A DNA stretch of 64,000 nt from positions 13,081,501 through 13,145,500 of the forward strand of contig JAPYXD010000677.1 of NCBI GenBank assembly GCA_030998225.1, given 5' to 3'. Position numbers and translations under genes: made by a program. The notes under the pieces were generated by a model. That model was not told the origin of the DNA. It saw only the letters and a list, made by a program, of their open reading frames with translations, and made no database searches. Origin of the DNA: Diplolepis rosae (lineage: Eukaryota > Arthropoda > Insecta > Hymenoptera > Diplolepididae). Below are positions 1-64,000 of this stretch, piece by piece; positions within the stretch are counted from its first letter, which is position 1; each line of letters starts with the position of its first letter.

Positions 1-172
1 TATGTTAATGGCCCTGGAATCCCAAACTAAACCGAGTTGATAGAAAACCTTTTTTGACAATATTTCTATATTTTGGAGTAAAATTATGCAAAAAAAATGA
101 TTTTTTGAAATGTTCAGACTGGTCGAAGTTTTACAATTTCTCGTGTCAAATTTTGCAGTATTTTAAAATCTA

Positions 173-1234
173 CACCCAGAAAAAAGTTTTATTTAAATTT
201 TAAAAATCGTTTTTTAAATTTATTCTTTCAATCTGAAGTAAAAACGCCTTTAGAACAGGTATAAATTAATTTGATTTTAAAAAACCACGTTTTCAGCCTT
301 TTTATAATGAAAGAATTGATTTTTTTAGTATTATTTATTTTATTTAAAAAAATCTTTATCTGATTCAAATACAGTACTGGCAAAAAACTTGAGAAATAAT
401 TTATTTAATTTTATTATCTTGAACGAAGAACGTTTTTTCTTTAAATGTAAGGGGACTTTTACTTTCTAAATAGAAAAAAAAGACAATATTTAAAAAAAAC
501 TATTTTATTTATAATTATAATTTTTTTCATTCATTGTTAACAATGTTTTAAGGTGTACAAAAAATTTTTTTTGGGCACTTTTAATTACTTTTTACCACTG
601 CAAAGGACGTCTTCCAAAAGATGCATTTTAATTTGCGGGACACTTTTCTGTCTTCCCGTAACAAATATATTTAAAATTGCAACGCGATTCAATTCATGAG
701 ACTTGAAACTAAACAATAGACCTTTAAAAAGTTAATTTTTTTATATTTGTATGGCCTTTATACGCGATTTTATAAAAAGTTCGAAAAAACGCCAGTTTTG
801 GGGATGAATTTACCCCTGTACTAAAAAGGATGGGGTGGTTTTTTTTAACTTTTTAGAGGTTTATTTACTAGTTGTTTGTATAAAGTATCAAAAAAATTTT
901 GATTTACTGAGATTGGTTTAGTAGATTTTGAGAAAAACGCGTTTAAAGTTTTTTTACTATAAAAAATGTATTATAAATACAGCTATAACATTCTTTCTAT
1001 TTCGAATTTCTTAATAAAATTTTAGGGCAGTATTTCTATGATGCTAAGGAACATTTTTACGTAAAAGAAAAATCGATTTTTTGAAAATTTAGAAAGTAAA
1101 AGTCCCCACAAGAAAATATTTCTGTGAATCATATTGCGCATGTACTACGTGACTGCGCAGACATTCATTTCTTTTATTCAAAGAAAAAAAAATAATCATG
1201 AAATTCCTTTAAATCAAAGAAACTTTTTTCGGGG
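173..1234. repeat. TA-flanked inverted-repeat element, CCCAGAAAAAAG family, copy 1 (interrupted)
   Basis: The ends read CACCCAGAAAAAAGTTT on the left and, reverse-complemented, CCCCGAAAAAAGTTTC on the right, with TA on both sides, as in mariner-type MITEs. The body matches the reverse complement of the element at 56683-57478. Shared words are 'GCCAGTACTGTATTTGAA' near 370 and the stretch around 'GTACTACGTGACTGCGCA' at 1140-1160. A second element occupies 451-1107 inside it. There is no coding capacity. Confidence 0.6.
451..1107. repeat. Nested inverted-repeat element (GGGGACTTTTACTTTC ends)
   Basis: The left end GGGGACTTTTACTTTCTAAA is mirrored at the right end as TTTAGAAAGTAAAAGTCCCC. The family resemblance of the flanking sequence resumes on the other side, so this is an insertion into the element at 173-1234. 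It is AT-rich and non-coding, about 657 bp long. Confidence 0.55.
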
Positions 1235-1460
1235 TATAGGTGTTATCAGCATTAAAAAAATAAAAATGTTACGTTTCTTTGCAATACCTGTCCATAAAAT
1301 TTAGACTTTGCTTTGAGCTTTGGCTTATTAAGTGCAGAATATTATACTATATTTGGAAAAAAATTCAGTTAAATATCATAAAAATGAAGAAATCTTAAAA
1401 ACAGTTAAAACAACAGGCGTTTTTATAATCCTCAATCCAGTCGAACGGCAATCGAAAGAC

Positions 1461-1477
1461 CTGGGCTCGAATCCCAG
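1461..1477 (+). other. tRNA T-arm-like motif (possible SINE or tRNA relic)
   Basis: CTGGG-CTCGAAT-CCCAG forms a perfect 5-bp stem with a 7-nt loop and resembles a tRNA T-arm / RNA polymerase III B box. I could not find a matching D-arm, anticodon arm or acceptor stem around it. It is therefore a relic or chance match and not a functional tRNA gene. Confidence 0.25.
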
Positions 1478-1684
1478 CGCAGTCGAAAGCGTCATTTTTT
1501 CCACAGAAAGATTTTCAAATTCTTTAAATATTGAATTTATTTGCATTATTTGCGATATAAGAGTTTGAAATTGTCTACGAGGACACCTGTCGACAACGTA
1601 TCCTATCTGATACGCGACTAGTGATCCTCCGATAATGTAGGCAGTGACAAAAATTTCAAACTCAACTAATTAATTTGAAGACAT

Positions 1685-3040
1685 TTTTACATTCTCATCA
1701 TGGATGAGAAGGTATTGGTTTTATGTGAAAAATGACTTTCGATATTTTCATCAAATCTTTACGTTTTGAGACCCCCTGAGTCATAAAAAAGGGTTTTTAC
1801 GAAAGTGTCTGTCTGTCTGTAGGTCGTGTGCGGCATAACTCTCGATAGAATTATCAAATTGAATTGAGCTTTGGTACACTTTATCGGAGCCGAAAAAGTA
1901 AGAACAAGTTCGTTAAACAGCCACATCCAATCAAAATTGAGGGATTGAGCACTACTTTTGTGTTTTTGAAAATAATTTTTTGAAAAAATCAAAAATTTCA
2001 ATACTGGTTTTTGATAGTGCTCATAAATCTCTACAAATTATCCTGATAACATTTTTTGATTAAATCAAAATTAGAAATGTCACAGCATATTCAAATTCGA
2101 AAAAAGTCAATATCAAAATTCCATTTTCCAGTTAAATTATACGAGATACGAAAAAACGTTATGATACAATATTATTAAATAAATAAAGACCTACAAATTT
2201 GAATTGTAACATTTTTTCATAAGATGCATATTTTTCTTTTTAATTAAAAAAAAAACTATTGAAAATCCAAAATTCAATTTTTTAACAATAATATTCGAAA
2301 TACGAAAAAAACGTAAGAATACAAAGTTGTTCGTTTCAAAAAGATCTAAAAATTTTGTTTGACACAGTTTCTGAAAAAACATATATTTTTCGTTTCAATT
2401 CCAAAAAATACGATTAAAATTCAAAAATTCCATTTTTTAGACAAAATATGTGAGATACAAAAAAAACGTTTAGATGGAAAATTGTTTGCCTAAATCAGGT
2501 CTACAAATTCTCATTAAGACATTTCGGGACAGGATGTCTATTTTATGTTTTGATTTTTAATATTAAATAAATTCGATTTTTTTCACCAAAATAAGTGATA
2601 CGAAATAAGCGTTGTTCTGCAAAATCATTTCCTTAAATAAAGTCTACGATTGTTTTTCCTTTTTAAAAGATTTGGAAGAAAATAAATTTATCAATAATCA
2701 TGTAATTTATTAAAAAGTTACTGAAATGTATACAGAAAATCGAGCGCGAAGCGCGAGCGCCATGATGAGAATGTGTTCCTTAAGGCTGATAGAGCCTTAA
2801 GTAAATTGAATTTCCTGTTTCACTTGATTTCAAAAAGAAATTGAGTGACTTTGAGAAAATGTGTAATTAACATCATCTGTAATATTATTATAAAATTGGT
2901 TTGAGCTTCAGTATCAAATTATAATAAATAAACTTGAATGTATGTGAAGTGCAAAAGACCGAGTGCGAAGCGCGAGGTCCAGAAAGAACGGAGCGCGAAG
3001 CGCGCGATGAGAATGTGCCCTTGAAGCGGGCAGATTTTTT
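1685..3040. repeat. GCGAAGCG-rich repeat family, copy 1
   Basis: The repeat starts at ACATTCTCATCATGG, contains a GTCT microsatellite (about 1806-1822), and ends in GC-rich blocks built on GCGCGAAGCGCG (2744-2762, 2965-2975, 2990-3005). ATGATGAGAATGTG occurs twice near the right side (2762 and 3007). It is closely similar to 46045-47010, with an extra ~460 bp (2467-2930) missing from the second copy. No transposase is visible and the class is unknown. Confidence 0.7.
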
Positions 3041-3972
3041 TCTATAACTTTACTCTTATTAAATTTAATCTTCAATTCAAAAGGAAACTAATGTTTGTCT
3101 GTAGTTATTAATGTTATAATTATTAAAGACAAAAAATATAGAATACGAAATAATTTCATGTATAATATAAATTTTATGTTATCAGGGACGTCGTAAAGAA
3201 ATTTTTCATGGTGGCCAAACTCAAATGGAAAAAAAAATTGACAAGTTTTCTAAAAAACTTTTTTTTACACTTCTGAATTAACACAATTGTCAAATTACGA
3301 TAGGCCTAAGATGATAATTACATTGATAAAAACATTTGTTGGGTTACAAAATATTTTATTAATATGACTGACTTTCACGTGTGGATCGGCAAAATGAATA
3401 TACTGCCCCTGCGGTGTAATTTCTGGGGGGGCAGCTACCCTCCTGTCCCCCGGTTTCGACGCCCCTGTATTTCATCGTTTGTGGGCTGGTTTTTTTTTCA
3501 AATGGAAACAAGAACACTCTGGTTCTGACAATTATTAATTATATATTTCAAAATCAATATCGCAATGCTCTAGTCGTCTAATCGCAGTATTTAATTATTG
3601 TGATTCTGAGACTTTGTACTCTAGGCGATTACTCGAAACAATTATTTGATAGGCACCAAACCCTACTTATGTTTTTATTATTTAAGAAATATAAAGAAGT
3701 GTAAAGATATGAAATTAATATCAGCTCGTTTTCAAAAAATAGAAATGAAAATTTAACTTCAATTTTTATATATTTCACCAAGTGATTGAAAGATTGTCAA
3801 AAATTTGTTGAATTCATCGGTTTCGTAAATTTTTAGAGGAAATTTTATTTTAATACATTTTTCTCATTTGTTGGCCTAATTGTTTCTTTTGGATAACGTA
3901 TAACTTGCTCTTTCATTAACTCCACCAAAGCTATAGAAGTGAAGTAGAAAAACTAATAGGTATTAATTTCAG

Positions 3973-6900
3973 ATCCACCCAGTGTTCATCCACTGCCAGA
4001 ATCCGGAGAACTTGAAGTAAATTTGGGAGACATTGTCGATATGGCGTGTGTCGCCAAGGGTATCCCTGTTCCAATCATAACGTGGAAGTCAAAGGTAATA
4101 AATGTCACACTTCCTCAAAAAAATTTCTCGTAATAATGGAACAAATTTTCAGCTGCTATTAGGGCATACTTTTCCCTTACTTTTATTTCCAAAAATCTTT
4201 AACATTGAGGTATAAAACCACCCTAGCGAACTGGCTGAACGCTAGCTTTACGCTGTAGCGTAAAGCTGGAGTAAAGCTAGCGTAAAGCTAGCGTAAAGTA
4301 GCATTATAACTCATGAATGAGGTAAAATAAATAATTAACATGTTTTTATCCTTATTCTACGTTAAAAATAACGTTAACTAGTAATTGAAATATGCAATAA
4401 TTTTATTTATTAACGCTAAAAATTACAGTTAAAGTTGACCATTGGTTGGAGTGAGACACAACTATACTTTCATCTCACTCTAACAAATAGTCAATCCTGA
4501 CGGTGAAGACATGGAAAGTGATCAACCACTGCACTGTCTTTAATGACTGGTATTATGTTTTTTTAATTTTTAGCATTAATAAATAAAATTACTGCTTATT
4601 TAAATTACCAGTTAACGTTATTTTTAACGTAGAATGAGCATAAAAACATGTTAATTATTTATTTTACCTCATTCATGAGTTATAATGCTACATTAGGCTA
4701 GCTTTACCCTAGCTTTACGCTACAGCGTAAAGCTAGCGTTCAGCCAGTTCGCTAGGGCAGTATTGATCATTATCAGATTATTTGGTAATTAATAATCAAG
4801 TTCGATGCATAGTAATTTTCATTAATTACCCATTGGTTTTTAATCAATTAGGGGGAAATTATTCCATTGTTGGATCACAGAGATCGTCTACGATTCAGGG
4901 CTGATAATATCAGTCAAGCTGGACGTTACACTTGTGAAGCTGACAACGGTGTAGGAGAATCTGCTTTTGCAATCATAGACCTTAAAATCAGATGTGAGTC
5001 ATAATTTCTTCAAACTAAAATAAATTATAAGTAAGTTTCGTTGATATAAGATTCAATTACTCGAACTTTGCATGTTTACATGATTTCAAGACTTTAGATT
5101 TCAAAAGATTTAAAGTGGCTCCAGACGATTTCCAGACATTTTAAAAAGACTGTTATGAAATTTAAACTTTTTCAGGCCTGGAAGTTTAGTGATTAGTTCA
5201 ATAAAATAATTTGAATTGACCGGAAGTAAGATTTGTTTGTGTAAATACACTCTATGAGTAGAAGATAAGGCCTTTAATTTTCCAAGTGTGAGTTCATCAA
5301 TTCTAATTAAATTATCCAATTGATCAAAGGCAATCATGTAAGTCATATCCTCACATGCAGGAGAAGGAATTGTAATTAAATTAGCGAATCAACATGCAAT
5401 CATCTTAACGAATAATTGAAGAAAGGCGTTAACAAACAATTGCACCCAAAAAAAAATCCCATTCATACCAAATGAAATACTTATTTTTATATGAATGAGA
5501 TAAAATTTTTTAGTTCTATAATTATTGCAAATTTGAATCCGATGTTGAAATTGAACAATTCAAGATGGCGGATTCAATATGGCGCCTAGTTAGATGAAAA
5601 TTTGTTTATTTTTTTGGAAAAAATATAGTTTGCACATTGTTATTGTCATGAGAACCCGAAAATAACCAATGTAGAGGTGGAAAGTATTTATTTCCACACT
5701 GTTGAAAATTTTTTTTTAATTTTTATTTTTTTGATTTTAAAATTTTTTATAACTTATTTCTAGCGGAAGCTTTCGCTAATTTCACATGATTTTCGTTTTT
5801 AGTGACCTCGTAAACTATAAAATTGTATCCCATGATGTTAACAATATGTAAAATATATTTCTTTGCAAAAAAATAAAAAGTTTGGATATACCTAGGTGCC
5901 ATATTAAGTCTGTAATCTTGAATTTCTTAATTTTGACATGAAATTAAAATCCAGTGACCTCAAAAACCATAAAATTGAATCCCATGATGATAAAAATGTA
6001 CTAAATATATTATTTTCCAAACAAAATTTGATGTAATTAGGCGCCATATCGAGTCCACCATCTGGAATTTCTCATTCTCGACATCAGATTCAAATCCAAT
6101 AACCTCGGATAGTTCGTAAAAACACACTTTTTACTTTAAAATCTTTCAACCCATTAAGATGTTATAAAAAAGTCATTCCCAACAATCAAGGAGTAATTCC
6201 CACCCTTTAAAGAAGATAATGGCTTGTAAAAAAGATAGATTTCAACTATTTTTAGCTGTACTATAAATGTGCAAAGTTTCATGAAAATCGGTAGGTGACA
6301 CTTGGGGAGGTTTACTTGTAATTATTTTGCACTAAATATAAAATATTGTTAATTTATACTGTAGTTAAATATAATTGTTATCATAACGAATCAATAAAAA
6401 ATTACAATAAATCTGGAAAAAGTTTTAAAATATTTTTCTTTGGAAAGGCAAAGGTAATTAAAATTGAAATAGATGTGAAAGTTCGCTGTATAGTTTGCAG
6501 TGATGCTACACGCAGAAAAAAGATTCAAGAAATTCACAGGATATTCGGTCACTGTTTTAACAAATTGACTTTTTAGTAGATTATACAAGAAGTTCACTTC
6601 AATCAAGACATTTTCTGTACGTTTTACCTATCTTCCAGTAAAATCTATATAATCTATATAATATAATATATAATCTATCATCTATATAAATACAAAAAAA
6701 TCCGAGTTTTGTAGATTTTTTCGGAAGCTAAGTGAAACTTACAGAAAATTAATGGATTTAACTGAACTTCTTGTAAAATCTACTAAAAAGTCAATTTGTT
6801 AAAATAGTGACCGAATATCCTGTGAATTTCATGAATCTTTTTTCTGCGTGTAATATGATTAGATGAATTTTATCCTAACAGATAAGCCAATAATCGAAGC

Positions 6901-9900
6901 AAAAAAAACTTGGATCCACGCGTCTCCAGGAATACGAGTACAACTTGATTGCAGAGTCAACGCCTGGCCAGAGTCTAAGGTGAGATGTCCACTTCACGGA
7001 GGAAAAACGTCTGTTACATTTAATTAATGTTTCAATACAATTTACCTTTTTTTTGTGAATATAAAAGATTTATCGATAAATACTACATAAATGCCTATTG
7101 AATGAACATTTTGAAAATAATTCCTAATCCTGTAAATTTAACAGGAATTTCTAAAATGTTTATCGACAAATCTGCTATGTTAAAAAAATCGGTGAAGTGT
7201 ACTGAAATATGTGTTAACTTTGAAGATATTTTATGTTGTCACTATTTTAACTTATGAACTCAGCAAATGTAACAGATTTTTTTTCTCTATACCAATAAAT
7301 TTTTATCACCAACGTAAAGTATTATTAGCACTATATTTCAAATAAATCTTTCAAATAATTTTGGATATTTCTCGATGTGCGAAATTTTTGAAGTACTAAC
7401 AGAATTCATATATACAGTGTGTCTAAAAAGTCCCGGGACGGTTGGATATTTCCTCGGGTAAAACATTTTTCAAAAAAGTGAAGGTCATTCCTGGAGTAAA
7501 TTCCAACGAGGAATTCAATGGTGACCTTCATTTTAACCTTGAAGTTGACCTTCGTGGCTTTTTGAAGGTCAACTTTGTTTTTTAAAATGGAAACCCCCTT
7601 TTTTTACATCTGCAATAGATAGAGCGGAAAATTCTACGTTCAGATACGTACCCAAGTCATAGGTCAATTGTAACGTTCAAGGTCAATTAGAGGTAATACT
7701 GTTTTGCACAAGAAAAGAGAATCTCTATCAATTCTGTCCATCATAATTTCACAAAATTCAACCCAACGATCAGGATCGTCTTCATTGAGCTCTTGTACCA
7801 GATGAACTTTGTGAGGCTGGAAATTAATGCTTTTTAAAATATTCCGGACTGTCTCAGGAACAACGTCACGCTCATCACTAGCTCGACGTAAACTAAGGTG
7901 TGGGTTTTCAACAAATGCATGGGCTATGTCCATCTGCATCTCCTCAGAGCCTGCAGATTTTGGCCGACAAGTTCTCTGAAGGTCCTTGATAGATCCATGA
8001 TTCATAAAGCGCCTCACAGTTCTTTCAATTGTTGATTTTGAGACAGGATTTAACCCTTCTCCATTACGAAAAGTGCGATTAAAAAGCAAACGAACTTGAT
8101 CATAAGATCGAACTCGATCTCCCCAACCACGCATCATTAATACAGATACCCTCTCTCGTTCCGAAAGTTTAGCTTGCGCCATAATAAAAAATGGTATAGG
8201 ACTTATGGTATCGCCTTAGGTATTGACTTAGGTATCGAAAAACGGTATAGGACTTTTCGATATAACGCTTTGAGGAGGAACAGAACTCTCACCAGATCTC
8301 CTGGAACTTTTAATGAAAAATTTCCTATACATATGATTTTACAGTATTCAAAACGCTGTAACCAAGATCAATACAAAGCTCACCAATTAATTTCTCGTTG
8401 AAATTTACTTCAGGAATTACACTGACCTCTTGGAAAACTTTATTGATTTCAAATAACCTCTAATTGACCTTGAATGTTACAATTGACCTATGACTTGGGT
8501 ACGTACTTGAACGTAGTATTTTTCGCTCTATCGATTGCAGATGTGAAAAAAGGGGGTTTCCATTTAAAAAAAAAACAAAGTTGACCTTCAAAAAGCTATG
8601 AAGGTCAACTTCAAGGTAAAAAAGAAGGTCACCATTGAATTCCTCGTTGAAATTTACTTTAGGAATTACAATCACCTATTGGAAAACTTTGTTTATTTCA
8701 AATAACCTCTAATTGACCTTGAACGTTACAATTAATCTATGACTTGGGTACGTATCTGAACGTAGAATTTTCCGCTCTATCGATTGCAGATGTGAAAAAA
8801 GGGGGTTTCCATTTAAAAAAAAAACAAAGTTGACCTTCAAAAAGCTATGAAGGTCAACTTCAAGGTAAAAAAGAAGGTCACCATTGAATTCCTCGTTGAA
8901 ATTTACTTTAGGAATGACCTTCACTTTTTTGAAAAATATTTTACCTGAGGAAATATCCAACCGTCCCGGGACTTTTTAGACACCCTGTATAAATATTGGC
9001 GTATATTGCACATTTTTAATTTAATCAGTAATTCTTTTTTTTTTTGCCTGGAATTTCTAGATGAAGAGATTTTTATGTTCATTATTAAACATCTGACAAT
9101 TTGAATTTGAATAATTTAATTTTCAGGTGAATTGGTATTTTAACGAAGTTAGAATTCCCTTTTCGCAAAGAATAGTGCAGCAAGTTAATGAAAATATTCA
9201 CAGTTTGATTATAAGAAAAGTCATTACGAATGACTTTGGCTTCTACAACTGCAATGCTATCAATCAAGTGGGGTCAGCGTCAGTTGTTATCGAATTATCA
9301 GGTGTGGCAAATCCTGCTGTTTTTAAAAAAGAGTCACATCCCATCTCAAATACATCTTATAGTTTCAGCTGGGAGGTTGATAGTTACAGTTCTATCATTG
9401 AATATCAATTCTGGTTTCGAAGATACAAGGTGAGACAGAGTTGCGATAACACTGTATTTTATTATTATGAGACATGTTTGTACTCATGTCTTTGTTTTTT
9501 GTCTTGACCCAAAATTGAATTCGTTTAATTATTTTTGTATTGGCATTGGGCCAGTTTCTTAACGTTAAAGTCTTTAATTCATGGACATATTATAAAAAGG
9601 AAGCTAAAAAACAGAATCAGATAAATCATAGGGAAGCTAAACAACTATTCATAAAAAAAATTTAAAAACATAATTTATTATAATATCTATACAGGGTGAG
9701 GCACATAAAGTGTTACAGAGCGATAGCATTCAAACTATTGATCACATCAAAAAATGTTTCAGACAAAAGTTTTAGTGTTCAAGAAGGCCGTCATACTCGA
9801 CCTTTTTTTATCGATGGAGGCGCTGAAGCTACGTCAAGGTCAACTCCACTTTTTTAAATGGAACCATGTATTTTTTCTCGATGACATTATTACCGATTTT

Positions 9901-12137
9901 AAGACGAATTCAACGAGCTACAACACAATGTCATTTTAGTCATCGTAAAAAAATACATGGTTCCATTTTAAAACGTGGAGTTGACCTTGACGTAGCTTCA
10001 GCGCCTCCACCGATAAACAAAGGTCGAGTATGACGGCCTTCTCGAACACTGAAACTTTTGTCTGAAATATTTTTGGATATGATCAATAGTTTGAGTTCTA
10101 TCGCTCTGTAACACTTTATGTGCCTCACCCTGTATATGTAATTTTACTCAATATTATTTGAGTATGTTCAGAAAAAAAGAAAAAATAACAAATTGCTTAT
10201 TTCTGCATTCAGATTTATTCTGAGATGTTTGCCTTGGTGCACTTTTTCAAAACAAACATAATATTTGCGTTTGCATAAGAAAAGTTAAAAATGAACTAAT
10301 CAATCAATAATCTTAGTACACTCGCAAAAATTAGGCCTCAGGCAAAAATAGATAATTTTACTTTCAAGAATAGCAATATTATTATTGAAGGGATCATTTA
10401 AGAAAGAAAAGATTATTTTCCATGAAAAAAATTTGAAACACATAAAATTAATTTTATTAATAAATTAAAATGGTACTTTTATTTCTGCCCAATCTTTTAT
10501 TCTTATTGTTTCGAGCCAAATTTTTAAAAATCTTTTTCCTAAAAAAATAATCCGTGATTTATTAGAATCGAATCATTTTTCAAAATTTTGCTCGAAGCGA
10601 TGAGAAAAGAAGTTTGAGCAAAAATAAAATTTATGAATAGCATTATTTTCCTGTGTTTCAAATTTTTTCCTTAGAAGATAATCTTTACTCTTCTAAATGA
10701 TCCATTCAATAATAATATTGCTATCCTTGAAAACAAAATTATCTATTTTTGCCTGAGGCCTAATTATCGCAAGTGTACTCTCTACACCTGAATTAGTCAA
10801 ATTTTCACTGATTGAGTCAGTGATTTGCATCTTCACTGATACACCAGTAAAAAGGATATTTTCAACTGTTAAATCAGTTAATTTTAACTGATTCATCAGT
10901 GGAAAAAATATTTTTCACTGTTGAATCAGTGAAATTTGACTGATTCACAGTAACCTCTTTTTAATTATTTGATTCAGTCAAATTTCACTGATAATCAGTA
11001 GATTTTGACTGATTCAAATTTAGAGAGTACTACTTTGACTACTATAGTAATCGATATATATATGGGTCATTCCATATCAGATTGACAGTCGATGTAGCAG
11101 ATTTGAACGAGATAACTTTTTTCGGTTCATTATCAACAATAAATAGACAGGTATTTTTTTGTTTGGCCAAAAAAAATTTTTTTACTAGTATACGATTTTT
11201 CGAATATTCTAAAAAATGATATTTTCGACATATCAAGCGCACTTTCAAGCCTGTTTATCTTGAAAACAATTGTTCGCACGAAAAATTTTCAAAATTACGA
11301 AAATTAGGGTTTTGACTCTTCTTTACAGAGATTGTTGCGAAAAAATTATTTAAATATTTTTTATCATACAAAAGTAAAGAAATAAACGCAAAATCGTTTT
11401 TTTCCAAATTTGGCCCCTTTCGAAATTTTTTTTTTTTCGTGGATTTAGATTCTTTAAAGTCTGTTATAAAATATGACGGTTGAATCAAAATGGCTGGATT
11501 ATTGATTCGGAAGTTATGGAATTTTGAAGAGCCTCGCACGACCTCCCGAGCAATCCGGGCGCTTCCACACGCGGCGAGCGTTTTACCGGGCGTAAGTTAT
11601 TAGCGCTAAAAGTAAAGGTAAACGCTCGCCGCGTGTGAAAGTGCCCGGATTGCTCGCGAGGCCGCGCGAGGCTCTTCAAAATTCCATAACTTCCGAATCA
11701 ATGATCCAGCCATTTTGATTCAATCGTCATATTTTATAACAGACTTCAAAGAATCTAAATCCACGAAAAAAACAAATTTCGAAAGGGGCCAAATTTGGAA
11801 AAAAACGATTTTGCGTTTATTTCTTTACTTTTGTATGATAAAAAATATTTAAATAATTTTTTCGCAACAATCTCTGTAAAGAAGAGTCAAAACCCTAATT
11901 TTCGTAATTTTGAAAATTTTTCGTGCGAACAATTGTTTTCAAGATAAACAGGCTTGAAAGTGCGCTTGGTATGTCGAAAATATCATTTTTTAGAATATTC
12001 GAAAAATCGTATACTAGTAAAAAAATTTTTTTTGGCCAAACAAAAAAATACCTGTCTATTTATTGTTGATAATGAACCGAAAAAAAATTATCTCGTTCAA
12101 ATCTGCTACATCGACTGTCAATCTGATATGGAATGAC

Positions 12138-12173
<36 letters not shown>

Positions 12174-15100
12174 GATATAGATTTGAGATGCAGCAAAGAA
12201 TCTGAACCTTATTGATAAACATTATTTTCTAAATACAGAAGGGTGAGAACTGGGTCAAATTGTTTATCCCGAGTGAAAGTGATGCTATTGGACCGTTGCA
12301 TACTTGTTTTTTTAATCTGACGGGTCTTCAAGAGGGAACATATTATGAAGCTTTGGTTTCATCTAGAAATCGCGATGGATGGAGCAAACCATCAAAACTT
12401 TTTATATTTACGACACTAGAAACACGTAAGTAGAAAACTTTTTACTTCAATTACATAGAATACAAAGACTAGAAAGCATGTTGTTGCGTAAAACATCAAT
12501 TGCATTTCGAGTCCTTCACAATATTGAAAAAGTACAAGCAAGAGAAAATATTTTATATTTCTTCAAACAATTAGATGATTTGGTATCAATTTTATAAGAT
12601 ATTTCTTTTATGGATTTGTATTTTGTTCACATACTATCTGACTAAAAATTATATTACCTCTTAATTTCCCAAAGATGCCTCTAGTACGACGGGTTGTCAA
12701 TATGCAGGAGTTCTAATTTTTTGCCTTTTACCACGGATGCCGATATTTAACTAATCATTACACAGAGAGAAATTTTAGGTTTCACTGACCAAAGTTTTTT
12801 TGTTAAAATCGTCTTTACAAAAATGTTAAAGTTCTCATGACAATCATGGTAGTGGCTGTCATACATTGGAAAAGTGTTTACTCCAACTGCAAGGAACGTT
12901 ACTGAGACCACGATTCTTGGTACTTGAAATACCATAGCGTTGCGGTTATAGGAACCAAAGTCCATCGTAAAGCCGCGCATAGAGTTTAGTTAAAATGACT
13001 AAGTCTACGGACAGTAAATACCCAGCCAAAATTATTTTTGAGGTTATAGGTATAATTCTCTTAGTTATCAAAATACAAATTCAATTTGATTAGAAAAAAT
13101 AAAGTTTCACCGAAAAGATCTAAGAAAAATAATCCGGTATAATGATATTTATGATAACTTTCGTCGATTAAGTTAAAAAATTGTCACTTTTTTCATCACC
13201 ATAAACTTTTTTTGACTGACTATAGTTTTGACAAAATACGACGAGACAGCAAAATTGGAACCGATTGCATTGTCCCCGAACAAAATCGTTTATCATTTAG
13301 AAAGAATTGTCAAACTATATTTATAATAGAATTATTTACCTGATAATGCTTGGTACGGTGAAATATAGTCCAGGAATCGAGAACGAGAATTGGCAGGATT
13401 CAACTTAGGCTGCATATCTTTTTGGAAGTAACTACTTTAATAGTTGTCACGACAGGCTTACCTCGTTGTAAAAAATGAAAGTTATACTTGATTTGTCTAG
13501 CGCAACAGCGAACGCTGCGGTTGTAGTAACCAAAGGAGCTTGGCAGTACACATAAAGAAAATGTACGTGTACTAACCGTTGGGGTACGTATAAAGCTCAT
13601 TCTAATCATCAACTTTGGTCACAACAACCGAATACACAAAAAAGTCCAAATTACTGTCATGATAACTATAAAAGTAGTAGCTTCTCTCAACTTTTTTGGT
13701 CAAAGCAACTACTGTACAAAAAATTTATGTGCTATGTGCACGGGAACCAAAGTCGATTTCTCTCAATGTACTTCCACTTAAGTTGCTTGATTCAACTTTT
13801 TTATTAGTGGTTTAGAAAATTTTTTCATGAAATATATGATGAAAATAATGATTTTGGAGTAAAGAAATTATTTCACCTTAATTTTTCGATTTGAAAGATA
13901 TTTTTTTTCTTTTCTCAAAATGCAGCAATTTTTACGTTTTTTAAATTATTTTCAATAAAAACTCGATTCTTTTCTTTGAAAATCATCCATGTTATAATGT
14001 AGGGTGAAAAGTTGTAGTGAAGCTACAAAAGGATACTTGTTCGCGTAACTACTGCATCGCAACTCACTGCCTTGTAATTATAAGTATAATGTAAGGGTCT
14101 TTGGGTTCCCAATACATTATTCCAATATAATTTTAGTCATTGTACATTTCTGAAATGTATTTTTTATATCTTTAAGGCCATTAATTAATCGGATGCCATG
14201 AATAAATTATACATTAATTTGTTCGTGTAAGAAAGCTTTTAATTTACAAAACATCTTTCTGAAATTTTAGAAAACGTAACAAAAGACAATAAAAAGTTTT
14301 AATCAAAATTTTGAAAAAAAATTGGAAAACTTATTGATAATTACAGTAAACGCTGAATTTTTTGCAAAATGTTCATTCAAACGAAGTGGATAGACGTCCT
14401 TTATCATTTCCTGTTGTATTTTCCAAATTTTCAGGGAGATATTTTGTAAAATAAAAAAGTTATAGTATATTAACTTTTACAGGGATTTGGTCACGTGGTC
14501 TGGTTGATTCATTACTTGTATATTTAAAAAAAAAAAACTTATTTTTAAACATTTTTTGTTCGAAAAGATTTTTAAAAATTTGCAATCAACTCTTTACTCA
14601 ATTATCAATGTAAGTGACAAAGATACAGCAACAAAAATTCCAAATTTTTTGAAAGATAATTTTGAAAAAATCAAAATGGACGCATTCCATGAAAAAGGGA
14701 AAAATATGTTTGAAACTGGAAAATAAAATAATTTATGTTTACATCAGAATAATAATCTTTGTCATCAAGCTCGAAAAAATTTTTTGAAAGGCACTTATGA
14801 AAAAGTTAATTTTATAAATTTTTGTAGAATTGCCAAAAAAATTTATGATTATTTATTATTTTATGATTACTTATTTTTTTATGAAAAAGGTCTTTAAAAA
14901 TCTCTCAATATTCTGAAACACTCTTTGGGGATCCTATTTTATGTTCCAATAAGTTTTGCAGCAATTTGTTTAGCGATTGTTTATTTATAACAATTTATTC
15001 CGATGAAAATATTTCACTTGAAAATTTCGTTATGTCCCTTTTGGGACACGTGTACCTACGAAGGGTTAATTAAATACCGATGTGGATAGTAAAATATAAA

Positions 15101-17200
15101 AAATTTGCACCCCTGCATACTGATAATCCTTCGTACTCGAGATATCTTTGAAAGATTAAAAGAGGTTCATATAGAATATTTATATTATCATATAATAAAT
15201 AATGAAACTGAGTTTACAGAAAATATTAAATTTCTAAAATTATTTGGAATTCTGAAACAGCAGTGGAATAGAAATAGCAACTACAATATTCAGTATTTAC
15301 TATACAGGGTGAATTTTTTATTTTGAGAGATCAAAACATCTCGAAAAATAGGCCTCGTACGAAAAAAATCGACAATAAAAACTCTTTATTTTCGAGGGGG
15401 TAAAGCGACTCCGCAAAAAAGTACCCCACACCCTAGGGGTGAAAGATAAAAAAAAATTTTTATTAAATTTTTAACAAAACTTACGTATTTTTTATGGAAA
15501 ATTTGAATCTGCAATACAAAATAGAGATTACTATTTCAAATTTCATACCTCTATTTTGTATTGCAGATTCGGATTCTCCATTTAAAAAATACGTATGTTT
15601 TATTCGAAATTTTTTTTTAATTTAAAATTTCCTCCTCGAAAATAAAAAGTTTTTATTGCACATTTTTTTCGTATGATCTCTCAAGATAAAATACTCAGCC
15701 TATATAAAGGGAAGAATAGTTTGTAATGTCCGGACTAACGTTTCTGATATCCGATAAGAGATAGCTTTCGGATTAACGATTACTGATAATTTGATGAAGG
15801 AATAGTATTGAATTTTGTAAAGTATAAAATCGTTCCTTGATCCATTTGCATTAATTTTTGCCAATAAATAGATAATTAAAGTTATATATAAATATATACT
15901 AGGTGTAGACATTATCAATTATTATTATTTTTATTCATGTTTTATGCATATTCTTTGTTGGTTTTTTCCAATCACAGAAACCCTGAAACCAGATATACAT
16001 ACAAAGGATAACGTTCAAGATGAAAAACTTATTCCAGGTAAGCTCATGGAATTTAATCATTATTTTACTCGTATAGTAAAAATCATAACTTGCTAGGGCC
16101 CTGAGAAATTCCTTAAAAATCCTTTGTAACTTTAGCATTTGAAACATAAATAAAAATGTCTACCAACTTGAAGTAATTTGAATTGCCATCTGAGCCATCC
16201 AAGTCATTCCGAAATCTGTTACCTAACAAATCCAAAAAACGTTTAGAATCTCGTTCGATGAAAATCGGTTAAAAATTAATCCGATTTAATCCGATTCATT
16301 CTGGTTAAATCGGGTTCTATCCGAATGAGTTAATGCTCAGATTGATCCAATCCGAATTCTTAATCGAATTATTACAACTCCGGATTGAAAATTTATTTTA
16401 GATCAATTCGAACTTAGATTGATTCGCACCTAGAGAAAACTTCTTTGACTTAAAAAAAGTTTTGTTGATTTAGAGAAATCTTCTTTGATCTGCGGGAATA
16501 GATTTGTTTACATTAAAGAACATTTTTTAAATCGACAAAACTTTTTTCAAGTCAAAGAAACTTTTTTCTGGGTGCAGATTAATTTGATTATCTTGGATTA
16601 ATTTGAACTGAAGTCTCGGATTGAACCCGAATAAATCCGATTGATTGAGATGGATTTTTAACCTACTTGCATCGAACGAGATTCAAAATATTTTCCGGAT
16701 TGGTCCGGAACAATTCGGAAACATATAATGTCTCGGATTCGCTCGGATTGAGTTTCTTACCGAAATCTTCGTCAGGGTGAACAAATAGTATGATTAAAAA
16801 TTAATAGCTGAAAAAAATTACATATTGATTAGAATTATAACACATTTTCTTGGTAGAAGATTGCTTTTTGAAATTCCATTTAATATCCGGACAGCTTATG
16901 CGGAAATGATCAAATTTTCTAATTAGCACACTCCAATCTTCACATCCTGAGTTGTTTCTCCTAAATCCATAGATGATTATATATTATTCTTCTAAATTCA
17001 GCGATCGACTTGGAAACGCAAAGTTGGAAAATTTTAAGCCTATACTTTTTTTTGTATTTTCAGTTGTTCAACTGGCCTCGATGTCACAACAATCTTCTAT
17101 GGGTGCAAGTACTAGTAAATCGAATTCCTGTCACGAAAAAGTTTTAATGTCTTTCATGTTATCAATTTTCATTTCATTTAAACAATGTTTTATTACATGA
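3973..17200 (+). CDS. GPI-anchored Ig/FN3 cell-adhesion protein (wrapper/klingon-type), 5'-partial
   Basis: Seven exons: 3973-4094, 4852-4993, 6882-6979, 9127-9429, 12239-12425, 15978-16037 and 17064-17200. All junctions are GT-AG with compatible phases, giving 348 residues ending in TGA. Exons 1-2 form an I-set Ig domain (VDMACVAKG, ITWKSK, GRYTCEADNGVGE). Exons 3-4 form a second Ig domain (VQLDCRVNAWPE, WYF, FGFYNCNAINQVG). Exons 4-5 form an FN3 domain (FSWEVDSYSSIIEYQFWFR, then GTYYEALVSSRNRDGWSKPS). A short polar linker follows. The last exon has Ser/Asn/Cys (STSKSNSC) and then a hydrophobic tail, as expected for a GPI-attachment signal. Established: insect Wrapper and Klingon are GPI-anchored three-Ig plus FN3 proteins acting in glia and neurons. 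The first exon in the window starts mid-codon (phase 1), so the signal peptide and first Ig lie upstream. Assignment within this group is inference. All six introns contain inverted-repeat elements. Confidence 0.85.
4222..4756. repeat. Long-TIR foldback MITE in intron
   Basis: The ends CCCTAGCGAACTGGCTGAAC and its reverse complement GTTCAGCCAGTTCGCTAGGG bound a ~535-bp palindromic unit. The arms run about 150 bp each (matching words ATTATAACTCATGAATGAGG and CCTCATTCATGAGTTATAAT). Near the termini GCTTTACGCT and AGCGTAAAGC recur as short subrepeats. I could not identify a clear target-site duplication. Confidence 0.8.
5490..6320. repeat. Degenerate member of the AAGTAAAGCTACG family
   Basis: The right part (about 6265-6315) has GTGCAAAGTTTCATGAAAATC followed by GGTGACACTT. 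This parallels the right end of the element at 41944-44368, which has TTTGCAAAGTTTCATTCGAA and GAGTGACACTTTC. Internally, 'ggcgccatat' and 'cagtgacctc' words recur (5580, 5900, 5955, 6045), as in that element. The left boundary is unclear. Confidence 0.4.
6509..6850. repeat. TA-flanked palindromic MITE (CACGCAGAAAAAAGATTCA)
   Basis: CACGCAGAAAAAAGATTCA at the left is mirrored by TGAATCTTTTTTCTGCGTG at the right, with TA on both sides, giving a 342-bp unit. The arms are ~130 bp, with a TATA-rich centre around 6640-6690. Internal words such as TTTTTAGTAGATT recur in related copies near 51690-52010 and 53037-53600. Confidence 0.85.
7664..8182 (-). pseudogene. Truncated mariner-like transposase (HTH N-terminal part only)
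   Basis: A 172-residue open frame begins MAQAKLSERERVSVLMMRGW and contains typical helix-turn-helix DNA-binding segments (SKSTIERTVRRF around 48-59, RPKSAGSEE around 73-81). It continues through VQELNEDDPDRWVEFCE (about 129-145), the linker that in this family precedes the first catalytic Asp. The frame then runs into unrelated residues and stops. All DDE/DDD catalytic residues are absent, against roughly 330-350 residues for complete family members. It may bind its own ends but cannot catalyse transposition. Confidence 0.85.
8413..8910. repeat. Two tandem 249-bp units at the right end of the mariner-type element
   Basis: GGAATTAC starts at 8413 and 8662, and a diverged GGAATGACC starts at 8911, giving a period of 249 bp. 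Each unit contains the block ATGAAGGTCAACTTCAAGGT and is the inverted counterpart of 7470-7690. The two units differ at only a few bases. Confidence 0.85.
9692..10132. repeat. TA-flanked MITE (CAGGGTGAGGCACATAAAG)
   Basis: CAGGGTGAGGCACATAAAGT at the left is mirrored by ACTTTATGTGCCTCACCCTG at the right, with TA at 9690-9691 and 10133-10134. The unit is 441 bp with arms of about 180 bp, almost a full palindrome. The short open frames in it are mirror-image artefacts. Confidence 0.9.
10316..10777. repeat. Inverted-repeat element (AGTACACTYGC ends)
   Basis: The left end GTACACTCGCAAAAATTAGG and the right end, reverse-complemented GTACACTTGCGATAATTAGG, continue as GCCTCAGGCAAAAATAGAT on both sides. 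The arms are ~130 bp and the centre is AT-rich. The right end abuts the next MITE without a gap, so one inserted at the edge of the other. Confidence 0.8.
10778..11027. repeat. CTCTCTAAATCTGAATCAGT MITE family, copy A
   Basis: The element is bounded by CTCTCT and AGAGAG with TA on both sides. The interior is a dense array of CACTGATTCA/TGAATCAGTG words, giving many overlapping hairpins. Sister copies lie at 38002-38166 and 52215-52452, with a truncated one ending at 55686. Confidence 0.8.
11062..12141. repeat. 1.08-kb near-perfect palindrome (foldback element) in Ig-gene intron
   Basis: The left arm begins ATGGGTCATTCCATATCAGA and the right arm ends in its reverse complement. The arms are ~520 bp and differ by only scattered mismatches. 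They meet at a short GC-rich centre (about 11589-11617). GC-rich inner arm sequence (GCGGCGAGCGTTT, GAGGCTCTTC) contrasts with the AT-rich flanks. The right end runs into a TA microsatellite. The high arm identity implies recent insertion or ongoing arm conversion. Confidence 0.9.
12141..12171. repeat. (TA)n microsatellite
   Basis: About 15 uninterrupted TA units follow directly after the palindrome at 11062-12141. They probably grew from a TA-rich target site. Confidence 0.9.
12690..13800. repeat. Diverged repeat-like tract, weak
   Basis: Words such as GCGGTTATAGGAACCAAAG (near 12939) and GCGGTTGTAGTAACCAAAG (near 13518) recur, and a related 'gggaaccaaag' lies near 13742. They are spaced irregularly within the 3.5-kb intron 12426-15977. 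This suggests decayed copies of one element, but I could not set boundaries. Confidence 0.3.
15305..15700. repeat. TA-flanked MITE with diverged arms
   Basis: The left end is CAGGGTGAATTTTTTATTTTG; the right arm, reverse-complemented, carries the matching TATTTTATCTTGAGAGATC. The arms pair through AATCTGCAATACAAAATAGAG (15505-15525) and its mirror (15550-15571). The termini are eroded, so this copy is older than the element at 9692-10132. Confidence 0.7.
16188..16750. repeat. AATCCGATT inverted-repeat family, copy 1
   Basis: The left arm contains AATCTCGTTCGATGAAAATC and the right arm contains the mirrored GCATCGAACGAGATT. The interior is rich in CGGATTNAATCCGA words. The composites at 41808-44620 and 45338-48738 have the same outer arms. 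A second palindrome sits in the centre (16427-16575). Confidence 0.65.
16427..16575. repeat. Small palindromic insertion inside the AATCCGATT element
   Basis: CACCTAGAGAAAACTTCTTTGACTT at the left is mirrored by AAGTCAAAGAAACTTTTTTCTGGGTG at the right. The unit is ~149 bp of the same general CAGAAAAAAGTTTCTTTGA type seen at 56683-57478. Confidence 0.6.
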
Positions 17201-20200
17201 ATAAATTTTTACAATTTTAGTAGAAAAGCTCATTATTGAAAAGGAAAAACTCTTGATGTATTAAGTTCTTAAGAATCTGACTGAATTTGTTACATATTTA
17301 TTTAAAATCGTATTTAATTAATTTTTTAATTGTTTTTTGAACTAGTAATCAAATATCTGTTCCTTGAAGCTAAGTTTATAATATTATGCATTTATTCTAT
17401 ACGTGTTTCAACTTATTTGAAAATACTTAAATTTATTTGATTGCAGAAATCACAAGTTATATATTTTTAAGATCCGAATTGTAGAATTTAGTAAATATAA
17501 TATTATATATAAACTTTTATACTTTTCATAATTCATGTGCAAACACATTTATCTTTTAGGTAATAAGTCTTGTATATAACTAAGTGTATAAAATTTCTTT
17601 AGTATGCGTGTGAACGTTACATGCTATCTTAGTATTATCACAGAGCTTGCGTGAGAAAGTTCAATGATCAGATCAGTGCTTTCAGGAATAACACGAACTG
17701 CACTAGGAAAGCAGTGTAATTAGACTAATTGACCCTTTTAAATTATAGTTAGAATATACAATCCAAATGAAAAAATTGTATTAAAACTACTAAAACATAA
17801 AACTACCGTAAATATATAATTCATAAGACTGTATATAAATAGCGTGATCGACTTTTTGTAAAATATATTCACTCTATACATATTAAAAAGATCGTTCCTG
17901 TTAATTAAACTTCAACATTTTCAATTTTATTTAATATTTTATAAAATGATACTCTATGCAATAATTCAATTTCTACCTTTTATTAAAGTGAGGAACCTCA
18001 AATATGAAGAAAATTAAATTTTCGAAGTTTTCCATTATAAAATATAAAAAAAACCTTATAAATAATAATCCAGTCTTTAATAATAAATTTGACTCAATGT
18101 GTATCTATAATATCGATATTCAATAATCATCATATTAATATTGTTCATTCTTTTATATGTATATGTAACAAAATTGTATGCAATGACTTTGATGCAATTA
18201 TAATGGAAAATCTTATAAAATCACTTAATATTAAACTTTGGTATAGAAAAAGTGTCTTTCAATTTATAGTAACTTTCAATCAACTTTATTCGTTCCAATT
18301 ACAAATTTTCCACTTTGATGACCATGCCACCGAAAATAATTAAATTCTATTAAAATTATAGGACATAGTCTCTATAATATTGAAAATCACAAACAGAAAA
18401 AAAATCGTGGTAGGATAATATTCGAGATTCCCTCAGATCAATGAGATGAAGCGAGATATAATAAATAATAAACACCATGAAACATTATTTTCATGCAAAT
18501 ATATTTTGTCATAACATTCTTAAAACCATGTAAAGTTCTTACAAGCTTAATTAATCAATAACTTAAACAAAAGTATAAAATTAGAATAAAATCGAGGCTA
18601 TCATAAAGCACTTGTACTTTTAGATGCTGACTAGTAAAATCATTATAATTGTTTATTAATTTTAATATTATTGATAAATTCAATCAATAGATCAAACGAT
18701 ATTTTGAAGCAAATCAGTGGCATGGTCGCACTGTACAGTATTAAAAAAACCATTCCACACTTGAGGTGATTATCGCAGCTAAATCCAGCCATTAATCAGG
18801 ATCACGAGATTTTACAACGTTGGTATTATATTAACAATTACCAAAGTCAGCAAAAGTGTAAAATTTATCGTCGATAAAACGCATTCACAACTTCGATCGA
18901 TTTCCAGCCTTTTGTCAAACCGGTACAATGTTTCTTTTTGTACTCGAAAAAATAAGCTGCAGTTCAACTCAGTCAAAGCCGTCTGAAAAAATTACCAATA
19001 ATCAAAATTGTTTATCATTTCAATTACGAATAAAAAATTAAAATAAAAAAGTATCACTTGTTTCTTCGAGTACAAAACGATTGAATATCAGTTTTGTACA
19101 TCTCTTATCAGAACATAAACAATTTTGTGCGCCGTCTACAGCAGATTATATCAAAACAATTGACTGTAATAACGAGTAATAAATTATGAGAATAAAATAT
19201 CAGATGTTCATTCTTCAGCTTATCACCGATACCTCTTTTCTTTAAGGTTGTGAACATTTATTTTTAAAGCACACCTCATAGTATCATATAAAAGTTACAT
19301 TAGTCTCTACAGGTTTATTACGAAAAAAAAAACATTTTTGGTATTTTGGTTTTTCTATTATATAAGTGTAATTTCAAACGCTCAAATGTAATGATCCACT
19401 ATTCGAAACATATATTGTTAAAACTAGACAATGAACAGTACTGGCGTTCGACCACATAAGGCATACAATGACCACTTTTTCTGTACATACTTGTACTTTT
19501 GAAAATTAAAATCACTTAAAATCCAAACATCTATTTCGTTAATAACATTTTAGTTAGAATATTGAATAAAATCAGGTATACTAAATGCAAAGTGTGTTTT
19601 ATCTGATTCAATATTCTAATTGAACTTATTTATCTTCAGATCTGTCTATACATAATATTATGCTTCAGTTCGGTACAATAAACGATATATTTAGTAACAG
19701 GACGTAAATATCGAAAAGTAAAAAATAATTACATAATAGAGCTTATTAAATGATTTTCAAATATTTTAAAGAACTTGCTGCTTAAAAAATGCATCAAGAC
19801 AATTTGATTGAATAAATAATGATACTTGTTACTTCTACCATTGAATATAAGTTCAATCAGGAACTCCAACAAAACTCCAGATGATATTTTCTTTAAATTC
19901 TAACTAATAATTTTAATTATCAGTTTGAAAACATCTTCTAAAAATTATTCAGAATTTTGTTTAGATTCCTAATCTCAACGCATACTTTTAGCTTTAAAAA
20001 CGGTACAATATTAAACTATCTGCTTAAATCTGTTATTTTACAATTGATCAAAAACAAGTAAAAATATTCGCAGTCAGCGTTTCTTTTCTGCCTGTGCAGT
20101 CAGTTAATGTTGAGGTAATCGATACCTCTACCACACCTGAGAATTTATATTTTTGTCCTCTCATCAAATTTGCTTTTCACCAAATATTTTAACAACATTT

Positions 20201-23200
20201 TTTTCTCTCAATTAGGGAGGAAGTAAGTGTGTGTAGCTTTACAATTGTCATATTAATAATATATGCTAATGATAAGAGGATCCGCCGTATAGTTTCTTTC
20301 TATCTTACTAATTAGTAAAAATGCATTGAGTGCACCGATGCAATCTTGGAAGAAATCAATCCTCCAAGACTCGCTAAATCAAACAATCGGTTTGATAGTA
20401 TACAAGGTGACCTAACTAATGGCAGTTGAATTTATTGTATAATTATAATTCAACGTGTTTTTTTCATACAAAATTCTAGATTCACAACAATTCGAAAACT
20501 CTACGTCACGTTACCTTTCCAAAAATTCAAGATTCATTCCCTCTACAGTACTCGCATTCTTAGGATTTTTACCAACTAGTCACCTCACTAACTCTTCTGG
20601 CACGTACTGTGAAATCATAGTTTTACATAATTTATGAAATAATCGAGATACACAATTAAAAATCCGCTGCAGAAATAAGCAGCATAGATATTAAGAAACC
20701 GTCCATTGATTATTTGAACTATAACAGAAAATAATTTTTTATAAACATTCTATCCTTATCACCAAACTAGTCATCCTATTATAGCACAAAACAAATATGA
20801 TTCCAATTCTAAATAAATACGGCGATAAAACGAAAAACTATAATGAAATATTATATAAATTAATATTAATCGTTCATGCATCTACGACTGCTTGAGCAAA
20901 GTACGTATTCTGGTAATTGTGCGTCCAACTTTGTCATATTTCATTCCTAGTTAGCTAACTGCCTCTAAAATAATAAAAATATAGCTAGAAAAATTATACT
21001 AAACACATGTGTCAAAGCTTAAAAGAATTTCAGTCAGATTTGTCATTTCATTTACAATTATTTTTCTATTTCTTAAAGAATATCTAACATATGTCTCTTT
21101 GGTTATAAAAAGGAAAAATTCTCTTCTTTCATATTCAGCGATTATTTTTCATTATATAATTTTTATGTATAAGAACTTTTTTAGTTGATTGCATTCATAT
21201 TTGCAAGCTTTCAAAATTCAAACAGTATGAATTTTATTGTTGTATAAAATCAAATGGAGCACAGTCTGGAGTCCGCAAAAGTTTGGAGGTTGATTTTTTT
21301 AATTATTGTTTTTGCAGAATCACATGTAAATAACGTATGTAAGACGAAAGAATTGATTATTAGAAATATTTTTTAAATTATAAAAAATGAGTGATATTAA
21401 TTCAGAATCGATCCAAATGAATATAAATATCCAATTTTCTGCGACTGTGTAGCATGGATTTTTAAATATATTTTTCTGTGTAGATAACACATATAAAGGA
21501 ACGGTTCCTTAAATACCAAATTACAACCAATAATATGGCTGGAAGCCTTCCGAAGCATAATTATTATTTTATTAATAAGGTTATAATATATGGCAAGTGA
21601 GGCTCTCCTCTTATTCGTCAGATTTAAAATTTATCTCTAACATTTTGAAGCCTATACAGAGCATAAATAGTACAATAAAAAATGTTCCCCTCTGTAAGTT
21701 ACCACTAAATGTCACAATCTCAAACCTCACTGCATTAAGATTAGTCAGTAACTTTTATCGTTATTTATTTTTACAGCAAAATCAGCTAGAAAATCAGGTT
21801 TATTTTGATAAACCCTATCTCATTGTTACATATACTCGTCGGTGTAATTCGTCCACGTTTATTGTGCGAAAGTTTACCTCATTTTATAAAAAAAAAGCAC
21901 TGTATATATTGGCTTTAAGCGGTGCTTTTAACACTTTTCCAGCTTTAGCGAACAATATGTAAGTTTTGAACTACTAAAATACAGAAAATATTTTTTAAAA
22001 ACTCAAATGCAGTTTAGGAAGTTTAAATTTTTGAATAGTTATCTATTATACTTTAGCAGATTCCAAACAAAATATCGTCTTCAATCTCGTTGTCTTTTTA
22101 TTTTTCTGCAAATAAAATATTTTCTCGTATTAAAAAAATTAAATTTACTTTTAGTTGGCACATGGTCGTTAATTTTTAATTTCCGTGTTCATTAAATGTA
22201 AAGCTTTCTGAAATTTTCACTTTTAATCCTCTACAATGTCAATGACGAAACTTTTGTCACCAAAAGCTAAAATTACAATAGGAACTCTGAACAGCTAACA
22301 GGATATTTTCTCAACGATTCTATGCCACATACGACGCTTATTTCACTTCAATTTATTAATTGTTCGTTAACGCCATTTCGTTAGTAATCATTACTTTAAA
22401 AATTACTCATAATTATTCTTTATTGGCTACGTGCTTTGTTCTGTGCATAGATTCAGTGGTATTAGTTATATTTCGTTTGCTTGCAACATTTTTGGTCATT
22501 AAATCAGAAAAACAATGTGCACATGGAGTTTACATATGTAAGTTATCAATAAAATGATAAGATCTAATTCGTACAGAGTTCCTACTGAACACATTTGAAG
22601 AAATGTTCAACAATCAATTGACTTTCTTTTTGACATAAAACTTAAATTGATACTTCTTTAGTTGGAAGCACAAGAATCCAATATAATAATTATGTCAATG
22701 AAAAATAAAATATTGATAAAGTTTTATGAAGCAACTTACACTACTTACAGTAGTGTCAGATTTGAACCTTTTTTGTCGTAATAATAAATTATGATAAAAT
22801 TAGTATATTTGTCAGCAATAATAACTAAACGTTATTATCATTATGCATCATTTTCTTTCTGATTATTTTTTTCGCGTATATTATATGTTGCAAACATAAA
22901 ATGCTATCATGCAAAATGGAACGATTATGATATGTTCAATAACTATCCTGAATTTAAACCAATACAGTCAGTACCTTAAACTTTAAGTAGAGTGCCAACC
23001 AGTGAATTTTTAAATAATACTCGGAAGCTGCCAAAAAAGTATTTTTTCGTTCCTAAAACAAAACGTAAACTTATATAAATTCCAATTTCATTCAAAATGA
23101 AGAGACTGGAAATCAGAAATTCAAAATTCTGAATACCAGTTACAAAAGTCTCTAGCATTTAAATTTCTCGAAAATTGGCTTTTCGTGTAAACTACTGTGG

Positions 23201-23352
23201 CACGTTATAACTAATAGTTAACCTTCAAACTAACGATAAAAATGGACATTTAAAAAAATTATAGACTGGAAGTACTAAAAACTAAAGACCGTAAATCTTT
23301 AGTGATTTAGGATTATCTGTTCAGCTACAAAACAACCCAACCTAAGAGTGAC
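17201..23352. other. Convergent intergenic / 3' UTR stretch
   Basis: This 6.1-kb AT-rich region lies between the 3' ends of the Ig gene (+) and homer (-). It should include both 3' UTRs. Possible AATAAA signals exist (for example just after the Ig stop at 17202), but I cannot say which are used. Open frames here, including one of 121 codons at 21597, have AT-driven composition and no recognisable domain. I see no gene or large repeat. Confidence 0.6.
19550..19624 (+). other. Imperfect hairpin
   Basis: TTAGAATATTGAATAAAATCA and the downstream CTGATTCAATATTCTAA can pair across a loop of about 30 nt. It lies in the convergent intergenic region. A small-RNA precursor or an old palindromic relic are both possible. 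Confidence 0.25.
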
Positions 23353-26300
23353 TTAAGTTTGTAATGTATTAGAAATTTCTCGATGTACTGTGACCAAATC
23401 TTGAATATATCCAGCTAATCTGGCGTTCAAAGTATCTAAATTTTGTTTCTGAACTTTATTTGCACTTAATGCAAGCTCCAATTGTTCATGGACTACATTT
23501 AACATGTCACGAAGTTCTACATTTTCTTTCTGCAAAGCCTATAAAGTAAAACCTTTGTTAATATAGAAATCAATTTACACCATATCTTTGATGTATACAA
23601 ATCAATATACGTACCACGTAGTCTTTAGTTTTGGTTGTCATTGTGAGAACTTTGATCTCGTCGTTTCGTGTTCTAAGTTCATTTTCTAAGGCTTCCACTC
23701 GTAACCTTAACGCTTCGACATTTCCTTCTGCAATCTTGCCAGCTTCCAGATCTGCGTACTTTGCCTTAACTCGTGCATTTTCTTCCTTATAAAGTTGTAA
23801 CTGCCTTTTCCATTCATCTACGTTGGCTGTTGATTCTTGAAGAGCACTAGTTAATCTGGCATTATTTGTTTTGAGTGTAGTCAACTCGACCTGTTGCAAA
23901 GTAAAAGTATATAAAACAAATCAATTTTATTACAATATTGCCTATAAATCACTGTCCAAGTAAATTGTATTTCAAATCATTAAATTCTCATTAAATGAAA
24001 ATTCACTGCAATTAGTCAAAAGATAAATTTAGTACTTCAGAAACATTCCAACTTTCACGGAAAGTTTTCCGGCATCAGTCTAACTTTATCTGAAAATCGA
24101 TAATTTCTCTTTCCACAAAAATTTCTCTAATGTCTGGAAGAACTAAAACACGTAACATCTTGATGTTTAATATTTAAGATACGGGTGAAGCAGACTATCT
24201 ACAGACTAGTGGAGTGATATTATTGAAAATGCAGTAAAAATAATTTCACGCACCTCCCATTTTTTAGCGTTAGCAGAACTTTGTGCAAGTGCCAGCTTTA
24301 ACCTATCGTTTTCATACTTTAGTTGCATTTCTGTTGATTGGCCACTTTGTGCTGAACTGTGCTGAGATGATTTTCCCTGATGCTGAGGACTCTCTGTGTT
24401 CTGTTGAGAAATACTTTGTGATCTTGAGTGAATTGCATTTTTGAATTCTTCATCTTTGCCCTGACCACCTCCAGGAAGTGGACTATTGCTCACGGAAGAT
24501 ATGCTGTTTTGAGCAGAGATCATATTGACATTTGAATTGTGATTATTTGAAGTCGACATATTGGAATTCATCATCGAGGAATTTGGAGGGTCAATCAAAT
24601 CTTGGTCCCCGGAAGTCATACCGGATCGAGATGTAATTGGACTAACATTAGCACTAGTAGCTGGTGTCACGGACGAACTATTAGACTGCAATTTGCTGCC
24701 TGCTAATTTTGTAGCTTCCTTGACTTCGTGGAATTTTTCAATAAACTAAAAATGGATGTTTCAAATATTTCAAATTATTAGATACTTTATTAAAGTGACA
24801 GTAAATAAGTTAAAATACTAACTTTTGCTAATTCAGCTTCTGAGGAGAAACCCAGACCGTAAACGGTATTTGCCCTCGCATCCGACCATTGGCCAAACTT
24901 TTGCGAAGTTTTGGTAAATGCCATGTTTGGTGTAACAGTGCTATTAATTACTGCCTGAAAAAGTTTTTAAATTCTGGATGCAATAGAAAGGACTTATATA
25001 TTTCGAACAATTTTTTATTTAATACAGTTTAAGGGCTTTAATAAAACATATTTATTAAATTATATACAATTTCGGGGTGGATGAGTAATATTTACCTTTG
25101 TGCCATCTACAGATATGATTCTGTAAAGACTCCGAGTTGAATCATAAAAAAATGAAACTGAAACTGCTGCTGTGGATGCTGACACCCATGATCTTTTTGT
25201 CTTCGGATCAATATGAAACACGTGCGCTTTGCACGTGAAAATCGGCTGTTCCCTAGAATTAATTTTAATTTGATATTTATTTTTATCCAATTAATAATAT
25301 GAGAAAACTGAACAGCATGAAAGAGATCACAGCAGTGGTATAAAAGCTGAAGACATTCTAAATTGAAATTAATTATCATACTTGTTACTTCTTCGAACAT
25401 TTTATATTTTCAATGTAGAACAAATTGTGTTCTATTGTTTTTATTATTAGATTAAGTGTATTATTATTCAATAAACTTTTCAGACAAAGAACTTTATAAG
25501 TGGAATGTAAAAGCAATCTCGTTAATGGTTAAATGTAAAATTTTTCAAAACAAGCGATTAGATTTTCAAGAATCTGCTTTTAATATTTTACAATTTAGAA
25601 TTAAAACATTCATAACTTCAAGTGCATATATAATACACAAAAGAATTAAATTTTCAAATCTAAAATGTAATTATCAGAGTTATAAAACTATCCTTTCGGA
25701 ATTAATCAATAATTGTCACTACAAAAAATTGAAAAATAAATTAATCAATAACTACAAGAAGTTTGAATTACATTATGCAATTATATCATAGAATTACTGA
25801 TAAATCAATTATTATGATACAAATGCATGGATTCCATTGAGTTAGATAAAAAAAGATAAGCACTGGTAATATAAACATGATACTTGTAAAAACATGATAC
25901 AGAATATTTTAAATTTTGAATAAAATTATTATTCATACACTGCTGAATAATAAAGCAAAGAGGGTGGAAAATAAGCACAATTGACTTTTACATATGGAAT
26001 AAGCGTGTAAGTATTGTTCATGTACTCAGTTCTTGTCTTACACAAACTAAGTACTCCGACAATGGATAAATAACTATATCCTTTGTATCAAGAGCAACAG
26101 AAAGTCACAGCCGGTTTTTTTTCTCCAATTAGTTAAATTACTAATAAACTATCTCAAAATTCTCTTAGAGTATACACGTGGCTGGAGCATAACCCGAAAG
26201 AAAATAAATTAATCAATTGATAATTTGTATATATTTGACTTGTAGAAAGTATAAAAAAGCAAGTGAAGTTTTTCAGATCACTGCTCCAATCGACTCGAGT

Positions 26301-26496
26301 CTTAAAATAACGTTGGCTTTGTTAAACCCGATCAGAATTGATCGAAGAAGAAACACCTCGAAGTGTTCGCGCCACTGGGACGGAATTCCCGATTATAAAT
26401 TGTTTATAGCTATCAAAAATAAGAATAGTTCGCGTGCACGTATGCAATACATCCTTAAAAGGAGACGAGTATTATTGGCATATTCGCTTACCCCAT
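23353..26496 (-). CDS. homer: Homer scaffold protein
   Basis: Six coding exons on the minus strand: 26496-26492, 25252-25096, 24954-24823, 24745-24254, 23890-23615 and 23538-23353. All introns are GT-AG and the joined frame gives 415 residues. The start is an ATGG split from the rest of the EVH1 domain by intron 1, as expected for M-G-E-Q-P. Residues 1 to about 110 form the EVH1 domain ([53 protein letters not shown]). Residues ~115-240 are a Ser/Asn/Gln-rich linker. Residues ~240-415 are heptad-rich coiled coil ([26 protein letters not shown], and the C-terminal [17 protein letters not shown]). Established: Homer EVH1 binds PPXXF-type motifs in glutamate receptors, IP3/ryanodine receptors and Shank, and the coiled coil multimerises at the postsynapse. 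The length is close to that of other insect Homers. It is transcribed divergently from ABHD17. Confidence 0.96.
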
Positions 26497-27845
26497 GGTT
26501 TCCTTGCCGGATGTCATAAAAGTAGTTCCTATAACCAGGTGGTACAAACAGGAAATCATAGAATGTCGGATCCCACCCTTTCGAGATTTTCTCAACTAGA
26601 TGAGTAAATTTTTGCAAAAACCACCAGGAACTCCAGAACTATTTCATCGAAGACGGTTTCCCAGCATTTGACAGCCGCCATTCGCTGTATATGTATAGCA
26701 CTAGCAGAACACAAGCCAACGCAAGCCGACACAAAATCAGATAGATTGTCACAGCACCTGCGTTCTTTTGATTTGTAGGGATAGATGTTCACGAAAATAC
26801 CACAGTTATTCAATTTTCTATTCTACTCTGTACGAAATCTGGGGAGCTATTCAGCAGAGATACAACACTTTTCTATCTCAGTATGATCCCGCCATCTCAC
26901 TAGTATACTGCTTCCAAGAGTCCCAAGTATCTAAAGCAATCTAAAGTGCTCCAAACCTCTAAAGCATTCCAAAGGGAGTGGGTTTCGTTCATACCTACCG
27001 TGCGCTTAATCCTTGCGCATGAATCTTCTTCCATCTCTCTCTATCATATTCACAGTAATTTCATACGCGAAACAAAACCAAAAAAATTGATTAATATAAT
27101 TTCTCTACCTTTTTTGTGATTGTTCATCTGTACTATTCTATACTATCTGTTATTTAACTGGAATCCGGACAGCCAGTATCATTCTATTCTTCTGAAAAAC
27201 GGACTTTTTAGGTTAGGCGCTTGATAGTTCAACGAAATTTTAATACATATAATTACTTGTAATTACTGGTGTAAAAAAAGGAACCACCTATTTTGTCTAA
27301 TTTATCACTTTTCCTCAAATATTTTAAATTAAATGAAAACTGAATTTCTAGACTATACATATAGCTGCAAAATGTAGTCAAATTCATTGCATACGTATAT
27401 AAAATATTTATACTCAACCTAAAATTGTTATTAAACACGACAAAAATACAGTCAAAGGGAAATAAAATATAAATAATAAAAATTACCAATCTGTGATTTA
27501 AAACTCGCGCCAGAAGTGGAAGAAGCCGCACCGATGGAAACGCGTCACCAAACACCTGCGCACGTAAACAACTTTCTCTAAGTCATGCAAATCAGGCTTT
27601 ATCTCAAGCTAAAGAACAACGGAACACCTTGCTTGATGATCTGTCATGGCTGACTCACTTTCGAGGGAATCATTTTAGTCAGTCTACGATAAGAAATGAT
27701 GCTTCAGCAAAGTTTATAGTCGTGTTGATTGTAAATTAACTTGTGTGATATGGTCAAGTGAGAAGAGTTAAAACTGATGTGTAACTGCAACAACGAGACG
27801 TAGTAAACAGTGTTTTCGTGAGTGTCTAGTTTCATTTCGGAAACG
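26497..27845. promoter_or_regulatory. Divergent promoter / 5' UTR region between homer and ABHD17
   Basis: The start codons of homer (-) and ABHD17 (+) are 1,349 bp apart and no other gene lies between them. Both 5' UTRs and promoters must be here, or begin here if 5' introns exist. An arthropod initiator-like TCAGTC occurs near 27679, upstream of ABHD17. No TATA box stands out at a convincing distance. Short open frames in the block look spurious. Confidence 0.55.
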
Positions 27846-30581
27846 ATGAACGGGTTAAGTTTGAGCGAATTATGTTGCCTATTTTGCTGCCCGCCCTGCC
27901 CTTCCAGAATTGCCGCCAAACTAGCATTTTTGCCTCCAGAGCCAACCTACAGCTTCATTGAAGACGAAGGCTCGAAATATATAATTTCTTTGTCCGAGAG
28001 AGCGGAATGGCAGTATTCGGAAAGAGAAAAGGAGTCCATGGAGGGTTTCTACGCCAGGACGTCTCGAGGAAATCGCATAGCATGTCTCTTTGTTCGATGC
28101 TCGGCGACAGCGAGGTTCACAATTCTCTTCTCTCACGGTAATGCCATCGATCTGGGCCAGATGTCTAGCTTTTATTTGGGCTTAGGGTCAAGAATTAATT
28201 GCAACATATTTAGCTATGATTATTCTGGATACGGTGTCTCAGGAGGTAAACCCTCGGAAAAAAATTTGTATGCTGATATTGATGCTGCCTGGCATGCTCT
28301 CAGAACTCGATATGGTATAAGTCCTGAAAATATAATCTTATATGGACAAAGTATTGGTACAGTTCCCACAGTCGATTTAGCATCCAGGTATGAAGTCGGT
28401 GCTGTTGTTCTACATTCACCTCTTATGTCTGGCATGAGAGTTGCATTTCCAAATACAAAGAGGACTTGGTTCTTCGATGCCTTTCCTAGGTAAGTCAAAA
28501 ATCTTCTTATCGTATCACTTTATCAAAGACATTTATTTTCAGGTGGCGTTCTTGATATTCGGCTTGTTTTTTATCATACGCCGTTTCCAGACGGGCCATT
28601 TGGATTTTTTTTATCTTACTTTTGTAACAGAAAAGACGTGTGTTATTTACATATAATATTGTTTTATTGTGTCAAATATTACTGAGATCTTGCAGATATC
28701 ACTTTTATTTTTACCAGAAAATTGTGTGGAAATAACTATAACAGAAGTGAGCAATTTTTTAAATCAAGCTTATGTTAGTTTATTATATTCATTTACTTAT
28801 TACCATATTATTATTACTTAAAAGCGCTTAAAAATTATTAACAATTTTGATGAAAAATGAAACATTAGTGAAAGGAGGGAAATCTAGAAAAGTTGAAATT
28901 GGCAAAGTTATCTAATTTCATTTAACATCTTGATTTAATATTTATCAGGTTTCATACGAGTATTTATTAAAGCATTTTGTAATTAAAATAACTATTCTTG
29001 AATTATTTGTGCATTAGACATTATCAAAATCTTCGCTTAAAGTGTACAGGATGTCATATCTGTTCTATTTGTTTAATTTGAGATTAAAGTATGTGAACAA
29101 TTGTTACACATTCAAATTCATGCACAGATAATAACTCTGTATGTTATACAATTTCTCCATCCTTATAATATTTCATATTTTAGTAGAGTAGATCTACAAA
29201 AATTTCAAACTCAACCACCTAATTTGAAATTATCTTAAAAGTTCAGTATTTCAATTAATTAAGCATTCATTATTGATGTACCAAATAAAGCTTTTTCATG
29301 AAGAAATGTATAATTGACAGATTTTATCATATGTTTATTATATTATTAGTTGATCTTATAATTTAATTTGCACAAGCTCTATTTTATTCGTAAATATACT
29401 TATGCTTAGTGTCAAAAAAACTTTAAAATGCTTCAGTAAAATTTTTCTAATCAAATTGAAAAAAAAATTACCTGCCATTTTAAAAGAAACATATGTCTTT
29501 TGACTTTTCATATTTGTTATTAATTTATAATTTAGTAACAAAAGTATTTGCGTATTAATAAAACCTCGATATATATAATTTTTTTCTCTCTTAAAATAAA
29601 AAACAGTAAACATTTCTTTTTCAGATATTACCAAATCAAAGTTTTAATTTATTATAATGCAATATTGTTTCTGTTACAGTATAGATAAAGTGCCGAAGGT
29701 GACATCGCCTGTGTTAGTTATTCATGGAACCGAAGATGAAGTTATAAATTTCAGTCATGGATTAGCAATTTATGAAAGATGTCCAAGAGCTGTAGAGCCC
29801 TTATGGGTCGAGGTAATCACAAAATACTTTCACGTATTTTCTCCTAATAAAAGTCTTTCAGCTACTTTGATTTTCACAAGTTCCATATTTTTTTATATCC
29901 ATAATCGCGAAATAATGAGTAGATGAGAAGAGTTAAATTAAGATCCTATTATTAACTGAAAACAATAAATCTAGGGTAGTATGTTATTAACTGAACTTCA
30001 AATAACTATTGAATCTAAGAATGTGGGACTATTTCTTTGTGTAAGCATTGATTTCTAATATCTGCAATATACAGACTGTATGCTGTGTTACAATAATAGT
30101 TCACATTATCTCCCTTTCGTATGTTCTACATTTCACACAAAAAATATTTCAAATTTAAAACAATATATAATTAGAACTTTTGAAGTAGATAAATTCAAAA
30201 GCTTTGCAGTTATATTTTCTTTGAATGTGAAACCCGTATTTTCACCAGAGTTATTTTTATCCTAATCAGTTATTTACAATTCTATTCCATGCATGTGAAA
30301 ATGAAAACAAATCATCACTTCCGCCAGTACGACTTTATAATAGCCCAGATGCTATTTAAAATTATTAACTAACATTTGCAATTTGTATTATTATAAAAAG
30401 TCCAGGAACAGCTTTTATAATTTAATCGTATAATGAAATATAATTATTTCCAAATACTTTTCAATTGGAATTTATGAAAATGCTAATCTTGTTTCAGGGT
30501 GCTGGTCACAATGATGTGGAATTATACAACCAGTATTTAGAACGCCTAAAGCAATTTGTGAGTGTGGAATTGGTGAACTGA
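27846..30581 (+). CDS. ABHD17: ABHD17-family alpha/beta hydrolase (protein depalmitoylase)
   Basis: Exons 27846-28489, 29680-29812 and 30498-30581 join to 286 residues, the normal size for ABHD17 (FAM108). The start ATG gives [20 protein letters not shown]. The N-terminal Cys cluster (Cys10, 11, 14, 15, 18) is the family's palmitoylated membrane anchor. The fold shows [13 protein letters not shown] (oxyanion region), the nucleophile elbow GQSIG with Ser169, Asp234 in HGTEDEV, and His263 in GAGHND, so the catalytic triad is complete. Established: mammalian ABHD17 enzymes remove palmitate from N-Ras and PSD-95 at membranes. The stop codon is TGA followed by CGG, and the same frame stays open beyond it (see 30582-31984). 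It is divergently paired with homer. Confidence 0.95.
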
Positions 30582-30584
30582 CGG
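30579..30584 (+). promoter_or_regulatory. Candidate leaky stop context TGA-CGG (ABHD17 stop)
   Basis: The ABHD17 stop reads AAC TGA CGG CGA. TGA followed by CGG or CTA is an established efficient readthrough context in several RNA viruses and some animal genes. The frame stays open for 46 codons after it. Readthrough here is inferred from context only. Confidence 0.5.
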
Positions 30585-31984
30585 CGACTCAGCCTCTCCC
30601 AGAGTCAGGGAGGGCAGGGAGTTGGTCACACACACGTCAATAGTCAGGTACAATCACTATCAAATAACTCAAATACAATCAGCTCTATCTCGACCAGCTC
30701 GCCTACTGAAAAGCTCGTATAGCAATCACCTTCCGCAGGGGAGGTCGCTGTATCCCCCTGTGACGGAGGTCCTTCACCAGTATCTAATAAAGAGGTAATA
30801 TTTTTTCCTGAGGAACAAGAGAAGCCTAAAGGAGAGAAACGTAATTCTGCAAAGGCAGTCAAGAAGAAACTACATTGTGTTCGAAAAGAGTCCGAATTAA
30901 ACGATCTCAAAGCAATATTTAACACCAAGTCAGACAGTTTGGATAATAAATGGGAAAAAATCAACGCTGAGGACGGCAGAGGTATCGACAACAAAACGTG
31001 TTCAAAAACCAATCCGCATTGTAAATTGAACCGTCGCAAGAAACGTGTATCGCAAGGTTGTACCGAACACGAGGGCTTGAAAGCTCCAGTAACCAGTAGG
31101 AAGAAAGAGAAGGCGAATTCATCAATTTCAGAAGCTTCAAATGATGTAAATATCGGTACAAACTCGAAAGATTCTCGATATAAACGCATTAAAACCTCTC
31201 TTACAACTTATATTCATTACAATTCCAGGTTCTTGAGGAGGCTGTTAGTAAAGAAGAGATAAAACCTCATTCCAAAACGCGATTTGTTGCCAAAGAGTCA
31301 GACTTTCAAAGCAGCGACTGTAGCGATGACCTGGATCTGGAGTTGCCAAAAAGCAAGAAATACTTATGGTTCAGTAAGAATTCAAGGAATCACCTAGCCA
31401 AAGGTCTTCGCCAGATAACCAAAGTTGCTCAGGATAAAAGCAAAGCGGTAAAGCCTTTCAAACTTAAGAAGCCTTCATGTAGCCCCAACAAAAAACCCAA
31501 CAGATCGTCTCTAACAATAGAACCGGACAAGATTACCCTCAATTTTTCGAAGTACTCTCCTTGTGCGAGCAGATTAGCAGCAAGTTCAAAGATTCTATCT
31601 AATGAAAGCGCCTCTAATTCGGAGAGTCCACTACACATAGTGCACTCTCAAAGTCCTTCGCGTATTGATATACAGCCAGCGAACTCGTTACCCTTGGATA
31701 AAATGTCAATTGAGGCCAGTCTATCTTTGAATATCCATCAGTTTCAAAAGACTCGTTCCAACTCACGCAGCAGGAGTTTCGGAGACAGTTGTGTCACATC
31801 ACCAACTAGCGAGGGCACAACTTTGAGTTATTCTCCTACAGTAACTGAAATTTTGTCCTTAGAAGAAGTCATACCTCAGATATTGGTGACGGACGATTCG
31901 CCAAGTTACCTAGACGTTAAAAGAAAATCAGATAACAATCTCCCCGAAAAGGCATGTAAAGCTACTTTGGAGACCAAATGTTAG
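30582..31984 (+). CDS. In-frame C-terminal extension of ABHD17 (readthrough or alternative splice product)
   Basis: In the ABHD17 frame, 46 sense codons follow the TGA (begins RRLSLSQSQGGQGVG), then TAG at 30720-30722, then 141 codons to 31145. A GTAAAT...TTCCAG intron (31146-31228, 83 nt) follows, then 251 codons (begins VLEEAVSKEEIKPHSK) to a TAG at 31982. The intron joins phase 0 to phase 0, and reading through it would end at 31262. No in-frame ATG occurs before 31703, so independent initiation of this frame is unlikely. Codon use and GC content are gene-like compared with the flanking AT-rich DNA. The predicted tail is hydrophilic: Lys/Arg-rich in the first part (NRRKKRVSQG, TSRKKEKANSS), Ser-rich later (SPCASRLAASSK, TRSNSRSRSFGDS). 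I recognise no domain. It could instead be a separate gene's 3' exons or a splice isoform that skips both stops. Confidence 0.6.
30720..30728 (+). promoter_or_regulatory. Candidate leaky stop context TAG-CAA-TCA (second in-frame stop)
   Basis: The second stop reads GTA TAG CAA TCA. It matches the stop-CAR-YYA readthrough signal known from tobacco mosaic virus and its relatives, where efficient suppression is established. It follows the first stop by 46 codons and is followed by 141 open codons. Function here is inference. Confidence 0.5.
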
Positions 31985-34900
31985 TCGGTAGTTTTTATAA
32001 TCCAAAAGAAGTCAACAGAAATATCGGGATTCTCTTCCATGTTAATAATGTAATGAAATACATCAGAGATTTTTATGTCCTATCGATACTATCAGGTGAT
32101 GTAGTGCCAGTGAGACTATGCATACCACGTTTATAAGATTTATTATGATATTTGTACGACATAAAAAAGAGAATATGTGTAAAATCCGAGAGTTGCTCGC
32201 TCTCGCGAGCGGAAGGTTGTTGCGAAAAATATGTTGAGTATTATTATGAAATTAGACAATCAATTGACTCATAGGTAATCAGACCTTTTTGCCGATAGAA
32301 GAACCATAGTTATCTTCGCACTGTGATGCTCGAGGTCGTCATGTTTCGAATTATTAAGCAATCGTTTGTTTCTTACTGCTAATAATCCATTCACTACGTC
32401 CCTATGATATTTGAAAATTCAAAGTGCCAAAGAAAAGAGATTACTATCGGGTGAATTTTTTCCTTTTTTGCTGCACTTGATCCTGACTTTATTAACCATA
32501 CACACACATTTTTCTTAGTCGATCCTCGCACCTGTTCAATTCCCCAAAAAGTCTCGATTACAAAGTCGATTGATTTCTATTGGTGCATGATAAGTTTTTA
32601 TTATAATCTTGTGATCTTCACTCTTTATTGTTGAAATTTGATATTTTGAATTTGCGCTTGGAAAAATTTAAGTATTAAAATATTTGCCTATAGATAATTG
32701 GCGTATTAATTGGCAAAACTTTCTCGAGATGTTATTTTATAATTTCAAAGAGGTTTAAGAGTGCTTTAGCAACAGAGAGATGCCCGAACTCTGTTTTTAT
32801 TGAGACTTGTTTCATAGGGAATATAATATTTAGCAAATTTTAAGTATTAATACTAAACCACTTTTATGGATAGAATTTATATTGAAACTAAATGTATCGA
32901 TAAAGGCAGATGGCAGATACATTAGCTTCCTCTGACGCATTTTTTCTATGTGAAACATAAGTGATAGGATTGGATTCCACGATGAAGCCAATTCTGTTTA
33001 ATGTCCTTGTTCGCTGAAACATCGCGTCTTTCATGGAATGTTATTATAATTAATTATCAATATTCTTCTATTCAATAAAGCCAACGTCCCACCAAGTAGA
33101 GACTTCGAAATCTCTTCCAACGTATATGATGTGTAAGAGTAATCTTAAAAATCAGAAAATAATAGTAATAGCAGCGTTTGGTGCGATGATATTCGTGTCT
33201 GATTCGGTGTAAAAAGGAAAAATAAATGTGTGCAGCAATAAAAATGCAAATAGCTAAAGACAATATGCTGCCAAACTGAACTATAATAGTTAAAACTTCT
33301 ATTAAAAGTTAATTCTCTGAATGAAGCCTTGATCATACCTTTTTTATTAGTATTTTTATATCACGGGAATTTACATATAATAAACAATAAGCGGCTTTTC
33401 ATAACAAAATTTTCTTTGATACCGAACCAGTGAAAGACGCACTTATGAAATTATGTATTTCACGAATTTTTATTCTAAGCTGCCACGTCTTTCTGTTATT
33501 AACATTTTGTTATATATAACATAAATAATTATTTTATTAGATTTATTTGATATAAACTTCCGAAAAGAACATATATTTTTTATGAGAAACTTTTTCATTA
33601 CTCGGTATTAAATTCATCCGGAGGATCGAAAACACGTTCCCGGCTGTTCAAATACTAATTATTAATTATTACAAAATTAATTCGCAAGAAAATTCTTATT
33701 CCATTGGCTCTTAGGGAACGTTAATGTGAAACGAAAATAATGTTGAGTAAAATAATATCAACTTTGTGGGAAACTCAGTTTTTTTATTTCCCTGGCTCTT
33801 ACAGAAATTTGCATAAAATGCGTTATCATTCTTAATCTTTTTTATAGAAAGAGGGAGAATGCTCAATTTTTATGGGCGACTTACGGTGCGCTGGTATTTA
33901 TACTCTATGTACATACGATAGAAAATAGATTTAAGCATCGATAAGTTTCCCTAAAATGCAAAAAGAAAGGGTGTAATAAATCACAAATACTCTTTCATTG
34001 CGTTCGATGTACTTATCTAATGAGTTGCGAAGACGATCGAATTATGCTGATTCGAACGAATAGAATATAACTTGTATAAAAAAGCAGTTATGAAACTCAA
34101 TAAATGACACACGTATTTACTTTAGTACGTAAGAATATAGATTTAAAAAGAAAAATCACTCCTGGCGAATCATAAAGTTTCGCGTACGGATCTATGATAC
34201 AAATTGTAGAAACCACTCTGATCGTACCTAATACGGTAACTTAGTATTTTATACTTCCACCACGTTTCAAATAAGAATTATATATAAAAATTACTTTAAT
34301 CGTCTCGTGAAACTTGATTCTGTATAATTACGATGTAAATTACATGTATAAGTGAATTATGCATAGAAAATTCTCAATTCTGTCGCTGCGTTATAGTTTA
34401 CATTGTCGTTAATATACAATATCTTATACAGCGCCACTTTCCATCTTCTAAATTGATTTATGAAATTACTCATCTGCAGTTTAACAAATTTAATAGTTAT
34501 CTAGGCTCACTGTTTAGAACATCATTTCAGACTCCTTTAAATTATAAAATGATGATGAAAAAATTATTGATAATTTAAACTAATGGAAAAACATTCCTTG
34601 ATATTATTTGAATGAATCTCTTTATAAATAATGTATGATTGTAAAAAGACAAATCTTAAATATAATGTATTAGGGAATTAATTATTTTTTGATAGTACTT
34701 AATATTTTTAGCACTTTTTCTTCTTTATTTTGTTAGAATTTTTTCTAGATGGTTAGTGGCGCTAATTTCACTATTTTAATCGTTTATCTAAAGTTAAATT
34801 TAATAAATATACAAACTCTATTTCAGTAAAAATGAAAAAGTTTATCCAATCATTTCATGCAAATCCAAGACTTTTTGCATTTACTGTATACGAAACGTTG

Positions 34901-36490
34901 TGCAATAAACGATACATTCTTTGTAAAATTACGATGTGTTAGGTCATGTTTTTCTAAATATTAGACTTCGACGATCGCTCCAGCATTTATTATTTCTATT
35001 TCCTTGAAGGCTTACAATTTTAGCTTTAAAGCCAAATAAAATTTTCTTTTTAGGTAATAACACCATTGATGTATCGATACCAATTTTTCAGTATGTTTGA
35101 GTATGTTCTCTCACATAAACCGTAACAGATTGTTCTTCTTTCTTCTGGAAAGCTGCATGATGATGAGTCTGACAATGAGCTAGAAATCAGTTAAGGATTA
35201 TTAAAATCAACCCTACGTCTTAGGCTTCCAAAAAGAATTGTATACATTATTAAGTGATGTTTATATTTAATTTGAATTATTTATAGTGTTTCGAAATAAT
35301 CAATATCGTAATGGATTATTTATAATCTGTGGCTAAATGAATTATATTTTCCCTCGTATAACATTTCTATCAATTGCAGCATCGCATCAGCATGCAACCG
35401 ATTTAACGTAAAGTAGTTAAGTAAGACATTTAATTTTCCTGCGGCAGCGTAGAAAATTAAGCATGCATGATATGAAGAAAAGATTAAATCCATGTATTTA
35501 TTGTACCCTGAACTTAATGTAATAGGTATCGATTGTTCTTTGAGGTTTTACCGGTAGATATGTAGTCACGACAGTTGTGAAGTATAATGGAGCGACATAC
35601 TGTTTCCGGCATTGTTAACCCTTGTGCAATAACCATCAAACACAATGCGATCAAATAAATTCTGTTATATCAATAATAAAGTGCTCATGTGACCACTTCT
35701 ATTCTCTTTCAATTTAGTCGTTTTGAAAAAAATTACAACTACTGCACAGATTTATGGAATATGATTTCTTGAAACGTTTATCATATGAAGCATTCACTCT
35801 TTTCTGATGGAAAGTTATAGAATTAAAACCTTAGTCTTATTTATTGCTTAAATAACAGTTCATAATATTTATTATTGTAATAATGCAATTTATGTTTTTC
35901 CATTTAGCATTAAAGTACTTTTGCTAGGCATCTAAAGTTAAGGGGCTAGCTATTCCTAGAAACCTGAAGAAAACTATTGTTTTTTTTTTATTATTTTTAT
36001 TTTCTGAAAAACTGAGCTTATCCATTTGAAAGGTCAGAGGAAAAAGCCACTTCAGTCCACTCAGAGCAATTTTGAGAAAAATTGAAATCAGTGTAGGATT
36101 AAAAATATTTTTCCCCGTCATAACGAATCAGCGGATGAGTTTTTTCTTGGACCGACGCTGTTTTTCCCATTCAACATTTTTATTTTCTGAAACTACTCTC
36201 CAATACCGCAAAAATTCTCTTGACCATTCGTTTTCCAATAACAGTTGTTTAGAGTGGATTTATTTTTGCAGACACAACTTCTTTTACTATTTACCATTTA
36301 TCCAATTACTTTTTCTATAAACATTTAATATTAATATATTTTGTGCAATTTGATTACATTTGCATAATGTAGTATATTGTGTAACAACACTTTCTTGAAG
36401 TACTCACGTGTAATAATGGTAAGAATTTGTTTTCCACACAGACCTGAACTTGGTCATTTTCGGCACGCTCTACATGGGCAAAAAGCAGCA
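31985..36490. other. 3' UTR and intergenic sequence, no gene recognised
   Basis: AT-rich, apparently single-copy DNA downstream of the ABHD17 extension. It probably contains that gene's 3' UTR (AATAAA-type words, for example near 33073). A short GC hairpin GCTCGCTCTCGCGAGCG lies near 32194-32210. I found no convincing exon and no inverted-repeat element in about 4.5 kb, which makes it the least repeat-rich stretch of the window. Confidence 0.5.
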
Positions 36491-36990
36491 CATTTCATGC
36501 ATGTGTTATAAAATAGTATATTGTACAACTAGAGGAATAAATGTTTTTCCTTCGTTGGACACAATTTTTTTTGTACTGAGGGGTCAAAAAATGGATCTGT
36601 TTGCCCCGCTAGTAGAAATAATATATTGTGCAAATAAGGAAAAAAAGTTTATTTTGCGAGTGTGACAAGAGTAAAATAAATCTTTTCCCCCTGTTGCACA
36701 CGATTTTTTTCCTATTGGGGGTCGAAATAGTATATTATGCAAGTAGGGAGGACAAAGTATATTCTGCAGGTGTGGAGTTTGATGCCTGAGCAAAGCAAAG
36801 GCAACAATCACACGAGTAAAATAAATGATTTTCCTCTGTTGCATACGATTTTTTTCTACTGGGGGGTCGAAAAATAGATTTTTTTGCCCTGCAGGGGGCA
36901 ATAAAATGCACTTTATGGCCCGCTAGTAGAAAAAATGGATTTGTTTGCCCCACAGTGGGCAATAAAATGTACTTTATGGCCCGCTAGTAA
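36490..36990. repeat. Degenerate tandem repeat with GCCC...GGGC hairpins
   Basis: The words GGCCCGCTAGTAGAAAAAAT, TTTGCCCCACAGTGGGCAAT and AAAATGTACTTTATG repeat with a period of about 65 bp at 36895-36985. Looser units containing GTATATTGTGCAA and CGATTTTTTTCTACTGGGGG recur through 36510-36890. The short inverted core GCCCCACAGTGGGC can fold. Confidence 0.65.
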
Positions 36991-37211
36991 GAAAAAAATA
37001 TTTTTCGAAATTATTTCATTAAATGAGAAGGTCTATTCTGCAGAATTCATAATTTTGCATATCCTACAGATTTTAAACGCATAATTTCTCATAAGAACCC
37101 ACTTTTTATCGCATAAATTGAAGATTTTCAAAAGCGTTGAAAAGGTTCTTCGAGAAAATCACTAGATAGAACTTCCCCTTTGTCTATCTACAAGCATGAA
37201 TCCAACATTTA

Positions 37212-37948
37212 AAGGGTTTCCCAATAGGGGTGATATGATTTTGAATGTCCCTATCGGGCTCATTTGAACTGAAATTTTTGACGTCTGCTGTCAGTTGTCA
37301 TCAGTAAGGTTTGCCATTTAATCATGAGTAGTTTCACGCTTCCACAACGTTTGGAAATTGTCCAATTATTTTATCAAAATTCGAGAAGTTTTGTCGGTGT
37401 TCAAAGAGCATATCGTGCAAAATATGGTCGTCATTCTGCTCCATCCGCGCTCTCAATTCGTCGAATAATCGATAAGTTGGAGAGTGAATTTACTCTATTG
37501 GATACTAAGCCTAAAAATCGTATGCGTACCGCACGTTCTACACAGAATATAGCCGCCGTACCGTGAATTGTCCGTGCCACGCCGATCTCAGGAATTGGGC
37601 CTGTCCAGGATGACTACCTGGCGTATTTTGCGATTGGATCTTGGCCTGTATCCCTATAAGATGATTCTGGCCCAAGAACTGAAGCCTAATGACCATCGTT
37701 TGCGTCGGGAGTTCGCGGATTGGGCTCTGGAATCAATTGAAAATCATCCCAATTTTCATCAAAAAATCATCTTTTCTGATGAGGCGCATTTTTGGCTCAA
37801 GTCTCGGGGGACATTTGGCCGATATATTCTTTAAATCATAAATGGCATAGAATATCCAATATAATAAAAAAGATTTCGATCAATTCCGAATGAATATTCA
37901 GTGTTTTTTTTCAATTTCAAAACATATCACCCTTATTGGGAAACCCTT
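37212..37948. mobile_element. Internally deleted mariner-like element
   Basis: The TIRs AAGGGTTTCCCAATAGGGGT (left) and, reverse-complemented, AAGGGTTTCCCAATAAGGGT (right) are flanked by TA at 37210-37211 and 37949-37950. The element is 737 bp long. It holds an N-terminal transposase remnant in two frames and lacks most of the catalytic domain. Confidence 0.88.
37324..37834 (+). pseudogene. Broken mariner-like transposase
   Basis: The first segment (37324-37566) starts MSSFTLPQRLEIVQLFYQN and has a helix-turn-helix region with YGRHSAPSALSIRRIIDKLE. It ends at a TGA. The second segment (from about 37568, shifted by one base) continues with SVPRRSQELGLSRMTTWRIL and reaches IIFSDEAHFWL, which contains the first catalytic Asp. 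It is then truncated at GTFGRYIL. The frameshift and the lost second and third acidic residues make it inactive. The transposase belongs to a different family branch from the fragment at 7664-8182. Confidence 0.85.
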
Positions 37949-38001
37949 TATATAGATTTTGGAAATATTCGTAGATAATTAGAATATATTCTATTTGTGT
38001 A

Positions 38002-38166
38002 CTCTCTAAATCTGAATCAGTGTAATTTAACTGATACGCAGTTATACTCACTGGATATCAGTGAAATTCCACTGATTTACCGGTGTATATATATACGCTA
38101 ATTGTAAACAGTGGTATACTTATAACTGATAAATCAGTAAAATTTTACTGATTCAGGTTTAGAGAG
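38002..38166. repeat. CTCTCTAAATCTGAATCAGT MITE family, copy B
   Basis: It runs from CTCTCTAAATCTGAATCAGT to GATTCAGGTTTAGAGAG with TA on both sides, 165 bp. It is shorter than copies A and C but has the same termini and the same ACTGATWWATCAGT-type interior. Confidence 0.8.
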
Positions 38167-38595
38167 TAGGTGTTGCCCAAAAATATATTTTATTTGAAAA
38201 AAATACATTTTATCACATGAAAATTAATTTTTATTTCATAAAAATAACAAGGATATTTGTTGTAAATAAAAACATTCATATGATTAATGTTTAAATACAA
38301 TTTTATTCGATTTTAATAAATTTTTAATGATAATGATAATTTTTAGATCTCTTTTTTATTTTACTTAATAAATTGTTTTTCTAAACCTCAATCGTACAAG
38401 ATTACTGTTCTTGTGTAACAATAAAGTTTTTCTGTAGTGCAGTTTTATGAAAACCAGGATTTTGATTTAATTATATTTTAATTATCATTACGTGATTCGT
38501 TAAATTTATACACGAAAGAACCACTTACTTTCTGATTCAGCGAAGATTGCCTGATTAAAGAAATGAGTAAGGTCAGCAACATACTCAACACTTAC

Positions 38596-38706
38596 CTTTT
38601 TTGTAGCGTAAGGTATGAGCTTCTGTTCGTTGGTGTGAGAAAGGCGTAGTAGCAAGTAAATGTCCTCGACATGCCACTGATTTTTAACAGGTTTGACAGT
38701 CAATAG
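38596..38706 (-). CDS. Putative orphan coding exon, function unknown
   Basis: On the minus strand, 37 codons begin LLTVKPVKNQWHVEDIYLLL and end IPYATKK. A strong donor follows (AAG|GTAAGTG), and a plausible acceptor (ACTGGGTAG) with a T-rich lead precedes it. A further 45 nt on, CTTTAATCAG|GCAATCTTC could begin a 22-nt exon (38550-38529) that ends at GAAA|GTAAGT, although 45 nt is very short for an intron. The residue composition looks like a real protein rather than an AT-driven frame. I do not recognise the family and found no convincing partner exons nearby, so it may be a fragment of a gene or an old retrocopy. Confidence 0.35.
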
Positions 38707-39059
38707 CTACCCAGTACAAAGTAGTATAATCTGCCTTGCAAACAAGAAACGCAGTATCTACATTTTTAATGATTTCGCGCTAGTACAAAAATTTGAATCT
38801 GCATTTTCATAAGTATTTTTATATATATCGTGCTTTTTCTATTTTTTAAAGACGGAAAATAAAATTATCGATTTCCATTTTTAAGTTTATTGGGTCAATT
38901 TAAAAAAAGAATTACACTATTAACCTTTAAAGTGTTAATTATACGCCATTTATTCAGTTTACTGTTTTGTTACATAAATGTTACCCAATCGTTACCGAAA
39001 TGATTCGGTAACAGTTTGTTTCATGCGACCCGCCAGGGAATGCAGGATAGGATGCCATA

Positions 39060-39960
39060 GAAACCGTATAAAATCCGTTCAGAAACGGAATAGGATTTCT
39101 ATCCGGACTCTGTCCGGGTACTTATTTCTTATACCGAAATTATCCGTGCTTTTTCAGGGGCAAGAAATAAATAAATTCTTTAAAGCCAAAATGGGCATCT
39201 ATGCGGGTCTATCCGAGCTCTATCTGGGTACTCATTTTTTATACGGAAACAATCTAAGTCTTTCCCGGCTTTTTCAGAGGTTAGAGACAAATCATCTATT
39301 TTAACGAAGACCACGTCTTTTTATCTGGATTTATCCGGAACATTGAAATAAAATATTTTCTTTAAGATCAATATGGGCACCTATGCGGGTCTATCCTGGC
39401 TCTGTCCGGGTACTTATTTTTTATACGGAAACAATCCGAGCCTTTCCCGGGTTTTTCAGGGGTGAGACTATTTTAAAGAAGACCACGTCTTTATATCTGG
39501 ATCCACCCGAAACATTGAAATGAACTACTTTTTTTCAAATCAAAATGGGCACCTATGCGGCTCTATCCGAGCTCTCTATCAGGGTACTTATTTTTTATAC
39601 GGAAACAATCCAAGTCTTTTCCGGTTTTTTCAGGGGTTAGAGACAAATCGTCTATTTAAACGAAGACCACGTCTTTTTATCTGGATTTATCCGGAACATT
39701 GAAATAAATTATTTTTTTTAAAATCAATATGGGCACCTATGGGGGTCTATCCTGGCTTTGTTCGGGTACTTATTTTTTATACGGAAACAATCCGAGTCTT
39801 TCCCGTTTTTTTTTAGGGGTAAGAGACAAATCATCTATTTTAACGAAGCCCACGTCTTTTTATCTGGATCTATCCAGGACCTGGCTGGGCGTATTATCAC
39901 CCGAAAAGAAACAAAGTCTTACAAGCTATGTTTGAGCGGGTCTATAAGTGCTGGTTAAAA
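39060..39960. repeat. ~180-bp tandem (satellite-like) array, about 4.5 copies
   Basis: ATGGGCAYCTATG starts at 39190, 39373, 39545 and 39729, giving spacings of 183, 172 and 184 bp, with a partial unit before 39190. Each unit contains TTTTTTATACGGAAACAATC, a TTTTTCAGGGG-like tract and GACCACGTCTTTTTATCTGG. Units alternate between 'ccgagctct' and 'cctggctct' variants, hinting at a higher-order dimer. Open frames in the array are repeat artefacts. Confidence 0.85.
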
Positions 39961-41800
39961 CCGGATAGAATAAAACACATCACGAATATAAAACTAGGAA
40001 TATAAATTCGTATAAGATTCCGATAGAAGCCATATAGACAATTTTGTTATTACCTCTTTCTATTTCCGGTTAAATAAATAAATATATAAATAAATATATA
40101 TATAAATAAATTCGGACTGTCTGACAATCTTGGGCTTTAGTATCACCTAGAAATCAGAAGATGGCCGACCTTGGTTAACCAATCTTGGCTTACTGGTCAT
40201 AGCCCACAATTGGCAATTTCCTAATTCGACTATTGGAAATAGAAAATGTCGTTCACTATAAAATATCTCATGATAATCATATATGATCAAATTAGGATCA
40301 AGTGTATTACCTAGAAATCTCTTCGAATCTAATTATTGCAATTATCGATAATATCTAACGATTCTACTGATTTCTCCGAAATAGCCCGTAACATCTTTAG
40401 TATTGGATTCTGTCGAAATCCCATCTTCGTGAATATGTCCTTGATTGGATCACATGAGAAATGCACCGCAAAATTGATGAGACACTAAAGTTATAGCTAA
40501 TGTCGCGTACTTTGCTTTTAGCGGATGAAACTTACATTTGCGACGGTTAAAACTAATGAAAGCATCTGATTCGCTATATGTGGTGGTTCAAAACTTTCAA
40601 CTCATTCTTCATCGTGATTAAGAGAATATGCGTGTAACTAGTAAAGCTTTGGCGGCATGATGCGATATTTGTGAGATTACACAAAGGCAATTTTCAAGAC
40701 TACGTATATACTTATATACATGTATATATATATAACGTAAAACCTCCGGAATTTATGAATACGTACCTGCTTTAAACGCAATTACTACGCCTAAGCGTAT
40801 GCAATTATTAATTGCTCAGTGTGCGCAAAATATGCTAAACGTGCGTTCGTGAGCTCCACGAAAATGAAAATTTATAATACTCTCGAATAACTTATTACGA
40901 TATTAAATTTTTTCACAGCCAAGTCGCGTACGTCGTAAATGAATTTAAGGCAATTTCTGCACAAACTGTTACTTGCATTTTTAGTTTAACACTAACTGAA
41001 ACCTGACAAGATAATACTTCATGTTTGCAATAATGATGTTCATTACCATTGCTTTAAATAGATAGAATTATATTATACCTGCGAATAGAGTTATTAATCT
41101 TTGCTTTTTAGATGTAGGGTTTTCAGCTTCAATCGATAATTTAATGAGATTTGATAAATTATTAAGAATAAGGACAGCTCAATATATTGACTGTTTGAAT
41201 ATTCATGATGCAAGTTTTTAATTTTTTCTGTATGCATTTTTTTACTAGAAAAGACTTAAGAGCTAAAAAGCAATTTGTCAATTTTTGAACTTTTTAACTT
41301 CTGATTAAATTGACCTTCTTTAATATCATCATACGTTTATTTCTCCTAAATATCTTTTAGAATATGAAAAACATGACCGGTTTCTTCGTTTACTTTTTTA
41401 GGAAAAGATAGATTTAAATTTCAAACAAGAAATTAACAAAAATAGATTTAAATATTTTCAAATTTGTGTTCTTGATTAATTACATCTTTCTTGGATTTGA
41501 ATACTTTGTTATTTAAATACCGAGAATGTTTCCTATCTCTTAAATATCTTATGCAAAAATGTCAAGTAATTTAATTAAAAATTTATATCCTTTAATGACC
41601 AATGGATCAAATATATTCCAGAATATTTGAAAATTAATCATTTCCGTAAGAATAAATATATAGATTTTACTATAATCTCTTTTTCAAAAGGGAAGAGTAA
41701 TATGTACAGAAAAATTATCAAAAATAATAACAACAATGAAATAATACATTTGTTTCATAAATGTAAAGTTTTTCGACTCTGAAGTTCTTTTTAAAATTTT
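39961..41800. other. Intergenic, no gene recognised
   Basis: AT-rich sequence with short TA/TAAA microsatellites (about 40075-40105 and 40710-40735). No inverted-repeat element with clear ends and no convincing exon were seen. Confidence 0.4.
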
Positions 41801-42419
41801 CCGATTAGAATTTAATCCGAGCGAAGCAGAACCGTTCCGAACCAATCCAAAAAACATTTTGAATCTCGTTTAATGCAAATCTGTTAAAAATCAATCCGAT
41901 TTAATCCAACCTTGAATTGATTCGTATTGAAAATTAGGTTCACAAGTAAAGCTACGGAAGTGTCACTCACCGATTCGAATGAAACTTTGTAAATTTTTAG
42001 AGTTCGGGAAAATAATCGACACGTATTTTTTTATATCAGCGAAGGTTCAAGTTTAAGGGCGGAAACAACCCTTCGCACTTGAGGGGTGGTTTTCATGTTT
42101 GGATTGGAAACAGTTGAAATGCTTTTCAGGGATTTTCGATGCCACCGGATCCAAATTTGAGATCAAAATTATAAAATTCAAAATGTCATATATCACTAAT
42201 TCTTAACAACAATTATCAGTTGAGGGTTATCGGTGTCAATAATATCGCACATCGCTCTTCGCTTAACCCAAGAATAACCAACGACAAGATGGCGAGTATC
42301 CATCCCCACTTTTTATTTTTTTCTGATTTTTGTTGTTTTTAATATTTTTTTTATGGACTTTTGTGTAATTTAAAAAATATTTTCTTTTATAAGATGTTAA
42401 GCGTTGATAACATTCAATA

Positions 42420-42545
42420 AAATAGTCACTTTTCTGTCCTATCTTGTCCTTTTTTTCAAACTATTCTGTCCTACTTTGTCCTCCTTTTTAAATAAATTTT
42501 TGTCCTACTTTGTCCTCATTTTTCAAACCTTTGTGTCCTACTTTT
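42420..42545. repeat. TGTCCTACTTTGTCCT short tandem tract
   Basis: TGTCCT recurs at least seven times, with spacings of about 12-40 bp and T-rich spacers, over ~125 bp. It is degenerate, so copy limits are approximate. Confidence 0.65.
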
Positions 42546-43140
42546 CGAAAAATAATTATGATCACCCTACCAAGATTGCAAGCGTTCTGCTTATCTAAAA
42601 CAAAAAAATGTTGGAAATTAAATTTTCGGCATGTCATTGAATATTTTTTTGTGAATTTTGGTGTTTTTTTACGACTTCTCCAATATGAAAAAAAAACCGC
42701 TCTATGAATCGGAATTATCCTAGTTCTACATGAGTACTGAATAAGGCATTAAAACTTCGAAGGAATTCGTTAGATCAATTTCGAGGTATCGTGGCCATCA
42801 GTTTGAAAAATACACTTTTGAGAAAAACGCGTTTAAAAGTTCAAATACGATTACCACAAATAAAATTTTGACTCACCGTCAATCTGCTATCTGCCATATA
42901 TTTTACTCTTTATTTGGATGCAAATTACGCAAAAAAAAATTCAATTTTTTGAATCAGTTCACGATATGACCCCCTTAAGCGTAAATACCACCGCTAATGT
43001 AAGATACAGAAGAGGCGCCATTTTAGATTCACCAATTTGAATTTTGCGATTTTGACCTCAAATTTGGATCCAGCGACATCGAAAACCCCTTAGAAGCTTT
43101 TTGTCTTTCCAATCACTCGATTGATTCCAATACAAACGTA

Positions 43141-44072
43141 CACGGAGAAAAATGGATATTGAAAAGTAGATATTCAAATAGGAAATATTCATCCATAATA
43201 TCTAGATATTGACACGCAATATTAAAATTTTTTTTTTCAATATATAAGATTTTGCCGAGAAGTAACATTTGATATTCAGATTCAATAGTTTAGATATTGA
43301 AGCATGAAGTGCGCGCACATATATATAAAGGTTATGTGATCACTTTTTCGCTCTCATCGAAATCTAAGTGAATCTAAGATTGACATGTTTGCAGCGTTCC
43401 GGAAAGATAAATTTTAAAAGTTTATTAAAGTTTACTTAAATTATAATAAGTGTTTCTAATGGAATAAAAGTGATCGGGTCATTAACTTGAGATGCAGTAA
43501 GTAAAACATATAAGCTATATATTTTCTCTATATGTGGTTTATAGCCGAAAATGAAATCTAACCTTATGTTAAGTTTAAGTTTCTAACAAGAACATTAAAT
43601 TAATTTTAGACATGCCAGATAATGAAAATTTGGTTCAAACATCTACATTACTTTTACAGAAAAGAGCATAATAAAATATAATTTGACTTTTTTCTAAAAA
43701 CTGAATATGTAGTTATTTTATAACCTTTAAAATAATTTTTTGAGTATCTTAGATATTGAGCTGATGTAACATCTATAACTTACATTTCCAGTATACCTGA
43801 TATTGATGTTAAATATCTGAGATAGTCAACTCTAGTACCTCAGGCATTCAAGTTTACTAACGAGGATATTCAGAAGTTTAGTATCTCGAATATTCATTCT
43901 TAATATCTGAGATAATCAAGTTCAATATCTGAGATACTGGTGGTTAATATCTCTTTTTCAATATCTGCAGGCATTGAAGTAGAATATCTAAATGTTTGTC
44001 ACATAGTTGAATGCTACTGACATTGTGCCTCAATATCTAGATATTATGGGTCAATATCCATTTTTCTCCGTG
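43141..44072. repeat. CACGGAGAAAAATGGATATT MITE, copy 1
   Basis: CACGGAGAAAAATGGATATTG at the left and its reverse complement at the right are bounded by TA at 43139-43140 and 44073-44074. The interior consists of ATATCTGAGATA/TCAATATCT subrepeats around an AT-rich core. The second copy at 47451-48495 is in the opposite orientation. Confidence 0.88.
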
Positions 44073-45824
44073 TAAAACCCCCCATCACACATCGAGTGTA
44101 GGCGCCATATTTGATCCGCCATCTTGAATTTCGACCTCAAATTTTGATTCAGTGACATCGAAAATCCCCAAAAAGCATTTAATCTTTTAAATAAATCGAC
44201 TGATTCCAATTCAAACGTGAAAACCACCCCTCAAGTGCGAAGGGTTGTTTTCGCCCTTAAACTTGAACCTTCGCCGATATAAAAAATATGTGTCGATTAT
44301 TTTTCCAAACTCTACAAATTTGCAAAGTTTCATTCGAACCGGCGAGTGACACTTTCGTAGCTTTACTTCACTGAGAAAACAGTTTTGTCAAATCAACTTT
44401 TGTTAGGACAACAAAATGTTTTGTCAGCACAACAACAAAAGCTTTGTTGCATACATTTTTTTCTATGTTGTCAGATCAATCCAAGCTCCGATGAATTTGG
44501 ATTGAGAACTTGCTTCGAACTCATTCGGATTGATTTTCAACCGATTTACATTAAACGAGATCCAAAACGTTTTTGGACAGATTCAGAATGCCTCGGATTG
44601 AATTACAGTCTGAAACTTTTGGGAGAGTATTCTGGAAGCTTCACTCAAGATTAAAGTGAATTAGTTACGGATACCTAGTCTGATGCGTAATTAAAATTAC
44701 TCTAGAGACTGATGAAAACTATGTGATTGTTTGTTAGGAAACAGTTTCGTGATGCGAATCTGACGAGGGTAAAGTTTTAGAATGATTGCGGGCAACAGGT
44801 TTACCAAACTGACGGATAATACAGACACGTGATTAAGCTAGTTGGAAGGTTCGTGAAGCAATTAGCGAATAGTGCGGCCAATCGCGAACCAGTGTGTACT
44901 TCTGTGATACGTGGTCAGGATCTAATTACCGTAGCAATTTAGGCAAACCTAACCAAACCATTATCTATCAGCATATCCCTTCATCCCTCACAAGTGACAA
45001 AGTTAAAGGGAACAACGTTCCTGTAATTGGAAGCATGATTCACGGAGAAACCAACTTAACCAAACGTATATTCCTGTCTACGATCTATGGTCGATTATAA
45101 ATGATAGCATTAAGAGATCCATTGATCAAAGCGTCCACGCTTAATTGTTACATGCGCGACTCATAGATTCATCTTACGCCCTTTCTTCGATCTATCTGGA
45201 TTATATATTTGCTACAAAATGTGGCTGGTTTTCTCTAAGAAGTTATCACCACTTCAAATTCGAGCATTTTTTAAAATGATTTATAAAATCGAGAAAAATA
45301 TTCTCATCGTTGATATTTCGTATTGAAAGTTTCGAATTGCAATTTAATCTAAGGAAATATGTCGTTTTTCTAGAAATTCCTAAATCTTTTTCCGAAACAA
45401 TCCAATAAAACGTTTTGAATCTCATTCGATGAATATCGATTGAAGATCAATCTGTTCGAAACCGAGATTCCCCGTGCAGAGAGCCCAGCGAGCCCAACTT
45501 GTTGTCAAGTTCCGATCCGGGCCCGATCGGATTTTCCACATGTGGCCGCAGGGGGGCACATGGTGTGGCCCGGGTCGGAACTACATCGGATTATGATAGA
45601 TATGATTATTTTTTCGGAAGCACAGAATCGTTGGTGACCAAGGTAAGTTAATTTACTAGATTCATTACATAAATCCTAACATTGTAGGTTATCTTTTCTA
45701 GACGGTTTATTTTATTTTTAATGTACGTAATTTATCAAAAATATTTCCATTTTGTTCTAAGACGTAAATATGGTAAATAATAATGAGAAGCATTGCATTA
45801 CAATAAACATGAAGTAGCATGAAT

Positions 45825-47252
45825 TGATAATTGTAGTGATAATAATACCACAATAGTTGTAGATGCTGAATACGAAGATGAAGGAAGAGAAGTTTCTGTC
45901 TTGCAAACCGCTAATGAAAAGGAAATTCCAGTAAAAATGTAACCTGAGGATTTTCAAAAATTTTTAGAGAAAAATGAAAATCCTATTGCTTTTGACGAAA
46001 CTCCCAGCAACGCAGATTCAGGTAATGAACTAGAATATTACTTGAAATATTTTTACATTCTCATCATGGATGAGAAGGTATTGGTTTTATGTGAAAAATG
46101 ACTTTCGGAATTTTCATCAAATCATTAAGTTTTGAGACCCCCTGCGTCAGAAAAAATGGTTTTTACGAAAGTGTCTGTCTGTCTGTCTGTAGGTCGTGTG
46201 CGGCATAACTCTCGATAGAATTATCAGATTGAATTGAGCTTTGGTACATTTTATCGGAGCCGAAAAAGTAAGGACAAGTTCGTTAACCAGCCACATCCAA
46301 TCAAAATTGAGGGATGGAGCACTACTTTTGTGTTTTTGAAAATAATTTTTTGAAAAAATCAAAAATTCCAATCCTGGTTTTTGATAGTGCTCATAAATCT
46401 CTACAAATTATCCTAATAACATTTTTTGATTAAATCAAAATTAGAAATGTTACAGCATATTCAAATTCGAAAAAAGTCAATATCAAAATTCCATTTTCCA
46501 GTTAAATTATACGAGATACGAAAAAACGTTATGATACAATATTATTGAATAAATAAAGACCTACAAATTTGAATTGTAACATTTTTTCATAAGATGCATA
46601 TTTTTCTTTTTAATTAAAAAAAAAACTATTGAAAATCCAAAATTCAATTTTTTAACAATAATATGTAAAATAAGAAAAAAACGTAAGAATACAATGTTGT
46701 TAGTTTCAAAAAGATCTACAAATTTTGTCTCACACAGTTTCTGATAAAACATATATTTTTCGTTTCAATTCCAAAAAATACGATTAAAATTCAAAAATTC
46801 CATTTTTTAGACAAAATATGTGAGATACAAAAAAAATAAACTTAAACGTATGCGAAGAGCACAAGACCGAGCGTGAAGCGCGAGGTCCAGAAAGATCGGA
46901 GCGCGAAGCGCGACGATCGAATCGCGCGCCCTAGGCGCGCTCAAACTTGCGAGCGAAGCGAACTGCGCGCGAAGCGCGTAATGAGAATGTGCCCGCGAAG
47001 CGGGCAGATTTTTTTATTAACGGTAATTTGAAAAGAAAAGAAAATTATAATTTTAAGTGTAGAACGTTATTGTGTTTCATTATTTTTTATATCGTATATT
47101 CAATTTTCCAAAGTGAATTTTTTAGAAAGAAAATTATTAATAATGTAATTTATTTTTAGATTCAGAAGAATCGAATAGTTCTACTGACTATGAAGATGGG
47201 TTTAAAGATTATATTGTTTGCATACTCTTGATTATACTGTTGCATCACTAAA
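45825..47252 (+). pseudogene. Decayed coding-like fragment split by a repeat-filled intron
   Basis: One frame (about 45827-46022) reads as an acidic protein (TTIVVDAEYEDEGREVSVLQ and, after a stop, PEDFQKFLEKNENPIAFDE) and ends at GATTCAG|GTAATG. At 47158 a TTTTTAG acceptor leads into a phase-compatible exon (SEESNSSTDYEDGFKDYIV) that ends in a hydrophobic tail and TAA at about 47252. In-frame stops upstream (TGA near 45817, TAA near 45940) show it is broken. The 'intron' holds the GCGAAGCG element. It may be a captured gene fragment or a degraded transposon gene; the family is not recognised. Confidence 0.35.
46045..47010. repeat. GCGAAGCG-rich repeat family, copy 2
   Basis: From ACATTCTCATCATGG at 46054 it parallels copy 1 (1685-3040) nearly base for base for about 790 bp, then jumps to the GC-rich tail. 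The tail is longer here, with GCGCGAAGCGCG, GCGAGCGAAGCGAAC, GCGCGCGAAGCGCG and CCCGCGAAGCGGG in succession (46865-47008). The GTCT tract has one more unit than in copy 1. Confidence 0.75.
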
Positions 47253-47450
47253 CTGAATAAATTTCAAACTCAACTAATTAATTATGACATAAATTTGTTT
47301 GAACCAATTATTTATTGTTATTTAACGAAAACCTTTTAAATTTTACTATTTGTAAAAATACAAAATTAGAAGGAGCCAGATCGGGCCCCCATTTTACAGG
47401 CCCAGATCTGGGTAAGGCGTTTCATTACTGGTCTGGCGCTAGACAGATTA

Positions 47451-48495
47451 CACGGAGACAGGGACGAATCCAGGGGGGTGGTCCTGGGGGTCCGGACCCC
47501 CCCCCCCCCCCGAAATATCAGACTCCCTTAAATCTCACTAGCGAAAAAATTCGAGTTTGACTAACACAATTCTAACGTCACGTTTTGTGAAAGCCGAAAT
47601 ATCTTTTGATTTTTAAATTTTTCGATCGGACCCCCCCCCCCCCCAAAATTTTTTTCTAGATCCGTCCCTGCGCGGAGAAAAATGGATATTGACCCATAAT
47701 GTCAGTAGCATTCAACTATGTGACAAACATTTAGATATTCTACTTCAATGCCTACAGATATTGAAAAAAAGATATTAACCACCAGTATCTCAGATATTGA
47801 GCTTGATTATCTCAGATATTAAAAATGAATATTCAAGATACTAAACTTCTGAATATCCTCGTTAGTAAACTTGAATGTCTGAGGTATTGAAGTTGAATAT
47901 CTCAGATATTTAACATCAATATCAGGTATACTGAAAAGGTAAGTTATAGATATTACAGCTCAATGTCTAAGATACTCAAAAAATTATTTTAAAGGTTACA
48001 AAATAACTACATATTCAGTTTTTAGAAAAAAGTCAAATTATATTTTATCATGTATATAAGTATATAGCAGATTTATACTTCGCTCTCATTTTCATTATTT
48101 GGCATGTCTAAAATTAATTTAATGTTCTTGTTAGAAAATTAACCTTAACACTAAGGTTAGATTTCATTCTCGGCTATAAACCACATATATAGAGAAATAT
48201 ATAACATATCTTTTACTTACTGCATCTCAAGTTAAACACCCGATCTTTATTCCATTGAAAACACTTATTAGAATTTTTACGAAACTTTCAAAATTTTTCT
48301 TTACGGCACGCTGCAAGCATGCATGCAGATTTCAATGAGCGCGAAAAAGTGATCACATGACCTTTATATTTATGCGCGCGCACTTCATGCTTCAATATCT
48401 AAACTATTGAACTTGAATATCAAATGTTACTTCTCGGAAAAATCTTATATATTGAAAAAAAAATGTCTACTTTTCAATATCCATTTTTCTCCGTG
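47451..48495. repeat. CACGGAGAAAAATGGATATT MITE, copy 2 (interrupted at its left tip)
   Basis: TA at 47449-47450 and 48496-48497 flank the element. The left TIR begins CACGGAGA and is then split by the poly-C element (47459-47670), resuming as CGCGGAGAAAAATGG. The right TIR reads CCATTTTTCTCCGTG. The interior is the inverse of copy 1. Confidence 0.85.
47459..47670. mobile_element. hAT-like non-autonomous element with poly-C/poly-G arms
   Basis: CAGGGACGAATCCAGG (left) and its near mirror CTAGATCCGTCCCTG (right) bound 212 bp. The 8-bp flanks CACGGAGA and CGCGGAGA differ at one base, fitting an hAT-type 8-bp target duplication. Runs of about 14-15 C lie just inside each end (47500 and 47631). 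Confidence 0.75.
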
Positions 48496-48739
48496 TACCC
48501 TATCCGGGCCACATTTTTCCTGATCGGGGCCCGATCGGCGCTCCACCAAAATTTCTGCGCGGGTCCAAGTCAAATGAACGAATTTCTATTCTGAATCAAT
48601 TGGAGGTCGCATTGATTTAGATTAAAAATTTGATTAGGGTTCTTTCGGATTGAAGTCTAAAATTAATTTTTAACCGATTTTTAGCAATCGAGATTCAAAT
48701 CGTTTTTTGAATTGATTTGGATTGAAATTAGGCTTCAAT

Positions 48740-50264
48740 GATCCAGACCTGATTTCATTAATTGGAAGATTTTCAGCAACTCGACTTGGTTTATTTTTAT
48801 TATCACTTTTTATTTATTATTTATTTGATTATGATTTTTGCAAACTAAATATTCTAAAATAATTTTAATATTAAAACAGGCAACCATACAATCATTAAAA
48901 GTTATTAAAGAAAAAGTAAATTGTCGGATTAATAATGAATTTAAATAAGTTAGTATTGGGTACAATTTGCATGAGAGTTTTTAAAATGATAATATTTGTA
49001 TTTTAATTGGTGAGTCGGAGTCGGAATTCCAATACTTGTTTTGTAATTTTTCAAAAGCGGGATGCATCAACACCAAAAGGTGTTATTTGAAGAAACGGAA
49101 CAATGACATCAGATAAAGGTTTTTAAAATTATCAGAGTGAAGAAAGTCATTGAAATGAACAGTAAAAAAGAAAATTTTTAGTTATAATTATAAATAAACG
49201 TCTGAAATTACGTAGATGTTCAAGAGGACACTATCTTCCTTACATTAACCATTTAATAAAATGCGACGCATTCTGCACGCACACATGAGAATCGTTCCGC
49301 ACGATGTGAGGGTTGTAAATATATTTTTATATATTACCATTTGCGTGAAATAATCAAAAATAAGCATTATTCAATTCCTACAATTTGTTTCCTAATTCTA
49401 TAACAGCCAAGAATTGTTTTCCACAATATTTACCTATTCGATCCTTAAAAACGCCATTGAGTTTCGAATTGTGTCGGATATGATAATTTCAAATTTTCTT
49501 TTGCAAATGACTGTAAAATTTATTCATAAAATCTTCAAATCATTTGAAATTCATAAATGATAAACAATTTTTAACTGCTTTCCCAGCTATGTGGATGATT
49601 ATAATCCTTATATACTTTCCTCTTTCAAAATCCTCTGGATCTTTCCCTGTATAAATCTTTATTTATGCATTTTTTTCCTGTGCGTGTGACCAACAAAACT
49701 GTCGCTGTTAATAACACTTTGTAGCCCTTCGTGTCAAATAGAATATAGGTAAGTAAAAGTAATTATTAATTCATGAGTCAGTAGATCAAAGGTTAATTTG
49801 TTTCTGTGTCGAGGGACGAAATGCGCTCGAGGTACTCGAGGAGAACTGGGTTTCGCCTCACCTGCACTGAAACCCGACATGGACAACAAAAATTATAAAA
49901 CAGGTTACTCTGCACCATCCTAGCGAGTTCAGTCAAGCCGTACTTAAACCAGCGATCAGGGTCGGATTAATATGTTTACCCGAAGACCCAAATACTCTGA
50001 CATCAAGGAACAAAGGGGGTGCAGAAATTTTTCACAAGTGTCGAGTTATAGAAGTAGTATGGGGCGGGGGAAGGGTTGATTGTAAACATTTTTATTTCAC
50101 TTTCTACATGTCACATATGCATTATTTATTTTATTTATTGTCCTATAAAGATATTACATGATATCTATATAACATATATATATATGAGACTCGACATAAA
50201 AATGGCTTCTAAATTCCCGCAGGTGTGGAACTTTGCACTTCAGAATTTTCTAGACGTGAAGTGC
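48740..50264. other. Intergenic, no gene recognised
   Basis: AT-rich sequence. A less AT-rich tract at about 49800-50060 (CTCGAGGTACTCGAGGAG, CCCGACATGGACAAC) looks single-copy but shows no open frame with splice sites that I trust. Confidence 0.4.
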
Positions 50265-50615
50265 TCCTTAAATTTACACAATTTTCGAAGGCTTATCCGA
50301 TTCCTACCTTTCCGACACTTTTTTCCCCCTTCGCATTTCACCATTAATTGAGATATTGAGTTAAAACTTTGAGTAATTAAATAAAAATCTCTAAGGAACG
50401 TTCATCTGATCCTAAATTTTTATAATTGTGAAAAAAAAATTTTCAAAAACATTTTTTTCTTTAATTCTAGCAATGCTAGACCAGATAAACGTTCGTAATT
50501 AGTTTTTACTTGATTACTCGAAGTTTCAACTCGATATCTCAATTAATTGGAAATGCGAAGGGCGAAAAAAAGTGTCGGTAAGGTAGGGATCGGGTAAGTC
50601 ATGGCCTTAAGGCCG
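50265..50615. repeat. Palindromic element with eroded arms
   Basis: The left arm (50270-50395: GACACTTTTTTCCCCCTTCGCATTT, AATTGAGATATTGAGTT) is mirrored by the right arm (50480-50600: AACTCGATATCTCAATTAATT, AAATGCGAAGGGCGAAAAAAAGTG). The centre is an A/T-rich loop. Mismatches are frequent, so the element is older than most others here. Confidence 0.65.
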
Positions 50616-51238
50616 TCGACCAACCGGACGGCGTGACTAGATTCCTATCTTACAGACATTTCAGTTTGTGTAACCCCATTTTCAAACAAAATAAGATATT
50701 GAGTTGGGAATCCGTAAAATTAAATGAAATACACATATAAAAAGTTATTATAATAATTATTTAATATCCGTTCAATATTTAAACAATGCAATTTATTGTT
50801 ACCAAGAATGTAAGCCAGTTATTCCGATACATTATTAAGAAAAATGTGTTCAAAGAAAAATTTACAATTGAAAAAAACTATTGAAATAAATGTTATAAGT
50901 ACTTTTTCAAATATTAGGTCACTAGCACAGTATTTTTCAAACATTATAAAAATAACAAAGCCACAAGAGATTTATATAAAGTTGTGCGTGACTGGAAACT
51001 TCTCATTTAATCACATAAGTATTTTATGAAAAAAATCAACACCTCTAGAGGTATAAACTTATTAAATATATGTAATATATGGAAGGAAAAAAATATTAAA
51101 ATTTAAACTATTCCAGATTTATGCGTCAACGGACCTCGTCATCAAAAGGAACCAATTAGTTGAATAGTGATAGGAATACGCTTTTTTTAGGCGAATTGTC
51201 TAATATATACAGGCAGTTTTTCTGTATTTTGTTCTTAA

Positions 51239-51646
51239 GGGGATCCGCCACCTTTAATATTTATATTTTTTGAGTTTAGACCTTCCAAATTAATTTTTTT
51301 TAGTACCTTTATCTAGAAAGGTTTTGGGAGTTTCTAAAAATTCCAGCACCTTTATGTATTTTTAAACTTTTAGGAATTTTTTCAACAATTTTTGACTTTA
51401 AATAACTTTTTGGTTCTTTAACCAATTGTCATGATTCTTTCTTTATTTTATTCCTTACAATGTGTAGCAACTTTTTGGGTATGGAAAATAAGGTAATATG
51501 GCTAAAAAAAAGTTACAAATAAAATAAAACATCCCAAAATGTAAAACAAAATTATCTGTAGTTATTTTTTTAGCTAAAGTCCTTTCCATACCCAAAAAGT
51601 TGCTGCACATTGTAAGGAACAAAAATATCAAAGGTAGCGGATCCCC
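51239..51646. repeat. TTAA-flanked MITE (GGGGATCCGC)
   Basis: TTAA at 51235-51238 and 51647-51650 flanks GGGGATCCGCCACCTTT (left) and its mirror AAAGGTAGCGGATCCCC (right), 408 bp. A TTAA duplication is the hallmark of piggyBac-type insertion. The arms also pair through CAATGTGTAGCAACTTTTTG and its mirror near 51596-51616. Confidence 0.8.
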
Positions 51647-51689
51647 TTAAGGCACGCGAACAATTTTGCATAGAAACTAAAGATTTCAG

Positions 51690-52010
51690 TGAAATTTAAG
51701 TTTAAGCTTTACTAAAATCAGCAAAATTCGTAAAAATCCAAGTTTAGTAGATTTTACTGGAAGGTAATTGAAACGTACGGAAAATCTGTTGATTCAACTG
51801 AACTTCTTGTAAAATCTACTACTCGGAGTAAAATATTTATAAAAAATTACTAATTTTATGTAATTTTTAGTAATGTATGTATATGTAATTTAATTTTTAG
51901 GTAATTTTTGACAAATATTTTTCTCCCTCTAAAATGTCAAGTTGCAAAAATAAGTACCGATTTTCCTGTAAATTTTACCAATCTTTTTTCTCCGTAAAAG
52001 ATTACTCAGT
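51690..52010. repeat. Degenerate relative of the 6509-6850 MITE
   Basis: TTTAGTAGATTTTACTGGAAG, AACTGAACTTCTTGTAAAATC and the end ACCAATCTTTTTTCTCCGT match words of the 6509-6850 element and the 53037 copy. The left terminus is lost or runs into the TTAA element. Confidence 0.5.
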
Positions 52011-52214
52011 TGACTGGTTGATTAGCAGAATAACTAGTTTTGTTTTTATTCAATTTACCGAAAATCTAGATAATTTAACTAGTTTTTTTATTTAATATTA
52101 CTATAATTTAATTGGTAATCCAAGAATTTTTTTCTTCATTGTACTTTTTTCCATAATATTTAGTATGAGAACAGTATATATCAACATTGAAAAATAAAAA
52201 AATATGAAATAACA

Positions 52215-52452
52215 CTCTCTGAATCTGAATCAGTCAAATTTTCACTACTTGAATCAGTGATTTTCCTTTTCACTGATTCATCAGCGAAAAAATATTTTTC
52301 ACTGCTAAACCAGTTAATTTTCACCAATTGGATAAGTAAAACAATATGTTTTGCTGGCAAATTAGTTATTCACAATAACCTCTTTTTAGCTATTTGAATC
52401 AGTCAAATTTCACTGATAATCAGTAGAGTTTGACTGATTTAGATTTAGAGAG
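52215..52452. repeat. CTCTCTAAATCTGAATCAGT MITE family, copy C
   Basis: It runs from CTCTCTGAATCTGAATCAG to GATTTAGATTTAGAGAG with CA on both sides (52213-52214 and 52453-52454). It is 238 bp and closely parallels copy A, including CAATAACCTCTTTTTA in the centre. Confidence 0.8.
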
Positions 52453-52559
52453 CAAATAATAAATTAATAATTAATTAATAGCTACATAAGTTGTTCTGAA
52501 ATTTTTTTTTAAATCCATGAATATTCAATATGCCTTCAATAATAGTTGGATAGGGGGCA

Positions 52560-53030
52560 GTTTCGTAAATTTTGCCTACGCACACCTGGTGACACTTGCG
52601 GTCGACCTAAGGCATATGCAATACTTGGAAGGTTACAGGCACGTGTGAGGTACACGTATGAGCTTCGATCTCGAGCACTCTTGATACTTTTCTACGTAAG
52701 ATTAAACGCACGGTAAGAGGGCAAAGAGGGACAGGGGCTTGTTTACATGGCCTCGTATCTCTTCAGTGACGTGCATTGCAATTTCGCTGTGTTGCAGCAG
52801 CGGCAGTACTGGGCAAAAGAGTATGATTCTTATCGTTCAGTAAAGTTTCGCCACGCCTTACATCGCACAGCGTCACGCAGTCTGCGTTGATGGCATCGAG
52901 TTCCCTCTCCGTGACACATGTAAAACACACAAGTTTGTAATTGTATGCATGATACGACACCGCATTACCATGGAACAATCTAGGGAATACGCGAATATGT
53001 AAATATTTGTAACTTTTCCTCATAAATTGC
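52560..53030. other. Higher-GC, apparently single-copy block
   Basis: This ~470-bp stretch has normal GC content amid AT-rich repeats and contains no inverted repeats I can see. The open frame across it on the minus strand reads into a repeat and is not convincing. It could be an enhancer, a non-coding first exon, or a remnant of an unrelated gene. Confidence 0.35.
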
Positions 53031-53036
53031 AAGCAC

Positions 53037-53600
53037 ACACGAAGAAAAAAAGGTTTTTCAAATTTACAGACAGTTCGGTACTTACTTTTACAATGTGACT
53101 TTTTAGTAGATTTTACAAAAAAGTTTAGTTTAATCAACAAAATTTTCTGTACGTTTTGCCTACCCGGCAAACACTGTTGTCTAAGAGATATGTAAGTGTT
53201 ACGTAAGATACTGTAACATGTTACATAGATAGTGAGTCACAGGTGCGAGTCACCTGTGATACAAAATGTCACACTCTGTGTGATAAATTAGTTCTATATC
53301 AGCTCTATAACTCTGTAAGATAATTGCTATAACGTATATGTATCTATGTTATAACAGTGTTATGTACATAAGACTGTTATATAAATGCTATGTAGAAATT
53401 ATAAAACATTATTTTAACGCCCTGTGATAATTATGTTTTTTGTTATATAGCAATTACATCACTGAGGAAGAACAATCGTTACATAACAAGAAAAAACAAT
53501 GTTAGCTTTTTGTTACGGGCAGTTACATAGCATGTTTGCTGGGTATCTTCCGATAAAATTTACTAAACTCGGATTTTTTCGGATTTTGTAGATTTTACTG
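53037..53600. repeat. MITE related to 6509-6850, interrupted
   Basis: CACACGAAGAAAAAAAGG, TTTTTAGTAGATTTTAC and TTTTCTGTACGTTTTGCCTA lead into a second element (53163-53543). The family sequence then resumes with TATCTTCCGATAAAATTTACT and AAACTCGGATTTTTTCGGA. The right terminus is not clear. Confidence 0.6.
53163..53543. repeat. TA-flanked MITE built of GTTACATA-type subrepeats
   Basis: CCCGGCAAACACTGTT (left) and, reverse-complemented, CCCAGCAAACATGCTATG (right) are flanked by TA at 53161-53162 and 53544-53545, within a copy of the 6509-type MITE. The 381-bp interior is dominated by GTTACATAG/TATGTAAC/TGTTATA words in both orientations. Confidence 0.85.
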
Positions 53601-53618
53601 GACTCTAATTTGTATTTG

Positions 53619-53869
53619 CACTCAGAAAAAAGATTTTATTGAATCAAAGAAAATTATTTATTTGAAAGACTTTCTTTGATTTAAAGAAATGATTCAATTG
53701 AATTAAATAAAATTTATTTGATTTAAACAAAGTATTGAAACAAACATTTGTTCAAATCAATTTTTACCTTAAATTTTGGAAGGAAAATTTTTTTTTCAGT
53801 GTGATTGAACCGAAAGTTTTCATTCATTGGACAAAATAGTTTTCATAGATCAACCTTTTTTTCTGAGTG
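53619..53869. repeat. CACTCAGAAAAAAG inverted-repeat element
   Basis: CACTCAGAAAAAAGATTTT on the left is mirrored by AACCTTTTTTTCTGAGTG on the right, 251 bp. The interior has TTTGATTTAAAGAAATGATTC-type words similar to the 56683-57478 family. Confidence 0.65.
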
Positions 53870-56497
53870 AAAGTCCAAGAGAGATTTCGTCCATTTCGGA
53901 GTAGAGTAACTAACTTGAATGATTAGAAAAAAAATTGTAACTCTAACTCAGTTATTTCTATCAAAAATAAGCAGTAATTGTAGGTGAGTTACTTTCATAA
54001 TTAACAACATTATCTAAACAGTTTAGGATAACTTTCGAGTAGCCAGTCAAAATCTATCGATGACGTCAGGATCCAACCTACATAGTCGAACGCCTCAGGT
54101 AATAAGCTTAGTTACACGATTTACAATAATTTTCTGCTAGAAACTCAATGAAAAGTGAGATTATAAATAAAATTCCAAATTGTAAAAATATGAATAATAA
54201 TCACAAGTTATAAATGAGACTATTTCCAAAATGTCCGTATTTCGATTTAACATTTCAAAGGGCATATTGTTTTATATTAAAAACTGCTTTGTGCAACTAG
54301 GAATTTTATTCTAGTCGACTGAGTTATGTTGCAGTAAAACCTCGATAATTTCAACAAATCTTCAGATCTGATAATTTAAGAATTCCCGATATATCCGACT
54401 CACCATCCTTTAAAGTGAGTCATATTGAGCATTCACATTACGATAGACAATTATTAGTTTTGTTTCAATCAGCCAAACATAACTTAAATTACAATAACAT
54501 CCTTGATTTCAACACTCTCACCCCTTCATCAAATTATTGACATATTTGAGACTCCACTGTACGTCACACTCTTCACTCTCTATAGCCCATAATCTGTTTT
54601 TAATTGTATAAGATCATAAAATGTGTAAACATTTTTCAGTAAAATCTTATTATTTTTATCAATTTAATTTTGACTTCTGATATAATGAATGATATAAAAT
54701 TTATTCAATTTTAACAATCGTGATTATTTAAAACGGATAAATTACTTACTCAATACAAATTACAGTTCATTTAGAATAAAAAATTATTCCCTAAATGTAA
54801 TATAACAAAAAATGGGAATGATAAATTGTCGTATTATAAAACAAAACGTACTTTCGTGATTGTATTCATCAGAAAAAATTCTGATAAGATAATTCTGACC
54901 AGCAAACCTGATTATAAAAAGAGGTAATTTGGAAGAAATTTTTAAGTTCAATTACTATTCAAGAAGACGCAGAGTTCAGCGAATTATACAGATTTTGATT
55001 CCTTATTAAATTCTATTAATTGTAATAATTTCAACTTTCACTTATGTAAGTTTGGAAATTTTTTATTTCTCTATTTTACCACTTTGTAAAAATTTGGAAG
55101 ACACACAATTATAAATTGTATTTGATTCAACCAAAATTTTCAGTTTATTTAACAAAGAATTTGATTAGATTAAACAAATTTCTTTCTAGGCGTGGGGGTG
55201 AATTCATCAAAATGTCGGGTGATGATGGGTTGCCTGTCATGAAGTATGGTTAGTTAGGGATATTCTCTGATAAGTGATTAGCGTTTCCTGCACTGCTTGG
55301 ATGATAATTAAAGTAATTATCATAAGCCGTTGAACATAATAATTAGTATGAAATACGTGAATATTAATATATCCAATAACTGGAATCAGATTCCAACAGT
55401 AAACATGCGCTACATTTAATCAAATATCAAAATTAACATTCAATAATTAACTTCCAAGCGTTATCTTTATCACATTCAAATTATGTAGTTAAACATTCAT
55501 TCTTCCTGAATTTTTTGTTTAAAAGTATTTATATTGGAAAAAGGTGTTATTGATTAATTCCAGTGACTATTGCACTATTTTTTAGTGAAATACAACTGAT
55601 TGTCAGTGAAATTTTCACTAAAGTGGGAAAGTGGCCTTTTTTCAACAGTTTCATTAGTAAAATATCACTGATTCAAATCTAGAGAGAATATATGTAATTA
55701 AGATTGAAAACGACGTGTGCGGTAAGGGTTTTAATTATCAAACAAAAAATGGTTCCTTTAAATCAAACATCCGTAGAAGCTTCGAAAGTTTAGTCTGGTG
55801 GTCAGCGAGGCATAAAGTCCAAAAAACAAAAACTCAGCTTTTTTCCCAGAATTATATTGATGCTGACATTATTTTTTAGGATCTAGATTTTAATCGATTA
55901 GAATGGGTGGTCAAAGGAAGAAAGAAGAGCTCTAGAAAAATCTGATCAACTTCCTCTTACTTTCTTTTTACTCGTATGATTTCTGAAATTTCATATTCAT
56001 CCTTCAGAGAGTGAACATTTTCGTGTAACAAATGGTATTTAAAATGGACATAGAAAAATGTGTAAACATAACCAAAGTTTTGGTTAATTTAACCAAAGGT
56101 GATTTCTCGCACTACCATTTGGTTGAATAATACAAATATCCACTTGATTTAATCAAATATTTTCGTTCATTTAACATAATGATTTGGTCAGATCAAGTAT
56201 ATTATTATTCCCGGATGTAGACCCACATTCAGAAAAACTTTCGTTAAAACATCTAAAATTTCCTTTGATTATGCAAATAAATGGATCGATATACAGTCAA
56301 TCAAAGTTTTAATTCATTTAACTATATATCTGCTCGTTCAACAATTTTTTTCTAGATTGAATAATTTACTTAGTTTGAATAAAATATGTCCTTGAATCAA
56401 ATTTTTTCCGATGTCCAGATCAATTACAATTTTTTTAAAAATACTTGCCGACTAATAGCTCCACAAACATATTTAAGTCCATGGATCAACTAGACCA
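53870..56497. other. Intergenic with decayed repeats
   Basis: AT-rich, no gene recognised. A truncated CTCTCT-family copy ends at 55686. At 56060-56230 words of the type TTTGGTTGAATAA / TTGATTTAATCAAA recur and look like a decayed MITE. Confidence 0.4.
55564..55686. repeat. CTCTCT MITE family, truncated copy D
   Basis: It ends CACTGATTCAAATCTAGAGAG like copies A-C, with CAGTGAAATTTTCACTAAAG inside. The left CTCTCT terminus is missing. Confidence 0.55.
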
Positions 56498-56682
56498 CGT
56501 GACGTCCGTAATTGCAATTACAGCATGTAAGTTTATTCAGAAAATAATAACTAAAGTAGATTTTTTATATTAGACAGACCTTCTCGGCTCTTTTGGTTAC
56601 GTCTATCTCGTACTGAAAACCCATTTTCGTTATTATTTTTTGAATAATCTTACATTCTGTAATTGCAATTACTGACGTCATA
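56498..56682. repeat. Short palindrome with TGACGTC ends
   Basis: GTGACGTCCGTAATTGCAATTAC on the left pairs with GTAATTGCAATTACTGACGTCA on the right, and AAGTTTATTCAGAAAATAAT pairs loosely with the right arm. The unit is ~185 bp. The right tip carries a perfect CRE-like TGACGTCA. Confidence 0.65.
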
Positions 56683-57478
56683 CCCAGAAAAAGTTTCTCT
56701 GATTCAAAAAAAACTTCTTTGAATCAAACAAATTTATGCATTTCTATACGATCAAAGAAAAATTTCTTTAATTTAAAATAATTTCTTGATTATTTTCTTT
56801 CCTTTGAATTAATGAAATAAATGCATACGCACTCGCATAGTACATACACAATGTGATTCACAGAAATATTTTCTTTAATTTAATAAAAAAATTTTCTTAG
56901 TTCAAGATAATAAAATTAATGGAAATATTTCTTAAGTTTTTGCCAGTACTGTATTTGAATAAAAAAAAATATTTTTTTGAATCAAGTAAATAATGTTACA
57001 AAAATAATTTCTTTTATTTAAAAATGGCTAAAAACGTAATTTAAACTTCTTTGAATCAAACAAATTTGTGCATTGCTATACAGTCAAAAGAACGTTTCTT
57101 TGATTTAAAGAAATTTCTTGATTATTTTCTTTTCTTTGAATCAAAGAAGTAAATGTATACACAGTCGCATAGTACATATACGTAATGTAATTCACAGAAA
57201 TATTTTATTTAATTTAAAGAAAAAATTTTCTTAGTTCAAGATAATAAAATTAATGGAAATATTTCTTAAGTTTTTTCCAGTACTGTATTTGAATCAAAAA
57301 TTTCTTTTCCAAATCAAATAATGTTAAAAAAATAATTACTTTCGTATGAAAAAGGCTAAAACTTGATTTCTTAAAATCAAATAAATTTATAATTGTTCTA
57401 AAGATGTTTTTACTTCAAATTGAAGAAATTAAGTTAAAGAAACGATTTCTTAATTTTAAATAAAACTTTTATCTCGGT
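56683..57478. repeat. CCCAGAAAAAAG family, copy 2, with internal tandem duplication
   Basis: TA then CCCAGAAAAAGTTTCTCTGA starts the element. A ~355-bp unit is repeated: ACTTCTTTGAATCAAACAAATT at about 56708 and 57049, and CTTAAGTTTTTGCCAGTACTG at about 56931 and, with one change, at 57286. It is the inverse of copy 1 (173-1234). The right end (TTTTATCTCGGTGA) is eroded. Confidence 0.7.
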
Positions 57479-58420
57479 GAATCTAGTCTAGTTGATCCAA
57501 GCCCTTGAACTATTTTTCCAAAAAAAAACATTATTTGTGTAAACTCTCTAAAATCCTCCACCCTTACTCTTTTATCGCATTCTTACACGAACTCGATTTT
57601 CTTTAAAGATATAGGAAATTGCAGAGATCAATAAGTACCTAAAAATTAAAGAGTGTTTACCCTTATCAACATTACGAAATTTTTAATTTCGAAGTATATT
57701 TAGCATGATATCTGTTAAGCAGGCATACAAAGGTGTTTGCACGGATAATGTGTCTGGATATGGGATGGAATTTAGATTGCACCAATTTAGCGTATTCCCC
57801 TTGCGTGGGATACTGGGGCAAAGTGGCAATTTGAAATAATGCGTTGGGCAAACCACGTTTCTCGAGCAAGTCCCCCCTCCCCTTCTCCTTACTCTACAGT
57901 ATTTTACACCGGAGGCGAATCTTGAGAAATACCTCACGTTACATATCTTGCATAGAGGCCATTGCAGGCCATAGAGAAGTACGCGTCCAGTTCAGAAATT
58001 CAAATACTCTCCCATTTATCTCTTTCTCTATCACGCTTTCTCTCTCTTTCTCTTTCACTCCTTCTGCGACATCAGTCTTTCTTACTCTCAGTAAAGAGAC
58101 TCCTACATACGTACTACTCGACTACACCTACACTATACCTGAAGCAAAGGCTTAACCTTTTGGCTTTATCATGGTTTAAGTTATCAAGCGTGAATAAACC
58201 CAACTTTGAACTACACCACTAAGACTAGATACTAGATAATCTTGAATTTCTATTTGACAATAAGAGGAGGAACTGGTGAATTTGTGACAAAGCAGAATTT
58301 TAATCATGAGGTTTCTTCAATTTTTATTCAAATCTTCGACTAGAAAAGAAAATTTGTTTGATTGGAACAAACTTTTTTTTTGATAAACAAAAATATTAAT
58401 TTCAAAGTGACATGTTTGAT
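57479..58420. other. Single-copy-looking block with pyrimidine-rich tract
   Basis: Positions 57870-58110 are C/T-rich on the + strand (CTCTTTCTCTATCACGCTTT and following) and unlike the surrounding repeats. A TCAGTA initiator-like word lies near 58087. No open frame with convincing codon use was found. It may be promoter/5' UTR DNA of a transcript not otherwise visible. Confidence 0.3.
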
Positions 58421-58557
58421 AACATGTCTATTATTGTATTGACCCAAATTCATATAATGTTTGTTCATTTCTTTGGCATAGGGTCAGTTTCCTCTTATTT
58501 TCTTTGATTAAAATTTTTATTGGATTTAAAAATGCGCAAAAAGAAAGAAAGGCAAAC

Positions 58558-58587
58558 GTTTCGGCCACATATGGGGGCCCTCTTCAG
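58558..58587 (-). other. Hammerhead-ribozyme-core-like motif, copy 1
   Basis: On the minus strand CTGAAGA is followed by a GGCC...GGCC helix with a small loop and then GAAA. This fits the conserved CUGANGA-stem II-GAAA core. Stem III and the cleavage site are not obvious, so activity is doubtful. Confidence 0.4.
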
Positions 58588-59973
58588 TGCCATAAATTCA
58601 AAGATTAATTCAACATTTCTGTAAAGTATTAGAATATAGAAGATAATTAAAAAAAGAATTATCATAGAAATTAAAAACTTATCTCATAGCTTGCAATTCA
58701 AAATGAAGTAGTCCAGTATGCAGCATCACGAATTGAAAAATTATTTGAAGTTCACTATGAATAAAAAACCGGATAATATGAAAAAATATAAAAGATTTTG
58801 TACACGAACCGACCGAAAATTTTTTTTCAAAAAAATGTTTATTATTAAAGAAGGATGCCAAATTGGTTCACAATGGCAAAACGCGAACAAGTTTTACATT
58901 TATGAAAACTTCTCGTGAAGACTTTATTACCGGCGTCTCTCACAGAATGATCTGAACTGTTTTAAAAACCGACTCGGGACATGTGGCTTTGCTGACCGAA
59001 AATTTTCTTCTATAAGCAATCCTAAGAAGTTCTTTTCCTCCTTGAAGAAGACTATTGTCCTGTACCTAGTTAAGAAATTCGAGACGTTTATTTTCACGAG
59101 TGGACGAAGGCGTTTATTTTTCAAAAAACGATTTTGTATATAAGCTTCACGGACAATCCATTTTACACTGAATTTGCAAGCAAGGCGTTACATAAGCATA
59201 AAATATTATAATATCCATATATTTAATTTTAATCCATATTTAAAAAAATTGAAATTTGTTTATTTTCACATTCAGATTTATTCTGAGATGTTTTGGAAAA
59301 ATGATAATAAATTTATCTTTAAAAATTAATAAAAATGCAATTTGAATATTCGTGATATTAAGTATCATATTTAAGGTATTATTAAATTTAACTAGTACTG
59401 AAAATGGTCAGAACTGTTAGATATTCTAGGTTTATAGTGAAAGTGCCATTTTTAAATTTCAAAGTGACATGTTGGATAACATGTCTATTATTGTATTGAC
59501 CCAAATTCATATAATGTTTGTTCATTTCTTTGGCATAGGGTCAGTTTCTTCTTATTTTCTTTGATTAAAATTATTATTGGATTTAAAAATGCTTTTTAAA
59601 ACAGTTCAGATCATTCTGTGAGAGACGCCAGTAATAAAGTCTTCACGAGAAGTTTTCATAAATGTAAAACTTGTTCGCGTTTTGCCATTGTGAACCAATT
59701 TGGCATTCTTCTTTAATAAAAAACATTTTTTGAAAAAAAAAATTCCGGTCGGTTCGTGTGCAAAATCTTTTATATTTTTTCATTTAATCCGGTTTTTTAT
59801 TCATAGTGAACTTCAAATAATTTCTCAATTCGTGATGCTGCATACTGGACTACTTCATTTTGAATTGCAACCTATAAGATAAGTTTTTAATTTCTATGAT
59901 AATTCTTTTTTTAATTATCTTCTATATTCTAATACTTTACAGAAATTTTGAATTAATCTTTGAATTTATGGCA

Positions 59974-60003
59974 CTGAAGAGGGCCCCCATATGTGGCCGA
60001 AAC
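59974..60003 (+). other. Hammerhead-ribozyme-core-like motif, copy 2
   Basis: The inverted second copy of the same motif is identical through the core: CTGAAGA, GGGCC/GGCC helix, then GAAA. It lies in the right B block of the 58430-60110 structure. Confidence 0.4.
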
Positions 60004-60130
60004 GTTTGCCTTTCTTTGTTTTTGCGCATTTTTAAATCCAATAATAATTTTAATCAAAGAAAATAAGAAGAAACTGACCCTATGCCAAAGAAATGAAAAA
60101 ACATTATAAAAATATTAATGTTTTGCTTAA

Positions 60131-60393
60131 CCCTCTCATCGTACTCTGGTGCGAATTCGCACGAGTAAAATTTTCAAGTTGCTAATAACAATTTTTTATA
60201 GCATAATGTATTTTTACGGCAATTTAAATTGCAGCAGTATATTCTACGGGAAATTTTGCCCTAACATCATGTATCTATCTATATCTTTTGAAAAATTTTT
60301 CATCTATAAATCAGCTGCTGAAATCGTGAAATCTCAATTCGCACCTGATGTGTACGGTTTATGGGTGCTGGAATCAAGTGTACGGTGAGAGGG
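60131..60393. repeat. TTAA-type MITE (CCCTCTCRYCGTAC)
   Basis: CCCTCTCATCGTAC (left) is mirrored by GTACGGTGAGAGGG (right). The flanks are TTAA (60127-60130) and TTGA (60394-60397), consistent with a piggyBac-type TTAA target with one mutation. The unit is 263 bp with no coding capacity. Confidence 0.7.
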
Positions 60394-60578
60394 TTGAAAA
60401 TACCAAATTATTCAGTCTAATAAAAAATTTGTTAGGAGGAGGTACTCAAAAGATGTTTCGTTGAATGAATAAAGTTTTGGTTTTTTTAATCCTAGAATTT
60501 ATTGGATCTATAACTTAATTTGTGTGGTTTTCTTTTCAAAATTTGAACGTTTATTTAAGAAAAACATGTACAATAGTG

Positions 60579-61502
60579 TTATTCAAAGTATTGCCCATCT
60601 GAAACTATGACTTTTTCCCATCTTTCTGGCAATTTGTGGATTCCATCCCAAAAGAACTGCGCCGGCTTGGCGGCCAAGATTGAATCAAGCCAATTTTTGA
60701 TACCCTGTTCTGATGTGAACCGTATTCCAGTGAGGGCGTTCTGCATCAATCGGAACAAATGGTAGTCAGAAGGGACAAGGTCTGGGCTCTAAGGCGGGTG
60801 GGGTAAAACTTCCCATCCACTGTTTTCCAAATAGTTCTTAACCGGAATAGCAACATGGGGCCGAGCGTTGTCATGATGGAAAATTATTGCCTCGTGTCTG
60901 GTCGCATATTCCGGGCGTTTTTCGGCTATTGCTCTCTTCAAACGGAGTAATTGTGTTCGGTAGCGTTCTCCATTAATGGTTTCACCCGGTTTTAGCAGCT
61001 CATAATACAGTACACCCTTCTCATCCCACCAAGTACAGAGCATTACCTTCGCACCATGAATATTCGGCTTTGCCGTTGATTTGGCTGGTTGGCCGGGTTT
61101 CACATATGATTTTTTGCGCTTGGGGTTGTCGTAATGGATCCATTTTTCATCATCAGTAAAAATCCGATGCAAAAATGACTTCTTTTTGTGGCGTTCCAGC
61201 AGCATTTCGGACATGCAAAACCGCCTTTCAACGTCTCTCAACTTGAGTTCATGTGGAACTCCCACAGATTCTGCGAGCTCTTTTTGTGTTTGGCAACAAT
61301 CTTCATCGAGTAATGCTTCCAGTTCTTCATCTTTAAACTTTTTTGGCTGCCCAGGACGTTCTTCGTCTTCCAACCCAAAATCACCGCTTTTAAATCGTGC
61401 AAACCACTTTTAGCACGTTCGCTCAGCTAGAGCATTTTCGCCATAAACTTCCACCAAAATACGATGACTTTCGGCAGCAGTTTTCTTCACAAAGTTCGAC
61501 AT
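60579..61502 (-). pseudogene. Mariner transposase pseudogene (D,D34D type)
   Basis: The frame begins MSNFVKKTAAESHRILVEVY at 61502 and runs on the minus strand to TAA at 60579. It has the N-terminal helix-turn-helix region, DDEKWIHYDNPKRKK with the first catalytic Asp, HHDNARPHVA with the second, and SPDLVPSDYHLF with the third. The C-terminus DGQYFE is intact. It is broken by TAA within the N-terminal region (near 61411) and TAG just before SPDL (near 60789), and about 20 residues are missing between GV and PHELKLRDVE. Intact family members are about 345 residues. It is the most nearly complete transposase in the window. Confidence 0.9.
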
Positions 61503-61554
61503 ATCTGAGTGAAAAAAAATTATTGTTGTTTACGCTTCAAATGAATGACATATA

Positions 61555-62398
61555 CAGCGTTGCCAACGGTCCAGACAAAAAGTCAGGAGCTTTTTATCAG
61601 GAGGCTTAACAAAAAATCAGGAGATTAATAAAAATTATGAATTATTCTTAAAGTAATTAAAATACTGTTAAATAATATAATTTCATTATATAAAAGCAAA
61701 ATGACATGAAATGAAGCATTTTTCAGTTGTAAACATTATTCTTTCACATTTTTCAACCAATGAGATCGCGGATTCGTCAGCCGCCTTAAATTTTCTCGCG
61801 GGAAAATTTCAAATTCTCTTGACGCGAAAATGATTATTATTTTTGAAATAATAAGCAATGCAATTATACAATAATTTGGAAAATTTTATTTCTTATTATT
61901 CCTGCCATAACAAATTTTAAAGTTGATTTTACTTAAATTCTTTAAAAACGATTAGTGAATTTACATCACCTTTCTAAAAGATTGAAAAAAAACATTCGAA
62001 TTATATATACGATTTCAGATCTTTTTTATTTTTATCACAAAATTTTACAAGCGGCTACTACAACAACCATTATTTTAATTTTGATCCAAAGAAAAAAAAC
62101 AAATTTAACTATAGCTTAACAGACCAATTTTTAGTCCAACAGGCTACGATGAGCACCCACGATGAGACATTATTCTGTCCTGTATGTAAGAAACTTTGAA
62201 AGTATAAAAATATAAGATTACTAATTTTTTTTACCAACTCCAATATAAAAATTTTCGCAAACAATCCTCTATAGGCTCCTGTGCACTTTGCTCAAGTGCC
62301 GAAAAAAAATCAGGAGACTTTAAAGAAAATCAGTATATCAGTAGCCACTCTCAAAAATCAGTAGAACTCCTGATAAATCAGTAGCAATGGCAACGCTG
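61555..62398. mobile_element. hAT-like non-autonomous element (CAGCGTTGCCA)
   Basis: CAGCGTTGCCAACGG (left) and the mirror TGGCAACGCTG (right) are flanked by GACATATA and GACATATC, an 8-bp duplication with one difference. TIR sequence and target length both fit hAT elements. The 844-bp interior has TCAGGAG words near both ends and no transposase. It sits just upstream of the mariner pseudogene start, within what was the mariner's 5' region. Confidence 0.82.
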
Positions 62399-62519
62399 GA
62401 CATATCTTGAAAAAGACGCACAATGACAGTAGCTTTCCAACGCATGTTCGGAAAATTGAAACGATGGAATAATAATCAAGTTACGCCATCTCTTAGCAAA
62501 CCGCACGAATTAAGTTATA

Positions 62520-63302
62520 CACAGTGTGTCCCAAAAATACCCGAACTTTTTAGATATAGAATAAGGTACACATTATATTATCTTTGAAAGTTATTATTTA
62601 TTCAAAATAGGTCCCATTAGACTCAATATAACGTTTGGAACGATCAAGCAGCGCATGCATAGATTTTTTTATGTCATTTATAGGAATGTTCTTCAGCACC
62701 TCGGTTACAGTTACTTGAATGGCTGGGATATCATCATAAAATGCTCCTTTCATCTTGGTTTTCAGTTTTGGAAATAGAAAATAGTCACATGGTGATAGAT
62801 CAGGCGAATGCGGAGGGTGGTTGATGAGAGAAATCCGTTTTTTCATAAAAAATTCGTTCACTTTTTTGGTCTTTTGAGGTGGTGCATTCAACTGATGTGA
62901 AACAAAACGTGCACAGACCTTTCTTTTACCCAAATCTTCAGTTAAAATTCTCCAAATAGTGTTTTTACTCGTATTTAATTCCTCAGCCTACATTCTCGTA
63001 GTAAAATTTGCATCGATACCAATGATTTTACGGACTTTTTCCACCAATTCAGCGAATTTTTTTTCAACTTTAACACAAAATTTTAGATTTGCTCTTTGTT
63101 CCATTTTTGTTTTGTAACATTAGCACACTTTTTCTTTTATTGAAATGGCTGTAACTTTCACATCTGTCATCCGATTTACATGAATTTAGGTGCGTTTGAA
63201 AGAGAATGAATGTATCTTTTGAATGCGGCAAATTTTCAATAGATGGCGCTGCATGTTGTATGATTTAAATATAAAGTTCGGTTATTTTTGGGACACACTA
63301 TG
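62520..63302. mobile_element. Internally deleted mariner element
   Basis: CACAGTGTGTCCCAAAAATA (left) and, reverse-complemented, CATAGTGTGTCCCAAAAATA (right) are flanked by TA at 62518-62519 and 63303-63304. The element is 783 bp, against about 1.3 kb for full-length mariners. A broken transposase lies inside on the minus strand. Confidence 0.9.
62598..63104 (-). pseudogene. Deleted mariner transposase
   Basis: The frame starts MEQRANLKFCVKVEKKFAEL at 63104. It has TAG at 62988-62990, then AEELNTSKNTIWRIL and LGKRKVCARFVSHQL (DNA-binding region end). It then jumps from QKTKKV straight to a late segment with HPPHSPDLSPCDYFLF, which carries the third catalytic Asp. The C-terminus SNGTYFE and stop at 62598 are intact. 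The middle of the protein, with the first two catalytic acids, is deleted. It is a different mariner lineage from the one at 60579-61502. Confidence 0.88.
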
Positions 63303-63304
63303 TA

Positions 63305-64000
63305 GATCCAATATTTATTATACAGATAACAAAATTTTCAGTTGAACACGATTTTTTTATTAGAAATGTTCGGTTAATTCTACTAATTACTTCTCTTGAT
63401 CCTACCAAATGTGCGTTCGATGCTATCGAATAATTTTGGTGATCTAACCGAAAGAAATTTGATTGGTGAATTCAGCCAGTAAAATTTGTAACATCAACAA
63501 AATATTTTGTAAATTTAACAAAAGTAATCAACGAAAAGGTTTGATCTACTGGAGCAAACTAGTTTGATCAGATAAACAAAAATTTAGTTCATCCAACCAA
63601 AATACTTTTTGAAATCCACCAAATAGAGTCAACAGAGCGATTTTTTTCAACTAACTAAAGTTTTTTTCTGCTCATCAAAAGATTTATTCAAGTCAACCAA
63701 AAATTCGGTTTAATGGAAATTGGTGGATTAATTTGGTTGATCTAACCAAATTTTGGTTGAATTCACCAAACTTTACTCTGATAAAGACGATTTAAAATTT
63801 TTCTTCCTTGTAAAGTTTCAACCTCTAAAAATATTATAAAAATTTTATGAGGCTGTTAGAAATTTTGAGATGGATGGTGTGAAAAAGTCATACAACTATC
63901 TAAACAGAAGTTGATAAGTAAGGAATGGTAAAATACCGGATGAAAAAATTTTTTTTCTCTAAATGGTACAGAGTTAATAAGATACTTGCATATTAAAAAA
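63305..64000. repeat. AT-rich tract with recurring TTGGTTGA/TCAACCAAA words
   Basis: From 63400 to 63780 the words AACCAAA, TTTGGTTGATCTAACCAAAT and related ATCAACAAAATATTTTG recur in both orientations. This looks like a decayed inverted-repeat element similar in word content to 56060-56230. The ends are not defined and there is no gene. Confidence 0.4.

Follow-up and report, generated by a model that had tools for sequence, protein, structure and literature searches.

The ABHD17 gene in the 64-kb window (the whole stretch of DNA that was analysed) continues in frame beyond its stop codon into a tail that is conserved among Hymenoptera and very probably constitutes an extension of ABHD17 itself. 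Two stop codons interrupt this frame, and the sequence suggests, tentatively and with slightly less than an even chance of being correct, that the tail is reached by tandem readthrough of both. The preliminary description had proposed a tandem-readthrough isoform of about 726 residues. The association of the tail with ABHD17 stands. The proposed reading of both stops has competitors in splicing routes that had been overlooked (candidate introns 30573-30722 and 30648-30722, and an acceptor-like site at 30602). The features discussed are collected in Table 1.

Table 1. Positions of features of the ABHD17 gene and its in-frame tail, with candidate alternative splice sites
Feature	Position	Strand	Remarks
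ABHD17 coding exon 1	27846..28489	+	N-terminal Cys cluster, nucleophile motif
ABHD17 coding exon 2	29680..29812	+	
Final ABHD17 coding stretch up to first stop	30498..30581	+	
First stop, TGA-CGG	30579..30584	+	Putative type II readthrough context
Predicted hairpin directly behind TGA	30583..30627	+	-21.6 kcal/mol
Extension 1 (ext1), 46 codons between the stops	30582..30719	+	Resembles P0066 and the N-termini of ants and Aphidius in frame
Second stop, TAG-CAA-TCA	30720..30728	+	Putative type I context; also AG of possible 3' splice site
Predicted hairpin 5 nt past TAG	30728..30770	+	-22.7 kcal/mol
Extension 2 (ext2), first part, 141 codons	30723..31145	+	
83-nt GT..AG intron	31146..31228	+	Phase 0, between codons
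ext2, second part, 251 codons	31229..31984	+	Includes final stop TAG, 31982-31984
Candidate 150-nt intron GTGAAC..TAG	30573..30722	+	Phase 0; would remove both stops
Candidate 75-nt intron GTACAA..TAG	30648..30722	+	Phase 0; would remove second stop only
Acceptor-like CTCTCCCAG/AG	30602..30603	+	In phase with exon ending 29812; would skip 30498-30602

The ABHD17 frame encodes 286 aa over three coding exons and ends at TGA-CGG. Its product has an N-terminal Cys cluster and an alpha/beta-hydrolase domain with a GxSxG motif, and in a Pfam comparison it matches PF12146, PF12697, PF00561 and PF00326 above cut-off. Scans of the 64-kb window for tRNA genes and Rfam families found none. From 30498 onward no splice site is required until 31145, and with one residue counted for each stop the full frame including ext1 and ext2 amounts to 726 aa. 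The arrangement reported earlier, from TGA-CGG through to the final 251 codons, proved exact to the base on recheck. A rescan of the frame likewise verified the reported absence of an in-frame ATG before 31703, which excludes such a start from ext1 and from the first 299 codons of ext2. The probability that a frame remains open by chance at the base composition of each piece is 0.13 (46 codons), 1e-4 (141 codons) and 2e-7 (251 codons), so the two longer pieces are remarkable for their openness and the 46-codon piece, by openness alone, is not. Protein models from Belonocnema and Leptopilina span the same join as the 83-nt intron.

A protein search with ext2 returned 65 matches at E<=10 from 5365 candidates. 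Organism names are attached to 31 of these, and all 31 belong to the Hymenoptera; wasps, ants, bees and sawflies are represented. Conservation is strong: 107 of the 392 columns reach 80% identity or more across no fewer than 45 sequences. The best conserved blocks in the second part of ext2 are RSSLTIEPDKI..SKYSPCASRLAASSKILS and RSRSxGDSCVTSPTSE..TEILSLEEV, and this part terminates in LETKC. In four of the 65 models the tail is fused to ABHD17 and in the other 61 it is separate. The 65 matches and the four fusions support the assignment of the tail to ABHD17 as a conserved coding sequence. A structure predicted for the long form of Ampulex from 41 sequences has a mean pLDDT of 46.9 and a tail without secondary structure; this agrees with a disordered tail but proves nothing, and the same prediction is also poor for a large part of the hydrolase.

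Both stops had been described as lying in classic readthrough contexts, and letter for letter they do match them. Viral type II signals consist of UGA-CGG/CUA, usually with a 3' stem-loop about 8 nt behind the stop, and type I signals of UAG-CAR-YYA (PMC3542737, excerpt); by sequence, UGA-CGG would class as type II and UAG-CAA-UCA as type I. Counted over both strands of the window, CGG or CTA follows 38 of 2637 TGA triplets, including the site at 30579, and CARYYA follows four of 1488 TAG triplets, including the site at 30720. Only the site at 30579, among those 38, has an equally stable fold in the following 60 nt. A hairpin is predicted behind each stop. That behind TGA has z scores of -2.55 on 47 nt and -1.97 on 64 nt, and shuffled sequences were as stable in 1/200 cases on 47 nt, 18/1000 on 60 nt, 6/200 on 64 nt and 4/200 on 102 nt. 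For the hairpin behind TAG z is -2.41 on 53 nt, falling to a non-significant -0.73 on 101 nt (49/200 shuffles).

The piece between the stops shows peptide similarity to relatives in frame +0. Against four ant N-termini ext1 scores 55-70 in this frame and does not exceed 25 in any of the other five (0/2000 shuffles as good); against Aphidius it scores 46, with other frames at most 23 (2/2000 shuffles). By comparison, the best score among 653 internal tail segments used as a control was 43. Scores for three other ichneumonoid-type sequences (30, 30 and 37) are not singly beyond chance, 7 of the 653 control segments reaching 37. Fourteen proteins were flagged at a score of at least 30, of which six (P0023, P0037, P0049, P0051, P0055 and P0062; three of the six inspected) were set aside as matching elsewhere in the tail. 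Among the 13 N-termini tested, five had no match to ext1. Codon usage gives the ext1 frame no advantage (698/2000 shuffles as good), and the +1 frame is likewise open with a higher codon-usage score. The G+C content of ext1 is 0.50, compared with 0.24-0.31 in the introns of the gene.

A search for ABHD17 isoforms with extended ends gave five matches at E<=1 among 122 candidates, of which P0066, P0067 and P0068 were new. These three run from VEL(V/T)N across the position of the first stop directly into the extension, with Trp at that position; the codon there could be TGG, or a TGA translated as Trp. P0066 is an ABHD17 protein with 143 of 156 ABHD17 residues identical, and its end resembles ext1: after its Trp the frame +0 score is 44, with other frames at most 21 and 0/2000 shuffles as good. 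P0067 and P0068 score 32 each (25/2000 and 28/2000 shuffles as good, with other frames up to 27 and 29) and have Trp at both stop positions. Trp is also abundant after TEKLL, at 7 of 178 residues in P0067 and 5 of 136 in P0068, which looks like the work of a gene caller reading TGA as Trp, and the Trp residues of these two proteins were therefore not counted as evidence for TGG.

If both stops are read, a single mRNA could yield as many as three proteins nested in one another. The majority of ribosomes would halt at TGA, giving the 286-aa ABHD17. Others, aided by the hairpin that follows, would decode UGA-CGG and continue through ext1 to give 333 aa, and a fraction of these would pass UAG-CAA-UCA as well, which is likewise followed by a hairpin, so that the 392-aa ext2 brings the product to about 726 aa. 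Here we infer the decoding of the stops, its rate and the role of the tail: the long form would be a depalmitoylase anchored to the membrane and carrying a basic, Ser-rich and probably disordered tail, in which the conserved blocks presumably serve as binding sites for partners or kinases. Tandem readthrough is favoured by a conserved ext2 that is sometimes fused to ABHD17 and has no stable start of its own, by the in-frame similarity of ext1 and its exon-like G+C, by two leaky motifs that are rare in the window and carry predicted hairpins, and by the weakness of TAG as a splice acceptor. On the other side, all four fused models omit both stops, and the models of Vollenhovia, Dinoponera and Pogonomyrmex switch sequence exactly before (Q)SPPTGEK, in the manner of a splice junction. 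The possible donor at 30573 scores at least as well as the donor of the 83-nt intron, and the codon usage of ext1, the five N-termini that do not match it and the second hairpin on 101 nt do not favour readthrough.

The most serious alternative, possible although rather unlikely, is that alternative splicing alone is responsible and recoding is unnecessary. The candidate 150-nt intron has its donor (TTG/GTGAAC) in the Val-Asn codons ahead of TGA, and its acceptor is the AG of TAG itself. As its removal would take out both stops in phase, the retained form would encode short ABHD17 and the spliced form a 676-aa long form, which we take to be an exitron-type switch of the C-terminus. As in exitron-type splicing, a phase-0 GT..AG stretch in the last coding exon would lengthen the protein on removal, and models from three aculeates (Ampulex, Polistes exclamans and Vespula) contain the junction, joining KQF[IV]S[VI]EL to (Q)SPxxGE; the Q occurs in some and is missing in others, a pattern expected of tandem acceptors. 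The fourth fused model, from Frieseomelitta, jumps from KQFI to DVNQ. Such models are not proof of splicing, because gene finders can introduce introns to evade in-frame stops. On an approximate matrix, this donor is matched by 10.6% of all GT, compared with 13% for that of the 83-nt intron, and it lacks a G at +5. The TAG acceptor is matched by 41% of all AG, compared with 2.6-11% for the three introns of the gene, and has no pyrimidine tract. Unlike a typical exitron-type case, then, the stretch combines a weak acceptor with exon-like G+C, un-intron-like for this gene; splicing of this kind leaves the peptide similarity of ext1 unexplained and would make the leaky contexts a coincidence.

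A mixed route, in which TGA is read through to give ext1 and TAG is avoided by the small 75-nt intron, would require recoding of only one stop and is distinctly unlikely. It is consistent with the peptide similarity of ext1 and with ant models that pass from SNNSNT to SPPTGEK with 0, 1 or 5 residues between, via splicing or a shorter sequence, and its donor (CAG/GTACAA) is matched by 6.4% of all GT. It shares the weak TAG acceptor, however, and if ants splice after SNNSNT there is no GT at that place in the window.

We consider it very unlikely that ext2, alone or together with ext1, forms an independent gene or cistron that has a promoter or start to itself, in the manner of the NCBI LOC genes. 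The 61 unfused models argue for this, and those of Vollenhovia, Dinoponera and Megachile open with short, similar N-termini (MQTAKD, MRAVRD and MSAVKD). Nevertheless the starts are unconserved, the unfused models beginning at many different places and those of Leptopilina, Hylaeus and Prorops without Met; fused models exist; and the cynipoid sequence is devoid of ATG over ext1 and much of ext2. A strict pattern for a first exon of the M.AVKD type had zero matches on the plus strand of the window. In ants, and in Aphidius and its kin, models carry ext1-like and ext2-like pieces in one reading frame. Use of the acceptor at 30602, which would join exon 2 to ext1 and skip TGA and the hydrolase end with its GAGHND, is highly improbable: only 3.1% of all AG are as good, similar to the acceptors of the gene itself, but TAG would remain in the path, P0066-P0068 continue through the stop position, and the presumed catalytic His would be lost. 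Decay or error, with the stops as recent nonsense changes or assembly errors, can be virtually dismissed, since nothing beyond the stops themselves points to it, models from other Hymenoptera also break near both stop positions, and ext2 shows conservation, with only one match to its first part in the 758-Mb assembly. DNA of relatives was sought by searching viral contigs with ABHD17 exons 2-3 and an ant tail, which found none, and prokaryote contigs with exons 2-3, where the 29 loci all had bacterial record titles and showed no insect contamination.

A more elaborate scheme built on tandem readthrough is speculative and on balance unlikely. Type II and then type I signals, each with a hairpin of its own, would act as a two-step translational rheostat, and the ABHD17 products of 286, 333 and ~726 aa would be nested within one another; a 3' splice site would coincide with the second stop, with aculeates reaching the long protein by splicing, and the first stop would alternate with Trp in relatives through codon change or A-to-I editing of UGA to UGG.

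In most of the public models found, the tail stands as an uncharacterized gene of its own, annotations that would be wrong if it is the C-terminus of ABHD17; one insect order would then possess a long-tailed depalmitoylase with strongly conserved motifs. Tandem readthrough, if true, would provide a clear natural test case of two different leaky contexts with hairpins in series in an animal, and the tail would be a direct case in which readthrough and splicing may compete at the same stop codon. In literature searches that did not extend to the bumblebee candidate table (PMC7826183 supplement), we found no description of ABHD17 readthrough and no work linking CG33096 to readthrough; a mouse diet study was the one paper in which both ABHD17 and readthrough occur, and the one paper retrieved for CG33096 by itself deals with C. 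elegans AHO-3.

The wasp protein shares its N-terminal Cys cluster, alpha/beta-hydrolase matches and Ser nucleophile motif with the ABHD17 depalmitoylases, although a long tail is not mentioned for the mammalian enzymes in the excerpt of PMC4755737 considered. Both of its stop motifs are identical to the viral signals and each is followed by a predicted hairpin, but these begin 1 nt behind TGA and 5 nt behind TAG rather than about 8 nt (PMC3542737, excerpt), and in the wasp putative signals of both kinds occur in series in one animal gene. Stop-codon readthrough in insects, including double readthrough, is of an already known kind: 35 double-readthrough candidates are recorded in Anopheles gambiae (Jungreis et al. 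2016, PMC5100048, excerpt) and 851 readthrough candidates in bumblebees (PMC7826183, excerpt). With the genes described in these excerpts the wasp gene shares a TGA-C context, two successive stops with hairpins predicted behind them, and peptide similarity in an extension that keeps the frame. It differs from them in that its putative second extension is about 390 aa long and spans an intron, and in that a possible 3' splice site falls on its second stop.

The frame behind the depalmitoylase gene ABHD17, in an assembly of 757.7 Mb, was re-read from the window sequence, and the coordinates, codon counts, intron position and lack of an in-frame ATG given in the preliminary description were all correct: beyond TGA 30579-30581 a piece of 46 codons (30582-30719) leads to TAG 30720-30722 and then to a tail of 392 residues (30723-31145 and 31229-31984) containing an 83-nt intron. 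Searching with the tail plus the 46-residue piece gave 65 matching proteins at E<=10 among 5365 candidates; a longer query admitting larger proteins gave 53 matches among 4929 candidates, none new. Organism names accompany 31 of the 65, all hymenopteran (the order was looked up for three), and 34 are unnamed. Of the named proteins, those of Belonocnema (Cynipidae) at 68% identity and Leptopilina (Figitidae) at 66% come closest to the tail. Conservation is centred on RSSLTIEPDKI..SKYSPCASRLAASSKILS, RSRSVGDSCVTSPTSEATT.SYSPTGTEILSLEE and the C-terminal LETKC, and identity is at least 80% at 107 of the 392 columns, counted where at least 45 sequences are present. The tail is coding sequence. It contains 15% Ser, is net positive (67 K+R versus 51 D+E) and is predicted, in a low-confidence model, to lack secondary structure.

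Ten of the 65 proteins (P0052-P0057 and P0059-P0062, the named ones being bees) end ..RSVGELC[NH].. and have lost the conserved block CVTSPTSE..LETKC, whose end, LET[KM]C, terminates 50 of the 65; this is a lineage-specific shortening of the tail. The tails of P0063, P0064 and P0065, of which only P0064 is named (the chalcid Phymastichus), are strongly diverged and end QSPR or RNLR, with LSKYSPCASRLAASSKIL still kept.

The tail is fused to ABHD17 in four of the 65 database models (Ampulex, Polistes exclamans, Vespula and Frieseomelitta). The remaining models begin at varied Met residues (MHANSQG.., MRAVRD.., MQTAKD.., MSAVKD.., MHSPP.. and MSIQSP.., with many others starting deeper within the tail) or without Met, as in Leptopilina (exactly QSPSAG), Hylaeus (SPPTGEK), Prorops (QKEDS) and the unnamed P0022, P0046 and P0065; an exon without its own start tends to be annotated with such scattered beginnings. 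Expression of the tail as a C-terminal extension of ABHD17 is very probable.

Read in frame +0, the 46-residue piece can be aligned to the N-termini of four ant proteins (HANSQGRTVSNNSNT versus HVNSQVQSLSNNSNT) at scores of 55, 56, 56 and 70 (other five frames <=25; 0 of 2000 shuffles as good), part of the 70 coming from SSPTEK paired with an ant SPPTGEK that may belong to the tail instead. Aphidius also aligns (SQGGHGEGD..SISNYLNTIS; score 46, other frames <=23, 2 of 2000 shuffles), and three further ichneumonoid-type proteins score 37, 30 and 30 (7, 12 and 31 of 2000). Since 653 internal 60-residue segments of tail proteins, used as a control, reach no more than 43 (seven reach 37), only the ants and Aphidius exceed chance among tail-protein N-termini; the other ichneumonoid-type similarities would depend on shared position. 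In Aphidius and its kin the similar piece continues in one frame into CDDEPSPVSSDEVFF, the start of their tail. No match to the piece was present in five of the 13 N-termini compared. Scores of at least 30 within the first 70 residues occur in 14 of the 65 tail proteins; P0023, P0037, P0049, P0051, P0055 and P0062 were rejected as pairing elsewhere in the tail (three were inspected). Codon usage does not single out the frame of the piece: it was equalled or bettered by 698 of 2000 shuffles, and the +1 frame is also open and scores higher.

Among proteins matching the ABHD17 extension, P0066 reads on in frame and ends NASITISSNSNVSTTEKLL, pairing gap-free with the window's NNSNTISSISTSSPTEKLV-TAG (12 of 19 identical; score 44, other frames <=21, 0 of 2000 shuffles). 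P0067 and P0068 read ..SVELTN-W-QRN..SSVTEKLL-W.. and score only 32 (best of the other frames 27 and 29; 25 and 28 of 2000 shuffles), their argument being carried by the border TEKLL. At the first stop position P0066-P0068 have Trp, which may stand for TGG or for a TGA decoded as Trp; in P0067 and P0068 Trp occupies both stop positions and is over-abundant afterwards, which suggests TGA. These two are JGI protein records in which the 3' region of an animal gene appears to have been translated with TGA decoded as Trp, probably an artefact of gene calling that happens to bring the extension to view. Together, P0066-P0068 would make the window's two stops the borders of a conserved piece.

UGA-CGG and UAG-CAA-UCA are described as type II and type I viral readthrough motifs, the former usually with a stem-loop about 8 nt behind the stop (PMC3542737). 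In the window, CGG or CTA follows 38 of 2637 TGA and CARYYA follows 4 of 1488 TAG. The hairpin predicted behind the TGA was matched in stability by 1 of 200 shuffles (47 nt), 6 of 200 (64 nt), 4 of 200 (102 nt from the stop) and 18 of 1000 (60 nt), and by 10 of the gene's 658 coding 60-mers; that behind the TAG was matched by 2 of 200 at 53 nt, but by 49 of 200 with 101 nt folded. Tandem readthrough is our tentative choice of route in D. rosae, held at a little under an even chance. An AATAAA within the tail (30786-30791, ~205 nt 3' of the TGA) could give rise to a short mRNA by acting as a premature poly(A) signal; since the Belonocnema protein reads ND where the window encodes NK, the hexamer is unlikely to be conserved.

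Splicing around both stops, a plausible though less likely route in D. rosae, draws on the fused models, all four of which pass over the two stops. In those of Ampulex, Polistes and Vespula, KQF[IV]S[VI]EL runs straight into SPxxGE or QSPPTGE, and in that of Frieseomelitta KQFI is followed by DVNQ; transferred to the window, the former junction would give a phase-0 intron of 150 nt (30573-30722) with the TAG at its end. Models from Vollenhovia, Dinoponera and Pogonomyrmex switch sequence exactly ahead of (Q)SPPTGEK, and in those from Temnothorax, Cardiocondyla and Solenopsis either splicing or a shorter sequence leaves 0, 1 or 5 residues separating SNNSNT from SPPTGEK. From the fused and the ant models together, a fair argument can be made for a real acceptor before (Q)SPPTGEK in aculeates. 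The D. rosae TAG is, however, a poor acceptor, equalled by 41% of 3029 AG (2.6%, 10.9% and 4.5% for the gene's three introns), and G+C between the stops is 0.50, a value that no 138-nt segment taken from introns 1 and 2 approaches (highest 0.355). The donors GTGAAC and GTACAA (30573 and 30648) are equalled by 10.6% and 6.4% of 2981 GT and are no worse than that of the 83-nt intron (13%). An acceptor at 30602, passing the TGA, is good (3.1% of AG equal) and in phase, but its use would remove the hydrolase end. Donors and acceptors alike were scored with a matrix of approximate insect frequencies. Readthrough of the TGA combined with splicing around the TAG is improbable, a separate start for the tail highly improbable, and the remaining routes share a small probability.

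Minus-strand open frames adjoining ABHD17 (24206-24745 and 23570-23920) encode Ser/Gln-rich and coiled-coil-like protein, presumably Homer-like; Pfam gave no match in either.

Features of the window with their coordinates and sources
Feature	Position	Strand	Basis or value
ABHD17 coding part	3 exons, last ends 30581	+	window sequence
Predicted hairpin behind TGA	30583-30627	+	-21.6 kcal/mol
Predicted hairpin behind TAG	30728-30770	+	-22.7 kcal/mol
Immunoglobulin I-set domain exon	9115-9507	+	Pfam
Transposase piece PF01359 (mariner type)	60789-61409	-	Pfam
Transposase piece HTH_32	7664-8215	-	Pfam, below curated cut-off
Transposase piece DDE_3	62598-62987	-	Pfam, below curated cut-off

ABHD17 is described as attaching to membranes via a palmitoylated N-terminal Cys cluster and acting on N-Ras (PMC4755737), and its Drosophila homologue as CG33096 (PMC3506735). 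No statement of ABHD17 readthrough was found in the literature, as far as its accessible parts go, though the bumblebee candidate table may include it. Readthrough of this kind is already known, being common in insects: 353 candidate transcripts, with 35 double-readthrough candidates, are reported for Anopheles gambiae (PMC5100048) and 851 candidate stops for bumblebees (PMC7826183).
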